A stretch of 64,000 nt of DNA, from assembly GCA_003252075.1 (NCBI GenBank), contig QKDO01000113.1, forward strand, positions 1-64,000. Direction: 5' to 3'. The notes under the pieces were generated by a model, which saw nothing but the letters and a program-made list of their open reading frames with translations, did no database searches and had not been told where the DNA came from. This document shows, one piece after another, positions 1 to 64,000 of the stretch. The stretch is from Nitrospirota bacterium. Lineage in GTDB: Bacteria; Nitrospirota; Thermodesulfovibrionia; Thermodesulfovibrionales; UBA6898. Within the stretch, counting starts at the first letter, position 1. Every line of letters begins with the position of its first letter. The position numbers were made by a program, and so were the translations under genes.

Positions 1-784
1 AGAGAGGATCAAGCCCGAGAAGATCGCACGCTCCCTGCACTGCAGATCTCACGCGGATCGTTTCCTCATGCAAAATCATACAACAATCCGAGTCATTCGC
101 AAACTCTTTAAGGGTAGTTGCGACACCTCCGCGGGTGGGGTCTCTCATGACCCGGATATCTCTCGTCGCATCAAGCATAAGATCAACAAGGCTGTTCAGG
201 GGACAGACGTCGCTGAGAAGAGGGGGATCAAAGGTGATACCGCTTCTTTCTGCCATGACAGCAATGCCATGGTTGCCTATCGAGCCGCTTATGATCACCT
301 TGTCACCCGGCTTGATCCGTTTCGGAGAGAGCACGGTCTCCTCATGAACGAGGCCGACGCCAGCTGTGTTGATATAAATGCCGTCACCCTTTCCTCTTTC
401 GACGACCTTGGTATCCCCCGCAACGATTCGTACGCCAATCTGCTCGGAAACTCTCTTCATCGAAGCAAGAACCCGCTTAAGGTCTTCTAAGGGCAGCCCT
501 TCTTCGAGGATAAACCCTGCGGTCATATACAATGGTTTTGCTCCTGCCATAGCAAGGTCATTTACCGTTCCGCATATGGAGAGCAGACCGATATCGCCTC
601 CGGGGAAAAAATACGGCGAAACAACGTACGAATCCGTGGTAAGGGCAACCCTGCCGGTTGACTTCCAGGCAACAACAGCCGAGTCATGCAGAGTGCTCAA
701 ATCGAATGCGGGAACAAAAAAATCACTGATGAGCCGATGCATCAGTCGACCGCCACCACCGTGACTTAGCTGGACTCTATCCAC
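1..784 (-). CDS. hypE: Hydrogenase expression/formation protein HypE (partial, C-terminus outside window)
   Basis: Minus-strand reading from a GTG at 784: VDRVQLSHGGGGRLMHRLISDFFVPAF...AVVAWKSTGRVALTTDSYVVSPYFFPGGDIG...; typical HypE N-terminus; directly downstream of hypD. Not in the ORF track because it is open at the window edge. Confidence 0.9.
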   Translation of the reverse strand, partial: MDRVQLSHGGGGRLMHRLISDFFVPAFDLSTLHDSAVVAWKSTGRVALTTDSYVVSPYFFPGGDIGLLSICGTVNDLAMAGAKPLYMTAGFILEEGLPLEDLKRVLASMKRVSEQIGVRIVAGDTKVVERGKGDGIYINTAGVGLVHEETVLSPKRIKPGDKVIISGSIGNHGIAVMAERSGITFDPPLLSDVCPLNSLVDLMLDATRDIRVMRDPTRGGVATTLKEFANDSDCCMILHEETIRVRSAVQGACDLLGLDPL

Positions 785-805
785 AGTGCCATCCTTTAAG
801 CACTA

Positions 806-1885
806 TCAGCACGTAGGGTCCTTATGGTGAAAAAACGAATATTTATAATATGCGGCACAACTTCCTTCCGCGCTTACCATACACGCGCCTATGGGCCTGT
901 CCGGAGTGCACTCACTTCCGAAAAGCGCACAATCAGCAGGAATCTTGATCCCTTTCAGCACATCTCCGCACGAACATGCCACCGGCTCCTGACCGTCGGG
1001 GACTGTGACCGGTGCTATGTGCATAATGTCGCGATGCCGGTACTCTTCCCGCAGCCGAAGGCCGCTCGAAGGTATCATGCCGATTCCTCTCCAGTATGCG
1101 TCTTCAGGCTCAAAGAACCGATGGAGGAGCGACACGGCCTTCGGGTTGCCATCATCCTTGACAACCCTGGTGTATTCGTTTTCAACGAACGCCTTGCCTT
1201 GCACTATCTGACGTGCCAGCATCAGTATGCCGTGAAGAATATCAGCGGCATCAAACCCCGTTACTACAGCGGGCATTTTATAGTCACGAACAAGGAAATC
1301 ATAAGGCCTCAGGCCGATGATGGTCGTTACATGTCCGGGAAGAATAAAGCCGTCAATGCGGATACCAGGGTCATCGAGAAGACTTCTGAGAGCCGGAGGA
1401 ACGGTCTTGTGCACCGAATAGATAACGAAGTTGTCGACCTTTCTGGAGTCCGCCTCAGCCAGTGTACCTGCGACCAAAGGGGATGTTGTTTCAAAGCCGG
1501 CTGCAAAGAATACGATTTTTTTTCTACGATTGACTTCGGCGAGTCTCAGGGCGTCGAGGGGAGAATATACGATCCTTATATCACAGCCTTCTGCTTTAGC
1601 ATCGGACAGGGACTCCCTGTCGCCGGGAACCCTCATCATATCCCCGAATGTTGTGATGATAATATCTTTTTGTTTTGCCAGCGCTATGATAGTGTCAACA
1701 TCCCTGACTGATGTAACACAGACGGGACAGCCGGGTCCGCTCAGAAGCCTGACTTCAGGAGGAAGCAGGTCGCGAATACCGTGCTTGAATATGGCAACCG
1801 TGTGTGTTCCGCAAACCTCCATAAGCCTCAGCGGCTTTCCTGCAGAAGAAACAAGATCACGTATGGCTTTGACCATCTCGATCAT
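806..1885 (-). CDS. hypD: Hydrogenase maturation protein HypD
   Basis: 359 aa; MEVCGTHT, GPGCPVCVT and GFETTSP motifs characteristic of HypD. Confidence 0.96.
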   Translation of the reverse strand: MIEMVKAIRDLVSSAGKPLRLMEVCGTHTVAIFKHGIRDLLPPEVRLLSGPGCPVCVTSVRDVDTIIALAKQKDIIITTFGDMMRVPGDRESLSDAKAEGCDIRIVYSPLDALRLAEVNRRKKIVFFAAGFETTSPLVAGTLAEADSRKVDNFVIYSVHKTVPPALRSLLDDPGIRIDGFILPGHVTTIIGLRPYDFLVRDYKMPAVVTGFDAADILHGILMLARQIVQGKAFVENEYTRVVKDDGNPKAVSLLHRFFEPEDAYWRGIGMIPSSGLRLREEYRHRDIMHIAPVTVPDGQEPVACSCGDVLKGIKIPADCALFGSECTPDRPIGACMVSAEGSCAAYYKYSFFHHKDPTC

Positions 1886-4236
1886 GACATTGCGCCATCC
1901 TTCATCATCTCCCGTGCAAGATATGCCTGGCCCAGTGATATGCCGGCATCGTTACAGGGAACGTGTTCATTTGTGTAGACGGAAAGATTTTCCCTAAGCA
2001 GCCTGCTCAATGCTCTTTCCGTCAGATAACGGTTCTGAAATACTCCTCCACTCAGCGCTATCACTTTGATATTATTCATTAATGCCAGTTTTAACACAAC
2101 CCTTGTAATGGCATCAACTACCGCATTATGAAACTTTGAAGCCATGATTCTTTTTCCGGTATTCCTCCGCAGGTCATCGACCAGAGCGCGTATCGTACAG
2201 AAAAAATCCACTTCAATGGTAGTGCCGAAATGCATATCCACCGGATATGCATCGTCAATATCGTCGGCTGTCAAAGATTCGAGGGCCATGGAGGCCTCTC
2301 CCTCAAATGTATTGCGGTCACCCACACCCATAATGGCCGCTGCGGCATCGAAAAGTCTCCCTGCTCCGGATGATAGCGGAGAAAAATCCCTGTTATCAGC
2401 GAGCATAATCACATCCTCTAATCTCTTTCTGCCATATTTTTCAAGTAGCCCCGTAGGGCCGATATTGCAGATGATTTCATCAGCACCATATGCATCTTTC
2501 AGGTAGCTTACCGCTGTTCTCCATGGCTCCCGTATGGCCATCTCTCCCCCCGGAAGCGGAACCTGTTTGAGATGGCCCGCGCGAATGAACCGGTGGGTAT
2601 CCGCTATAAGAAATTCTCCGCCCCAGAGTGTCCCGTCAGAGCCATATCCCGTGCCATCAAAGGCGACGCCTATAACCTTATGCTTCAATCCATGCTCTGC
2701 CATGACAGAGCCGATATGTGCGTAATGATGCTGCAGTCCGAGAGATGAAAGTCCCTTCTTCATGGCATGTTCCAGCGCCCAGGATGATGAAAGATACCGC
2801 GGATGGAGGTCGCATGCAACAAGCTCCGGTTCGGCACGATAGACGGAAGTCAGGTTCCTGAGCGTCTTTTCGAAGAACTGCATGGTCTCAAAGTTTTCCA
2901 TATCTCCGATATGTTGACTCAGAATCGCGTATCTTCCCCTCGTCAGGGCAAAGGTATTCTTGATATCAGCACCACATCCGAGAACAACCGGTCCGTCATC
3001 GGGCAGTGGAACAGGTTCGGGTGCATATCCGCGCGATCGCCGTATGAAAGAAGTTGATGCGACATGACGTTCCGAACCACTGATTAGAGGGCTCATGACG
3101 CGCAGAACAGAATCATCTACCCGCATGAAGATGTCACGATCATGAACGAGAAATGCGTCAACAATAGGGGAAAGTTTCTGAACTGCTTCCTCGTTCGTTC
3201 CAATGATCGGCTCCTCGCCTAGGTTTCCGCTCGTCATGACAAGAGCACGGTAACTCGATTCCACTGCTGACTTACCGGTACTGGCAAACAACAGATAATG
3301 GAGCGGGGTATACGGCAGCATGAAACCCAGGTAAGCATTGCCCGGCGCCACCGCATCGGGCAGCATACAGGTAGCAGCCTTTCTGAGAATTACGATCGGT
3401 CGCTGATAAGACGTTATAAGCAGCTCTTCTTCCGGGGTCACCGTGCAGCATTCCCTTATGAACGCGAAGTCCGGCGACATGATTGCAAAGGGCTTATTGC
3501 TTCTTCTCTTCCGCTGCCTGAGCAGCATGACCGCATCATGGTTCATGGCGTCGCAGGCAATATGGAAGCCTCCCAGGCCCTTGATCGCGACAATCTTCCC
3601 CTCCTGCATGAGTCCCACCGCGCGCTCAATGGCATCGGAACAGTCCACCACCTTTCCCTGAGCATTCAGCAGAGTGACCCTGGGTCCACATACCGAACAG
3701 GCGTTAGGTTGTGCATGGAACCTTCGGTTCGTTGGGTCGTGATATTCTGATGAACAGGCATCGCAGAGGGCAAAGGCCTGCATGGTAGTGTTTTTCCGGT
3801 CATACGGGACCGACTGGGTTATGGAAAACCGTGGTCCGCAGCTCGTGCAGTTGATGAACGGATAACGATATCTCCTGTCACCTTCTGCGAAGAGCTCCTG
3901 AAGACAGGCTTCACAGACCGCTATATCCGGAGAAAGGAGCGTGAAACTACCAATGTCCCTGCTCGTACGAATGAAGAAATCAGTTAAATCGCTCGGGTCG
4001 GATGGCCTGATTTCGACCCTTTCAATGCGGGAGAGCGGTGGCGCCTCCCGGCGGATACGATCGATAAAAAGGTCGAGGCCAGTTCCTTCCGCATATATGA
4101 TAACACCCTCAGACGTATTGGAAACAAATCCGCGCACACCGAGTTGCCGTGCGAGGTTATAAATGAATGGTCTGAATCCGACACCCTGAACAATTCCCTC
4201 AATGGTTATGCTTATGCATTCCGTATGCTGACCCAC
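1882..4236 (-). CDS. hypF: Carbamoyltransferase HypF
   Basis: 784 aa; N-terminal acylphosphatase domain (EGIVQGVGFRPFIYNLA), zinc fingers (CEACLQE..CTSCGPRFSI, CDACSSEY..CSVCGP), C-terminal carbamoyltransferase domain. Confidence 0.96.
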   Translation of the reverse strand: MGQHTECISITIEGIVQGVGFRPFIYNLARQLGVRGFVSNTSEGVIIYAEGTGLDLFIDRIRREAPPLSRIERVEIRPSDPSDLTDFFIRTSRDIGSFTLLSPDIAVCEACLQELFAEGDRRYRYPFINCTSCGPRFSITQSVPYDRKNTTMQAFALCDACSSEYHDPTNRRFHAQPNACSVCGPRVTLLNAQGKVVDCSDAIERAVGLMQEGKIVAIKGLGGFHIACDAMNHDAVMLLRQRKRRSNKPFAIMSPDFAFIRECCTVTPEEELLITSYQRPIVILRKAATCMLPDAVAPGNAYLGFMLPYTPLHYLLFASTGKSAVESSYRALVMTSGNLGEEPIIGTNEEAVQKLSPIVDAFLVHDRDIFMRVDDSVLRVMSPLISGSERHVASTSFIRRSRGYAPEPVPLPDDGPVVLGCGADIKNTFALTRGRYAILSQHIGDMENFETMQFFEKTLRNLTSVYRAEPELVACDLHPRYLSSSWALEHAMKKGLSSLGLQHHYAHIGSVMAEHGLKHKVIGVAFDGTGYGSDGTLWGGEFLIADTHRFIRAGHLKQVPLPGGEMAIREPWRTAVSYLKDAYGADEIICNIGPTGLLEKYGRKRLEDVIMLADNRDFSPLSSGAGRLFDAAAAIMGVGDRNTFEGEASMALESLTADDIDDAYPVDMHFGTTIEVDFFCTIRALVDDLRRNTGKRIMASKFHNAVVDAITRVVLKLALMNNIKVIALSGGVFQNRYLTERALSRLLRENLSVYTNEHVPCNDAGISLGQAYLAREMMKDGAMS

Positions 4237-4287
4237 TATTGTATATTATACCCAATTTTCCCTCTGTGGTGCCGGGCAGTGAAACAG

Positions 4288-4977
4288 TTATGTGAGCAGC
4301 ACATAGATTGCCCCGAGTCCGCCGTCATTTCCCCGGGCGCTGGAGAACCCAATGACATGTTTCCGGTAGCAGGAGGAAAGAAATGTGACCACAGCATTCT
4401 TCAGGACAGGCCCATTCGGGGACCTGAGTCCCCTGCCATGGATGATCTTAATGCATCGATACCCGCGAAGTTTTGCCTCCGCAAGAAATGATCGCAGCGC
4501 GTTCTCTGCTTCATCGAGAACAAGGCCATGCAAATCAATGCTGTCCTGAACGGAGAACTTACCCCTATGGAGTTCTTTGATGAGTTCGCGGCTATATTTA
4601 GGATTAACCCATTCAACAAATTCCTGAGTATCCGCCAGTCTGATCGTCAGCTTCCCGCTGATAATCCCTTCAAGCTCAGCCAGTCCCTTATCTCTCAGTC
4701 GCTGGCTTTTTTGCGGGATTGATAACCGCCGTCTTCGTACGGCCATCTCCCGAAACTCGCGAATCTCACGTACTTCCTTCATAGCATCACGAAAGACGTC
4801 ATCTTCGCTCTTTCGTTGCGGCATGAGCGTTTCCGTCACGACCGATCGGGAAAGCACAACAGTGTTCTGGTAATATCTATCTAGATTTTTGAACGGCCTG
4901 TTCGCGAAGATTTCGGGAACATCCGGCATGCTCCGTCTCCCTGTCTTCCTTTTCTTCATATGACGTCTCCGTGACAA
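4288..4977 (-). CDS. Smr/MutS2 C-terminal domain protein
   Basis: 229 aa; DLHGLVLDEAENALRSFL...IKIIHGRGLRSPNGPVLK is the Smr domain signature. Confidence 0.85.
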   Translation of the reverse strand: MSRRRHMKKRKTGRRSMPDVPEIFANRPFKNLDRYYQNTVVLSRSVVTETLMPQRKSEDDVFRDAMKEVREIREFREMAVRRRRLSIPQKSQRLRDKGLAELEGIISGKLTIRLADTQEFVEWVNPKYSRELIKELHRGKFSVQDSIDLHGLVLDEAENALRSFLAEAKLRGYRCIKIIHGRGLRSPNGPVLKNAVVTFLSSCYRKHVIGFSSARGNDGGLGAIYVLLT

Positions 4978-5007
4978 TAGCGTCTCAAGGTAATGCTCAT
5001 GAGCAGG

Positions 5008-5658
5008 CTAGCTATGCTTCGGTATGAGTTCCTTCAGCCATGCAATCCATTCGGACAGACCCTGCCCCGTCTTGCATGAGACCTCGAATATTTTAAGCTT
5101 TGGGTTGAGCAAAGATGCGTCCCTACGGATCTTTGCCAGGTCAACATCAAGATAGGGTGCAAGATCTATCTTATTGAGGATCAGTGCAGACGACTCCTGA
5201 AACATGAGAGGATATTTGAGCGGTTTGTCATGCCCTTCGGCAATACTGAGTACCATGACCTTCACGTTTTCTCCCAAATTGAACTCCGCGGGACATACAA
5301 GATTGCCCACATTTTCGATAACGAGCAGGTCGAGATCCTGCAGCGGCAGATCGCCAAGCACCTCATAGATCATATTGGCATCCAGGTGGCAGGCTCCTCC
5401 CGTGTTTATCTGGACAACAGGAGCACCGCAGCCCGCTATTCTCTCGGCATCGTCACTACCGGCTATATCACCCTCAATGACGCCGATCCTGAGTCCCGTC
5501 GCCGGGGTAAGGGTTTTTTCGAGTACGGATGTCTTACCCGCTCCTGGGCCGCTCATGAGGTTGATGACATAAAGCCCCGCATTGTCAAAAAAACGTCTGT
5601 TCTCATTCGCAATGCGCTCGTTCGCCTCAAGGATCTTCGTCACGACCTTAACCTTCAT
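5008..5658 (-). CDS. hypB: Hydrogenase nickel incorporation GTPase HypB
   Basis: 216 aa; NLMSGPGAGKTSVLEKT P-loop, VIEGDIAGSDDAERI, NKIDLAPYLDVD; no N-terminal His-rich stretch. Confidence 0.95.
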   Translation of the reverse strand: MKVKVVTKILEANERIANENRRFFDNAGLYVINLMSGPGAGKTSVLEKTLTPATGLRIGVIEGDIAGSDDAERIAGCGAPVVQINTGGACHLDANMIYEVLGDLPLQDLDLLVIENVGNLVCPAEFNLGENVKVMVLSIAEGHDKPLKYPLMFQESSALILNKIDLAPYLDVDLAKIRRDASLLNPKLKIFEVSCKTGQGLSEWIAWLKELIPKHS

Positions 5659-5996
5659 GAAACCTCCATATCGATGATATCCATCTCTTTTCCCGAAACC
5701 ATCCTAAAAGAACCTCCTCCACAATGCGGGCAGAAAAGGATATAGACTTCCTGAACGATAAAATCACTCTTGCATTCATTGCACCTTCCCGATACCGGAA
5801 CTTCTTCTATATGCAAAACTGCTCCCTCAGCAATGGACTCAGCCTTAATGGCATCGAAGGCAAAAAAAAGGGCGTCAGACATAATCCCTGACGCCCTGCC
5901 GATCCGAATATTAACGGCTTCTATTCTGGTATGTCCGCTCTTAAGGCACTGTTCAGAAATGATATCGATGATATTCTGCGCAATGGATAGCTCATG
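5655..5996 (-). CDS. hypA: Hydrogenase nickel incorporation protein HypA
   Basis: MHELSIAQNIIDI start inside the longer ORF 5655..6122; zinc site CNEC...CPHC. Confidence 0.93.
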   Translation of the reverse strand, partial: HELSIAQNIIDIISEQCLKSGHTRIEAVNIRIGRASGIMSDALFFAFDAIKAESIAEGAVLHIEEVPVSGRCNECKSDFIVQEVYILFCPHCGGGSFRMVSGKEMDIIDMEVS

Positions 5997-6000
5997 CATC

Positions 6001-6309
6001 TTATCCCTTCGCGTACTTCTCCTTTTCTTTTTCATATGCCTCTTTGCCGGCTTCAACAGCAGATTTGATAAGGGATTTCTTCTCTTCATAATATCCTTTG
6101 CCATCGTCCATCGCGCCGGCAACCTTTTCCCTTGTTTCGTCGATATACTTGTTCGTTTTTTCTTTTACCTCATCGGCAAGATCCTTAATCTTCCGGCGGG
6201 TTTCGGCTCCGGACTGCGGAGCGAGCAGCAACGCAAGTCCTGCACCCACAACGCCTCCCAAAAGAAATGACAACAATATCGAAGCTGGTCCGTATCCTTC
6301 CTCTCTCAT
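6001..6309 (-). CDS. YtxH domain-containing protein
   Basis: 102 aa; single N-terminal TM helix (FLLGGVVGAGLALLLAPQSGAETR) followed by a charged coiled region. Confidence 0.75.
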   Translation of the reverse strand: MREEGYGPASILLSFLLGGVVGAGLALLLAPQSGAETRRKIKDLADEVKEKTNKYIDETREKVAGAMDDGKGYYEEKKSLIKSAVEAGKEAYEKEKEKYAKG

Positions 6310-6689
6310 GATCCCTCTCCTTTTCTCATTAAATTAGCCATAAAATACGACAGGGCTGTCCCTATCCCGGCCTTTAAACTCTTTGTTCTGATGGTCAGGG
6401 AAGACGTGATGACATCTACTACGGAATTTACCGCACTGATCTTCTGCCCGATGCTCTGGATAGCACCGGAGAACTGACGAACGTCTTCGGTAATGGCATT
6501 TACATTATCTGTTATGCCTTTTATACTCCTGATAGTGGCCTGAAGCTCCTCAAGGGCAGGATTCAGCTGATGTTCTGTCGTATGACGCAGTGCTGCTACC
6601 GTGCGGCGAATCTCCAATACAAGGACGACGAGCACCGTTGCCAATACGACCATGACCCCTGCCATGACTCCAAATATGATCGTATACAT
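6306..6689 (-). CDS. DUF948-type membrane-anchored protein
   Basis: Probable start MYTIIFGVMAGVMVVLATVLVVLV inside ORF 6306..6806; TM helix plus helical region resembling DUF948; overlaps the YtxH gene. Confidence 0.65.
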   Translation of the reverse strand: MYTIIFGVMAGVMVVLATVLVVLVLEIRRTVAALRHTTEHQLNPALEELQATIRSIKGITDNVNAITEDVRQFSGAIQSIGQKISAVNSVVDVITSSLTIRTKSLKAGIGTALSYFMANLMRKGEGS

Positions 6690-6785
6690 CCTTCCTCCAA
6701 GGACATTATAGCACAGCTCCCAACGAAGAACACCCAATCTTTTTACGGGATGTATGTCCCCATAAATGGCTTTGTGGTATTCTTT

Positions 6786-7868
6786 ATGATAATGCATGAT
6801 GTGCACTACATGAAACGTGCCCTCTCACTAGCACGGAGAGCCGAGGGCATGACAAGCCCGAATCCTATGGTTGGAGCAGTCCTTGTCAAGAAGGGCAGGG
6901 TCATCTCTGAGGGTTATCATAAAAAAGCAGGTACCCCGCATGCAGAGGTGATCGCTATCGATGCGGCAGGCAACCAGGCAACTGGCTCAACCCTCTACGT
7001 GACTCTTGAGCCTTGCTGTCATAAGGATAAACGCACACCCCCCTGCACAGAAAAGATTATCGCTTCGGGGATCAAAAAAGTGATTATTGCGATGAAGGAT
7101 CCCAACCCAAAGGTTTCAGGGAGCGGCATACGGGAACTTGAAAAAGCTGGCATCGGGGTGGCTTGTGGGGTGCTCGAGGAGCAGGCGCGTACCTTGAACG
7201 AGGTTTATATAAAGCATATCACTACGGGAATGCCGTTCGTCGTCCTCAAGATTGCCATGACCCTTGATGGAAAAATTGCAACACCCCTTGGTGAATCCAA
7301 GTGGATCACCGGTGAACCTGCCCGCAGGGAGGTGCACCGTCTTCGCGGCAAGGTCGATGCAGTCCTGAGCGGTATCGGGACCGTCAAGGCAGACAACCCT
7401 CAACTGACCTGTAGAACAGGCAAAAGAAAAGACCCTGTGCGGGTCATCATAGACCCTGATTTTGAAATTTCACCCCAGGCACAGGTGCTGTCATGCCCGC
7501 CTCAGACTATACTCGTTACCAGAACAGTGTCTTCGTTACGAAAGAAGGAGGGATTGACAGAGAAAGGAGTTCTTTTCATTGAGCACGAACTGGACCGTAT
7601 CGACCTCAACAGACTAATGGAACGATTATGCGAAATGGGAATTACGTCCGTACTCATTGAAGGCGGTTCATCGCTGAATTCATCCTGCCTGGAGGCAGGC
7701 ATTGTCGACAAGGTGATATTTTATATCGCCCCGATGATCATCGGAGGAAAAGATTCTTTTCCTGCAGTGGGGGGTAGGATCTTCAGAGAGATCAACGAAG
7801 CATTCCGGTTAACGCGGTCTGTAGTTCGCCGCATTGGGGTTGATATTGTGGTTGAAGGATATCTTTGA
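6786..7868 (+). CDS. ribD: Riboflavin biosynthesis protein RibD (deaminase/reductase)
   Basis: PHAEVIAI..LEPCCHKDKRTPPCT deaminase motif; C-terminal reductase domain (MTLDGKIATPLGESKWIT). ORF 6570..7868 with internal start MIMHDVHYMKRAL. Confidence 0.94.
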   Translation: MIMHDVHYMKRALSLARRAEGMTSPNPMVGAVLVKKGRVISEGYHKKAGTPHAEVIAIDAAGNQATGSTLYVTLEPCCHKDKRTPPCTEKIIASGIKKVIIAMKDPNPKVSGSGIRELEKAGIGVACGVLEEQARTLNEVYIKHITTGMPFVVLKIAMTLDGKIATPLGESKWITGEPARREVHRLRGKVDAVLSGIGTVKADNPQLTCRTGKRKDPVRVIIDPDFEISPQAQVLSCPPQTILVTRTVSSLRKKEGLTEKGVLFIEHELDRIDLNRLMERLCEMGITSVLIEGGSSLNSSCLEAGIVDKVIFYIAPMIIGGKDSFPAVGGRIFREINEAFRLTRSVVRRIGVDIVVEGYL

Positions 7869-7940
7869 CGATTCTTCACGTAATCTTTATCTACTGCAAA
7901 AGAAATTTCCAACTTCGATGTTATTCTGATACAATGAACC

Positions 7941-8690
7941 ATGGCCGATAAGACAAAAATATCGCTTACTTCGAAGGTCTACCATGAGTTCAGCAGCAAC
8001 ATCTCCATAGACAACGTGACATATCATGTCCAGACCGAAGACATGGGTAAGAAAACCTACAAGATCATATCGAACATTTACCTGAAGGGCCAAATCGTTA
8101 AATCTAAGAAGTCCGACTATGCTCATCTGACCAAACTGAATGACTTTGACGCACGCCTGGCAGCGATGATGGAAAGACATCATAAATCAGTTATTGACTC
8201 CTTTGTCGAGGAACAGTCGAAGAAACACAGGGCAAAATCGGATTATTTCTCTGAAATCCAGCATTTACTGCGCAGGGGTAACAGTAGGCAAGCCCTCGAA
8301 ACGCTGAGAGAGGCACTTACCAAATTCCCTGCAGATCCCTTTCTCCTTTCTTATTATGGCTGTCTTCTTGCGGTCGTTGAGAATGATGTGCGTGAAGGCA
8401 TCAGAATCTGCGAAGAATCAATCAAATCACTTGATACCTCTATGCCGTTCGGAAGCGAGTTCTTCTACCCCGTATTCTATCTCAATCTCGGCAGGACATA
8501 TCTAAAAGGAAGAAAGAAGGTAGATGCAATTAAGGCATTTCAGGAAGGGCTGAGACACGACCCGGATAACAAGGACATCAAATGGGAAATGCAGAAACTT
8601 GGCGTCCGCAGGAAGCCACCGGTGCCCTTTCTCGACCGCAGCAATCCCATCAACAAATACATCGGCAAGCTGTTCAATAAGTCATCGTAA
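7941..8690 (+). CDS. Tetratricopeptide-like protein of unknown function
   Basis: 249 aa; C-terminal TPR-like repeats (NSRQALETLREALTKFPADPFLLSYYG, YLKGRKKVDAIKAFQEGLRHDPDN); N-terminal domain not recognised. Confidence 0.6.
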   Translation: MADKTKISLTSKVYHEFSSNISIDNVTYHVQTEDMGKKTYKIISNIYLKGQIVKSKKSDYAHLTKLNDFDARLAAMMERHHKSVIDSFVEEQSKKHRAKSDYFSEIQHLLRRGNSRQALETLREALTKFPADPFLLSYYGCLLAVVENDVREGIRICEESIKSLDTSMPFGSEFFYPVFYLNLGRTYLKGRKKVDAIKAFQEGLRHDPDNKDIKWEMQKLGVRRKPPVPFLDRSNPINKYIGKLFNKSS

Positions 8691-8831
8691 ACGTTATAGT
8701 AATTATGCAATCCTGGAAGTTCGTCATTGGGTTACCCCGTATCCCTTTCATTCTCAAGGAAAACAAAAAGATTGCCTCCTCCATCATAATACTCAGTTAT
8801 GAGAGGTAGTTTCAGTCTCTATAAATCTCTT

Positions 8832-8855
8832 GGACGTTGACATACAACAGTCAAC
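8832..8855. other. Inverted repeat (possible terminator or regulatory hairpin)
   Basis: ACGTTGAC-ATACAACA-GTCAACGT, 8-bp perfect stem in the convergent intergenic region; weak T tract. Confidence 0.4.
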
Positions 8856-8940
8856 GTTGTGTTATTCCATTGAAGGAGATGGACAACATATCCCTCAAAT
8901 GCCCAATTACTCCTGAACAGCGACTCGGATAATAAGCTGA

Positions 8941-9852
8941 TTATCCGGTTATGATTTCGTATATCTCTTTGTAACGGGCGATGGTCTTTTTTACGATATT
9001 ATCCGGGAGCTCGGGACCGGGATAGGTCTGCTTCCAGTCAAGGGTCAGGAGATAGTCTCTTACGATCTGCTTGTCATAGCTGTCCTGCCCTTTTCCGGGC
9101 TGGTAGGTCGTCGCTGACCAGAAACGTGAGGAGTCAGGGGTCAGCACTTCGTCGATCAAGATGAGCTCGTCATTGAACATGCCGAACTCGAACTTGGTGT
9201 CAGCAATGATAATTCCTTTTTTCTCGGCTAGGTCGCGCGCCCTCGTATAAACCTGTAGGCTCACGTCCCTGAGCCTCTCCCCAATCTCCTTGCCGACGAT
9301 ATGGACCATCTCTTCAAAAGAAATATTGATGTCATGTCCTTCATCAGCCTTTGTGCTTGGCGTAAAGATCGGCTCCGGTAGTTTTGAGGACTCTACAAAC
9401 CCGTCAGCAAGCTTCATGTTGCATACCGTGCCGCTATTTTTATATTCTTTCCAGCCCGATCCCGACAGGTAACCCCGCACAATACATTCCACCGAGATGG
9501 GCTTTGCCCTCTTCACGAGCATACTTCGGCCATCTAGCTGGTCTGCATATTTGTGGCAGATTGCAGGATAATCCCTGACTTCGGTCGCAATAATATGGTT
9601 CTTAATAATATCCTCCATCTGGCGGAACCAGTAGAGCGATATCTGCGTCAGCACCCTGCCTTTTCCAGGAATCCCGTTTGGCAGGACTACATCAAAGGCA
9701 GATATCCGGTCTGATGCGACCAGAAGGAGGTTATTATCAACCTCGTATATGTCGCGAACCTTTCCCTTTCTCAGGAACCTGATATCTGGCATGTCAGTCT
9801 GCAACAGGACGTCTTTCATCATATTCACCTCACGTCGTTTTTGGACATTCAT
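8941..9852 (-). CDS. purC: Phosphoribosylaminoimidazole-succinocarboxamide synthase
   Basis: SAICAR synthetase motifs ([40 protein letters not shown]). Confidence 0.96.
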
Positions 9853-12542
9853 TTTACCTCAAGGGTCATTTTTTTTCGCCTCAACAGCTTTTCTAACTCA
9901 ACAGCAACAAACACCACTGACGAAAGCAGGAACGTAAGGAGTAGCTCATTTAGGGTCAGCGGCTCTGTCTTGAATATCGGGTTCAGCGCCGGCACATAAA
10001 CCGTTGCCATCTGCAGGACAAAGGTCAATACCACCGCACCGAGCAAATATTTATTCGAAAATATTCCTAATGCAAAAAATGACTCTTTTTCCGACCTCAA
10101 GGCCAGAACATTTCCCATCTGGCTCAGGCATAACACGGTGAAAACCATCGTCTGCCAGTGCGCATGGCCGGTTTTTAAAGCCCATGCCTGAGTGAACAGG
10201 GAAACAGCCCCCATAAGAAGGCCTACCCAGATTATGTCGATTCCGAGGCTCTGGGCAAATATACTCTCCTGCGGATGTCGTGGTGGTCGGTTCATGATCC
10301 CTTTCTCCGCAGGCTCTGCAGCAAGTGCAAGCCCCGGGAGTCCATCCGTGACGAGATTGATCCAGAGTATATGGATAGGCAGCAGGGGGATAGGAAGTCC
10401 AAGAAACGGGGCGAGAAATATCGTCCATATCTCTCCGGAGTTGCTCGTCATCGTGTATTTGATAAACTTGCGGATATTATCAAAAATCCGCCTTCCCTCT
10501 CTAACAGCCTTTACGATCGTAGCAAAATTATCATCGAGGAGTATCATATGAGCAGCTTCCTTCGAGACATCCGTACCGGTAATGCCCATCGCAACACCGA
10601 TGTCCGCCCGCTTCAACGCCGGGGCATCGTTCACGCCGTCGCCTGTCATGGCAACAAACTGCCCTTTGTCCTGAAGAGCCTTCACGATCTTCAGCTTTTG
10701 TTCAGGGGTGACCCTTGCATAGACTCTGACAAAGCCGACCCTCTCTTCAAATTCCTCAAGGCTGAGTTTCTCAAGCTCACGACCGGTCATCACCGTCCTT
10801 ACGTCATCCTGAACAATGCCGAGTCGTCTGGCTATCGCCTTCGCTGTGATCGGATGATCACCGGTAATCATTACGGGATGTATGCCGGCCGTTGTGCAGA
10901 GCGATACCGCTTCTCTGGCTTCTTCTCTCGGAGGGTCTAACAACCCCACGAGACCGAGGATGGTGATCCCCGTTTCAGTGCGTTCGGGGTTCATGTCTTC
11001 CGGCATCGTCGTCCACTTTCTCATGGCTAAGCAAATAACCCTCAGGCCGTCAGCAGCCATTCTTTCATTTGTCTGCTGGATCTCGGCAGGATCAATTTTT
11101 CTTAACCCTTCACTGGTCAATACATTTACCGCCTTGTCGATTAGCACGTCAATTGCGCCTTTGGTGAACGAAACATAACCAGAGCTCCATGCATGAAAGG
11201 TGGTCATGCACTTTCTGTCGGAATCAAAGGGGATCTCTGATACACGTGAGTATTTTTTTTCAAGCTCATTTTTGCCAAAGCCCTTTTTCCCTGATATGTT
11301 GTACAGCGCAACTTCCGTGGGATCGCCGATCACGTTGCCGGAGGCGTCCAACTCCGAATCATTGCTTATCGCCAAGGCAGTAAAGAGCAGGGAGAGAGGC
11401 TGAAAATCCGCAGGCTGGCCCGGCTCGGCAGTCGCTTCCTCCAAATCTCTTGCGTTAAAGATTCTGCCGTCTGCATATATCTCCTCAACAGTCATCCTGT
11501 TCACGGTGAGCGTACCTGTCTTATCAGAGCAGATATATGTTACGGAACCGAGCGTTTCTACAGCCGGCAGTTTCCGTATCAGGGCATTTTGTTTTACGAG
11601 CTTCTTTGCTCCAAGGGCCAGGGAGATGGTTATCACTGCAGGAAGCGCCTCCGGTATGGCTGCCACAGCCAGTGAAATGGCTGTCAGCAGCATCAGCAGG
11701 GGGGCTTCTCCCCGTATGACGCCGATAACAAAGACAATGACACATATTGCCAGAACGGCAGCAGCAAGCTTCTGGCCGAAGCTTGCGAGTCTTTTCTGGA
11801 GGGGTGTCTTGACTTCCTCCTCTTCCTGGAGCATCGTAGCAATTTTCCCAAGTTCTGTCTCCATACCGGTCGCAATCACGAGTCCCCTGCCCCGCCCATA
11901 CGTGGCAAACGTTCCCTTGTACGCCATATTCTTTCTGTCGCCGATCGGTAGATGTTCGTCATGCAGAGGTGCGGTATTTTTTTCAACGGGGACTGATTCT
12001 CCCGTAAGGGCTGCCTCTTCTACCCGCAGTTGTGCAGACTCCAGAAGTCTCATGTCTGCAGGGACAACATTTCCAGCCTCAAGAATGACGATATCTCCAG
12101 GCACCAGCTCAGAGGCCGCAATGACCGAAGGCATGCCGTTCCTCATGACTGTTGTAGATGGAGCCGACATCTTTTTAAGGGCTGCCATGGCCTTTTCTGC
12201 ACGGTATTCCTGGACGAAACCGATGACTGCATTGAGGACGACTATCACGATGATGGCAATGGTATCAGAAAGTTCGCCAAGGAAACCTGCGATAATGGCA
12301 GCGGCGATAAGGACAAGAATCATGAAATCCTTGAACTGATCAAGGAATATCATGAACGGCGTCTTCTTCTTTTTCTCTTTTAATTCATTAGGACCATATT
12401 CCAGCAGACGTCTCTGTGCATCGTCTGAAGACAGTCCCTTTACCGAAGATTGCAGTGCATTTACAACATCTTTAACCGTTTTCTGATGCCAATGCATGTA
12501 TTCCTCTTTGTCGGTCTGGGCAATATGCAACTGTCGTTCCAC
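9849..12542 (-). CDS. P-type cation-transporting ATPase (P2A-like, Ca2+/Mn2+ type)
   Basis: 897 aa; [11 protein letters not shown] phosphorylation motif, [40 protein letters not shown]; preceded by a yybP-ykoY-like riboswitch. Confidence 0.93.
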
Positions 12543-12559
12543 TGCAAATGACCGGTCTT

Positions 12560-12860
12560 CAATCCTGCCTTCTGAATATGTCGAACAGCCCGTCGAGCCC
12601 TGTCTTTTCCACTTTGTTACGGCATAAAGCTCTGCGGTCTCCGCGCAGATCTCTTCACATTCCGAGGACTCGTAAACTTATCTTATCGTTGATTCCTACG
12701 AGTTCCATGCTGCATTTCAGACATCTCGCGTTTCGTCGTATCTTCAATCACTTCTTCTCTTCCACGACGAGTTTTCGATGCCTCTCCTCCTCAAGCTTTT
12801 TTCGTACTCGATCACTGAAATATACCCTTCATTAGGCAATTTCCTTGAACTCGTAGGCAC
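12560..12860 (-). pseudogene. Degenerate small ORF with CxxC remnants between the Mn riboswitch and the ATPase
   Basis: Minus strand: good SD (TTAAGGAGG) and GTG start at 12860, then coding-like text split across frames: ...EGYISVIEYEKKLEEERHRKLVVEEKK / RCLKCSMELVGIN / SSECEEICAETAELYAVTKWKRQG. Confidence 0.35.
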
Positions 12861-12898
12861 GACGGCCTCCTTAAGTACGATTTTCCGTCGAAGCGAAA

Positions 12899-12950
12899 AG
12901 ACCTTTACTACAACTAACAGCCCATGTACACATTAATTGCAGTAAAGGTC
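12899..12950 (-). terminator. Intrinsic terminator / expression platform of riboswitch 2
   Basis: Minus strand: GACCTTTACTGCAATTAA...TTAGTTGTAGTAAAGGTC-TTTT, about 18-bp stem with two G-U pairs; its 5' arm overlaps the P1 3' strand of the aptamer. Confidence 0.8.
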
Positions 12951-13038
12951 TTGCTTATCATGTTATCTGACCAGCGAAGCCGGTCCACCTCAGACAGACG
13001 TATTGATGACCGTCACTGTCCAGCTACTCCCCGTCTAC
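12943..13038 (-). promoter_or_regulatory. yybP-ykoY (Mn2+) riboswitch aptamer, copy 2, upstream of the P-type ATPase
   Basis: Minus strand: GTAGACGGGGAGTAGC...GCAAGACCTTTAC, the conserved GGGGAGUAG...GCAAGACCUUU core of the yybP-ykoY element. Confidence 0.82.
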
Positions 13039-13150
13039 ATCCAAAGCACGCTATCATCTCAATGAAGCAATGTTAGTGACGAAGCAACTGAGAACTTATT
13101 ACCAGCCCGCAAGGCAAGAGGCCAGGGTGAAGTATCATCGCTTCTGATTG

Positions 13151-13990
13151 TTAAATACTGTTTATCCTCATGGACTGGAGTCTCGCAATTCTTTCCTCGA
13201 CCGGTGGATGCGTACTGAACAGCTTCATCATCGACCCTCCTGAAAGCGGATTCACGATCATCATATGCGATGTTGCAGGAGTAGCATGCATGGGAATCGC
13301 CTTTGAACCGCTGTGCAGTTTTTTGAGCGCACTGGCAAGGGCCAGAGGGTTGCCTTGGAGTTTGGCCCCCCCTGCATCGGCAGCATATTCGCGGGAGCGC
13401 GAAATAGCCATCTGTATCAGCATGGCCGCTATTGGAGCGAGAATCATCATCAGGAGCGCGACGAAAGGATTACTTCCCTCGTCATCGTCACTTCTTCCCC
13501 CGAAGAAGAACGCCATCTGTGCTAGATAGCTGATAGCACCGGCGATAGTTGCGGCAATCGTTCCGACAAGAATATCCCTATGCTGTACATGTGCCAGCTC
13601 ATGAGCCATGACTCCGGCAAGTTCTTCTTCACTTAAAATCCGCATGATCCCCTGCGTTGCAGCAACAGCTGCATGCTTCGGGCTCCTTCCTGTTGCAAAG
13701 GCATTTGGCGATTCATCCGGAATAATATAGACCTTCGGCATGGGCATGCCAGCCTTCTGGGTTAGCCTTTTGACGATTCGATACAATACTGGCGCATCCG
13801 CCTCTGTCACCTCCTGAGCCCGGTACATCCTCAGGACGATCTTGTCACTGAAGAAATAGGTGATGAAGTTCATGGCAAAAGCCATCATGAGTGCATAAGT
13901 CATCCCTCGTTGTCCGCCGATCGCTGCACCGCCAAAGACAAGAAGAAGCGTGAGTAACATCATCAGCATGAACGTTTTCACGGTATTCAT
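13151..13990 (-). CDS. htpX: Membrane zinc metalloprotease HtpX
   Basis: 279 aa; [10 protein letters not shown] motif, N-terminal TM helices, [22 protein letters not shown]. Confidence 0.95.
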
Positions 13991-14014
13991 AGTTTCCTCC
14001 TTTTAACCGCCGTC

Positions 14015-14073
14015 AAAAAAACCTTTACCCCGGCCGCATGAAACTACTGCTTTCACCGACGAGGATAAAGGTC
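14015..14073 (-). terminator. Intrinsic terminator / expression platform of riboswitch 1
   Basis: Minus strand: GACCTTTATCC...GGGGTAAAGG-TTTTTTT; the 5' arm is the 3' side of the aptamer P1 stem. Confidence 0.75.
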
Positions 14074-14176
14074 TTGCCTGTTATACTTCATGTTTTGTAT
14101 ACCTGACTGAACCGGTCTGTGGCAACAGACGTGCTGACGATCCAGCCACCCTATCTGGGTGCTACTCCCCTTTACC
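14063..14176 (-). promoter_or_regulatory. yybP-ykoY (Mn2+) riboswitch aptamer, copy 1, upstream of htpX
   Basis: Minus strand: GTAAAGGGGAGTAGC...GCAAGACCTTTATCC, near-exact match to the conserved yybP-ykoY core. Confidence 0.88.
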
Positions 14177-14218
14177 ATTCATATTTTAAAGAATACCGAA
14201 TTGCCTGGTCAATAAAAA

Positions 14219-14626
14219 TCAGTCCACTATGCTGATGGTGATTTCCTGCACATTGCCCCCGACGATCGTGAACGCCCTGGTTTCGCCGATGATATCCTCG
14301 GAAAGTCCTACAATCATGTAAAAAGCATCCTCATAGAAAGCAAGATGCACATCCTTTGCTGAAGGATATGCCGGCGACTGGGGATGGGAATGGAAGATCG
14401 CAACCATTTCTTCTTTTCTCTCTCTCATCCGCTTCTGAATTTGCAACTGTTCACTCGGGTCCATGAAATAGCTGACGGGAGAGGGGTCAATATTCTTCAC
14501 AGGATATACCCTAGCCACTCTCCCTTCTATTCCTGCCAGGATGCCGCACGCTTCATGCGGGAAAACAGAAGAACAATATTCAAGAACCTCATTAAAGAGG
14601 TCTCTCGGAATGATCAGGTCAGGCAT
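14219..14626 (-). CDS. M67-family (JAMM/MPN) metallopeptidase
   Basis: 135 aa; PHEACGIL, IFHSHPQSPAYPSAKDVHLA (JAMM motif HxH-x7-S-x2-D). Confidence 0.88.
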   Translation of the reverse strand: MPDLIIPRDLFNEVLEYCSSVFPHEACGILAGIEGRVARVYPVKNIDPSPVSYFMDPSEQLQIQKRMRERKEEMVAIFHSHPQSPAYPSAKDVHLAFYEDAFYMIVGLSEDIIGETRAFTIVGGNVQEITISIVD

Positions 14627-14632
14627 GCGGAG

Positions 14633-15436
14633 TTACTGCAGGGTGCAGTAGCCCTCGTTATAGTCCACGAGTTCTGTAATCGTAGGGCTCTCACTACAAA
14701 CGGGGCAGGCAGGGTTTCTCGGAACCCGTACCTTTCTGAAAGAAGAATTGAGGGCGTTATACATAAGGAGTTCTCCCATGAGCGGCTCGCCCTTGCCAAG
14801 AATAAGTTTCAGGACCTCCGTAGCCTGAAGACCGCCGATGACGCCGGGGAGAACACCAAGGACGCCTGCTTCCTGGCATGATGGCACAAGTCCCGGAGGA
14901 GGAGGCTCTTCGAAAAGACAACGGTAACAGTGTCCTTTGCCAGGAATGATTGTCGTGACCTGCCCTTCAAATCTCAGTATCGCTCCGCTGACGAGCGGCT
15001 TCCCCGCCATCACGCATGCATCGTTCACAAGATAACGCGTAGGAAAATTATCACTGCCGTCAACCACGATATCGTAATCCCGGATAAGATCCAGAATATT
15101 ATCCTTAGAAATCCTGACTTTGAGCGGTACAACCTTGACGTCAGGGTTGAGAGCGGTAAAGGTCTTTTGTGCCGATTCTACCTTGGGTAATCCTATGGTA
15201 TGCACGTTGTGTGCGATCTGTCTCTGAAGGTTGCTCAGCTCAACCGTGTCGTTATCAATAAGAGCCAGGGTTCCCACCCCTGCAGCAGCCAGGTAAAATC
15301 CCACGGGGCAGCCGAGGCCGCCTGCTCCTACCATGATCACTTTTGCATCTGCTATCTTTGCCTGTCCCCTGCCTCCAACCTCAGGAAGAATGATATGTCT
15401 GCTGTAACGCTGCAGCTGTTCATCCGTAAAATTCAT
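14633..15436 (-). CDS. ThiF/MoeB/HesA-family adenylyltransferase
   Basis: 267 aa; RYSRHIILPEVGGRGQAKI, VGAGGLGCPVGFYLAAAGVGTLALIDND, CPVC zinc motif. Confidence 0.92.
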   Translation of the reverse strand: MNFTDEQLQRYSRHIILPEVGGRGQAKIADAKVIMVGAGGLGCPVGFYLAAAGVGTLALIDNDTVELSNLQRQIAHNVHTIGLPKVESAQKTFTALNPDVKVVPLKVRISKDNILDLIRDYDIVVDGSDNFPTRYLVNDACVMAGKPLVSGAILRFEGQVTTIIPGKGHCYRCLFEEPPPPGLVPSCQEAGVLGVLPGVIGGLQATEVLKLILGKGEPLMGELLMYNALNSSFRKVRVPRNPACPVCSESPTITELVDYNEGYCTLQ

Positions 15437-15681
15437 TATTCTTTATCCTTGCGTATGTATAGCAGCCAGTCCGAATCATTGATCTTTTCCAAATGCAGGA
15501 CCTTTTGTCCATGATCTTCCATCGATCTCGGAATGCTTCGAGATGCTTCTTCATGATCCAAAACAATTTCCAAGATCTGTCCTAGCTCCATGGACTCAAT
15601 TGCGAGTTTCGCCTTAACAAATGTATAGGGGCACACAAGCCCCTTGATGTCTATTTTTTTGTCAGAAGAAATGCGACTCAT
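15436..15681 (-). CDS. TusA/SirA-like sulfurtransferase
   Basis: 81 aa; DIKGLVCPYTFVKAKLAIE (TusA CPxP-like site). Confidence 0.88.
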   Translation of the reverse strand: MSRISSDKKIDIKGLVCPYTFVKAKLAIESMELGQILEIVLDHEEASRSIPRSMEDHGQKVLHLEKINDSDWLLYIRKDKE

Positions 15682-15752
15682 GATAGTCCCGCTTTTAACA
15701 ATATCAACGTAATTTCTATTATAAAATAATCAGACACGTATTCAGAAAGATA

Positions 15753-17051
15753 TTACGTCCTTTCCTTGTTTTCCACGCGGATATATACAGCCCTGCCCGC
15801 AACTGTCTGCAGTCTGTTAATCTCCTTGACAGCTCTCATGACGTCTTTTTCACGCGCACGGTGAGTAAGAACAACAAGAGGGACAGCCTTTCCTTCGTGC
15901 CGGTCCTTCTGGATGACCGATGCGATGCTGATATTGTGTTTGCCAAGAATTCCTGATATCTTCGAAAGAACGCCGGGCTTGTCGATCGCGGAAAACCGGA
16001 AGTAATACATCGAGGTAACATCTTCCATCTTCATAAGCGGCAACGGTTTGGCAGTTTTGAAGAATGCTGAAAACCTTCCGGCAGAGCCTGACATGATATG
16101 GCGGGAGATGTCGACGATATCGCTTACCACGGCACTCCCTGTCGGAAGATCCCCTGCGCCTCGTCCATAGTAGAGCGTTGAACCAACAGCATCACCCTCA
16201 ACGTAAACCGCATTGAAAACGCCGTCAACTTTTGATATCAAGAAATCTGCGGGGAGCAAGGTTGGGTGCACCCGCAACTCTACCTTGCCATCGGTCTCCT
16301 TGGTGATGCCGAGAAGCTTCAGGGTATATCCCAGCTCATGCGCAAACTCGATATCCATAGGTGATATCCAGGATATCCCCTCACGGTGGACATCTTTCAG
16401 CGAATACTGGACACCAAAAGCGAGAGAGGCAAGGATGGCAAGCTTGTGTGCAGAATCCACCCCCTCGACATCATATGTTGGGTCCGCTTCAGCATAGCCG
16501 AGCTTCTGTGCCTCCTTCAGCACATCTGAATATTCGGCTTTTTCCGCTGTCATCTTGGTGAGGATGTAGTTCGTCGTACCGTTGATGATCCCATATACTG
16601 CCTTTATCCGGTTCGCTACGAGCCCTTCCCTGAGCACTTTAATGATCGGTATGCCGCCAGCAACAGATGCTTCAAATCCTATTTCAACGCCCGCCTTTTC
16701 TGCAGCCCTGATTATTTCGATGCCGTGTGTAGCAAGGAGTGCCTTATTCGCCGTGACCACATGCTTTCCATTGCGTATCGCCCTGAGGATAAAATCCTTT
16801 GCAACGGTTGTCCCACCGATCAATTCAACGACAATATGAATGTCAGGATCTGAAATAAGTTCATCGGCTCGTGTCGTCAGTATACCCTTCGGTACCTTAA
16901 TTCCGCGGTCCCGGGTAATATCAAGGTCCGCAATCTTCTTGAGATTGATATCGACACCGCTCCGTTCGTTCAGGAGTTGCCGATTCCTCAAAAGGATCTG
17001 CGCCGTGCCGCTGCCCACGGTACCGAAACCAAGAATGCCGACATTTATCAT
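15753..17051 (-). CDS. hom: Homoserine dehydrogenase
   Basis: 432 aa; [31 protein letters not shown]-terminal ACT domain. Confidence 0.95.
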
Positions 17052-18223
17052 ATATTCAACACCTTCTTTATCCCTTTTGTCGCCTGTCTAATCCGGTGCT
17101 CATTCTCCACAAGTGCAAACCTGACATAGTTGTCGCCTCCCTCTCCAAAGCCGATGCCAGGAGAGACCGCTACGCCGGCCTCCTTGATGAGCTTCTTACA
17201 GAACTCAAGAGAGCCCATCTTCCTGAACGGCTCAGGTATCTCTGCCCAAGCGAACATTGTTGCCTTGGGCGGGTCAATAATCCATCCGGCCTGCCTCAGC
17301 CCCTTTACCAGAACATTTCTTCTTCTCTCGCAGAGCAACCTGATCTCTTCAACACAGTTCTGGTCACCCCTGAGCGCAATGACACTGGCGATCTGAATAG
17401 GATTGAACATTCCGTAATCAAGATAACTCTTTATCTTGATGAGAGCGCCGACTATTTCCTTGTTTCCGACACAAAAGCCCACTCTCCATCCTGCCATGTT
17501 GTAGCTCTTGGTCAGGGAGAAGAATTCTACTCCCACATCTTTTGCTCCTGGCACCTCAAGGAAACTGGGTGGTTTGTACCCATCAAATGTAAGGTCAGCG
17601 TAGGCAAAATCATGAATGACGATGATATTGTTTTCTTTTGCAAAATCAACCACTTTTTTGAAGAAGGAGAGTCCGTCAAGAACCTGTGTCGTAGGGTTAT
17701 GCGGAAAGTTCATGATTAGCATTTTTGGTCTTGGCCAAGTGGTCTTGTATGCCTTTTCCATCTCGTCAAAGAAGTCGATACCGGGGCCGATCGGGATATG
17801 ACGCACCTCTCCACCGGCAATAATAACGCTGTATGGATGTATGGGATATGCAGGTGTAGGAGTCATGACGACATCGCCAGGAGTAACGGTTGCAAGCACA
17901 AGGTGTGAGAGCCCTTCCTTTGATCCAATGGTCGCGCAGGCTTCTGACTCGGGGTCGATGTCCACATCAAACCGTCTTTTGTACCATTCACTGATAGCCA
18001 TCCTGAGATTGCTGATCCCCTTTGAGGCAGAATAGCGGTGGTTCTTCGGTTTACGCGCTGCTTCAACGAGCTTTTCTATGATATGTTTAGGTGTCGGGCC
18101 GTCGGGGTTTCCCATGCCGAGGTCAATGATGTCCTCCCCTTTTCTCCGTGCCTCCATCTTAAGATTATTGACGATAGCAAATACATAAGGCGGCAGCCTT
18201 TTAATTCTGTTAAATTCGAACAT
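17048..18223 (-). CDS. Class I/II PLP-dependent aminotransferase (AlaC-like)
   Basis: Start [39 protein letters not shown]-Lys motif. Confidence 0.9.
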
Positions 18224-18277
18224 TACTCCTCCTCTTTCCGTTCCGGAACACCACTCATCCCACACACGCAGCCCATT

Positions 18278-19132
18278 CTATGAACGTGCATCATCATACA
18301 TTTCCTGGGCATGCATGGAACTGCGCACCAGCGGTCCGGATGCGACAAACCTGAATCCCATGCCAAGAGCTCTTTTCCTGAGCGCTGCAAAGGTTTCAGG
18401 CCGGATATATTCTACCACAGGAGGATTTTTCTTGGTCGGCTGCAAATATTGACCAATAGTAAGAAGATCGCATCCGTTGTTCCGCAGGTCGCTGAGGAGT
18501 TCCATAACCTCCTCGATCGTCTCTCCAAGACCCAGCATGAAACCTGACTTGGTAAGAATATCAGGAGCGCTGCATTTGGCATTGGCAAGCAGAGAGAGCG
18601 ACCGACCATAATAAGCCTTTGGCCTAACCTTGCTGTAGATCCGCGCAACTGTCTCCATATTATGGTTCAGTACATCCGGCTTCGCTTCAAGGACAACATC
18701 GAGTGCCGCGGTATTGCCATTGAAGTCGGGAATCAGCACCTCGATCCGAGCTTTCGGCAGTGCAGCTCTCACCGCCGCTACGGTCTTTGCAAAATGTCCT
18801 GCACCGCCATCGGGCAAATCATCCCGGGTAACCGAGGTGATGACAATATACCCGAGATTCATTTCCGAAGCAGCCGCAGCAACCTGCTCCGGTTCATTAT
18901 GATCTACCGTACGGGGAACGCCTGCATCTACAGAACAAAAAGCACATGATCGTGTACACTGCGGGCCGAGAATAAGGAAAGCAGCTGTGGGCTTCGAAAA
19001 GCACTCCCCTCTGTTCGGACAGCGAGCCTCTTCACAGACTGTCGAAAGCCTGTGTCTTCTCAAGAGGTGCATCGTGTCATGCATCCCTGAACGGCGGGAT
19101 GTCTTGATCCATTCCGGAAGTCTCATGTGCAT
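18278..19132 (-). CDS. lipA: Lipoyl synthase
   Basis: 284 aa; CEEARCPNRGECF and CTRSCAFCSVDAG motifs. Confidence 0.96.
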   Translation of the reverse strand: MHMRLPEWIKTSRRSGMHDTMHLLRRHRLSTVCEEARCPNRGECFSKPTAAFLILGPQCTRSCAFCSVDAGVPRTVDHNEPEQVAAAASEMNLGYIVITSVTRDDLPDGGAGHFAKTVAAVRAALPKARIEVLIPDFNGNTAALDVVLEAKPDVLNHNMETVARIYSKVRPKAYYGRSLSLLANAKCSAPDILTKSGFMLGLGETIEEVMELLSDLRNNGCDLLTIGQYLQPTKKNPPVVEYIRPETFAALRKRALGMGFRFVASGPLVRSSMHAQEMYDDARS

Positions 19133-19141
19133 GGAGTATGT

Positions 19142-19669
19142 TCAGTCTGAGCCGAAGAAGGCGATGGCATCCTTCACTCGGAAGAGGTCGACCCGGGTAT
19201 TGAAGCAGGGACCAAAAGGACGTTCGTTCGGAATACCTAAGACAGGGAGAGGATAGGTATCGACAAGGCCGCTCGACAAATCGCGTTCACAAGCAACAGC
19301 AATAATAGCTTCGGGCGCAGTTTCTTTCACGATCTTCCGGGCAAGTGTCCCCCCGGTAGCCACAAAGAGGTTTAGCCGATATTGTTCGGTAATCTCAATG
19401 AGATCCTTGATCTCACACCGGCCGCATCGCTTGCAATTATAGATATTATGGGTAAGCCGTATCGAACAGTCATCGATCTGAAGACAGTGGGGAAGGAGGA
19501 TGAGGATCCGCTTCGTTTTTGTCTTCTCTGCCCTCACCAATTTGTTGTTCATGCTGATGATCGCGTACTGGAACGTTTCCTTCTTGCCCTTCCAGAATGC
19601 GGAAACAAGCATCAGTACAGGGTAGAAGACCTTCAGCACAACACCTCGGGAAAACCTACTCAAGCTCAA
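19142..19669 (-). CDS. DUF116 family protein
   Basis: 175 aa; LLPHCLQ...CKRCGRCEI...ACERDLSSGL typical of DUF116. Confidence 0.8.
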   Translation of the reverse strand: MSLSRFSRGVVLKVFYPVLMLVSAFWKGKKETFQYAIISMNNKLVRAEKTKTKRILILLPHCLQIDDCSIRLTHNIYNCKRCGRCEIKDLIEITEQYRLNLFVATGGTLARKIVKETAPEAIIAVACERDLSSGLVDTYPLPVLGIPNERPFGPCFNTRVDLFRVKDAIAFFGSD

Positions 19670-20588
19670 AACCCATCCCTTCCTTCAGATGACGTCCGCG
19701 GGCAAATGCAGCCCCGCTCATCGTTTGTCTGCCCTCCGGCTTCATTTCACTAATCGACAGCACTCCCATTCCAGTTGCTACCAGCAGTTCATTCCTCAAT
19801 ATCTTTTCTATTACACCCGGAGCTCCTGTTGCTCCATCACTCGTAACCTTCGTTTTGATCAAGGTGACCTTTTCACGCTGAAAAAAACAGAACGCCCCGG
19901 GCCAGGGGAGCATACCCCTTGCCAGATTAAAAATTTCGGGTGCCGATTTATTCCAGTCGATCTTGCCGTCATCTTTTCGGATGATCGGCGCATACGATGG
20001 TTCGCCCGCCTGAGGGAGAGGCCTAACGGAACCCTCTTTGATGCGATCAATGGTTTCAAGAAGAAGGTGGCTTCCCATTAAAGATAGTCTGGCACTCAGT
20101 GTAGGTGTAGTATCTTCAGGCAAAATCTCCGTTGTTGCCTTAAGAAACGTATCTCCGGTATCCAATCCCTCGTCCATAAGCATGGTCGTCACCCCCGTAG
20201 TTTTCTCGCCACGTACGATTGCCCACTGAATCGGGGCTGCACCGCGGTATTTCGGGAGTATCGAGGCGTGAAGATTAATGCATCCTTTCGGTGGAAGCCC
20301 CAGTATCACTGCCGGGAGTATCTTTCCGTATGCAACGACAACGACCATGTCAGGCGCTAAACTAGATATATTGTCATAGAAATCTGCGGCACGCAATCCG
20401 GAAGGCTGAAGGATGGGGATTCCGTGTGCTGTTGCAAATTCCTTCACCGGGGGGCAAGAAAGCACATGTCCCCTTCCCTTAGCTCTGTCAGGCTGCGTAA
20501 CGACTGTCACGACGTCCTCGCGCGAATTTACCAGTGCCTTGAGCGATGGAATGGCAAAGTCAGGGGTACCAAAGAAAATTATACGCAT
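19656..20588 (-). CDS. fmt: Methionyl-tRNA formyltransferase
   Basis: 310 aa; MRIIFFGTPDFAIPSL, NLHASILPKYRGAAPIQWAI. Confidence 0.96.
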   Translation of the reverse strand: MRIIFFGTPDFAIPSLKALVNSREDVVTVVTQPDRAKGRGHVLSCPPVKEFATAHGIPILQPSGLRAADFYDNISSLAPDMVVVVAYGKILPAVILGLPPKGCINLHASILPKYRGAAPIQWAIVRGEKTTGVTTMLMDEGLDTGDTFLKATTEILPEDTTPTLSARLSLMGSHLLLETIDRIKEGSVRPLPQAGEPSYAPIIRKDDGKIDWNKSAPEIFNLARGMLPWPGAFCFFQREKVTLIKTKVTSDGATGAPGVIEKILRNELLVATGMGVLSISEMKPEGRQTMSGAAFARGRHLKEGMGFELE

Positions 20589-20594
20589 GTACCG

Positions 20595-21104
20595 TTATTT
20601 CTCGGACTTCTGAGCTTTCTTGAAGCGCTTTTTGAAAAACTCCCTTTTAAGGGGGCTTATTCTGTCAATAAGAAGAAGGCCTTCAAGATGATCTATCTCG
20701 TGCTGCAAGGCAATCGCGAGAAGACCACCTGCGTCGATTTCGAACTCTCTCCCTTCCCGGTCATGCGCACGAACAATTAGATTTTCAGATCGCCTGACCT
20801 TCGCCGTATATTCCGGAATACTGAGACAACCTTCTTCAAACTCGATCTCGCCGTCCGTTCTTACAATGCAAGGATTTATGAGGACGATGAGAGGGTATTT
20901 TTCATCCCGTGAACTTATATCTATCACGGCAAGACTCTTAGAAACGCCCACCTGAGGTGCGGCAAGACCCACACCGGGAGCAGCATACATGGTCTCTACC
21001 ATGTCATCGATGAGCTTCTGCAGATTTTCATCGAAAACAGATACCGGGGCAGTCTTCTTTTTCAGCACAGGTGCCGGAAATTTCTGTATTTCACGCAATG
21101 CCAT
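20595..21104 (-). CDS. def: Peptide deformylase
   Basis: 169 aa; GVGLAAPQVG, EGCLSIPE, QHEIDHLEG. Confidence 0.97.
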   Translation of the reverse strand: MALREIQKFPAPVLKKKTAPVSVFDENLQKLIDDMVETMYAAPGVGLAAPQVGVSKSLAVIDISSRDEKYPLIVLINPCIVRTDGEIEFEEGCLSIPEYTAKVRRSENLIVRAHDREGREFEIDAGGLLAIALQHEIDHLEGLLLIDRISPLKREFFKKRFKKAQKSEK

Positions 21105-21319
21105 GTTCTATTATAAATCATTTGCCGGGCCATGGTCGATACAACCCGCATATTTCATTGAATTTTCATTGCTTGCATGTCATGATGTAGGAGATTTTTC
21201 ATGAACAATTCCATGCGAAAAATGAATACGATCCCTAGCCTCTTGTTTAATCTTTTGATCGCCGACTGTTCTTTCTCGAGTGAGCCGCTCACCTCTGCAC
21301 GGCCGCACCTGGCAACGGC

Positions 21320-22624
21320 GTGACAGAATCGCGGGTTTCTGCCATTGCATGCCTTAACGATATCCTGAAAAAGAAAGGCAAACCTAAGCATTTCCTTGAC
21401 CAATTTGCTCAAACCCTTGACCGGAGAGACCGTGCATTTGTCATGGAGATCGTATATGGTGTTCTGCGTCATCTTTATGTCCTGGACCGGGTTATTGGCA
21501 TGTTCGTCAAGGATATCAATCCGCTCAGGGTTAACACGGTCAACAATCTCCGCATCGCTTTTTATCAGATGCTCTTTATGCGCGTTCCGGATTTTGCCGT
21601 GGTCCATGAAGCAGTAGAAATAGAAAAAAAGAACGGAAAGCCTTCCTTGGTGAATGCAGTATTGAGAAGCGCTATTCGGAGAAGGGAAACGATCAAATTC
21701 CCCATCGTTCTTAATGATCCTGCAAAAGACATCTCAATCAACACGTCTCACCCCGAATGGATGGTCAGGCGCTGGATACAATTATATGGTATCGACGAGA
21801 CACGCACCCTCGCTGAAACGAATAACAACATGCCCCCGTTGACTCTCAGGGCAAACACGCTCAGGATATCAAGAAACGATCTCCTTGAAGTGTTTAGACA
21901 GGAGAACATTCCGTCAAATCCGACAAAATTCTCCCCCGATGGCATCGTCGTAGGCAATAGTGTGTCATACCAGGACATAGCTGGCTTCCACGGGATGTTT
22001 GCTGTCCAGGATGAGGCATCTCAACTGATCAGCCATCTCCTTTCTCCCTGTCAGGGGGAACGGGTGCTTGATGCATGCGCTGCCCCAGGTGGAAAGACCA
22101 CGCATATTGCCCAACTTATGAAGGACCAGGGTGATATCGTTGCTGTTGAAAAAGATCCACTTCGCACTTTCATGATTGAAGAGAATATTCGTTCACTTGG
22201 CATACGATCGGTGCAGCTTCTGCAGTCTGACGTAACTGAAATACAGATTACCGAAAGGTTTGATCGTATTCTTCTCGATGCTCCCTGCTCTTCTACCGGC
22301 GTGATCAGGAGACACCCTGATGTCAGATACCGACATACGGAAAAAGACATGGTCACATTCGCCAATAAGCAGATTCATCTGCTGTCCGCGGTTGCTCAGT
22401 TTCTGAAAAAAAACGGCAGACTTGTCTACTCCGTCTGTTCGACGGACCCGCTTGAAGGTGAAAATGTGATACGGGACTTCTTGAAGACAGCGGGAGAATT
22501 CCGTATTATAAAAGCCAAACAGGAGTTCCTGACTCCATTCGTCAAAAACGGCTTTTTTAGGACATATCCTCATAAGCACGCGATGGACGGTTTTTTCGGA
22601 GTGATATTATGCAAAAAGACATGA
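21320..22624 (+). CDS. rsmB: 16S rRNA (cytosine-C5) methyltransferase RsmB
   Basis: 434 aa; NusB-like N-terminus, DACAAPGGKTTHIAQL, DAPCSSTGVIRRHPD. Confidence 0.93.
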   Translation: MTESRVSAIACLNDILKKKGKPKHFLDQFAQTLDRRDRAFVMEIVYGVLRHLYVLDRVIGMFVKDINPLRVNTVNNLRIAFYQMLFMRVPDFAVVHEAVEIEKKNGKPSLVNAVLRSAIRRRETIKFPIVLNDPAKDISINTSHPEWMVRRWIQLYGIDETRTLAETNNNMPPLTLRANTLRISRNDLLEVFRQENIPSNPTKFSPDGIVVGNSVSYQDIAGFHGMFAVQDEASQLISHLLSPCQGERVLDACAAPGGKTTHIAQLMKDQGDIVAVEKDPLRTFMIEENIRSLGIRSVQLLQSDVTEIQITERFDRILLDAPCSSTGVIRRHPDVRYRHTEKDMVTFANKQIHLLSAVAQFLKKNGRLVYSVCSTDPLEGENVIRDFLKTAGEFRIIKAKQEFLTPFVKNGFFRTYPHKHAMDGFFGVILCKKT

Positions 22625-23316
22625 ACAGTTTTGTAAGGGCATCGCTCTTTTTCGGGCTTTTTGTCCTGCTCGGTCTTACGTTTGGAATCCTCACTTTCAA
22701 GATCCTGAGCTTCAGCAGGACTGTCGAGGTGCCTTCCGTTGTGAATATGACAGTCATTGAGGCTGACAAGACATTGGGCAACGCCGGTCTTACCCTCAAG
22801 ATAGAAGGCGAAGATTTTGACTCGATCATCCCTTCGGGGAAGATAATCAGGCAGGACGTCCCTCCCGGGAAAACCGTTAAGGAAAAGCGAGCGATCAAAG
22901 TTATTATGAGCAAGGGACCCAAGGTTTCATCCATTCCCCTTCTTGTGAATGAGACGCTGCTGGACGCTGATGCTGCACTCATGCAAAAGGGACTCAGGAT
23001 TGGCAAGGTCATCTCTGTTCATGCCGACTCGGCAGAGAAAGGCATCATCATCGCACAAAATCCCGAACCCGATGATAAAATCGCTGATCTTATTACGGTT
23101 TTGGTGAGCGCGGGACCTGATGATCATGCATACACCTGCCCTGACTTCCTCGGAAAGTCCTTGGACCATGCACAGGAGACAGCCAAGAAATTGCTTCTCC
23201 TCGTTGAAACAGAGGGTGGTGGGTCCGTTATCACAGCGCAAAAACCGAAACCGGGCTCTCTTGTCCGGAGCGGAAGCACGATATATCTTGAAATGAAAGA
23301 GGTGACGAAACCATGA
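22609..23316 (+). CDS. PASTA-domain membrane protein
   Basis: 235 aa; N-terminal TM helix and three PASTA-like repeats (VPSVVNMTVIEADKTLGNAGL...). Confidence 0.8.
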   Translation: MQKDMNSFVRASLFFGLFVLLGLTFGILTFKILSFSRTVEVPSVVNMTVIEADKTLGNAGLTLKIEGEDFDSIIPSGKIIRQDVPPGKTVKEKRAIKVIMSKGPKVSSIPLLVNETLLDADAALMQKGLRIGKVISVHADSAEKGIIIAQNPEPDDKIADLITVLVSAGPDDHAYTCPDFLGKSLDHAQETAKKLLLLVETEGGGSVITAQKPKPGSLVRSGSTIYLEMKEVTKP

Positions 23317-23969
23317 CCAAGATTGCGCCATCAATCCTCTCTGCAGATTTCATGCATCTGGGAGATGAGATACGGGCAGCTGAGGAGGCAGGAGCACATA
23401 TGCTCCATATTGACATCATGGACGGTCATTTTGTGCCAAACATCACCATCGGTTATTCCATAGTTGCAGAGATCAAAAAGATCGCAAAGCTCCCCCTTGA
23501 CGTGCATCTCATGATCGAGGATCCGGACAAATATATCCCCAGCTTTTCGAAAGCCGGGGCCGATTTTCTTACCGTCCACAGTGAAGCGTCTACTCACCTG
23601 CATAGAGCCGTACAATTAATACGTGAACAGGGAAGCAAGCCCGGCGTTTCAATAAATCCTGCAACACCGGTATGCCTTCTTGAGCATATCATAAGAGATG
23701 TGGATCTCGTGCTTCTCATGTCTGTGAACCCGGGCTTCGGCGGTCAGAAATTCATACCCGTGACCCTTGAGAAGATCAGAAGCATGAAAAAGATGCTTAA
23801 TGCGGCGGGTCTCTCAGCTCTTATTGAAGTCGACGGCGGTGTAAAGATTGAAAATGCAAAACAGATAGCAGAGGCAGGCGCGGATATCCTTGTCATGGGT
23901 TCTGCTTTTTTCGAGTCAGCAGATTATCGTAAGGTCATGGAGAAATTGAATGAACTCCTCGGAAATTAG
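23313..23969 (+). CDS. rpe: Ribulose-phosphate 3-epimerase
   Basis: 218 aa; APSILSADF, HIDIMDGHFVPN, MSVNPGFGGQKF. Confidence 0.96.
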   Translation: MTKIAPSILSADFMHLGDEIRAAEEAGAHMLHIDIMDGHFVPNITIGYSIVAEIKKIAKLPLDVHLMIEDPDKYIPSFSKAGADFLTVHSEASTHLHRAVQLIREQGSKPGVSINPATPVCLLEHIIRDVDLVLLMSVNPGFGGQKFIPVTLEKIRSMKKMLNAAGLSALIEVDGGVKIENAKQIAEAGADILVMGSAFFESADYRKVMEKLNELLGN

Positions 23970-25035
23970 CAGACTGTTTGCTCAGGCGGAACTTCTCAGA
24001 CAGAAAAGCAGTTATAATGATGCCTTGCAGACGTTCAGGATCGCCCTGAAAAAAAGCTTCGCAGCGAGGGATAGGCATGCAGCTGTCGCTTGTCTTCTGT
24101 CAATCGGAGATGTCTGCCGCATGACAGGCGATTTTGTCAATGCAGAGAAAGCATATGTTAAGGCAGTAACAGAAGCCCGAAAGATCGCTGATGCAGAGGC
24201 TGCTGCCGATGCACATGCAGGCTGGGGTCTCTCACGCAGAGGGAGAGGCGACTGGAGGCTTGGCATAGTCCTGCTTAAGAAAGCATTGCAGTTTTACCGG
24301 AAAAAGAGAGATAAGGAAGGAACCGCTTTTACCCTCTGGTCAATAGCCGGAGCACTGAGGATTAAAGGTGACATCCCGCTGGCTTTGGAAATGTATCAGG
24401 AAGCACTCAAGGTTTTTCAGTCCTTTCGCTCTCATGCCGGAGTAGGATATTGTCTCTGTGGTCTCGGCGGCGCGTCTCGCATCGCCGGCAGATTCAGGGA
24501 TTCGCTTGCCTATTATCAATCTGCCAATACCTTTTTCCGGAAACTCAACGATACCTTCGGCACAGCTTATTCCTATTGCGGAATCGGTAACGCATATCGC
24601 ATGACCGGCGACTACCGAAAAGCGCTTACTTCCTTTTCGAAGGCATCTCGCCTCTACCGGAAGATCGGCGACAGGGTTAGCTATGCATATACACTCTGGA
24701 GTATCGGCACAACCCACAAAATGCTGCTCGACTTTCTATCAGCGCGATCATATTTCAATGAGGCCAAGGAGCTTTTCAAGAAAACTAAAGATCCTCGAGG
24801 TCTCATCTATTGTCAGCTTGCTTACGGCGAAATAGCAATGCTCAAAGGTTATGTGAAAAAGGCTGAAAAATATTTCCGTGACTCACTGGAACAGGCAATA
24901 AGATATGGATTTAGGGTTGAAAAATGCCATGCGACAATGCTTATCTCCTATCTTGCTGGAAAAAAGAAACCAGTTTGCTATAATACTCTTGGGGTGAGAC
25001 TGAGATTTACTGAAGCGCCGTTTAATATTCCCTGA
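23950..25035 (+). CDS. TPR repeat protein
   Basis: 361 aa; multiple TPR units (DYRKALTSFSKASRLYRKIGD...). Confidence 0.75.
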   Translation: MNSSEISRLFAQAELLRQKSSYNDALQTFRIALKKSFAARDRHAAVACLLSIGDVCRMTGDFVNAEKAYVKAVTEARKIADAEAAADAHAGWGLSRRGRGDWRLGIVLLKKALQFYRKKRDKEGTAFTLWSIAGALRIKGDIPLALEMYQEALKVFQSFRSHAGVGYCLCGLGGASRIAGRFRDSLAYYQSANTFFRKLNDTFGTAYSYCGIGNAYRMTGDYRKALTSFSKASRLYRKIGDRVSYAYTLWSIGTTHKMLLDFLSARSYFNEAKELFKKTKDPRGLIYCQLAYGEIAMLKGYVKKAEKYFRDSLEQAIRYGFRVEKCHATMLISYLAGKKKPVCYNTLGVRLRFTEAPFNIP

Positions 25036-25086
25036 ACCATTGCAGCATGTCCTTATCTCATGTAACGATTACCGGGAGAACTGTTT

Positions 25087-25627
25087 CTTGAGAATTATTA
25101 ATTTGCCTAATGCGTTGACCGTTGCCCGCATCATTCTTATCCCCATTTTTATCACGGCCGTCATTTATAAAAAGCACCCGCATGCCTTTTTTCTTTTTGT
25201 CTTGGCTGCCATTACCGACCTTCTTGACGGCTATATCGCAAGGGTGACTGATCAGAAGACCGCCCTCGGTACGTTTCTTGATCCGCTGGCCGACAAGTTA
25301 CTTCTCATGTCCTCATTCATTCTCTTTTCGTTTCAAGCATGGATCCCTCTCTGGCTAACGATCATCGTTATTAGCAGGGATATCATTGTGGTCATCGGAT
25401 GGTTCCTGCTCTATATGATCACTCACGAGGTGCGGATAGAACCTGTCATGCTCGGTAAGACTGCGATAGCCTTTCAGCTTGTTACGCTTGCCCTTGTACT
25501 GCTCAGCGTGAATATGCGGGCCATCACCATCCCTAAGGAGTTCCTTTTCCTTGTCACCGCAGCTTTAACTGCTTTGTCCGGACTCCAATATGTCTATAAA
25601 GGCTTACGGATTGCTGATGCTCGCTAA
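25087..25627 (+). CDS. pgsA: CDP-diacylglycerol--glycerol-3-phosphate 3-phosphatidyltransferase
   Basis: LRIINLPNALTVARI...TDLLDGYIARVTDQKTALGTFLDPLADK (CDP-alcohol phosphotransferase motif); probable TTG start inside ORF 25040..25627. Confidence 0.92.
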
Positions 25628-26924
25628 CAAAGGCATAACAATTGAAAGCATCGTTCCTGGTAGTGTTTCGGACGCTGCTGGACTTAAGCCTGGTGATGTA
25701 ATCACTGGTATCAATGCCATGCCGTTACGTGACGTTATTGACTTCATGTACTACAAGGACAGTGATCTGCTAGATATCGAATATATGAGGGATAGAACGA
25801 AAAAGAGCGTGCGTATCTTCTCGGAAAACTGTACGGACCTTGGGATAACCTTCAGGCCGCTGAAAGTCAAAACCTGTAAAAACAATTGCATTTTTTGTTT
25901 TGTGAAACAGCTCCCGAAGGGTTTGAGAAAACCTCTGTATGTCAAGGATGAAGATTATCGTCTTTCTTTTTTGTACGGCAATTATACAACGCTTTCCAAC
26001 ATAACAGATGAAGAACGCCGGAGGATTGTCGAACAGCGGCTGAGTCCTCTGTATCTGTCCGTGCACGCCACCAACAAGGCCCTGCGAAACAGGATGCTGG
26101 GCAACCCGAAAGCAACTGACATCAATAGGGAGCTGAAGTTTTTCGCAGGCCATAAAATCAGGATGCATGTTCAGATTGTCTTATGTCCTGGCATTAACGA
26201 CGGAAAGGAACTGCAGAATACTATCCAGGACATCTATAAGTTCCACCCCTATGCTGCGTCAATTGCCGTTGTCCCTGTAGGATTGACTAAGCATCGAAAA
26301 ATACAGCTTGCTGCGGTTACGAAAGACGATGCGCGTAGGGCCATAGCGACTGTTGATACGTTCCAGAAACGTTTCAGAAAAAAACATGGGGAGTCGATTG
26401 TGTACTGCGCTGACGAAATGTTCATAACGGCAGAAACATCGTTTCCGCCGTTATCTGCGTATGGGGAACTCCCACAGATCGAAAACGGCGTCGGTATGAT
26501 ACCCCTTTTCACAAGTCAGGCGAGAAAAGTGAAAGTGTCACACTCGTTGCACCAGAAAAGAAAATATCTGACCTTCACCGGTATTTCCTTTTATCCCTTT
26601 CTGAAGAAATATCTCGGGAGACTTGCGGAAAGAGAGCGGATTTCAGTCGATGTTGTCCCGGTGGAAAACAGGTTCTTTGGGAAAGCGGTAACGGTTACCG
26701 GCCTGCTCACCGGAAGAGATATGATTTCCACGCTTCATGACAATGCTGACCATCATGATTTTCTCCTCATTCCTGAGGTTGTTTTCAGAGAGGGGGATTC
26801 TCTTATGCTCGATAATGTGTCCATCCCCGATATCGAAGAGGCTTTAGGCCTTAAGGTACTGGTGATCGACGGTACCCCTCAAGGTCTTGTCGACACAATC
26901 CTCATGGCAGAAAACCTGGGCTGA
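25617..26924 (+). CDS. DUF512/PDZ-domain Fe-S oxidoreductase
   Basis: PDZ-like N-terminus (SIVPGSVSDAAGLKPGDVITGING-like) and CKNNCIFCFVKQLPKGLRK Fe-S motif. Confidence 0.85.
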   Translation: MLANKGITIESIVPGSVSDAAGLKPGDVITGINAMPLRDVIDFMYYKDSDLLDIEYMRDRTKKSVRIFSENCTDLGITFRPLKVKTCKNNCIFCFVKQLPKGLRKPLYVKDEDYRLSFLYGNYTTLSNITDEERRRIVEQRLSPLYLSVHATNKALRNRMLGNPKATDINRELKFFAGHKIRMHVQIVLCPGINDGKELQNTIQDIYKFHPYAASIAVVPVGLTKHRKIQLAAVTKDDARRAIATVDTFQKRFRKKHGESIVYCADEMFITAETSFPPLSAYGELPQIENGVGMIPLFTSQARKVKVSHSLHQKRKYLTFTGISFYPFLKKYLGRLAERERISVDVVPVENRFFGKAVTVTGLLTGRDMISTLHDNADHHDFLLIPEVVFREGDSLMLDNVSIPDIEEALGLKVLVIDGTPQGLVDTILMAENLG

Positions 26925-26928
26925 TTAC

Positions 26929-27753
26929 ATGCAGATTACGGGAAAGACAAAGATTGCAGGTCTCTTTGGCTGGCCCGTTGAGCATACGCTCTCACCGTAT
27001 ATGCAGAATGCCGCTTTTCTGCACTGTGGCCTCGATTATTGCTATGTACCCTTTCCCGTAAGTCCCGGCCGCCTCGAAAATGCCATTGAGGCGATACGTT
27101 CATTGAATCTGTGCGGCGTTAACCTTACAATACCGCATAAAGAAGCTTCCCTGCCCTTTTTGGATGAAGCAGATGAAGAGGCTTTGGCAATCGGTGCGGT
27201 GAACACGATCACCAACGCTGATGGCATGCTTACCGGACATAATACGGATGGCAGAGGCTTTGCCGCAGCCCTTCAGGAGCAGAGAATTATCGTTGAAGGT
27301 AGCCGAGTCCTCATCATCGGAGCAGGAGGGGCATCCCGGGCCATTGGATATTACCTCAGCAGGACTGCCAAAAGCCTTCATATCTATAATCGAACCCATG
27401 AAAAAGCTGTTGCCCTAGCATCATTCCTCTCGCGAATGAGCGGAAACACTGACATCGTGCAGGACCTTTCATCTTTATCCGAATATGACATCATCATTAA
27501 TGCCACCCCTCTCGGACTGAAAGAAGATGACCCTCTTCCCCTTGACGTCAATCTCTTGCGTCCTTTCCAGACCGTCTGTGATCTTATTTACCGCAAAACC
27601 CCTCTCCTCAGGAAAGTCGAGCAAAAGGGATGCCGAACAACAGATGGCCTTGGCATGCTTCTTTGGCAGGGAGCATATGCTTTTGAGCTTTGGACTGGTA
27701 TGCATCCTCCGATCGAAGTCATGAGAACAGCTCTCTTAAGCGTTATCAAGTAA
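26929..27753 (+). CDS. aroE: Shikimate dehydrogenase
   Basis: GWPVEHTLSPYMQNAAF, NLTIPHKE, GAGGASRAIGYYL. Confidence 0.95.
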   Translation: MQITGKTKIAGLFGWPVEHTLSPYMQNAAFLHCGLDYCYVPFPVSPGRLENAIEAIRSLNLCGVNLTIPHKEASLPFLDEADEEALAIGAVNTITNADGMLTGHNTDGRGFAAALQEQRIIVEGSRVLIIGAGGASRAIGYYLSRTAKSLHIYNRTHEKAVALASFLSRMSGNTDIVQDLSSLSEYDIIINATPLGLKEDDPLPLDVNLLRPFQTVCDLIYRKTPLLRKVEQKGCRTTDGLGMLLWQGAYAFELWTGMHPPIEVMRTALLSVIK

Positions 27754-27809
27754 TTTCTGGCATACTTTTTGCCTTTACTTAACTTCATGTGTGTGATACA
27801 ATTTTTTCA

Positions 27810-28322
27810 GTGAAAAAAAAACTCATTTTTCTTGTATTAATAGTCATTTCTTTTGCCATCCTTTTCTATCTTCGTTCAGAAAAAGTGGCACGGCTAAATG
27901 TTCAGCTTGCGGGCGATTCCTTCTTTGAAGGCCTTAAAATCATCAACAAAAAAGACGGTGTTACGGAATGGTTGCTTACCGCAAAACGAGCTGATCTGTC
28001 AAAGGATGGGAAGGAAGCCCTTTTGAGCGGCATCGAGATGAAGTTGGAGAAACAGGGCATGATAGTCCAGGCGGAAAAAGGTCTTTACAACATGGAGACA
28101 AAAAATGTCGCTATTGACGGGATTATAACAGCACATAACGAGAATTATGTTATCACGACAAGTCAGGCTCTCATTGACAGCGGAGGAGGAATACTCGAAA
28201 CCGAAGGTGCAGTAACAGTCGCAGGCAAGAGTTTCAATCTTGAAGGCAAAGGCATGCAAGCTGACAATAACGAGCAAAAAGTGAGGATATTAAATGATGT
28301 TAAGGCTACTTTTCACCGTTAA
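27810..28322 (+). CDS. lptC: LPS export protein LptC
   Basis: N-terminal TM helix, LptC-like beta region; precedes lptA and lptB. Likely GTG start inside ORF 27789..28322. Confidence 0.8.
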   Translation: MKKKLIFLVLIVISFAILFYLRSEKVARLNVQLAGDSFFEGLKIINKKDGVTEWLLTAKRADLSKDGKEALLSGIEMKLEKQGMIVQAEKGLYNMETKNVAIDGIITAHNENYVITTSQALIDSGGGILETEGAVTVAGKSFNLEGKGMQADNNEQKVRILNDVKATFHR

Positions 28323-28761
28323 TGTCTTTCTTCTTATCCTGTCAGCCTGGGTAGCGGCGGAAGAGCCCAAGGAAAAAATAAAGGGGCCAATAACCGTTAC
28401 GTCGGAAACACTCACTGCCGATAACAAGCAGCATACCGCTCTTTTTGAAAAGAAGGTGATTGCCAAGACGTCAGATATGACAATCCACGCTGACTGGATG
28501 CTTGTTTATTACAATGAGCAAGGCGGTGATGTGACCAAGATCGAGGCGAAGGGAAACGTCAAGGTCTACCGTGACGCCAAAGTGATCACATCAAAAGAAG
28601 CCACATATTTTGCTGACGAGGAGAAGGTTGTTTTCACGGGCAGCCCCCGCGCTGTTGACGGAGAAAACGTCGTGACCGGGACTAAAATTATTTATTTCAC
28701 TAAGGATGACCGCTCCTTCGTCGAAAACAGCAAGGTTATCCTCAAGAACAAACAGGATTGA
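28294..28761 (+). CDS. lptA: LPS transport periplasmic protein LptA
   Basis: 155 aa; signal peptide, ITVTSETLTADNKQHTALFEKKV, OstA-like repeats. Confidence 0.87.
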   Translation: MMLRLLFTVNVFLLILSAWVAAEEPKEKIKGPITVTSETLTADNKQHTALFEKKVIAKTSDMTIHADWMLVYYNEQGGDVTKIEAKGNVKVYRDAKVITSKEATYFADEEKVVFTGSPRAVDGENVVTGTKIIYFTKDDRSFVENSKVILKNKQD

Positions 28762-29486
28762 TGATGCATACGCTGGTAGTTGCCGGGCTGCGCAAACAAT
28801 ACGGCAAGAAGGTCGTGATAAAACACATTGATCTTTCCGTTTCCACGTCCGAGATTGTCGGACTTCTCGGCCCGAACGGGGCTGGCAAAACGACAACTTT
28901 TTACAGCATACTCGGACTCGTGCGTCCGGAACGAGGAAGTATCCTGCTTGACGGCAAGGAGATCAATGACCTGCCTATGTATCAGCGGGCGCTCAGCGGC
29001 ATCAGCTACCTTCCCCAGGAACCCTCTATCTTTAGAAAACTCACGGTCGAAGATAACCTCCGGGCAGTGCTCGAAATAAAGGGTCGTTCCAGGAGTGAGA
29101 TCGATGCGGAGGTGGAAACGCTGCTCAGAGAATTTCATCTCGAAGAATTTTCAACAAGAGAGGGGTACAAGCTTTCCGGGGGAGAAAGAAGACGCACGGA
29201 GATTGCCCGAGCTCTTGCGACGCGTCCTACCTTTATGCTGTTCGACGAACCCTTTGCCGGAATTGACCCCCTTGCGATCATAGAACTGAAGAAGATGATG
29301 ACCTATCTCAAAGGAAAAGGACTTGGCATAATCATTACCGACCATAATGTCCGGGATACCCTTTCGATTACTGACCGGGCATATATCATCAGTAACGGTG
29401 AGATTCTCGATGAGGGCATTCCTGAAAAACTCATCGCTAGTCCTAAAGTCAAAGAAGCCTATCTTGGTGAGGAGTTTAGACTCTGA
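28758..29486 (+). CDS. lptB: LPS export ABC transporter ATPase LptB
   Basis: 242 aa; GPNGAGKTTTFYSILG, LSGGERRRTEIARALA, FDEPFAGIDP. Confidence 0.96.
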   Translation: MMMHTLVVAGLRKQYGKKVVIKHIDLSVSTSEIVGLLGPNGAGKTTTFYSILGLVRPERGSILLDGKEINDLPMYQRALSGISYLPQEPSIFRKLTVEDNLRAVLEIKGRSRSEIDAEVETLLREFHLEEFSTREGYKLSGGERRRTEIARALATRPTFMLFDEPFAGIDPLAIIELKKMMTYLKGKGLGIIITDHNVRDTLSITDRAYIISNGEILDEGIPEKLIASPKVKEAYLGEEFRL

Positions 29487-30922
29487 TGGCGCTTGAAAGT
29501 CGGCTTGAGCTAAAGCTGTCACAAAAACTGGTCCTTACGCCGCAGCTCCAAATGGCCATCAAACTGCTTCAGATGCCGCAGCTGGAACTGTCACAGACCC
29601 TTACACAGGAGCTTACGGAGAATCCGTTTTTAGAAGAAACGACAGACATCATTTCTGATGCCGACCTCTCATTCGAGGATAAGGAGTCGCTTGAACAGAC
29701 CGAGGACTACCGAGATGACGCGGAGGTTCCGCTCGAAGGCCTGAGCACGTTCACTGCCGATGACTATTTTGATGAGCGCAGCTCTGACGGCAGGGATCTC
29801 GGCTATTTTACGTCTGGCAGTGTGACCCATCCGTCCTTCGAGCAGTTTCTCAGCAGCTCTCCCGACCTTTATGATCATCTTATCTTGCAACTGCGCCTCT
29901 GTCATGAGGAAGACGATGTGCGGCGTGTTGCTGAACTGATCATCGGCAACATTGATGAAAACGGCTACCTCATCGCAACAAATGACGAAATCGAGCGGAT
30001 ATCTCAGTCTTCACCGGAATTAGTCGAGGAGGCGGTCATCCTTGTCCAGGGGTTCGATCCGCCGGGCATTGCAGCACGGAGCCTTAAGGAGTGTCTCCTC
30101 CTGCAACTCAGACCGCTTAATGTCCGCGGCACGCTCGTGGAGACCCTTATCTCTGACCATCTTGACCTGGTTGGCAAGAAGAAGTATCAGAATATCGCCC
30201 GTCTGTGCAATGTTTCCGCAGACGATGTTATTGCTGCAGTAAAGGTGATTGAAGGTCTTGATCCCAAGCCAGCCCGCAATTTCAGTGCCGCCTCATCGAA
30301 TTATATCAACCCCGACGTCTTCATTATAAAAGCCGATTCAGGCTATCAGATCCTGCTGAACGATGAAGGGCTGCCAAAACTCAGGATAAACAGCTTTTAT
30401 CACCGCCTGCTTACCCAGAAGAACCTTGTCTCAAAGGAAGAACGGCAGTTCCTTGAGGATAAGCTCCGCTCGGCAGTGTGGCTCATCAAGAGCCTTGATC
30501 AAAGAAACAAAACGATCTACCGGGTAACGGAAAGTATTCTTACATACCAACATGATTTTTTTGACGGAGATGTAAGCAATTTGAAGCCCCTGAATCTGAA
30601 AGATATCGCGACAGAGCTGAGTCTTCACGAAAGCACAATCAGCAGGGTGACATCCAATAAGTACCTTGCCTGCCCCCATGGCATATTCAGTTTCAAATAC
30701 TTCTTCAGCAATGCGATACCGAGCGATTCCGGTGAATTATCGTCCACATCGGTGAAGGAGATGATCCGGAAGATAATATCTGAAGAGGATTCTTCATCTC
30801 CTCTCAGCGACATGAAAATAGGAGATATTTTCAGGAGCCAGAATATTATCATAGCAAGGAGAACGATAGCCAAGTATCGCGAAGAATTGAAGATTCCTTC
30901 ACAAAGTCAGAGAAGACGATAG
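29486..30922 (+). CDS. rpoN: RNA polymerase sigma-54 factor
   Basis: 478 aa; N-terminal Gln-rich activator-binding region, C-terminal IIIARRTIAKYREELKIPSQSQRRR (RpoN box). Confidence 0.96.
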   Translation: MALESRLELKLSQKLVLTPQLQMAIKLLQMPQLELSQTLTQELTENPFLEETTDIISDADLSFEDKESLEQTEDYRDDAEVPLEGLSTFTADDYFDERSSDGRDLGYFTSGSVTHPSFEQFLSSSPDLYDHLILQLRLCHEEDDVRRVAELIIGNIDENGYLIATNDEIERISQSSPELVEEAVILVQGFDPPGIAARSLKECLLLQLRPLNVRGTLVETLISDHLDLVGKKKYQNIARLCNVSADDVIAAVKVIEGLDPKPARNFSAASSNYINPDVFIIKADSGYQILLNDEGLPKLRINSFYHRLLTQKNLVSKEERQFLEDKLRSAVWLIKSLDQRNKTIYRVTESILTYQHDFFDGDVSNLKPLNLKDIATELSLHESTISRVTSNKYLACPHGIFSFKYFFSNAIPSDSGELSSTSVKEMIRKIISEEDSSSPLSDMKIGDIFRSQNIIIARRTIAKYREELKIPSQSQRRR

Positions 30923-30966
30923 CGATTACGATCACTGCAGAGAATTTATCGAAGGAAGGAGAACAT

Positions 30967-31491
30967 ATGAACATTGTGGTAAACGGAAGACATCTTGAGG
31001 TAACCCCTGCATTACGGAATTACTCTGAAGACAAGATACGGAAATTCGCGAAGTATCTGCCCGATGCATCAGAGGCAATTGTGACCCTGAGTATTGAGAA
31101 ATATCGACATAAGGCCGAGGTACTGCTTAAGACAAATGGAGTTCTTATCCAGGCAGAAAGCGTTACCGGAGAGATTTACTCGTCCATCGATGAGGTTTCT
31201 GAAAAGCTTGATCGACAGGTCAAGAAATATAAGGAGAAACATACCTCCTACAGAAAAGGAGCGGCAAAACCTGCTGAGCCGCAAGAAAAGGGAATGTCTT
31301 TGCAGGAGGGAGGAAGGATTATCAAAAATAAGCGGTTTGACCTTAAGCCTATGAGTCCTGATGAGGCATCAATGCAGATGGAACTTCTTGATAAGGATTT
31401 TTTTGTTTTCATTAACGATAAGAGCAGTGATATCAACGTTATCTATCGCAGAAAGGACGGCAATTTCGGCCTCATAGAACCCGCGAAATAG
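30967..31491 (+). CDS. hpf: Ribosome hibernation promoting factor (long form)
   Basis: 174 aa; MNIVVNGRHLEVTPALRNYSEDKIRK and C-terminal dimerisation domain (FFVFINDKSSDINVIYRRKDGNFGLIEP). Confidence 0.93.
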   Translation: MNIVVNGRHLEVTPALRNYSEDKIRKFAKYLPDASEAIVTLSIEKYRHKAEVLLKTNGVLIQAESVTGEIYSSIDEVSEKLDRQVKKYKEKHTSYRKGAAKPAEPQEKGMSLQEGGRIIKNKRFDLKPMSPDEASMQMELLDKDFFVFINDKSSDINVIYRRKDGNFGLIEPAK

Positions 31492-31498
31492 CCTACTC

Positions 31499-32398
31499 AT
31501 GGCACAGGCAAAAAGGAACGCATCGCAAGGATCTGCAGCGGCAAACAAGAGCAACCGTTCGCAGATCCTTATTGTCAGCGGTCTTTCCGGCTCCGGAAAG
31601 ACCGTAGCCCTCCGTGCAGTAGAAGATGCAGGATTTTATTGTGTAGACAATATACCCGTCTCTCTTATTCGCGCTTTGATCGAAAAGATATCGCCCCAGC
31701 AGAGTGCCGCACATATCGCCATCGGTATCGACATCCGTGAAAAGGAGTTCCTCGGTGATCTTAAATTGACGCTTACTGAGCTCAGGAAAGTTTTCCCTCT
31801 CCATATACTCTTTCTTGAAGCAGAGCCGACAGTTCTTGTCCGGCGCTTCAAGGAGACACGGAGGCCGCATCCGCTCGGCGGCACTATCGATCAGGCCATA
31901 GGAGATGAAAAAAAGGCACTTTCCGTATTAAAAAATAATGCTGACAGGGTGATTGATACCTCAGCGCTCTCTCCACATGAACTGCGAAGACTTGTTGCCG
32001 CCTTCTACGCCCCCCCCTCAGGACATAAGGATCTCGCGGTAAGCCTTATATCCTTTGGATTCAAGTATGGCATTCCCCAGAACATTGACCTGCTCTTTGA
32101 TGTGCGCTTCCTGCCAAATCCGTATTTTATTCCTGCCTTTAAAGAACTGAGCGGAACAGACAAGAAGGTGTCTGACTATGTCTTTTCCCATGCGGCCACG
32201 AGGAAGTTCATGAGAAAAATAAACGACCTTCTTACCTTTCTGATCCCTCATTATATCCATGAAGGAAAAACATACATCTCGATCGCGTTCGGCTGTACAG
32301 GTGGGCAGCACCGTTCGCCTGCCATCGTTGAGGAAATCGCCAAATCTCTTTCCGGAGACACCATCGACATGCATATCATCCACCGCGATATATCCTGA
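31499..32398 (+). CDS. rapZ: RNase adapter / nucleotide-binding protein RapZ
   Basis: 299 aa; VSGLSGSGKTVALRAVEDAGFYCVDNIP, IAFGCTGGQHRSPAIVE. Confidence 0.95.
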   Translation: MAQAKRNASQGSAAANKSNRSQILIVSGLSGSGKTVALRAVEDAGFYCVDNIPVSLIRALIEKISPQQSAAHIAIGIDIREKEFLGDLKLTLTELRKVFPLHILFLEAEPTVLVRRFKETRRPHPLGGTIDQAIGDEKKALSVLKNNADRVIDTSALSPHELRRLVAAFYAPPSGHKDLAVSLISFGFKYGIPQNIDLLFDVRFLPNPYFIPAFKELSGTDKKVSDYVFSHAATRKFMRKINDLLTFLIPHYIHEGKTYISIAFGCTGGQHRSPAIVEEIAKSLSGDTIDMHIIHRDIS

Positions 32399-32550
32399 CA
32401 TGCCGCAGAAGACTGCACATGCCTCCATCGCCCTGAGATTGTCGCTATGGTTTCCTGTCCGACCTGAGAACCAGAGAACACTTCGGCAACCGAGTGAGAA
32501 AGCCGGTGTCACGCGTGGCATCTGTACGTAAGGCTTTCGAACGAAGGCCA

Positions 32551-33189
32551 TTAGACCATTCTTCTATCGGGCCCGAAGATATATTTATGCAGCTGCAAAT
32601 TGAGCCTGACAGGCAGCCTGTCTGCAATGATCCATTCCACCAACTTCCGCGGCTCCAGATATCCAAAGGCGGGAGCAAAGAGTACTTCACAGCGGCTTGG
32701 CAGCCCCTCCTCCAGAACAATCCTTCTTGCCCATATATAATCTTTTTTATTGCAGAGAACAAACTTGACTTCATCCGATCTTTTGAGATGCTGAAAGTTG
32801 GTAAAATTATTTTTCAGGCTCATACCGCTTGCTGGTGTCTTCACATCCATGATCCTGATCACTCTGCTGTCAACCTCTCCGATCGGGAGCGTTCCATTCG
32901 TTTCCATCAGTACGGTGTATCCTGAATCAAGCAGCTGCACGGTAAGTCCTGCGACTTCATCTTTTTGAAGGAGTGGCTCACCTCCCGTAATCTCAACAAG
33001 CCGGATTGCTGCTTTATCTACTAGTGCGTATACGTATTCGACAGAAAGATCAGTCCCTTCATCATAAGAGTATTTTGTATCGCAGTATGAGCACCTGAGG
33101 TTGCAGCCGCTCATACGGATAAAGGTACAGGGTCGTCCTGCGTGCGTCGACTCACCCTGGATACTGGTAAATATTTCACAGACTTTCAT
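32551..33189 (-). CDS. queE: 7-carboxy-7-deazaguanine synthase
   Basis: 212 aa; EIFTSIQGESTHAGRPCTFIRMSGCNLRCSYCDTKYSYDEG radical-SAM motif. Confidence 0.94.
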   Translation of the reverse strand: MKVCEIFTSIQGESTHAGRPCTFIRMSGCNLRCSYCDTKYSYDEGTDLSVEYVYALVDKAAIRLVEITGGEPLLQKDEVAGLTVQLLDSGYTVLMETNGTLPIGEVDSRVIRIMDVKTPASGMSLKNNFTNFQHLKRSDEVKFVLCNKKDYIWARRIVLEEGLPSRCEVLFAPAFGYLEPRKLVEWIIADRLPVRLNLQLHKYIFGPDRRMV

Positions 33190-34022
33190 GAGGTTGCCTC
33201 GTGTTTTCCCCTGATCGTAAGATAGCCCGAAAAAAGTATCAGCATGCCACCATACAGGGAACGAATGCCCGGCATCTCATGGAGGAAGAACATTGCGAGT
33301 AAAATTGCACAGAGAGGTTCAAGATAGCCGAGCACTGCCGTCCTGGTTGCAGTAACATCACGCAGCCCACGGTAGTACAGCACCGGAGCTATCGTCGAAT
33401 GGACAACACCCATGAACAGGTAGCTCCAAACCGCATGTCGAGGGAATTCCCGGATGAATGGCGCCAGAAGCATGATGATCGTCGTATTGACGAGAAACGT
33501 CAGCACTACAGGGTGATACTGCCGTGAATACAGGCGGCCAAGTATCACGATGAGCGCATAGGCAACTCCCGAGACGGTCCCGGCGACGATACCAGCAGAC
33601 TGTTCCTCCCCCAGCGAGAGACCGTTCAGCATGATCCAAAGACCTGCAGAGGCAAGAAGCATGGCAGACATGAGAAGCCAAGACACCTTCTCTTTCAAGA
33701 AAACTACGGCAAGAACAGCCACGATTACCGGGGCAGTATAATGCGCCAGAACAGCATTGGCGACCGTCGTTGCCTTAAATGCAAAGTAATAAGTCAACAT
33801 GTTTACCGCTGAGACGACGCCAAGAATCAACGGATACTTTATTTTTGGCACGGCAGCAATCTCGCGATAAAGCCCCCTTGCAATAATGTATGTTCCCTGA
33901 AGCACGCCGGATATTATCAACGCATAAAATATGAGGATATGAACGGGAACCGCGGCCAGTCTGATAACGATACCCAGAGAACTCCAGAGAAATATGGCAA
34001 GCAGAATGTAAAATTGAGTCAT
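33186..34022 (-). CDS. EamA/DMT-family transporter
   Basis: 278 aa, ten predicted hydrophobic helices; EamA-like repeat. Confidence 0.85.
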   Translation of the reverse strand: MTQFYILLAIFLWSSLGIVIRLAAVPVHILIFYALIISGVLQGTYIIARGLYREIAAVPKIKYPLILGVVSAVNMLTYYFAFKATTVANAVLAHYTAPVIVAVLAVVFLKEKVSWLLMSAMLLASAGLWIMLNGLSLGEEQSAGIVAGTVSGVAYALIVILGRLYSRQYHPVVLTFLVNTTIIMLLAPFIREFPRHAVWSYLFMGVVHSTIAPVLYYRGLRDVTATRTAVLGYLEPLCAILLAMFFLHEMPGIRSLYGGMLILFSGYLTIRGKHEATS

Positions 34023-34031
34023 GAATCCGTA

Positions 34032-34520
34032 CTACTGAGCCCGGAACTTCTTTCGCAATGCACGTTCAACATGGGGTGGCACGAGACCATTGACCGTTCC
34101 CCCAAGAGATGATATCTCCTTGACAATCGTTGCGGTGAGATATGAATATTCCTCGCTCGGCATCATGAATACAGTCTCAATATCCGATGAAAGCCGCCTG
34201 TTCATCAAAGCCAGCTGCAGTTCATATTCGAAATCAGATACAGCCCGCAACCCCCTGACAATTGCTATCCCTTTTTTTTCCCTCACATAGTCCACAAGGA
34301 GGCCGTCGAACATTTCCATGCTGACTCTTTTATAACCCTTGAGCGTTTCACGGATAAGTGCCAGGCGCTCATCAACGGTAAATAATGGATTCTTCTTTGG
34401 ACTCGGAGCAACAGCAACAATCAGATGATCAAAGATCCTGAGACCCCTTCGGACAAGATCAAGATGACCGTTTGTAAACGGATCGAACGTACCGGGATAA
34501 ATAGCAGTCCGTTTTTTCAT
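34032..34520 (-). CDS. coaD: Pantetheine-phosphate adenylyltransferase
   Basis: 162 aa; AIYPGTFDPFTNGHLDLVRRG. Confidence 0.97.
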   Translation of the reverse strand: MKKRTAIYPGTFDPFTNGHLDLVRRGLRIFDHLIVAVAPSPKKNPLFTVDERLALIRETLKGYKRVSMEMFDGLLVDYVREKKGIAIVRGLRAVSDFEYELQLALMNRRLSSDIETVFMMPSEEYSYLTATIVKEISSLGGTVNGLVPPHVERALRKKFRAQ

Positions 34521-35098
34521 TCTTCTTTCCTGTACAGCGCAAGCATGGTATCGCCATACCGGTATTGCCTCCTACATGCTAAGGTACCCATTTTTTCCGG
34601 CACCTTTTTCTTTTTGGAATGTTCACAAACAATGACGCCCCGTGCATCTAAGATACCATATTCTTCGATCAATGGCAGGATTTTCTCGATTTCTCCCGAA
34701 TCATAGGGAGGATCTGCAAAAATGATGTCATATTGTTCGCCTGACCCCGATATCCTCTTCAGAAATGTCTCAGCCTGCTCGCAATAAATTTCTGCCCTGT
34801 CTCTGCACCCGATCTTCTCGATGTCCTCCTGAATGGCCTTGGCACGGAAGCGCACCATTTCAACAAATACGATTCTGCCAGCTCCCCTAGATGCCGCTTC
34901 AATTCCGATAGTCCCGCTTCCTGCATACAGATCGAGAAAGGATGAGCCTTCCAGTTCACCTCTGAGAATATCAAATAAGGCTTCCCGCACTTTTGCCGGT
35001 GTGGGTCGCAGTTCAGCTCCTTCCTTCTGCTTTCCAAAGAGCTTTTTTTTCCCTATTGCTCGCCCCTTGAATGATCCTGAAGATACCCTCATACCCAA
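34517..35098 (-). CDS. rsmD: 16S rRNA (guanine966-N2) methyltransferase
   Basis: 193 aa; RPTPAKVREALFDIL, LDLYAGSGTIGIEAASRGA, IIFADPPYDSGE. Confidence 0.94.
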   Translation of the reverse strand: MGMRVSSGSFKGRAIGKKKLFGKQKEGAELRPTPAKVREALFDILRGELEGSSFLDLYAGSGTIGIEAASRGAGRIVFVEMVRFRAKAIQEDIEKIGCRDRAEIYCEQAETFLKRISGSGEQYDIIFADPPYDSGEIEKILPLIEEYGILDARGVIVCEHSKKKKVPEKMGTLACRRQYRYGDTMLALYRKEE

Positions 35099-35191
35099 TC
35101 AAACCTTATGAACACTATCTTACCCTCCCAGTATCAGCAGAGACAGCAGTAGAAGGCAATGTATTTCTTGCCACGCTGTCATGTTTTTAGC

Positions 35192-35220
35192 ATTATATCC
35201 GCTTCTAAGGACCGCAGCAA
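35192..35220 (-). promoter_or_regulatory. Predicted sigma70 promoter for the rsmD-coaD unit
   Basis: Minus strand TTGCTG-N17-TATAAT (-35 at 35215-35220, -10 at 35192-35197). Confidence 0.55.
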
Positions 35221-35416
35221 GGGATTTATGTTAGCCCGAGTAGGCTATGAATGAGATTTACCGCAGCATTATCGCTAAACCTTATCGCGAGATGTTACTA
35301 CCCCAGAAGAGACAGTAACAAGCCCAGTCGCAAAGACTCATTTAGGCTATCGCGTGCCATACCAGAAGCCGGAAGTCCGCCGTTACAATAATGAGGTTCT
35401 TCTTTAAGTTTATCGC

Positions 35417-35905
35417 CTAATTACCTGTAAAAATGAGTTTTTGAAATATTTCTTTTTCCTCTTCTGAGAGATTTTTCCAGAATCTGGACTGCTTAAGATG
35501 TTGCATCCTTTCATGTGCCGGCATTTCCCTGTCCCTAGCATACCTCTTTTGGGCTTGCACCCTGCTGTCCGCAGGGAGAGAATCTATCCTGTCAAGCCTC
35601 CTTTTCACTCTATCCCGTCCCGCTGGTTCGAGACTCCTATACTGACGGTAACGTTCTTTGAGCCTCTGCTGATCCTCCAAAGAAAGTCCATGAAACTCTC
35701 TATAATTCCGTCTTATTCGCTCTTTCCTTTCAGGCGTGCTGGACTTCCATTCGCAATAGTTTTGGATGACCCTCTTTTTTTCCTCTGCGGACATAGACTC
35801 CCATAAAACCTTATTCCTGCTCATTCTCGTATCGTCAGCAACGGCATAATCTCCCTGCAGAAGGACAAAAGAAAACATCAATAAAATCAGTATGCTCCAC
35901 TTCAT
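35417..35905 (-). CDS. DUF3106-like protein, Arg/Glu-rich, secreted
   Basis: 162 aa; signal peptide, repeated (W/Y)xxLSPEE-like segments (LWESMSAEEKKRVIQNY, REFHGLSLEDQQRLKERYRQY). Confidence 0.7.
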   Translation of the reverse strand: MKWSILILLMFSFVLLQGDYAVADDTRMSRNKVLWESMSAEEKKRVIQNYCEWKSSTPERKERIRRNYREFHGLSLEDQQRLKERYRQYRSLEPAGRDRVKRRLDRIDSLPADSRVQAQKRYARDREMPAHERMQHLKQSRFWKNLSEEEKEIFQKLIFTGN

Positions 35906-36444
35906 GTCAGCGCCGCATCCAGGGAACTTCTTTGTCTATCCCTCTCCATCTGTTTAGGGTCATCAATAAGAGGCAGATAATCGATATTTACAAGCTCCTC
36001 CATCGTATCGTAGAACTCCTCATCCCGAAGAACATGCAGATTTGCGATTAGTTCGTCTTCATTGAAATCGAGATGCTGAGCAGTGAGCTGCATTGGAAGT
36101 GCAGGCAATGGCATCTGGTTTTGTTTCTCATGCTGCAATCCCGCAAACCTGAATACCAGGCTTACAACAATGACAATCGCAGCAGCAGCAACAGGAATAA
36201 CAAACTTTGCCCAGCGCATTTTTCGCTGCGTGGCTATATGGGAAAGAACCTCCATCCTTATTTTTCCTGGCGGATCAATATCTTCCCACATCTCAAGTAT
36301 ATGCCATGCATCGTTGAGTTCCAAGTCCCCTTTTCTGCATAGATGGCAGATAGTTGCATGTTCCTCAATATTTCTCACTACTTCGTCTGCCAGCTCCCCG
36401 TCATGGTATGCAGTCAGCATTTCCCGGATTACCTTACATTCCAC
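35902..36444 (-). CDS. Anti-sigma factor (zf-HC2 type)
   Basis: 180 aa; EEHATICHLCRKGD zinc finger (HxxxCxxC), single TM helix; follows an ECF sigma gene. Confidence 0.82.
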   Translation of the reverse strand: MECKVIREMLTAYHDGELADEVVRNIEEHATICHLCRKGDLELNDAWHILEMWEDIDPPGKIRMEVLSHIATQRKMRWAKFVIPVAAAAIVIVVSLVFRFAGLQHEKQNQMPLPALPMQLTAQHLDFNEDELIANLHVLRDEEFYDTMEELVNIDYLPLIDDPKQMERDRQRSSLDAALT

Positions 36445-36480
36445 GATCTCCTCCTCTATATTTAACCCTAGTAACGCTTT

Positions 36481-37038
36481 TCAGGTTTCTTGCTTCAGTC
36501 CGCTCAATTCTTTTGCGAGAATGTTTTTTGCCCGGTAGATTCTCAGTTTTACCGCAGTGACTGTGCAGCCCATAATAGCGGCGATCTCATCGTATGGTAG
36601 ACCATGATATTTGCTCAGAATGACCGCCATCTTCATATTTTCTGGCAGACAGTTTATTGCCCTGATCACAATCTCTCTCGTCTCTTGTCTAGCGATACGT
36701 TCTGCGGGATGCTCTTCCTTTGCCGGTAATTCCGGCATGAATTCGTTATGCATAGAGACGATCTCCGCTGATTTTCTGGCTCGCAACACGTTAAAACACA
36801 GGTTTTTCACGATCGTATACAACCAGGTAGTAAACTTGGCATCGGGTGTATAGGTCTGTGACGCCCTATAAATACGGATAAAAACATCCTGTGTAATATC
36901 CACGGCATCATCCGAATTATTGAGAAAGCGAAGTGCGAGATTATAGACGGATCTCTGATGGCGCGCTAAAAGCAGCTCGAAGGCCTTCTCATCGCCCTTC
37001 TTGATGCGGGCCATCAAGGCGATGTCCGTATCTTCCAT
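36481..37038 (-). CDS. ECF-type RNA polymerase sigma factor (RpoE-like)
   Basis: 185 aa; LALRFLNNSDDAVDITQDVFIRIYRA, region 4 helix GLPYDEIAAIMGCTVTAVKLRIYRAK. Confidence 0.92.
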   Translation of the reverse strand: MEDTDIALMARIKKGDEKAFELLLARHQRSVYNLALRFLNNSDDAVDITQDVFIRIYRASQTYTPDAKFTTWLYTIVKNLCFNVLRARKSAEIVSMHNEFMPELPAKEEHPAERIARQETREIVIRAINCLPENMKMAVILSKYHGLPYDEIAAIMGCTVTAVKLRIYRAKNILAKELSGLKQET

Positions 37039-37040
37039 GC

Positions 37041-37697
37041 TTAACCGGAGATTTGAGGGCTTACGAGAGAGCTGTTATCCGGGTTATGATCGTGAATTTT
37101 AACTTTCCTCCCAACTACTTCAAGTCTATTCTCGGCAAACAACCTGATGGCTTCCGGAAATATCTTGTGCTCCAGTGTCAGGATCCGCTCAGAGAGGGCA
37201 TCTTCGGTATCCTCGAAAAAAGTAGGGACTGCCGCCTGTATGATGATAGGGCCGGTATCTATTCCCTCATCGACAAAATGAACCGTACATCCCGAAATCT
37301 TAACACCATAATCTACTGCCTGGCCCTGGCCATGAAGGCCGGGAAACGACGGCAGAAGCGCAGGATGAATGTTCATGATCCTGAAACGAAAGGCATCTAC
37401 CAGAGGTTTCCCCACCACCCGCATAAACCCGGCAAGCACGACCAACCCGACCTCCCGGATCTTCAGTTCGTGGGAAATCTTTTTATAGTAATCGGTTCGA
37501 GATGCAGAGAGCTTCGGGATGAGGATAAGAGTTTCTATGCCATGCTTCCGCGCTCTCTCTATTGCGTAAGCGTTCGGATTGTCCGTGATAAGGAGAACGA
37601 TTTTTGCTCTGAGGTAGCCTGAATCAATGGCATCAATAATTGACTGAAAATTAGATCCCCGCCCTGAAGCAAGGACGCCGATGGAAAGCGACTCCAT
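37041..37697 (-). CDS. purN: Phosphoribosylglycinamide formyltransferase
   Basis: 218 aa; VLASGRGSNFQSIIDAI, NIHPALLPSFPGLHGQGQAVDYG. Confidence 0.95.
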   Translation of the reverse strand: MESLSIGVLASGRGSNFQSIIDAIDSGYLRAKIVLLITDNPNAYAIERARKHGIETLILIPKLSASRTDYYKKISHELKIREVGLVVLAGFMRVVGKPLVDAFRFRIMNIHPALLPSFPGLHGQGQAVDYGVKISGCTVHFVDEGIDTGPIIIQAAVPTFFEDTEDALSERILTLEHKIFPEAIRLFAENRLEVVGRKVKIHDHNPDNSSLVSPQISG

Positions 37698-37748
37698 TCA
37701 TTTCTCCTCATACCATATTTCTGTAATTATGATAAGTAATTGATACAG

Positions 37749-38705
37749 CTACAGCCTGATATCAATGAATGCTCTCTCGCGAAGCGATTTGATCCACGCA
37801 TTATAGCGCTCCGTAAAGAGCTTGTTGTTAAGTGCATTTTTTGCGTCATCCCGACTTTCCAGAGGAGATTTTTTCCCTACCTTCTCCTCAAGCTTGATAA
37901 TGTGAATGCCGGCATCTGTCCAAAAAGGCTTGCTCACATCGCCTACCCTCATTTCTGACAGTGCCGTACTGAACTCCTTGGCCAGACTCCCTTTTTCAAT
38001 GAAGCCCAGATCGCCGCCCGTATTCTTATTCGGACCCTCCGAGTATTCTCTCACTAAAGCATCGAAGTCTTGACCCTGCATGATCTTGTCATAAACAGCC
38101 CGAGAAAGTTCATCGATCCTGGCCCGGTCGGCCGCATCCGCGGGTTTTTTGAAAAAAATCTGACGAATGCGATATCTTTCCCCTGATCCTTCGAAGTTCT
38201 TATTATCGCGGATAAAAGCATCGATATCCTGATCAGTCACCAAGACTTTGTTCCGCACCTGCTGGTTCACAAGCTTGCTGATAATAATCTGCTCCCGCAA
38301 ACGCTTCTTATATTCATCAAAGGAATATCCTTCTGCTTTAAGTGATTCCTGAAACTGTATTTCAGACATCTTATATTTATTCTTGATGTTGTCTATGGCT
38401 TCTTTTAATTCAGCGTCTGACACCTTGATTCCATATTCCTTTGCCTCCTGAAGTTGAAGCTTGACATTAATAAGGCTCTCAAGAAAACCTGTCTCATTCT
38501 CCTTAAAAACTTTCATTCTCTCTTCCTCGCTGAGTGTCCTGACCCCGGGCATAGCATCCGTCTCCATAGATCGGTAGAGTTCGCTCCATGTTATCACTTC
38601 CTGGTTCACAATCGCCACAACGCGGTCCAGAAGGTAGGCAGCAGAGGCAGGGGAAAAAAACAATACGCAGAATAGGCAAGAAACAATGAACTTCTTTATA
38701 ACCAT
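37749..38705 (-). CDS. SurA/PpiC-type periplasmic peptidyl-prolyl isomerase
   Basis: 318 aa; signal peptide, SurA N domain, PpiC rotamase domain. Confidence 0.9.
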   Translation of the reverse strand: MVIKKFIVSCLFCVLFFSPASAAYLLDRVVAIVNQEVITWSELYRSMETDAMPGVRTLSEEERMKVFKENETGFLESLINVKLQLQEAKEYGIKVSDAELKEAIDNIKNKYKMSEIQFQESLKAEGYSFDEYKKRLREQIIISKLVNQQVRNKVLVTDQDIDAFIRDNKNFEGSGERYRIRQIFFKKPADAADRARIDELSRAVYDKIMQGQDFDALVREYSEGPNKNTGGDLGFIEKGSLAKEFSTALSEMRVGDVSKPFWTDAGIHIIKLEEKVGKKSPLESRDDAKNALNNKLFTERYNAWIKSLRERAFIDIRL

Positions 38706-38792
38706 GTCAACCTCCGAATTTTATACTATATACCATGTATTTTCGGAAAATCTATGCTTCTTTATATTATAAATCTATTAGTTTTTTTTATA

Positions 38793-38822
38793 TTGAAGAT
38801 TATTTCGAAGTATTGCTATAAT
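38793..38822 (+). promoter_or_regulatory. Predicted sigma70 promoter for fhs
   Basis: TTGAAG (38793-38798), 18-bp spacer, TATAAT (38817-38822), about 105 nt before the fhs start. Confidence 0.65.
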
Positions 38823-38928
38823 CACGGGGCCGGATGCGAATTTATCGGGAAAAGACGTCATAATCAGCTCAGAATGCAGCCCGGCGCGGATCCTACGTCC
38901 GAAAAAAATTCTAATTTAGGAGGTTTTT

Positions 38929-40692
38929 ATGCCGTATGATGCAACAAAGTTAGCTGACTGGCAGATTTCCGAAGAAGCTGAAAAGAATATGCCGACCCCC
39001 GAGGAATGGCGCGAGAAACTTGGCCTTCAGAAGGACGAGATGCTTCCCATGGGCCGCCTGTCGAAGATCGACTTCCTGAAGGTCATCGAGCGCCTCAAGG
39101 GGAGGCCTGACGGCAAATATATTGAGGTTACGGCCATTACCCCCACCCCGCTGGGCGAAGGCAAGAGCACTACGTCGTGCGGCCTTATGGAGGGCTTGGG
39201 CAAGCGGGGTGTCAACGTCGGAGGTGCCCTGCGCCAGCCTTCCGGCGGCCCTACCATGAACGTGAAGGGCACGGCGGCAGGCGGCGGCAATTCTCTGCTG
39301 ATCCCTATGACTGAGTTCTCCCTCGGTCTCACCGGCGACATCAACGACATCATGAACGCCCACAACCTGGCCATGGTAGCTATGACCTCCAGGATGCAGC
39401 ACGAAAGAAACTACAACGACGAGCAGCTGGCGAGGCTGACTAAGATGAGGAGGCTCAACATCGATCCCACTCGCGTGGAGATGGGCTGGATCATGGACTT
39501 CTGCGCCCAGAGCCTTCGCAACATCATCATCGGCATCGGCGGCAAGAGCGACGGCTTCATGATGCAGTCGAAGTTCGGCATCGCCGTGGGCTCAGAGTGC
39601 ATGGCCATTCTGTCCATCGCCAACGACCTCGCGGACCTGAAGCAGCGCCTCAACAAGATCACCGTCGCCTTCGACAAGAGCGGCAAGCCGGTCACCACCG
39701 GAGACCTTGAGGTGGGCAACGCCATGGCGGCCTTCATGCGCAATACCATCAACCCCACGCTCATGTGCACAGCTGAATACAACCCCTGTTTCGTCCATGC
39801 GGGGCCCTTCGCCAACATCGCGGTCGGACAGTCTTCCATCATCGCCGACCGGGTCGGCCTGAAGCTCTTCGATTACCATGTGACGGAGTCCGGGTTTGCC
39901 GCCGACATCGGGTTCGAGAAGTTCTGGAACGTCAAGTCCCGCTTCAGCGGCCTGAAGCCCCATGTTTCGGTGCTCACGTCTACGGTTCGGGCGCTGAAGA
40001 TGCACGGCGGAGGACCCAAGGTCGTGGCCGGAAAGGCCCTGCCCGATGAGTACACCAAGGAAAACATTGCCTTGGTCGAAAAAGGCTGCGCCAACATGGT
40101 CCACATGATCAATGTCATCCGCAAGTCGGGCATCAACCCGGTAGTCTGCATCAACCGGTTCTACACCGATACCGACGCCGAAGTCGCCGTGGTCAAGAAG
40201 GCTGCCGAGGCCGCAGGCGCCCGCTGCGCAGAGTCCCAGCACTGGCTCAAGGGCGGCGAGGGAGCATTGGAACTGGCCGATGCGGTCATCGACGCCTGTA
40301 AGGACAATAACAACTTCAAGTTCCTCTACCCGCTTGAGATGAAACTGCGCGACCGCGTCGCCATCATTGCCAAGGAGGTCTATGGCGCAGACGGCGTCTC
40401 CTGGCTTCCAGAGGCTGAAGCAAAGGCCAAGATGCTGGAAGAGGATCCGCAGTACGCCGACTATGCAACCATGATGGTCAAGACCCACCTGAGCCTCAGC
40501 CACGAGCCCTCGCTCAAGGGAGTGCCGAAGGGCTGGACCCTTCCCATCAGGGACGTGCTGATCTATTCGGGGGCCAAGTTCCTTTGCCCTATGGCCGGGA
40601 CGATCAGTCTCATGCCAGGGACGAGCTCGAACCCTGCATTCAGAAGGGTCGACGTGGATGTCAACACCGGAAAGGTGAGCGGACTGTTCTAA
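38929..40692 (+). CDS. fhs: Formate--tetrahydrofolate ligase
   Basis: 587 aa; [30 protein letters not shown]-equivalent [19 protein letters not shown] upstream. Confidence 0.96.
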
Positions 40693-40715
40693 CCACCTAT
40701 TTTCCTCATCGCCGC

Positions 40716-40756
40716 AATAAAGAACCCCCCTGAATTCTGCAGGGGGGTTCTTTATT
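40716..40756 (+). terminator. Strong hairpin terminator after fhs
   Basis: AATAAAGAACCCCCCT-GAATTCTGC-AGGGGGGTTCTTTATT, 16-bp perfect stem. Confidence 0.9.
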
Positions 40757-41005
40757 GGGAAATGGCCAATTCCCTTGAGATTGAGAAGCTGTCATGCCAT
40801 AAAGACTCTCAAGCTGGATATCAGATCACTGTTCTCACAGGGTATAGTCAATTCATTCTACATAAAATCTAGAGTCTACACGCATTCCTAACTCGTCTTG
40901 AAACACCTACCTATCGACCTCCTCGAGAATAGTCCGAGAGAAATTAGACAGATACGTCGCCATTCTTAATGTTTTCTTTTCGTGTCAGCGTGGTAAACTT
41001 ATCCT

Positions 41006-41926
41006 ATGAAAAAAGTCGGATTCGTTTACGATGATGTTTTTCTTCTGCACGAAATGCCTCCCGGCCACCCGGAATCAAAAGACCGCCTGATCGCCATTAA
41101 CAATGCATTACAGCAGTCACCCCATTGGAAGACGATGCGTCATCTTAAACCGCAAAAAGCAGACGAGGAAGATATCCTCGCCGTGCATACGGCATCATAT
41201 TTTTCTAAGATCCTTCATTTTACCGGCTATTTTGATCCTGATACCTATGTTTCAGTCCGCTCAGTGGAGGCTGCACTTTTTGCGGCAGGTGCGGTTATCA
41301 GCTCGGTGGACGGATGTAAGGCTGGCGAGATAGAACGGGCCTTCTGCGCTGTAAGGCCGCCCGGGCATCACGCCGAAGCAGACCGTGCTATGGGCTTTTG
41401 CATATTCAATAATATCGCGATAGGGGCCCGTCATGCTCAGAGGAACGGATACCGAAAGGTGTTCATCATTGATTTCGACGTTCATCATGGCAATGGTACG
41501 CAACATATCTTTGAGGAGGATAATTCCGTCTTTTACTTCAGCACCCATCAGTATCCGCATTATCCCGGCACAGGAAGCGACAGAGAGAGGGGAAAAGGAG
41601 CAGGACAGGGTTTCACCTACAATATTCCCATGCACCACGGAGCTGGAGACAAGGACTACTTTCACGCATACCAGGACATCCTGCCGGGGTTAATCACGCG
41701 TTTTGATCCTGATATCGTGTTGGTATCTGCGGGCTATGACCTTCATGCTGGCGATCCACTGGCCGGTATACGGGTAACGGACGAGGGAATAACAAATATC
41801 GTGAGGGCAATTGTAACTTCAAAGAAGGGAATTCCCTATATCTTCTGCCTTGAGGGAGGCTACAACCTCTCCTCCCTCAGTACGTCGGTACTCATCACGG
41901 TCAACGAATTGCTGTCTGCAGCGTAG
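41006..41926 (+). CDS. Histone deacetylase/AcuC-family deacetylase
   Basis: 306 aa; RPPGHHAEADRAMGFCIFNN, IDFDVHHGNGTQ, SAGYDLHAGDPL. Confidence 0.93.
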   Translation: MKKVGFVYDDVFLLHEMPPGHPESKDRLIAINNALQQSPHWKTMRHLKPQKADEEDILAVHTASYFSKILHFTGYFDPDTYVSVRSVEAALFAAGAVISSVDGCKAGEIERAFCAVRPPGHHAEADRAMGFCIFNNIAIGARHAQRNGYRKVFIIDFDVHHGNGTQHIFEEDNSVFYFSTHQYPHYPGTGSDRERGKGAGQGFTYNIPMHHGAGDKDYFHAYQDILPGLITRFDPDIVLVSAGYDLHAGDPLAGIRVTDEGITNIVRAIVTSKKGIPYIFCLEGGYNLSSLSTSVLITVNELLSAA

Positions 41927-41941
41927 ACTCGTTTTTCCAGT

Positions 41942-43984
41942 CTAGTCCGGCTCGCCACCCTCGTCCTGATTATGCATATGAATATCAGCCTGGCCGAGTT
42001 TCTTCTTCCTCTCCTCGATTTTTCTCCGAACGTCCTTAATCCTGTTCTTATATTCTTCAGTCAGCTGATCAGCCTCTTCCTTGTTACCGACCACATGAGG
42101 CGTAATCAGGAGAATAAGCTCCCGCTTTATGATTGAATCGGTCGTCACTCCAAAGAGATATCCCAGAACAGGAATATCGCTCAGAAAGGGAAGACCTGAC
42201 CGAAGCTGGGCATTGGTCTCCTGGATAATCCCGCCGATTACCAGAGTATGACCATCCTGGACAATAGCGGTTGTATTTGCCTTTCGTGTCTTAAAGCCCT
42301 GATAGTCTTGCCCTCCGATCTTTACAGAATCACCAATCTCACTGACCTCCTGCGATACCTTCATCGTAACCTGCTTTTTTTCGTTGATCTGAGGGGTAAC
42401 CGTCAAAATGGTGCCAACAGACTTGAACTGGACCTGGGATGTCGTATTCCCGACAAGGGTCGCATCCACGCCGGCCTGCGTGACTGAGGTTGCAACAGGG
42501 ACCTCGTCACCGATCTCGATCTTCGCTTCCTTATTGTCAAGTGCCAAAATATGTGGGCTTGCTAACACATTGACATTATTCTTCAACGCTTCAGCAGATA
42601 TCAGCGCTGCATAGTGTTTAGGATCTATTACGGCAGCGAATCCTCCTACCGGTAAATTTTGTATAATACCATCCCCGTTCACTGGAAGCTCAAACCCCCT
42701 TCTCTTTGCCAGGAACGGCAGTATATCGCGACTCCTAAATCCCGCTACCACATCAGCATCATCAACAGATGCCTTCAGCAGCCACTCGATGCCAAGTTTT
42801 GTCGAATCATTCAGGGATATTTCGGCCACAAGAACCTCGATCAGAACCTGCTTTGGCTGGACATCCAGTCTCTTGATGGTCTCCATAAGGGCAAGATAAG
42901 CACGTGGCGTGGACTTTATGATCAGGGCATTAATATCGTCATAGGCCTCTATCACTACATCTCCCTCTATCTCCCCGGCGACACCTTCGAGGACTGCAGC
43001 AGAGCTCCCCGTTGCCGGCGCAGGGGTCCGCGGAAAAGTTCGCTGCGGCTGGCCAGGTCTTACCGGAGGCTGTGCGGCGGGGGCAGGAGCGACCTGCTGC
43101 ACCGCAGGAGTAGCAGTCCCTCCCGCACCTTTTTTGATATAGATGCTTTTCAGGATCTCGGCAAGCTTCTTGGCTTCACCGTTTTCCACGCTGTAAACAA
43201 AGGTCCTGACCGAATCCCTCTCCGTAGACGGAATATCAATGGCATCAAGCAGTTTTATGAATTTCAGGATGCCCGCCGGAGGGGCTGTCACGATCAGCAT
43301 ATTTGATGGTTCATATACAATGATATCCGTCCCTCTGGGCATGAGGTTCTTGACAATGTTTGCAACGTCGTTGGCCTTTACATACTCCAGAGGAATCTCC
43401 TGTGTCACAAAGCTTGCATCCAATGGAAGTTCGGCACTCTTGCCCAGCTGTACCGGCACGGGCTGCTGCTTCGCCGTGTCAATGGGAATGATTCGGTAAA
43501 AACTTCCCTCCTTTACCGCAGTAAAACCATTAAACTCCAGGACCGTCTGAAACGTTGAAAAGAGCTCACTCATCGGGATCTTGCTGCGGGACTGGATGGT
43601 AATTTTCCCGGTAACGCCAGGGGCCAGGATATAATTGATCTGGAGCATGTCTGAGATGGTCGAAATTACAGTCTCTATATCCGCATTTTCGAAGTTGAGC
43701 ATGACGTATTTCTCTTCCTGCTTCGTTTCGGCCGGCTGTTCAGGCATTTTTTCCGCCTTTACTTCTTTGGGAGGCGCAGGCATCTCCGGCACGGTAAGAT
43801 CACTGGGCGGCTGAACGGCAACGGGCGGTTCTTCCGGTTTTACCGCCTGCTTTGGAGCGCAGGAGCTGACACAGAGCACAAGAAGTGCTGCGACAAGAAA
43901 GGTATTGTTCATCTTCCTGTCCTTGGAATATTGGATATGGTCTTCACTTTTTCGATGCTCATCGCTATGGTTTCGTTGTTCCAT
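41942..43984 (-). CDS. gspD: Type II secretion system secretin GspD
   Basis: 680 aa; lipoprotein-like signal, N-domains, secretin core (VPVATSVTQAGVDATL..LTVTPQINEKKQVTMKVSQEVSEIG...IQETNAQLRSGLPFLSDIPVLGYLFG). Confidence 0.93.
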   Translation of the reverse strand: MEQRNHSDEHRKSEDHIQYSKDRKMNNTFLVAALLVLCVSSCAPKQAVKPEEPPVAVQPPSDLTVPEMPAPPKEVKAEKMPEQPAETKQEEKYVMLNFENADIETVISTISDMLQINYILAPGVTGKITIQSRSKIPMSELFSTFQTVLEFNGFTAVKEGSFYRIIPIDTAKQQPVPVQLGKSAELPLDASFVTQEIPLEYVKANDVANIVKNLMPRGTDIIVYEPSNMLIVTAPPAGILKFIKLLDAIDIPSTERDSVRTFVYSVENGEAKKLAEILKSIYIKKGAGGTATPAVQQVAPAPAAQPPVRPGQPQRTFPRTPAPATGSSAAVLEGVAGEIEGDVVIEAYDDINALIIKSTPRAYLALMETIKRLDVQPKQVLIEVLVAEISLNDSTKLGIEWLLKASVDDADVVAGFRSRDILPFLAKRRGFELPVNGDGIIQNLPVGGFAAVIDPKHYAALISAEALKNNVNVLASPHILALDNKEAKIEIGDEVPVATSVTQAGVDATLVGNTTSQVQFKSVGTILTVTPQINEKKQVTMKVSQEVSEIGDSVKIGGQDYQGFKTRKANTTAIVQDGHTLVIGGIIQETNAQLRSGLPFLSDIPVLGYLFGVTTDSIIKRELILLITPHVVGNKEEADQLTEEYKNRIKDVRRKIEERKKKLGQADIHMHNQDEGGEPD

Positions 43985-44409
43985 TGTAACACAACTTTCT
44001 TTTCTGATATATCGGATACTTCGATCTCTTCAACTTTATCACCTTTCCTCAGAGGAACAGCCCTTGCCTGGTTAATCTCCAGATAAGCGACAAAATCCCC
44101 GAAGTTGTCTAGGACGATCCCCTTGAGAGCAAGCGCCGGGCGCTGGGGAGGAGGAACTGTCACCGCGACAGGAACAGGCTTTGGCTCCAGATAGGTGCGC
44201 GAAGGACTAAAAAGATTCTTCTCGAATATCTCTTTGTCCCAGGCAGGGGCATAAGCAGATTTTGCAACGACGGTTTCTTTAATCGACGCGTGCTTTACTG
44301 CATCCCTGTCAAGCGGATCGTATGCGATGGCGTTTACATAGAATTTCCAAGCTGTCACAATAGCCAGACATGCCATAAGGAACAAAACCGCCTGTCTCCG
44401 TATCATCAT
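43909..44409 (-). CDS. GspC-like inner-membrane protein
   Basis: 166 aa; TM helix then homology-region-like LALKGIVLDNFGDFVAYLEINQARAVPLRKGDKVEEIEVSDISEKKVVLQWNNET. Confidence 0.78.
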   Translation of the reverse strand: MMIRRQAVLFLMACLAIVTAWKFYVNAIAYDPLDRDAVKHASIKETVVAKSAYAPAWDKEIFEKNLFSPSRTYLEPKPVPVAVTVPPPQRPALALKGIVLDNFGDFVAYLEINQARAVPLRKGDKVEEIEVSDISEKKVVLQWNNETIAMSIEKVKTISNIPRTGR

Positions 44410-44936
44410 ATCCTTGTCAGCCCGGAAATCTGAATTTTAAATCTCAGCTCCTTTGGATTCTGCATGTTGGTTACATTGTAGCTCATCTTATCAATCTTGA
44501 GCATTATGGGGCTCTTTTCGCTTGCTGAAAGAAAATCACTTATCTGTTTTATATTGGCACTTCCCTCAAAATAAACCGGAACCACGAGGAAGCTCCCGTC
44601 CTTCACCGCATTGATCGGACGGATGGTAAGGACGTTCAGACCGGCCTTTCCTGCAAGTTCCGATACGATGCGCTGCATGCTGGCAGATGACAGAAATTCC
44701 GATTTCTCGGGTATCAGCCTCTCTTCCAGCTTTTTCATGTCAGCAATTGCAGCCTGGATCTCTTTGTCGGTTATCCCGGAGCCCTTTAGATAGGCTTCAT
44801 ACTTCTGCAGCGTTCCATATGCTGACTGGATTTCTTCATGCATCGCCTCAGATCTGGGAGCGAGATAATAGTTTTGAAACATAAGAGCAGTCACAATCAG
44901 TAATAGGCCCAGCAAAATAATTTTACGTTGTTTCAT
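44406..44936 (-). CDS. GspM/PilO-like inner-membrane protein
   Basis: 176 aa; N-terminal TM helix, coiled coil, ferredoxin-like C-terminal domain; locus position. Confidence 0.72.
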   Translation of the reverse strand: MKQRKIILLGLLLIVTALMFQNYYLAPRSEAMHEEIQSAYGTLQKYEAYLKGSGITDKEIQAAIADMKKLEERLIPEKSEFLSSASMQRIVSELAGKAGLNVLTIRPINAVKDGSFLVVPVYFEGSANIKQISDFLSASEKSPIMLKIDKMSYNVTNMQNPKELRFKIQISGLTRI

Positions 44937-46201
44937 TTTTCCTTGACCTCAAGCTTCAAGGAAAAACGTTCCTCACCTTCACGGGATATGATCGGGGCAG
45001 AGAAGGAAATAGATTTGAAGAGCCCCGATTTTTCAAGTATAAGGACCACGTCAGACGTTTTACGGGAAAAACCTTCCAGCTCAACTCCTCCTTTATCATC
45101 AAGCGTCAGGTTTATGATCCATGAATCAACAGGTATTGTCCGCGAGAGGTCGTTCATAGCTTTTATCGCAATGTTCGATCTATCGAGAAAGTCAACAAGC
45201 GCTCTCCGCTCACTCTGCACAGCATCCAACTTTTTCCTTGTCTCAATGACCCCCGATGCCCTGGTTTGTATCGCCTTGATCTGAGATTCTATAGTATTCA
45301 GCGTATAGACATCTTTGAGATAGGTAACAAACCCGGTCAGCAGAAAAAAAACTACCGCTGCGCCAGCCAACCCTGCAACTGCATAGGGATAATAGTCTTT
45401 CTTCTCCCTGACGAGTTCGGGGGGGATGAATTCAAGTACGAACTTTTTCCTTTTTGCATATGATGAAAGCAGGGCATAGGGCGGATAAACCTGTGCCTTC
45501 CGGGGTGCAAATCGCTCTAGGGTGAGTTGTTCAAACTCTCCTGATGCGTAGACCTTGCCGGGAAACTGCTGCAGAGCATGATCCAGTTCTTCTGCCAGAT
45601 CGCTATCTTTCGGTATTCTCTTCATAAATACTACGCCGTCGTCCTCGATGGCGGCCATCTCGTAATCGTCGTCAGAAGCATTGATGAAAATTCCCTTGAT
45701 CCTTTTTTCATCACCAATCTCCGCCATGTTGTTGAGCAGGTCAATGGTTCTGGAACGGATCGAAACAAGCTCCATTCCCGCATCCGTTACGGCTTTGTGC
45801 AGGGCATTGACAACATCCTTTTTGATCGAGAAAACAAGGGTACGGACGTCATTCAGTCCTTTTGCCATAAGAAAGTCGAATACATATTCATCAACCGGTA
45901 GAGGGAGGTGTTTTTCGAGTTCAAAGTGAAGTGCGCGGCGAAGGTCATCTTTTGCCATAAGCGGCATTTGAATAAGTCTGCTGGAAAAATAATGAAGAGG
46001 AAGTCCAATGACTACCCCGTCAGGAGAAAACTCCTCTTTCCATTGACGAAGCGCTTGGGTAAGCTCGCCTAGCCATTCTTTCTTATCTTCTCCCAAAAGG
46101 ACCTCTCCGGATTTCAGGTGGCGCACTGTCCTGAACCGAAGTTCTGCAGCAGCCATGCGGAGTTTTCTGCTGTCTAGGTCAACCCCTAACAGTCTCGGCA
46201 C
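44933..46201 (-). CDS. GspL/PilM-PilN-like assembly protein
   Basis: Probable GTG start (MPRLLGVDLDSRKLRMAAAEL) inside ORF 44933..46336; PilM-like actin fold N-terminus, TM helix, PilN-like C-terminus. Confidence 0.8.
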   Translation of the reverse strand: MPRLLGVDLDSRKLRMAAAELRFRTVRHLKSGEVLLGEDKKEWLGELTQALRQWKEEFSPDGVVIGLPLHYFSSRLIQMPLMAKDDLRRALHFELEKHLPLPVDEYVFDFLMAKGLNDVRTLVFSIKKDVVNALHKAVTDAGMELVSIRSRTIDLLNNMAEIGDEKRIKGIFINASDDDYEMAAIEDDGVVFMKRIPKDSDLAEELDHALQQFPGKVYASGEFEQLTLERFAPRKAQVYPPYALLSSYAKRKKFVLEFIPPELVREKKDYYPYAVAGLAGAAVVFFLLTGFVTYLKDVYTLNTIESQIKAIQTRASGVIETRKKLDAVQSERRALVDFLDRSNIAIKAMNDLSRTIPVDSWIINLTLDDKGGVELEGFSRKTSDVVLILEKSGLFKSISFSAPIISREGEERFSLKLEVKEK

Positions 46202-47162
46202 GTTCTCTCCAATAGATCGTCTTGAATTTAACGCCTTCCGCAGAAGGCTGTCTATACAGCACCCCGATAACCCTCGTCGCGATCGGGCTGTCATGCATCT
46301 TTGCAAAAACCTCGATTCTAAAATTCTGCGTTGCAATAGTGTTCAATCCCTTTACGGAAAACTGCTGGGGAATGAACCTGAATCCTCCAAAGTCCTTGTT
46401 GCGCTGTTTGAGGATAGTCTCTATCTCCACGGGATTCAGCCCGAGAAGTTCCATGACCTCCTTCGAGACCGTATTGATATTCACCAGATTTCTGCCGAAT
46501 GTGGTAATAAGCGGCAGCACCCCCGTGCCGCCCTCCCCGGTCCCATACAGATAGGCAAGCGTCATGCCTTTAACCAGAGCAAGCTCTTCCGGCACATCAA
46601 AAAGGCCGTTTTTTGCCTTATAGGGCTCCTGAAGTCCTTCATAATAGTCATCTTCCGCACCGGAAAGGTGATGCTCCGTATCCAGATCTTTCCAGTCTAA
46701 GATCGAATCGACGATATCGTTCATATCCTCCTGTTTCACCCCGCAATAGGAAAAGAGGCGTGTCAGGCGGTCCTGGTTAGCAAAGTTGATATTGATCTTG
46801 GCGTTCTCATCAGATATCGTTATCTCATAAGACCCCTCCGCCGTAGAATGTTTTCCGGTAACTGGCGGTGTTTTATCATCAATCCAGAAGTTGCCTTCGC
46901 TGTCAAGGAAATCTATTGTAAGATCCTTATCAGAGGCAAGATAGTTTATTGCCTCCTGATATCCTGACAGCGCAAGATAATAGCTCTGAGCATCTTCTTT
47001 GAAGTTCCTGACGCCGGCAGAACCCCATCTCGTCGAGGCCAGAAAGCTCATTGATATGATGCTGAGAAGCACCAGAACCCACAAGACCATCATCAGTGCG
47101 ACACCGCGCATATCAGGAAAAGGCGTCTTGGCGACTCTTACTGGGGGCATAATCCCGTACAT
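46179..47162 (-). CDS. gspK: General secretion pathway protein GspK
   Basis: 327 aa; minor-pseudopilin type N-terminus (GVALMMVLWVLVLLSIISMSFL), KININFANQDRL..SILDWKD. Confidence 0.88.
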   Translation of the reverse strand: MYGIMPPVRVAKTPFPDMRGVALMMVLWVLVLLSIISMSFLASTRWGSAGVRNFKEDAQSYYLALSGYQEAINYLASDKDLTIDFLDSEGNFWIDDKTPPVTGKHSTAEGSYEITISDENAKININFANQDRLTRLFSYCGVKQEDMNDIVDSILDWKDLDTEHHLSGAEDDYYEGLQEPYKAKNGLFDVPEELALVKGMTLAYLYGTGEGGTGVLPLITTFGRNLVNINTVSKEVMELLGLNPVEIETILKQRNKDFGGFRFIPQQFSVKGLNTIATQNFRIEVFAKMHDSPIATRVIGVLYRQPSAEGVKFKTIYWRERAETVRG

Positions 47163-48838
47163 TACATCTCCACCTGCGTCACGCGCAGGACTTCGTCAAT
47201 CGTAGTGACCCCTTTTATTATCTTCTCAATGCCGTCTTCCCTGAGCGTTCGCATGCCGAGTTCAATGGCCTTGTCTTTCATTTCCTTGATGGTCGCCCGT
47301 TTCATGATAAGCTCCCGTATCGGTCCTGAAACGGGTAAGACCTCAAATATACCAATTCTGCCCTTATATCCCGTGCCGGAACATGCATCGCAGCCTTTGC
47401 CTGTCCACACCTCTCTGATATCCGCACTGATCTTTTTCAGTACATCTGCGGGCAGATCCTCACGGGTCTTACAGAACGGGCATATCCGCCTGACCAGTCT
47501 TTGTGCCATGACACATATCAGGGTCGATGCAACGAGATAATTTTCTATGCCCATATCCATAAGCCGGGTGATGGCTCCGGGGGCATCGTTCGTGTGAAGC
47601 GTGCTGAAAAGCAGGTGGCCGGTCAGGGCAGCGTGAATGGCGATACTGGCGGTTTCCATGTCACGGATCTCACCAACCATGATGATGTCGGGGTCCTGCC
47701 GTACAATGTGCCGGAGACCGCTCGCAAAGGTCAGCCCTATCTTCGGCCTTACCTGTATCTGATTAATGCCGGGCATAAGATATTCCACGGGCTCTTCAAC
47801 GGTGATGATCTTCTTTTCCGCCGAATTGATCACGGCAAGGGAAGCATAAAGGGTTGTTGATTTTCCGCTTCCAGTCGGACCGGTGATCAGGATCATGCCG
47901 TAGGGCTTCTTGATGACGTCCTCGTAGATATCAAGAATTGTCCTGTCAAATCCGATGTCTTCGAGTGTAATGAAGGACGCCTCTTTGTCCAGCAGTCGCA
48001 TCACTACGCTCTCTCCGTAAACGGTCGGGATCGTCGATACTCTGATGTCGATATTCCTGCCAGAGGACGCAACCTTTATCCTGCCGTCCTGGGGCAGTCT
48101 TCTTTCCGCAATATTCATCTGAGACAGAAGCTTGATTCTCGAGGAAACAGCAGAATACATTCTCGCAGGAAGCGTTTCCTTTTCGTACAACACGCCGTCA
48201 ATGCGGTAGCGAACACGGACATTGAATTCTCCCGGCTCCACATGGATGTCACTAGCTCTGTCCCTCACAGCATTCTCAATGATAAGGTTCACCACCTGTA
48301 TTATGCCTTTTTCCTGCGCCAGATCTCTGAGGTGGCTTATCTCTCCGGTCAAATCGGCGCTGGCAATGTCCTCTTCTGCAGTCCCTTCAATGAGTCTCTG
48401 CATTACCGCACTCCGGGACCCCTGAAGCATCTCAAGTTGCTGAAGGATCTCGGTCTTTCTGGCAAGGACGACTTTCAGTTCATATTCGAAGGATGATCTC
48501 AGTGAATCGATCCCTTCAGAATTTACCGGGTCCCCCGTTGCCACAGTGAGGACACCGCTGTCAAGAGCTACAGGAAGTAGCAGGTTCTTCTCAAGAAAAG
48601 CAAATGATACCTTGTCCAGGGGGATCTGCTCCGGGAACTCCGCCGCATCAAGAAGCGGCAGATGGAACTGGACGGACAGAGCCCGGTAGATCTCGCCTTC
48701 GGGAACGCCCTGCTCCATCAGAAGCTCACCAAAACGTCGGGCATTGCCCTCGTTAGCCTGGGTTTCAAGAACCCGCTGTATCTGCTCCTCCGTCACCATG
48801 CCGGTTCCAAGGAGTATCTGCCCGATCTTTTTATGCAT
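47162..48838 (-). CDS. gspE: Type II secretion ATPase GspE
   Basis: 558 aa; GPTGSGKSTTLYASL, CPFCKTR..CDACSGTGYKGRIGIFEVL, N-terminal MshEN domain. Confidence 0.95.
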   Translation of the reverse strand: MHKKIGQILLGTGMVTEEQIQRVLETQANEGNARRFGELLMEQGVPEGEIYRALSVQFHLPLLDAAEFPEQIPLDKVSFAFLEKNLLLPVALDSGVLTVATGDPVNSEGIDSLRSSFEYELKVVLARKTEILQQLEMLQGSRSAVMQRLIEGTAEEDIASADLTGEISHLRDLAQEKGIIQVVNLIIENAVRDRASDIHVEPGEFNVRVRYRIDGVLYEKETLPARMYSAVSSRIKLLSQMNIAERRLPQDGRIKVASSGRNIDIRVSTIPTVYGESVVMRLLDKEASFITLEDIGFDRTILDIYEDVIKKPYGMILITGPTGSGKSTTLYASLAVINSAEKKIITVEEPVEYLMPGINQIQVRPKIGLTFASGLRHIVRQDPDIIMVGEIRDMETASIAIHAALTGHLLFSTLHTNDAPGAITRLMDMGIENYLVASTLICVMAQRLVRRICPFCKTREDLPADVLKKISADIREVWTGKGCDACSGTGYKGRIGIFEVLPVSGPIRELIMKRATIKEMKDKAIELGMRTLREDGIEKIIKGVTTIDEVLRVTQVEM

Positions 48839-48841
48839 GGC

Positions 48842-49018
48842 TCATCTCGTTGAAATCCCCGGCACTGTTGCATGCAGGTACGTGAAGTCTTCATCTTTAT
48901 ACATCTTCCGCAACGTCATAAAGTGCACCCAGGGATTCGGTCTGTACCCTCCGTTACGTATATACGTTTTGTAATGCCGTATAAATACGCTGCCGAAATT
49001 ATCGATAATTCCGATCAT
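48842..49018 (-). CDS. 58-aa small ORF of unknown function (not in ORF track)
   Basis: MIGIIDNFGSVFIRHYKTYIRNGGYRPNPWVHFMTLRKMYKDEDFTYLHATVPGISTR*; ATGA overlap with the alr stop and 3 nt gap to the gspE start. Confidence 0.6.
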   Translation of the reverse strand: MIGIIDNFGSVFIRHYKTYIRNGGYRPNPWVHFMTLRKMYKDEDFTYLHATVPGISTR

Positions 49019-50112
49019 GAAACGTATTCCCTCCGCGACCTACTTCCCAGCGACGTCAATACCTCATAGGGAATCGTGCCGCTCCTGCGGGACAATTCGG
49101 TTGCGGTGATCACCTGTCCCTTCTGTGCGCCGAGAATTACTACCTCATCACCCACTGATACGCGACCTGCATCAGTAACATCAAGCATGGTCAGATCCAT
49201 ACAGACCCTGCCGACGACAGGGACTCTGTAACCGCCCACGAGCATCTCCGCGTTATTTGAAAAAAGCCTGTTATATCCGTCAGCATATCCGAGAGAAACC
49301 ACGGCAATCCTGCTCTCCCGTTTTGTTACAAAGGTTCTTCCATAACTGACCGGTACGCCTGTCGGGAGGTTCCTGACTGCTAGGACCTGTGTTTTGATTT
49401 TCATGACCGGTTCAAGGCCAAAACTGTTGTCAGCGGATAAATACCCATAAAGGGCAATTCCCGGCCGCACGGCATCAAGCATTGCATCAGGCAGACAGAA
49501 AACGGCAGCACTATTCGCCATATGGCGGATAAGTCTTCCTGCAGTCTTCTTTGCGATTTCCGCGTGAATCTCCCTGAAATGAGTGAGCTGATGAACAGCA
49601 AAAGACCGATCAGCAAGATCTGCCTCAGAAAAATGACTGAGCAATCCTTCAAGGACAAGGCCCTCAAGACCTGCAATCTCAACGGCATCGGCTACAGCAG
49701 ATCCTTCCCCCAGCCCCATCCTTCCCATGCCGGTATCAACCTTGATATGTACCGGCAAAGCCCTGTTCCGCTTCCTCGCTTCATTGCTAAAAGCAACTGC
49801 AGCCCCCTTGTCATGAATGACAGGGATGAGGTCAAGATCAAAAAATGCTGAGATGTCTGTCTGGTCAAAAAGAACGAGGATCTTAGCCTCGATACCAGCA
49901 CTTCTAAGCTGCTTTGCCTCCTCCACAAAAGCAACCGCAAGAAAGTCAGCACCCTGATTAACAAGAGTGCGAGCAACCTCAACTGAACCGTGGCCGTAAG
50001 CATCAGCCTTAACGACAGCTATAACCGGTTTATACCCCGATTTTGCCTGTATCGTATGCAGATTATGCAGAAGGGCCGATCGGTCTATCTCTGCAACAGC
50101 TCCCCTATGCAC
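49015..50112 (-). CDS. alr: Alanine racemase
   Basis: AVVKADAYGHGS PLP-Lys motif; VSYGRTFVTKRESRIAVVSLGYADGYNR. Probable GTG start (MHRGAVAEIDRSALLHNL) inside ORF 49015..50157. Confidence 0.94.
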   Translation of the reverse strand: MHRGAVAEIDRSALLHNLHTIQAKSGYKPVIAVVKADAYGHGSVEVARTLVNQGADFLAVAFVEEAKQLRSAGIEAKILVLFDQTDISAFFDLDLIPVIHDKGAAVAFSNEARKRNRALPVHIKVDTGMGRMGLGEGSAVADAVEIAGLEGLVLEGLLSHFSEADLADRSFAVHQLTHFREIHAEIAKKTAGRLIRHMANSAAVFCLPDAMLDAVRPGIALYGYLSADNSFGLEPVMKIKTQVLAVRNLPTGVPVSYGRTFVTKRESRIAVVSLGYADGYNRLFSNNAEMLVGGYRVPVVGRVCMDLTMLDVTDAGRVSVGDEVVILGAQKGQVITATELSRRSGTIPYEVLTSLGSRSRREYVS

Positions 50113-50356
50113 CTTTTCCTTTTTCTTCTGCTCCCTTTTCTGAGTCCGGTTCCGCACCCTTTTTGGGTGTCACATCTATTTCGTCAAGCTCAGTAGAAGC
50201 TTTTTTGAAGTTTTTTATCGCTTTTCCCATACCGCTCGCCAGTTCAGGCAACCTCTTGGCTCCGAAAAGCACCAGAATGATGATAAGAATGATGACCAAT
50301 TCCTGCATCCCGAGACCAAACATATATATAACCTCCTTTGACAGCCTTGTCAGCAA
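50105..50356 (-). CDS. tatA: Twin-arginine translocase TatA/E family subunit
   Basis: 83 aa; MFGLGMQELVIILIIILVLFGAKRLPELASGMGKAIKNFKKA. Confidence 0.95.
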   Translation of the reverse strand: MLTRLSKEVIYMFGLGMQELVIILIIILVLFGAKRLPELASGMGKAIKNFKKASTELDEIDVTPKKGAEPDSEKGAEEKGKGA

Positions 50357-50373
50357 CCAATCGTCGCTGCTTC

Positions 50374-50949
50374 TCAGATATGTATAACGAGATTTCTATA
50401 CTCTTCAACCGTGTTAATATTGACAAAGGATTTTCCTTCTGGGTCTACACGTAACACCTCCTCTTCCGGAATAAACTGCACGGTTATGTCCTGTAGCAGG
50501 TCCCACATCGCCTTCTTGTTCTGTCGTATCCTCTCCGCTAGCTGCGGTACTAAGCGCTGGGAATAGATGCCGAGAAGCGGTTGGGGAAACCCTTTGTGCA
50601 TGGGCAGAACAGCGTCCTGTCCCTGAAACTTCTTCTTGATTAATGCTATGACTTCCGGTTTGATGAACGGCATATCGCAAGCCATGAAAAACAGTTCCGG
50701 TGCGCCGGTGCTGATAAAGGAAGAATATATCCCGCTGATGGGACCCCGTTGCTCCACGATATCTCCGATGAGCGGCAGACCGAGATAGAAAAAAAGCTCA
50801 GGGGTATTCGTGCTTATTAATACGGCCGCGAAGTGCTTCGTGAGCAACTCAGCCGTCGCCTCAATAATCCTCTTGCCCTTAATTTCGGCAAGAGCCTTGT
50901 GAGACTGAAAACGACGATTTTCTCCGCCAGCCAGTATAATAGCTTTCAT
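50374..50949 (-). CDS. mobA: Molybdenum cofactor guanylyltransferase
   Basis: 191 aa; IILAGGENRRFQSHKALAEIKGKRIIE, FMACDMPFI. Confidence 0.92.
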   Translation of the reverse strand: MKAIILAGGENRRFQSHKALAEIKGKRIIEATAELLTKHFAAVLISTNTPELFFYLGLPLIGDIVEQRGPISGIYSSFISTGAPELFFMACDMPFIKPEVIALIKKKFQGQDAVLPMHKGFPQPLLGIYSQRLVPQLAERIRQNKKAMWDLLQDITVQFIPEEEVLRVDPEGKSFVNINTVEEYRNLVIHI

Positions 50950-51077
50950 AAAGATATATTTTTATAGTTTATTAAAAAATTCCTTCCAATACAAGGAAAA
51001 AACTCTTTCTTATGAAAGAATTTTTCCTTGCTCAAACTGATGAGATTTGTTTAAATAGAGCATATCGGGTATGAGTT

Positions 51078-51251
51078 ACCTGCCCTGCAGGTGATATGTG
51101 AAAAAGTTGATCCGGCAAATTAGATCTTTCGGGAGCCTGTGTAATGCACTGGTGTGCATATTGGCCATGTGCCAAAAGCCTGAAGGTGCATTTAAGGCAC
51201 CCACCTATATTTTAGGCGGATCTGATTCTTCACATACACGGCAGGGCGGGT
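51078..51251 (+). ncRNA. ssrS: Probable 6S RNA
   Basis: Closing stem ACCUGCCCUGC/GGCAGGGCGGGU (11 bp incl. one G-U) plus GUG-A-UAUGUGAA/UUCACAUA-CAC and GAUCCG/CGGAUC; about 174 nt rod with a central region containing GGCACCCACCU; lies directly upstream of rarA. Confidence 0.75.
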
Positions 51252-51345
51252 TTCTGATTATCCTTATTACAAAGCTGTTGTCTGTGGTCAAGGCGCTTTT
51301 GGCTGGTAGCATAGAGAGGTCTCATAGAGAAAACAAGGGATGTCG

Positions 51346-51367
51346 ACCTGCTAAGACAGGTTTTTTT
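51346..51367 (+). terminator. Intrinsic terminator between 6S RNA and rarA
   Basis: ACCTG-CTAAGA-CAGGT followed by TTTTTTT. Confidence 0.7.
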
Positions 51368-51460
51368 ATACATTCGTCTGTAAATATTCATCATTACCTT
51401 CCCCTTCTCTCTTTGCCAAAAGACCTCGCGAGACCATAGTCCAGCTGAAAGCTGGGGAAT

Positions 51461-52738
51461 TTGGATCTATTCAGGAACGAAAAAAGAGCGGCGCCGCTCG
51501 CGTGGAGAATGCAACCCGAGGATTTTGATGAATTCCTTGGCCAGCCGCATCTTCTTGAGCAGCAGAAACCGCTCAGGCGCCTTATAGAAGAAGACAAAAT
51601 CGTTTCGGTAATATTCTTTGGCCCCCCCGGAACAGGAAAGACTGCCCTTGCTCATATTATCGCCAGAAAGACAAAAGCCCGATTTATCGCTATCAATGCA
51701 GTTACTGCGGGAATCAAGGACATTCGGGAGGCGGTTGAATCGTCTCGAGGTGAGCGCTCGATTCTTTTTGTGGACGAAATCCATCGCTTCAACAAGACGC
51801 AGCAGGATGCCCTTCTTCCCCACGTTGAACAGGGAGAGATCATCCTTGTGGGAGCATCAACCCAGAATCCGTATTTCTCCCTCGTCCCGGCTCTTTCCTC
51901 CCGTTCTCTCATTTTTTCCTTCAGACCGATTCCGGCACCAGATTTAAGAACGCTCATCTCCCGGGCAGTGTCCGACAAGAAAGGGCTGGGAACGTACAAG
52001 GTGACCCTTCATCCGGACGCTGCCGAATATATCGCTTCGATCAGTGAGGGAGATGCCCGAAGGGCATTAAACATTCTTGAACTTTCATTTCTCTCTTTGC
52101 TCCGGGGAGGAAGTGACGGCATTGACATTACCCTTGAACAGGTGAAAGAAGTTACCCAGAACCGGTCTATCTACTACGATGAGGACGACCATTATAACAC
52201 GGCATCTGCCTTCATCAAGAGCATGCGTGGTTCTGATCCCGATGCAACTGTTTACTGGATGGCGAAGATGCTGGAGGCCGGAGAAGACCCCCTGTTTATT
52301 GCACGGAGAATCATTATATGTGCTGCAGAGGACATCGGGAATGCTGACCCTCAGGCGCTGGCAACGGCGGTCTCCGCACTTCACGCGCTTGAGAAGATCG
52401 GCATGCCGGAGGGAAGGATTCCCCTTGCCATGGCTGCACTCTATATTGCCGTTGCACCGAAAAGCAACGCTGCATATCTGGCCATTGACAAGGCAATCGA
52501 GGCCATAAAAAATGAGCCTCTCCAGGACGTGCCTGATCACCTTAAGGATGCCAGCTACGCAAGTGCGAAAAAGCTGGGATCCGGGATAGGATATCTCTAT
52601 CCTCACGATTTTGTTCAGCATATTGCCAAACAGGCATACATGCCGGAATCAAGATCTTTTTATAACCCATCTGACGAGGGCTTTGAGAAAGTAATACAAA
52701 AGAGACTGCAGAAAAGGAGGGAAATACAGGATGGATAG
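51461..52738 (+). CDS. rarA: Replication-associated recombination protein A (AAA+ ATPase)
   Basis: 425 aa; [38 protein letters not shown]. Confidence 0.95.
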
Positions 52739-54293
52739 CATGACATATATTGCCATTGCTGCTTTCGTGGGAATCGCCGTTGGTCTCCTGATGAGCCTCA
52801 TTTATAGGAGCGCCCTGAAAGGACAGAAGAGCTCCATTGAGGCAGAAAGAAACAAGATTGTTGAGAACGCAGGAAAAGAAGCTGAGAATATCAAGAAAGA
52901 GGCGACGCTGGAGGCTAAAGACATTGTCTATCAGGCCAAAAATGATGCTGAAAAGGAACTGCGCGAACGGCGTTCCGATGTAAATCAGCTCGAGAAACGC
53001 CTTCGCCAGAAAGAAGAGACCCTTGACCGAAAATTCGACCAGATCGAGAAACGCGAACATGAATTGAGCAAGCGCGAGCGGGAATATAGCGCAAAAGAAC
53101 GGTCTGTCCAGGAAAAGGAGGCGACATATTTTCAACTCGTAAGGGAACAAACGGAAGCGCTTGAAAAGATCTCCGGGATATCTGTCGAAGAGGCAAAACA
53201 GGAGATCCTCAGAAGAACCGAAGAAGATTCCCGCCTCGAAATTGCCAAGCTCATTAAGAAGATCGAGGATGAGGCCAAGGAGAATGCAGAGAAGAAGTCT
53301 AAAGAGATACTCGGCTTTGCCATCCAGCGCTACGCAAGCGATTATGTTGCTGATGCGACCGTAAGTGCGGTAAGCCTTCCCGGTGACGAGATGAAGGGCA
53401 GGATCATCGGGAGAGAAGGAAGAAACATCAGGGCTCTCGAGGCTGCGACCGGTGTAGATCTCATTGTGGACGATACTCCTGAGATGGTCACGCTTTCAGG
53501 ATTCGACCCGGTGCGTCGTGAGATCGCAAAGCTCTCGCTGGAACGTCTCATTGCTGACGGCCGTATTCATCCCACCCGGATCGAAGAAGTTGTCGAAAAG
53601 GTCAGGAAGGAGGTGGATGCCAATATCCGGGAAGAGGGAGAAAAAGCTGTCTTTGATCTTGGTTTGTCAGGTATTCACCCCGAACTGATCAAGACGCTCG
53701 GCAGATTGAAATATCGGACCTCATACGGACAGAACATGCTACAACATTCCCGTGAAGTAGCCTACCTTGCAGGCATGATGGCTGGAGAACTCGGCGTTGA
53801 TACGAAGCTGGCCAAGCGCGCAGGGCTTCTGCACGATCTCGGCAAGGCTATTGACCATGAGACAGAAGGATCTCACCAGGAGATTGGCTCCAATCTTGCA
53901 AAAAAATTCGGAGAAAACTATAAGGTCGTGAATGCCATTTATTCCCATCACGGTGATGCAGATCCGTTGACCGTTGAGGCGGCACTCGTCGCTGCTGCTG
54001 ATGCACTTTCTGCCGCTAGGCCCGGTGTCAGAAGGGAAAGCATAGAACACTATCTGAAACGTCTGGAGGAGCTCGAGAAACTCGCATTGTCATTCAAAGG
54101 TGTTGAAAAATGCTATGCCATACAGGCTGGCCGGGAAATCAGAATTATCGTAAAACCCGAAGAAGTAAATGATGAGCTCTCTGCGATGATTGCCCGTGAT
54201 CTCTCAAAAAAAATCGAGGCGGAAATGTCCTATCCGGGTCAGATCAAGGTCACGGTCATTCGGGAATCGCGTCATGTCGAATATGCAAAATAG
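52731..54293 (+). CDS. rny: Ribonuclease Y
   Basis: 520 aa; N-terminal TM helix and long coiled coil, KH domain [17 protein letters not shown] domain [12 protein letters not shown]. Confidence 0.97.
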
Positions 54294-54329
54294 ACCGCTG
54301 CCCTATTCTGCAGATACGGACAACGGAAA

Positions 54330-55112
54330 ATGAAGTTGCTCTTTATCGGCGACATTGTCGGCAAGGTGGGAAGGAACGCGGTCCGGGCGTCCCTTCCCGG
54401 TCTTGTGGACAAGTATAAGCTTGACATGGTAATTGCCAATGGAGAGAATATTGCCGGCGGTTTTGGCCTGACTGTGAATCTGGTAAACGACCTTTATGCC
54501 ATGGGTGTCCATGTCATAACGACCGGCAACCACGTTTGGGATAAGAAGGACTTTGTAAGCTATATCTCAAAGGACAACCGCGTTCTCCGGCCTGCCAACT
54601 TTGCTCCGGGGGTCCCCGGTTATGGAAGCATTATCTACAGGATTCCTGACGGCACCAAGGTCGCGGTCCTGAACCTTTCGGGCAGGGTCTTCATGTCCAA
54701 TATGGACTGTCCGTTTCGTAAGGCCATGTCAGAGATTGAAGCTTTGGCAGATGAGACAAACATCATTATCATAGATTTTCATGCAGAGGCAACCTCCGAA
54801 AAGATTGCTTTCGGTTATTTTGTTGACGGTAAGGCCAGCGCCGTCATCGGCACGCATACACATGTCCAGACAGCTGATGAAAAGATCCTTCAGCACGGGA
54901 CGGCATATATCACCGATGTCGGCATGACCGGTCCTGCCTACTCGGTTATCGGAATTGAAGTGGACCAGATCATACAGAGATTCCTCACGGGAATGCCGGA
55001 CAGGTTTGAAACTGCACAGGGCGACGGGATATTATCTGCAGTTGTGGTAGATATTAATGCTGTGACCGGAAAGGCTACGGCGATACAGCGAATACAGCTC
55101 AGCTATCCGTAG
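54330..55112 (+). CDS. YmdB-family metallophosphoesterase
   Basis: 260 aa; MKLLFIGDIVGKVGRNAV, TTGNHVWDKK, IIDFHAEATSEK. Confidence 0.92.
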   Translation: MKLLFIGDIVGKVGRNAVRASLPGLVDKYKLDMVIANGENIAGGFGLTVNLVNDLYAMGVHVITTGNHVWDKKDFVSYISKDNRVLRPANFAPGVPGYGSIIYRIPDGTKVAVLNLSGRVFMSNMDCPFRKAMSEIEALADETNIIIIDFHAEATSEKIAFGYFVDGKASAVIGTHTHVQTADEKILQHGTAYITDVGMTGPAYSVIGIEVDQIIQRFLTGMPDRFETAQGDGILSAVVVDINAVTGKATAIQRIQLSYP

Positions 55113-55372
55113 GACTGCCGGCCGTCTGCTTCTGCATTCCCCATTTCTTTTGATACATCTTCGATGATTGCGGTTATTACTTTCAGGGCTTCCTGTGCAG
55201 CTGTTTCATCAACCTTTTGGATGGCAAATCCGGCATGGACGAGCACATACTCGCCAATCTTGACCTCCTCAGGCAGCAGCATGAGGTTTATCTCTCTGCG
55301 GGCACCGTACACGTCTACAATAGCCCTGAATTGATCCTTCTCGATGATCTTCGATGGTATTGCAAGGCACAT
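55103..55372 (-). CDS. hypC: Hydrogenase assembly chaperone HypC/HupF
   Basis: 89 aa; MCLAIPSKIIE, VGEYVLVHAGFAIQKV-type sequence. Confidence 0.95.
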   Translation of the reverse strand: MCLAIPSKIIEKDQFRAIVDVYGARREINLMLLPEEVKIGEYVLVHAGFAIQKVDETAAQEALKVITAIIEDVSKEMGNAEADGRQSYG

Positions 55373-55381
55373 GACGTTAAT

Positions 55382-55939
55382 CTAAACCTTTCCCCAGATG
55401 CTCTGTTTCTGCGAAATCTCATGCTGTTCAAGCTTTTCCACTTTACAGCCTATCCCTCTTAGATCTTCCACGACGACTTCCAGCAGGTGGTCAAGTCCGC
55501 TTTTTACTTCCCGGGAAAGACCGATTCCCAGGACAATATTTTTGGGCTCGATGCCAAAAAGAACAAGTCGTTTCGGCAGCTCATCAGTCAACGTAGCGGC
55601 GGCAAGAAGGTCAGAGATGCCAAGCTGATGAGGAGAGATTCTCGTTCTGAACTGCGCCGGAACGTCCTCTCCCTCCACTTTGAGTACCGTGCCCGGCTGA
55701 TTGCCGCTTTTGATCGCATCGACAATGATGAGGTAATCCCTGCCCGAAATATAGGAGAGGAGTTCGATTCCCGAAGTACCGCCGTCGAGCAGTTCAACGT
55801 TATCCGGGAACAGATATCTCCTCTGCAGTTCCTCTACCGCCCTAATGCCGATACCTTCATCTGTCATCAGGATGCTGCCGACGCCCATAACGAGGACATT
55901 GGGCAGCTCTCCTGCTGACGACAATGGTGACATGCTCAT
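55382..55939 (-). CDS. [NiFe] hydrogenase maturation endopeptidase (HyaD/HybD family)
   Basis: 185 aa; GVGSILMTDEGIGIRAVEEL, LDGGTSGIELL, RISPHQLGISDLLAA. Confidence 0.92.
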   Translation of the reverse strand: MSMSPLSSAGELPNVLVMGVGSILMTDEGIGIRAVEELQRRYLFPDNVELLDGGTSGIELLSYISGRDYLIIVDAIKSGNQPGTVLKVEGEDVPAQFRTRISPHQLGISDLLAAATLTDELPKRLVLFGIEPKNIVLGIGLSREVKSGLDHLLEVVVEDLRGIGCKVEKLEQHEISQKQSIWGKV

Positions 55940-57639
55940 TATACTGCTTTTACCTTTACGATCTCGTTCTGGTTTCTGTCAAACACATGTATCGCACATG
56001 CAAGACAGGGATCAAAGGAATGCACCGTACGCAGGATCTCAAGAGGTCTTTCCGGGTCCTGCACCGGGTTGCCGACCAACGAAGCCTCATAGGGACCGGG
56101 AGCATCCTGACTGTTCCTGGGGCCCGCATTCCATGTCGAAGGCACAACTGCCTGATAATTCTTGATCTTGCCGTTCTCTATTACAATCCAGTGTGACAAA
56201 ATGCCTCGCGGCGCCTCATGGAACCCGTATCCCTTTTGTACGCCAGACGGAAAGGTCGGAGGGCTGAAGGTTGTCACATCACCCTTTGCGATATTTTCTA
56301 CAAGAGCGTTCCACTGGGATTTCAGTGTGTCATAGAGAACCGCGCACCGGATCGAGCGCGCCCCAATCCGGCCGATCGTTGAATGGAGCGCGTCAATGCC
56401 CACCTTGGCACCTGCAAGTGAGCTGATGGTATCAAGCATCGTTGCAGCATATTTCTTCGTTGGCGCATGTCCTGCGGCGAACATGCAGAGCACGTTTGCA
56501 AGCGGACCCACCTGCGCAGGTCTGCCCTTGAATGTCGGAGACTTTACCCAAGAATATTTCTTGTTGTCCTGGAAATCGGTATAATTCGGGACGGTTTCTT
56601 CGTCCCAGGGATGCTTATCCCAGTCGCCGTCATACCAGGAATGTTTAATGCTCTCTTTCACATTCTCACCGAAGAACGGGTCAGTGTAGCTCTTGATCGG
56701 CTGGAACTTCGTGACATCACCATCCGGGATATACCCGCCGGGCAGCGCAAAGGTCGTTCCCTTGGTGTCCATCGGCATGTCCGGAGCAGAGAGGTAGTTC
56801 GTCACGCCTTTGCCAACCTGCGTCCAGTCGGCGTAGAATGCTGCAACAGCTGCTGTGTCAACAAGGAGGACGTTCTCTACAAAATCGCCGACCTTATCGA
56901 TGAGGGTCTTGATGTAATAGAGCCGCTCCATGTTCAGGGTCGACTGACTGTCAAGGTTGATAGGATTGGCGACACCGCCTACCGCCAGATTCTGAATATG
57001 CGGCGTCTTTGAACCGAGGATGGCCACTACCTTATTGATCTCCCGCTGATACTCAAGCGCCTGCAGGTAGTGATGCGCTGCGAGCATATTTACCTCGGGG
57101 GAAAGCTTCATGGCAGGATGGCCCCAATAGCCGCTGCCATAAATCCCCAGCTGCCCTGAACCTACAAACGTCTTGAGCCTCTCCTGGGAAGCTTTAACTG
57201 CATCATAACTATTGCCTGGCCACGGAGAAAGCTTCTGCCCGAGGTTTGCCGTCGCCCGTGCGTCTGCCTTGAGAGCCGAAACGATATCCACCCAGTCAAG
57301 AGCTCCGAGATGATAGAAATGAACGATATGATCATGTGTAGCATGAGCCCCCATCATCAGGTTCCTGATATACTGTGCATTGAGCGGAATTTCAAGCTGA
57401 AGAGCATTTTCTACCGAACGCACTGAAGCCAGTGCGTGAACAGTCGTTCAAACTCCGCAGAAGCGTTGGGTAAAAATCCATGCATCCCGCGGGTCACGTC
57501 CCCTGAGGATTGTTTCGATACCCCGCCACATCTGACCGGACGACCACGCCTTCGTGACCTTGCCCCCGTCGATCTCGCAGTCAATTCTGAGGTGCCCCTC
57601 GATCCTCGTGATGGGGTCGATCGTAATTCTCTTAGACAT
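55939..57639 (-). CDS. hybC: [NiFe] hydrogenase large subunit (HybC-like) with in-frame TGA (candidate selenocysteine) at 57448-57450
   Basis: ORFs 57448..57639 and 55939..57423 are one frame: ...[16 protein letters not shown][TGA][21 protein letters not shown]...[18 protein letters not shown]1 and C-terminal DPCxxC motifs intact except for the TGA. Confidence 0.9.
57413..57447 (-). promoter_or_regulatory. Candidate bacterial SECIS hairpin
   Basis: Minus strand immediately after TGA: ACG-ACUG-UUC-ACGCACUG-GCUU-CAGUGCGU-U-CGGU; 8-bp perfect upper stem, 4-nt loop starting with G, 18 nt between TGA and loop. Confidence 0.6.
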
Positions 57640-57695
57640 ATCTTCCTCCTCTAGATATATATTCTTCTTTTACAGTCGTCATTCTTTTCATGGTC

Positions 57696-58826
57696 TCAGT
57701 GCTCCGTCTCCGGGAACAGGTTGAGGTACTTCGCCGAGACCTTGAACCCGAAAAAGGCAAACGCAATGAACGCCGCTGTCAAGATCAGCTCCATAAGCGA
57801 CGGGAAATAATCCACGCCGAATCTGCTGGCGTATTCTGCCAGTCCGAAGATACCGACATTCATCCGGTTAATCAGGACACCGACAATCACCAGAAGATTG
57901 ACGCTGAAGATGCTGTTGATCCCGGTCCGGTACTTCGGCATCGCCAACAACACCAGCGGCAGCATGACACCGATGACCATCTCTAGGAGATACATATTCG
58001 ACGTAAAGCTTCCAGCAAACGCGGCTCCGATTCCCGGGCCAGCTACCAGATCCCATACTTTCAGAATAAAATAGAATCCGGCAACAATCAGGGATCCCCG
58101 TGCAAGGCCTCGCAGGATATCGACCGGTAACGGGTGATTGAACAGACGGGAACTCAGGATAGTCTCGAAGCTAACCATGGAAAGCCCCATGAAAACAGCA
58201 GAAACGAGAAACAGATACGGAAGCTTGCTGCTGTACCAGAGCGGCGAAAGCTTTGATGGAATGATCAGATAAACCGCGCCGAGCGAGGACTGGTGAAGCG
58301 TCGACAGAAGCACGCCGAACAGTACAATCGGCACCATGATCGCATTCATGAACCGGTATGCACCCATCATCCTCAGACGCTCGAAGAGCATCGGGCTGGA
58401 TTCGGCCCCAAGAGTCGTCGTGTACAGCACCACGTGAATGGCAACAATGAACATGATCGAATTAACCTGCCACATGACGACCGGATGCCAGATTCGAAAT
58501 GACTGACCCAAGTCAAAGAATATGGCGGTAGCAGCAAGAACATACCCAAAGAAGGCATTCAGAATTGCCGGCCGCACGATCGGTTTGTATTTCTTCCAGT
58601 TGAGAATATAGACAGCGCCCGCGATGACGAACCCCCCTGCTGCCATCGCAACACCGCCCAGGACGTCCATGCCGATCCAGAATCCCCACGGCCACAGGTT
58701 GTTCAGGTTGGTCGCCGCGCCGAGCCCCCTGAATAACCGATACACGGCAACGAAGGCACCGGCCGCCATAACCACAATCAGACCGATCGTGGTGGGGGTC
58801 ATCATCTTGATGTCATGCTGTTTCAT
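57696..58826 (-). CDS. hybB: HybB/NrfD-type integral membrane subunit
   Basis: 376 aa multi-TM NrfD-like protein in the hydrogenase operon. Confidence 0.88.
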   Translation of the reverse strand: MKQHDIKMMTPTTIGLIVVMAAGAFVAVYRLFRGLGAATNLNNLWPWGFWIGMDVLGGVAMAAGGFVIAGAVYILNWKKYKPIVRPAILNAFFGYVLAATAIFFDLGQSFRIWHPVVMWQVNSIMFIVAIHVVLYTTTLGAESSPMLFERLRMMGAYRFMNAIMVPIVLFGVLLSTLHQSSLGAVYLIIPSKLSPLWYSSKLPYLFLVSAVFMGLSMVSFETILSSRLFNHPLPVDILRGLARGSLIVAGFYFILKVWDLVAGPGIGAAFAGSFTSNMYLLEMVIGVMLPLVLLAMPKYRTGINSIFSVNLLVIVGVLINRMNVGIFGLAEYASRFGVDYFPSLMELILTAAFIAFAFFGFKVSAKYLNLFPETEH

Positions 58827-58830
58827 GGTC

Positions 58831-59832
58831 CTATTCCTCCTTATCCTTGTTTCTTCCCCGGGTAACTGCCCAGGTGGCCGCTCCGCCGATCAGCACGGTC
58901 GCAATGACCGCCGGTATCTTTGATATATAGGCCCAAGTAAGATCAGGGAGAACCTGTTCACTGATGTTTTTATCAAACCCAAGCATTTCAAATGGCACGC
59001 CGGCAAGGAGCAGGTACTGGGTTCCTCCCGCCTCTTTCATGCCATAAAGGTGATTGATGTATTTTGAGACAAGGCGCCTGCTTTTTTCCTTCGAGCCCAC
59101 GGTCTGAACAGGGAAGGAGTATTCTTCACCCGGTTTGAGAGTTAACCTCTTTGCCGCCTCCTTGCGGAGATCAGTAACCTTGCCGAATATGGACGCGCCG
59201 GTAGGGCAATACTCACAACACGCAGAATACTTGCCTTCGTCATAGCGATGCCTGCAGAGCTGGCACTTCCTGACCCGCGGACTGGCGCTTTCGTATTCGT
59301 AGCGAGGGATCCTGAATGGACATGCCAGCATGCAATATCTGCAGCCGATACAGCGGTCTTCGACGTAGTATACAACGCCATTTTTCGGGTCTTTCCTGAG
59401 CGCACTGACAGGACAGACCGATACGCAGGCCGGCGATATGCAGTGCATGCAATGCTGCTTGACCAGAGAGAAGCCGTTCTCCGTCTCGTCCTTGTGCTCT
59501 CCGGTTCCGTTCTTGCAAACCTTAATGATGTTGACGGTCTTACTCGACAGGTCCCGCGCATCATCCCAGATATTGTCAGGAGATGAAAAATCATAGGGCA
59601 GTCCCTTGCGGTCAGGCAGATAGAGCGCACCGCCGGGAACGCTGTTCTGGATCTTGCAGTTGACCATGCACGACTTGCAGCCGATGCAGAGTGTCGCATC
59701 GTACAGAATCCCTACTGCCTCAGGAGGGAGTTCGCGCGGCATTGATGCGCCGGCAGACACGGCCTGCGAGGCCAATATGGCACCACCGCCCACAGCAGCC
59801 GCTTTAAGAAAGTCTCGCCTGTTCATGCTCAT
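58831..59832 (-). CDS. hybA: HybA-type 4Fe-4S ferredoxin subunit, Tat signal
   Basis: 333 aa; MNRRDFLKAAAVGGGAILAS Tat signal; CIGCKSCMVNCK, CMHCISPACVSVCPV, CIGCRYCMLACPF clusters; C-terminal TM anchor. Confidence 0.92.
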   Translation of the reverse strand: MSMNRRDFLKAAAVGGGAILASQAVSAGASMPRELPPEAVGILYDATLCIGCKSCMVNCKIQNSVPGGALYLPDRKGLPYDFSSPDNIWDDARDLSSKTVNIIKVCKNGTGEHKDETENGFSLVKQHCMHCISPACVSVCPVSALRKDPKNGVVYYVEDRCIGCRYCMLACPFRIPRYEYESASPRVRKCQLCRHRYDEGKYSACCEYCPTGASIFGKVTDLRKEAAKRLTLKPGEEYSFPVQTVGSKEKSRRLVSKYINHLYGMKEAGGTQYLLLAGVPFEMLGFDKNISEQVLPDLTWAYISKIPAVIATVLIGGAATWAVTRGRNKDKEE

Positions 59833-59834
59833 GG

Positions 59835-60971
59835 CTATTCCTCCTTGTTGCCGGAATCTCCATCCTTTTTGCCAAGACCGGAGACCAGTGCGGCGGCGGC
59901 AGCGCCTATTGCAGCTCCGGAAACGCCTGCGGCGAGGGCCTTTGTACCGGAAGATACACCTTCTTTATGAGGGAAGACCTCGGTAAAAAGTGAAGGAGGA
60001 GTGATATACTTAGGACGTGCCGGCGAATGAAGAGGCAGAGTAAATCCGACTCCTTTTTCTGAACACCCGAAACACGGATGACCAGTCCCTACCGGCCATG
60101 CACCTGAACCGACATCATTGAAGAGCTGTATCGGACAGTTGTTAAAGGTCTCCGGCCCCTTGCATCCAAGCTTATACAGACAATAGCCTTTTCTGTGCCC
60201 ATCGTCGCCGAACTGGATTGCAAACCTTCCCGCATCAAAGTGAGGACGGCGCTCGCAGTTCTCATGGATAATCCTGCCATAAGCAAACTTCGGTCGCGCT
60301 TGATCATCGAGTTCGGGCAGTTTTTTGAACGTCAGGAAATAGAGCACCGTTGAAAGAAAGTTATAGGGATTTGGCGGGCAGCCGGGAATATTTACAACAG
60401 GGGTCTTGATACCTTTGCTCTTCAGAACCTCGTGGGCAGGTGATGCACCCGTAGGGTTAGGATCAGCTGAAGGGATACCACCCCATGATGCGCAGGACCC
60501 AATGGCGATTACGGCGGCTGCATCCTGTGCCATCTCACCGAGAAGGGAAAGGGCCGTCTTGCCGGCGATCTTGCAGTAGATCCCGTTATCCTTTACTGGT
60601 ATTGACCCGTCAACAACGAGGATGTACTTTCCCTTGTATTCCTTCATTGATTTTTCTCGCCACTGCTCAGCCTGTTTGCCGGCGCCGACCAGAAGAGTCT
60701 CGTGATATTCGAGCGAGATCAGTTCCAGAATAAGTTTATCAAGCGTGGGATGATTCGTTCTCAGCAGCGTTTCCGTACACCCCGTGCATTCCTGGGCTGA
60801 TAGCCACAGGACAGGAGGCCGCTTCTGTGTCGTAACTGCCTCTGCGATCTTGGCCCCCGTGCCGAGCGGAAGTCCCATTCCTACTGCCATGGTACTGCAG
60901 AACTTCAGAAAATCCCTGCGGGAGAATCCACATATCGTCTCCTCTTCCATGCTGTGCTCAACTTTCTTCAT
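59835..60971 (-). CDS. hybO: [NiFe] hydrogenase small subunit, Tat signal
   Basis: 378 aa; SRRDFLKFCSTMAVGMG Tat signal; LSAQECTGCTETLLR, IPGCPPNPYNFL, GCKGPETFNNCP, GHPCFGCSE. Confidence 0.95.
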   Translation of the reverse strand: MKKVEHSMEEETICGFSRRDFLKFCSTMAVGMGLPLGTGAKIAEAVTTQKRPPVLWLSAQECTGCTETLLRTNHPTLDKLILELISLEYHETLLVGAGKQAEQWREKSMKEYKGKYILVVDGSIPVKDNGIYCKIAGKTALSLLGEMAQDAAAVIAIGSCASWGGIPSADPNPTGASPAHEVLKSKGIKTPVVNIPGCPPNPYNFLSTVLYFLTFKKLPELDDQARPKFAYGRIIHENCERRPHFDAGRFAIQFGDDGHRKGYCLYKLGCKGPETFNNCPIQLFNDVGSGAWPVGTGHPCFGCSEKGVGFTLPLHSPARPKYITPPSLFTEVFPHKEGVSSGTKALAAGVSGAAIGAAAAALVSGLGKKDGDSGNKEE

Positions 60972-61058
60972 AGCCCTCTCCCTTCTTCTCTTCAGGCTTA
61001 TGCAAACCTGTAGTATTGGACAGTTGTCTTTAGTATATTATCTCTCTCCTCAATTTAA

Positions 61059-61107
61059 TGATAATGCTGATAAACAGAATTTATAAATTGATAAGCACAA
61101 TTGATAA
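61059..61107. repeat. Four TGATAA direct repeats upstream of the hydrogenase operon
   Basis: TGATAA at 61059, 61068, 61089 and 61102 in the divergent hyb/osmC intergenic region. Confidence 0.5.
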
Positions 61108-61332
61108 GATTATAATAACCTTATAAGTAGCAAATTTGTATTTTTTTTTACATAATGTTGCAGGGTTTCTTTCTTGCTTAATTACGTCTCGGCGAACGTG
61201 ATAGATCATAAAATTAATAACATCTTTAACAATGTAATATATCGACAAAGCGGGGTAAGGTATGTAATAAATTATCTGTACGCGCCCAATAATATACTCT
61301 CATGAGAGAGCTTAAGAATAAGGAGGAGTACT

Positions 61333-61752
61333 ATGGTAAAGGCGAATGTCAAATATACAGGAGGGATGCAGTTTGTGGCATCATCTGACTCAGGACACGC
61401 GGTGGTTATGGATGCCGGGCCGGAGGTCGGCGGCAGTAATACCGGATCCCGTCCTATGGAACTGCTCCTCATGGGTATAGGTGGCTGCTCCGGTATGGAC
61501 ATTATCTCGATCCTCAAGAAAAAGAAACAGAACGTAACCGGTCTTGAAGCAAACGTAACCGGCACCATGTCTGATGACTATCCCCAAAAGTATACCGAGA
61601 TTACCATTGAATATATCGTTCGCGGCAGGGGAGTCACGGAGGAGGCGGTGAAACGGGCGGTGCAATTGTCAATGGATAAATACTGCTCCGTAAAGGCTAC
61701 GCTCGAAGGCGCTGCACAGATTCGATTTTCATACCGGATTGTCGAAGACTAA
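61333..61752 (+). CDS. OsmC-family protein
   Basis: 139 aa; PMELLLMGIGGCSGMDIISILKKKKQ, VKRAVQLSMDKYCSVKATL. Confidence 0.93.
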   Translation: MVKANVKYTGGMQFVASSDSGHAVVMDAGPEVGGSNTGSRPMELLLMGIGGCSGMDIISILKKKKQNVTGLEANVTGTMSDDYPQKYTEITIEYIVRGRGVTEEAVKRAVQLSMDKYCSVKATLEGAAQIRFSYRIVED

Positions 61753-61800
61753 TCTCTAGCACTTGCTGTATGCAGAGGCCATCATTCGCTACCATGATTA

Positions 61801-61840
61801 CAGAGAAGAGACGCGGTCTTAGAGCCGCGTCTCTTCTCTG
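61801..61840. terminator. Strong, probably bidirectional hairpin terminator
   Basis: CAGAGAAGAGACGCGG-TCTTAGAG-CCGCGTCTCTTCTCTG, 16-bp perfect stem. Confidence 0.85.
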
Positions 61841-61850
61841 CATATGACAG

Positions 61851-62020
61851 TTAATTCTTCTTTGCGTACCCCGCTATCGTCAATGCTCCCTCTATTTGAC
61901 CAAGTGTGGGAGGATCATTAATCGTTGATGGTATGGCATATGCTTCTCCATCCGCTATCGCTGCCCCGCAGGATCTTTCCGGAGCGTGTTTTCGGAAGCG
62001 TCTTGACGACACAGGTCTCT
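61851..62020 (-). pseudogene. C-terminal remnant of an acetyl/propionyl-CoA synthetase
   Basis: Minus strand: TCVVKTLPKTRSGKILRG / (frameshift) IADGEAYAIPSTINDPPTLGQIEGALTIAGYAKKN*; KTRSGKILR is the acyl-CoA synthetase A10 motif; stop codon just upstream of the fragment. Confidence 0.75.
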
Positions 62021-62098
62021 TTAAATGTCTATTTCATTTTTTCCCAGCTCTGCCATGCTTTGCAGGAATATATCATGAGCAGGCGAGATGAAGGAAAT

Positions 62099-62572
62099 CT
62101 ATCTGCGGTTCCTGAAAAATCTCTGAAGAAGCGCAGCGCACTCCTCTTCGAGGACCCCTGAAACCACCTCTACCTGGTGGTTGAGTCGGCTGTCTGAGAG
62201 GATCCGATAGAGACTTACGGCTCCTCCGGCCTTTGTATCATTACATCCATATACGACGCGGGAAATGCGGGCATGAATGATTGCACCAGAACACATAATG
62301 CAGGGCTCCTTCGTTACATAGAGCGTTCCACCACTCAGCCGCCACGAATCAGAGGCTGACGCAGCCGTACGAAGGGCGAGAATCTCGGCATGGGCAGATG
62401 GATCTTTTGTCGCTTCACGGAGATTGTGCGCCTTACTTAGGATCACACCATCCCTTACCATTACCGCACCGACAGGGACTTCACCTTCCTGAAACGCACA
62501 GACGGCCTCTTGCAGGGCAATGTTCATAAAAACTGCGTCCGTCAATCCCGTACTGATGACCTCACACAGCAT
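62099..62572 (-). CDS. tadA: tRNA(adenine34) deaminase TadA
   Basis: 157 aa; DPSAHAEILALR, TKEPCIMCSGAIIHARISRVVYG. Confidence 0.93.
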   Translation of the reverse strand: MLCEVISTGLTDAVFMNIALQEAVCAFQEGEVPVGAVMVRDGVILSKAHNLREATKDPSAHAEILALRTAASASDSWRLSGGTLYVTKEPCIMCSGAIIHARISRVVYGCNDTKAGGAVSLYRILSDSRLNHQVEVVSGVLEEECAALLQRFFRNRR

Positions 62573-62628
62573 TATAAAAAGGGTAGGAGCGTATTGCTCC
62601 CACCCCTCTCATGTGATCGCTTTGCAAG

Positions 62629-62705
62629 TGGCGCGCCCTGAGGGATTCGAACCCCCGGCCTGCAGATTCGTAGTCTGACGCTCTATCCAGCTGAGCTAAG
62701 GGCGC
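62629..62705 (-). tRNA. tRNA-Arg (anticodon ACG), CCA encoded
   Basis: Minus strand GCGCCCTTAGCTCAGCTGGATAGAGCGTCAGACTACGAATCTGCAGG...GGTTCGAATCCCTCAGGGCGCGCCA cloverleaf. Confidence 0.96.
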
Positions 62706-62724
62706 AAATACCAGCAAAAAACTG

Positions 62725-63258
62725 TTACTTCTTAACGCCGTCCTTCAGCATAAGGGAATACTTCGGATGTTCGAACGGATGGATTGCGGGGAACTTGGAA
62801 TAGAGCCATCCTTTAAACACTTCCTTATCATTTTCAAATATCTTCACATTGACCGCAGGATTGTTCGGTTCATTCGAGGACGAGGTAATATTCAGACCGT
62901 CCATCTTGAAATCGGGAAGATACTCGCCAACACTTATCTTAAGGTCAGAACCCGGCACCTTGAAATCAGTGTTCAGGTTGATGGTGTATTCATTCTTCTT
63001 CTTTGCAGCCTTGTCCTCAACAACGATCATCACGGCCTTCCATTTGCCTTTGACACTGTCAGGAACTGTGATTGCTGTCTGACCTTTGGGCATTGCCACC
63101 TGTCCCTGAGGTCCGCCCGGATGTCCGGAAGGAAGCTGTTGCTCCTGCCCCGGAGCTCCGGTCTGCGGCATCGCCGGTTTTTCTTCCTTCTTCTTGCACG
63201 CGCCAAAAACCAATACCAGAGAAAGACTACATACTGCTACCAACATTTGCTTTTTCAT
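62725..63258 (-). CDS. DUF2155-like lipoprotein
   Basis: MKKQMLVAVCSLSLVLVFGACKKKEEK lipobox; GWLYSKFPAIHPFEHPKYSLML as in DUF2155 proteins. Start inside ORF 62725..63378. Confidence 0.78.
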   Translation of the reverse strand: MKKQMLVAVCSLSLVLVFGACKKKEEKPAMPQTGAPGQEQQLPSGHPGGPQGQVAMPKGQTAITVPDSVKGKWKAVMIVVEDKAAKKKNEYTINLNTDFKVPGSDLKISVGEYLPDFKMDGLNITSSSNEPNNPAVNVKIFENDKEVFKGWLYSKFPAIHPFEHPKYSLMLKDGVKK

Positions 63259-63300
63259 CTTATCCTCCTTATGAATAAGTACTCCATCTTCACGGTAACG

Positions 63301-63392
63301 TGGCGGAGAGGCAGGGATTCGAACCCTGGGTGGGGTGTTACCCCCACAACCGCTTAGCAGGCGGCTGCCTTCGACCACTCGGCCACCTCTCC
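63301..63392 (-). tRNA. tRNA-Ser (anticodon GCT), CCA encoded
   Basis: Minus strand GGAGAGGTGGCCGAGTGG...CCGCCTGCTAAGCGG...long variable arm...GGTTCGAATCCCTGCCTCTCCGCCA. Confidence 0.96.
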
Positions 63393-63519
63393 AAAGCAGC
63401 GTATTCTAACAGCTCGGTTTCTTCTTTGTAAAGGAAGCCCCATATGCACCGAATACATCAGATAACCACTTGCCGGACAGCGTTCCGGAGAACTTCCGAA
63501 ACCGGCTTTCAGCCATGCA

Positions 63520-63891
63520 TTACTGCTTCTGTTTTGACCGATAGTCCTCTATGGCCTTTTTTAACGCATCCGCTCCCAGGTTCGAACAGTGCATTTTTTG
63601 CGGGGGCAGCCCCCCCAGCTCATTAGCCACGGTCTCCTTGGAAATAGCCAGTGCCTCGTCAAGCGTCTTGCCCTTTACCATTTCAGTAACCATACTGCTC
63701 ACGGCAATCGCAGCACCGCATCCGAAGGTCTTGAACTTGGCATCGACGATGCGATCATCCTTGACCTTGATATAGATCTTCATGGCATCACCACAGGTAG
63801 GATTCCCTTCCGTCCCTATGCCGTCGGCATCCTCCATATCCCCTACGTTCCGGGGATTGGTAAAATGGTCCATCACTTTTTCACTGTACAT
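63520..63891 (-). CDS. iscU: Fe-S cluster scaffold IscU/NifU-like
   Basis: MYSEKVMDHFTNPRNVG, GNPTCGDAMKIYIKV, TFGCGAAIAVSSM, HCSNLG. Confidence 0.95.
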   Translation of the reverse strand: MYSEKVMDHFTNPRNVGDMEDADGIGTEGNPTCGDAMKIYIKVKDDRIVDAKFKTFGCGAAIAVSSMVTEMVKGKTLDEALAISKETVANELGGLPPQKMHCSNLGADALKKAIEDYRSKQKQ

Positions 63892-64000
63892 GATCCACCT
63901 TCCTCTCTGTCCCCCCATCCCTGAGCATAGGGAGAGATTTCTCTCAGTCTTCTGATTACTGCAGGAAACTCGTTTGAAAGATAGTCAACATCTTCAGGGG
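63873..64000 (-). CDS. Cysteine desulfurase IscS/NifS (C-terminus only)
   Basis: Minus strand reading ...PEDVDYLSNEFPAVIRRLREISPYAQGWGDREEGGSCTVKK*; overlaps the iscU start. Confidence 0.7.
   Translation of the reverse strand, partial: PEDVDYLSNEFPAVIRRLREISPYAQGWGDREEGGSCTVKK

Follow-up and report, generated by a model that had tools for sequence, protein, structure and literature searches.

A predicted Mn2+ riboswitch of the yybP-ykoY class without the P2 arm upstream of a P2A-type ATPase gene, and its twin before htpX, in a Nitrospirota genome

Control of P2A-type ATPase genes by Mn2+ riboswitches is already known from YoaB of L. lactis, S. pneumoniae and C. difficile; the C. difficile CD2503, L. 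lactis YoaB and Streptococcus pumps are the precedents (PMC11477304). Published structures of aptamers of this class show Mn2+ at the N7 atom of a strictly conserved adenosine, numbered A41 in L. lactis and A48 in X. oryzae, and the L1 loop gives an A-minor contact (PMC6754395). The E. coli mntP switch, which controls MntP, is described as translational with involvement of Rho (PMC11647493). With the locus described here, a Mn2+ switch and a target class, both already known, are extended to an under-annotated bacterial group.

The window is the whole stretch of DNA analyzed, 64,000 nucleotides of a contig from a Nitrospirota bacterium. On its minus strand lie, in the order of transcription, aptamer copy 1, htpX, aptamer copy 2 with its terminator, a decayed zinc-ribbon gene and a P2A-type ATPase gene (Table 1). 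All letters quoted in an earlier, sequence-only reading of this locus are found on the minus strand, and the two same-strand riboswitches bracketing htpX, about 1.1 kb apart from start to start, are confirmed. The reading also placed a P-type ATPase gene downstream of copy 2. The gene is present, but its start at 12497 is about 400 nt away, with the decayed gene between. Both this decayed gene and an A.C mismatch beside the L3 loop, which is more telling than the P1 difference that the reading pointed out, were overlooked.

Table 1 Features of the riboswitch locus in the window, in the order of transcription
Feature	Position	Strand	Evidence
Predicted Mn2+ riboswitch aptamer preceding htpX (copy 1)	14060..14178	minus	R1 45.9 bits, E 2e-10; RF00080 20.8 bits, sub-threshold
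Terminator of copy 1, overlaps P1 3' strand, followed by U7	14015..14073	minus	sequence and folding
htpX, M48 membrane metalloprotease, 279 aa	13151..13990	minus	NCBIfam HtpX 422 bits, cut-off 369
Predicted Mn2+ riboswitch aptamer copy 2, yybP-ykoY class, without P2 arm	12937..13041	minus	leave-out covariance model R1, 58.1 bits, E 6.9e-14
A instead of the G found in nearly all copies; A.C mismatch within the helix that adjoins the L3 metal loop	13007	minus	alignment of 27 copies
Adenosine in UCAAU, equivalent to Mn2+-contacting A41 (L. lactis)/A48 (X. oryzae)	13004	minus	invariant in 27/27 aligned copies
Intrinsic terminator of copy 2, 18-bp stem and UUUU	12896..12950	minus	sequence and RNA folding
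Decayed zinc-ribbon (PF13453-type) gene with in-frame stops	12568..12804	minus	tblastn of relatives' intact proteins, 47% identity, E 9e-16, through the stops; translations; family taken from the intact gene
P2A-type cation ATPase, 882 aa, intact	9849..12497	minus	Pfam and NCBIfam; start set by homologues; PDB relatives LMCA1, SPCA1, SERCA

Copy 2 resembles the L. lactis yoaB switch (a member of RF00080) in the core GGGGAGUAGC...UCAAU...CCGG...GCAAGACCUUU, in the opposition of P1 to an intrinsic terminator and in the P2A ATPase gene downstream. It differs in scoring under the Rfam cut-off, in the absence of the P2 arm, in a bulged P1 and in the A.C pair beside L3. The C. difficile CD2503 and S. 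pneumoniae systems share the target class and the riboswitch with the window, whereas the window belongs to another phylum, has the decayed zinc-ribbon gene intervening and carries a second switch on htpX. Unlike the switches of E. coli mntP and alx, the latter of which encodes a TerC-family protein, copy 2 has an intrinsic terminator predicted to control an ATPase gene.

The core pattern GGGGAGTAGC-N60..90-GCAAGACC occurs 28 times, in 20 of the 61 related genomes searched; the same pattern read backwards gives no site in these 61 relatives. In a public genome set, sites occur in Bacillota, Pseudomonadota, Chloroflexota and others. We trained a covariance model, R1, on 16 relatives; the window, the sister species and the htpX copies with a P2 hairpin were excluded. 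R1 matches copy 1 (Table 1) and, more strongly, copy 2, with E values for the latter of 6.9e-14 in 74 kb and 2.7e-12 in the whole genome. The whole-genome search with R1 returns exactly two copies, both in the window and flanking htpX, supporting the two-copy regulon around htpX that had been proposed. The same leave-out model recovers the validated Mn2+ switches of E. coli mntP (24.3 bits) and alx (22.1 bits). In the training alignment, 12 pairs are changed on both sides (31 such cells), and 96% of the cells are paired; none of 500 shuffles is as high, and slid structures are far lower. The L1 core GGGGAGUAGC/GCAAGA and the adenosine contacting Mn2+ do not vary among the 27 aligned aptamers, which include the window copies, and neither does any other core position; the local UCAAU of copy 2 is identical to the L. 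lactis stretch. The leave-out match, the covariation and the invariant core bear out the assignment to the yybP-ykoY Mn2+ class made in the sequence-only reading and show, by homology and covarying structure, that copy 2 belongs to it.

In copy 2, the L1 core is closed by P1, which contains one bulged C. The P2 arm and the four-way junction are missing from copy 2 and most relatives, and the htpX copies of the genus have a short hairpin there. P2 looks optional, because the P2-less model R1 matches many Bacillus sites over its own full length. The arms of the copy 2 terminator (12950-12933 and 12917-12900) form 18 pairs including two G-U by inspection, and UUUU follows directly at 12899-12896. 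The 5' arm starts within the P1 3' strand (GACCUUUAC), so that the 18-bp terminator sharing this strand, as first described, is confirmed from sequence and folding. A terminator-like hairpin that takes in the P1 3' strand is also found in 28/28 examined leaders of relatives. Pattern scans for promoters and terminators gave nothing above shuffles; the terminator scan covers loops of 3-8 and omits these hairpins.

The P1 3' strand is common to aptamer and terminator, and the ON-switch logic of the terminator is supported. We infer that copy 2 binds Mn2+, in which direction it switches and which ion is transported, and the whole explanation, a Mn2+-sensing yybP-ykoY riboswitch acting as a transcriptional ON switch before a Mn2+-exporting P2A ATPase, appears highly likely. 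At low Mn2+, the 18-bp terminator would capture the CCUUUAC strand, and transcription would stop. At high Mn2+, the ion would bridge the L1 loop (GGGGAGUAGC...GCAAGA) and the L3 loop (UCA), and the P1 helix stabilized by Mn2+ would hold the CCUUUAC strand, so that the terminator would not form and the P2A ATPase gene would be transcribed. The ATPase would then export Mn2+, perhaps Ca2+ too. The neighboring copy 1 would act likewise on htpX.

The ion site of the ATPase should be noted. The nearest solved structures are Listeria LMCA1, followed by SPCA1 and SERCA, all of which share the P2A fold and the M4 and M6 site residues with the window ATPase. The equivalents of SERCA E309, N768, E771, N796, T799 and D800 are retained, and Gln occupies the E908 position. 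The N768/E771 pair in M5 is thus SERCA-like, whereas in LMCA1 the E771 position is taken by Ala. Assignment to the PMR1 type from the best HMM was rejected, since the score is below the cut-off, as it is for the SERCA-type equivalog, and the M5 site is SERCA-like. In yeast Pmr1, Gln783 favors Mn2+, which may not apply to bacterial pumps; this position is Leu in the window ATPase and, where readable, in the other riboswitch-linked P2A ATPases. Two other proteins of this genome match the ATPase at 39-43% identity and differ at the ion-site residues.

The claim that the ATPase is probably a Mn2+ exporter draws its support from context, since the residues of the metal site are those of SERCA. This context comprises the other riboswitch-linked P2A ATPases, the YoaB and Streptococcus precedents and the lack of any match to MntP, TerC or GDT1 in this genome. 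Judged by this context, the ATPase probably exports Mn2+. Alternatively, it could pump mainly Ca2+ and respond to Mn2+ since high Mn2+ upsets the Ca2+ balance or since both ions are carried. The Ca2+-type ligands, the replacement of E908 by Gln, the Leu at the Gln783 position and the scores under both equivalog cut-offs are consistent with a Ca2+ pump, as is a Na/Ca-exchanger gene in the same gene run as the ATPase gene in another genome of the genus (G007). However, the other riboswitch-linked P2A ATPases have the same ion-site residues wherever readable, with either E or Q at E908, protection from Mn2+ toxicity has been reported for YoaB (PMC11477304), and the genome offers no MntP, TerC or GDT1 alternative, though it encodes three cation-diffusion facilitator (CDF) proteins. 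A mainly Ca2+-pumping enzyme is considered unlikely. With Mn2+ export as the preferred reading, the riboswitch context guides the annotation of a 'calcium' pump.

Gene order upstream of the ATPase varies. The zinc-ribbon gene is intact at the same position in several relatives. The sister species lacks it, and there the ATPase gene begins 111 nt after the riboswitch. In G007, the order is riboswitch, htpX, Na/Ca exchanger and ATPase, with no second riboswitch; the exchanger gene (L197 3172-4361) takes the place of the latter between htpX and the ATPase gene. At its other end, the ATPase gene of the window overlaps purC (8941-9852, minus strand). In G037, a purC (L005, 567-1446 downstream of the aptamer) follows a riboswitch-led UPF0114 gene. 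The same riboswitch-led transcripts may include purC.

Copy 2 shows several oddities. The difference in the P1 5' strand noted in the sequence-only reading is present, but it consists of only one extra base (GUAGA-C-GG), and seven pairs are still possible with the C bulged. The pair at 13007 is G-C in 25 of 27 copies, including that of the sister species, and a compensated A-U in one; the A.C is unique to copy 2. The R1 score of copy 2 (58.1 bits) is 30 bits lower than that of the sister-species copy (87.6 bits). In purely thermodynamic calculations, which ignore Mn2+ and co-transcriptional folding, the aptamer fold with forced P1 is -17.9 kcal/mol in copy 2 versus -32.8 kcal/mol in the sister species, the terminator is stronger in copy 2 (-26.9 versus -22.5 kcal/mol), and the energy gap between the states of copy 2 is 20.0 kcal/mol, within the relatives' range of 10.6-23.5. 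In copy 2, 27 of the 29 model pairs are still formed, no worse than in several intact relatives. The view that copy 2 is structurally ruined is weakened by these pairs and by the energy gap. For copy 2, a shift toward OFF, retuning or incipient decay are possibilities. Different set points of the two window copies, as suggested earlier from the P1 strands, are plausible.

It is quite unlikely that copy 2 is a decaying riboswitch that switches poorly and keeps a strong terminator, with the ATPase gene mostly silent or served by another promoter. The unique mismatch beside L3, the bulged P1, the loss of 30 bits, the long perfect terminator and the decayed gene right after copy 2 would fit such decay. 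The ATPase gene of G007 (86% identical), located behind htpX and the Na/Ca-exchanger gene without a second riboswitch, would fit it as well. On the other hand, copy 2 retains every ligand-site residue and 27/29 pairs with an energy gap inside the relatives' range, and the ATPase reading frame behind it is intact. A functional switch is preferred.

The behavior of the Rfam model RF00080 should also be described. A match to this model, proposed as a check in the sequence-only reading, was not obtained for copy 2 at the gathering level, and neither window copy reaches the gathering cut-off of 45. The relaxed whole-genome search finds the htpX copy only, at 20.8 bits, and copy 2 is absent from the RF00080 results even at relaxed thresholds, both on the local stretch and in the whole genome. 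With the E limit raised to 10, the other Rfam matches in the local stretch are microRNA-like or snoRNA families, and were rejected as chance matches on the long terminator hairpin. Among 22 core-motif sites from other bacteria, RF00080 passes 5 and misses 17, and its gathering score misses every core-motif copy in the 61 relatives. The cut-off is therefore a sensitivity limit, not a defining feature. The folding energy of the copy 2 stretch is below those of 200/200 shuffles (z -4.5), mainly because of the terminator. The reading that only a terminator or attenuator hairpin exists and the likeness to the aptamer arose by chance, to which this origin of the z-score and the missing gathering-level match would lend themselves, has a negligible probability, being refuted by the leave-out match of R1 and opposed by the covariation, the invariant core, the empty reversed-pattern control and the target genes common to several phyla. 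With copy 2 taken as a riboswitch, the Mn2+ regulons of this group are probably invisible in current annotation, because the Rfam model does not call the switch. This blindness and the link to htpX are the main interest of the locus.

Among the targets of the 28 order-level copies, HtpX is the commonest (13), followed by the P2A ATPase (8, 4 of which lie behind a zinc-ribbon gene); L007, for example, leads to a zinc ribbon and the ATPase, and L016 to the ATPase. The remaining targets are carbonic anhydrase (2), UPF0182 (2), TerC (1), UPF0114 (1) and a zinc ribbon followed by UPF0182 (1). Switches before carbonic anhydrase, UPF0114, UPF0182 and zinc-ribbon genes were observed in the relatives' loci L011, L024, L005, L013, L023 and L026. 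Across phyla, the first recognized gene within 900 bases in 157 site listings, in which some sites appear twice in overlapping loci, is TerC in 50, HtpX in 18, the P2A ATPase in 17, a zinc ribbon in 11 and MntP in 6. Another 50 listings have no assigned gene, because the query set is small or the locus ended.

The pairing of htpX with TerC-type genes recurs outside the order. In the Geobacter (L123) and Geomonas (L154) records, htpX and then terC lie behind the switch, which R1 matches there, and in Selenomonas (L058) a TerC-like gene is followed by htpX behind the switch. HtpX co-purifies with the B. subtilis TerC proteins MeeF and MeeY (PMC10550928), and this could plausibly explain why htpX would be under Mn2+ control. 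The riboswitch may thus command more than exporters, with HtpX as its commonest target in the order and with Mn2+ excess answered by membrane-protein quality control that is coupled with TerC-type metal delivery; we put this forward tentatively, with some doubt. The twin switch before htpX makes the link between HtpX and manganese directly testable.

Two further observations were made. The sister-species contig (L096, VEOY01000185.1) matches the MAG 'Nitrospirae bacterium MnB_6 Mn-Nitrospirae-1', suggesting a manganese-rich source. A 6S RNA is located at positions 51074-51256 of the window, on the plus strand, with a score of 98.7 bits.
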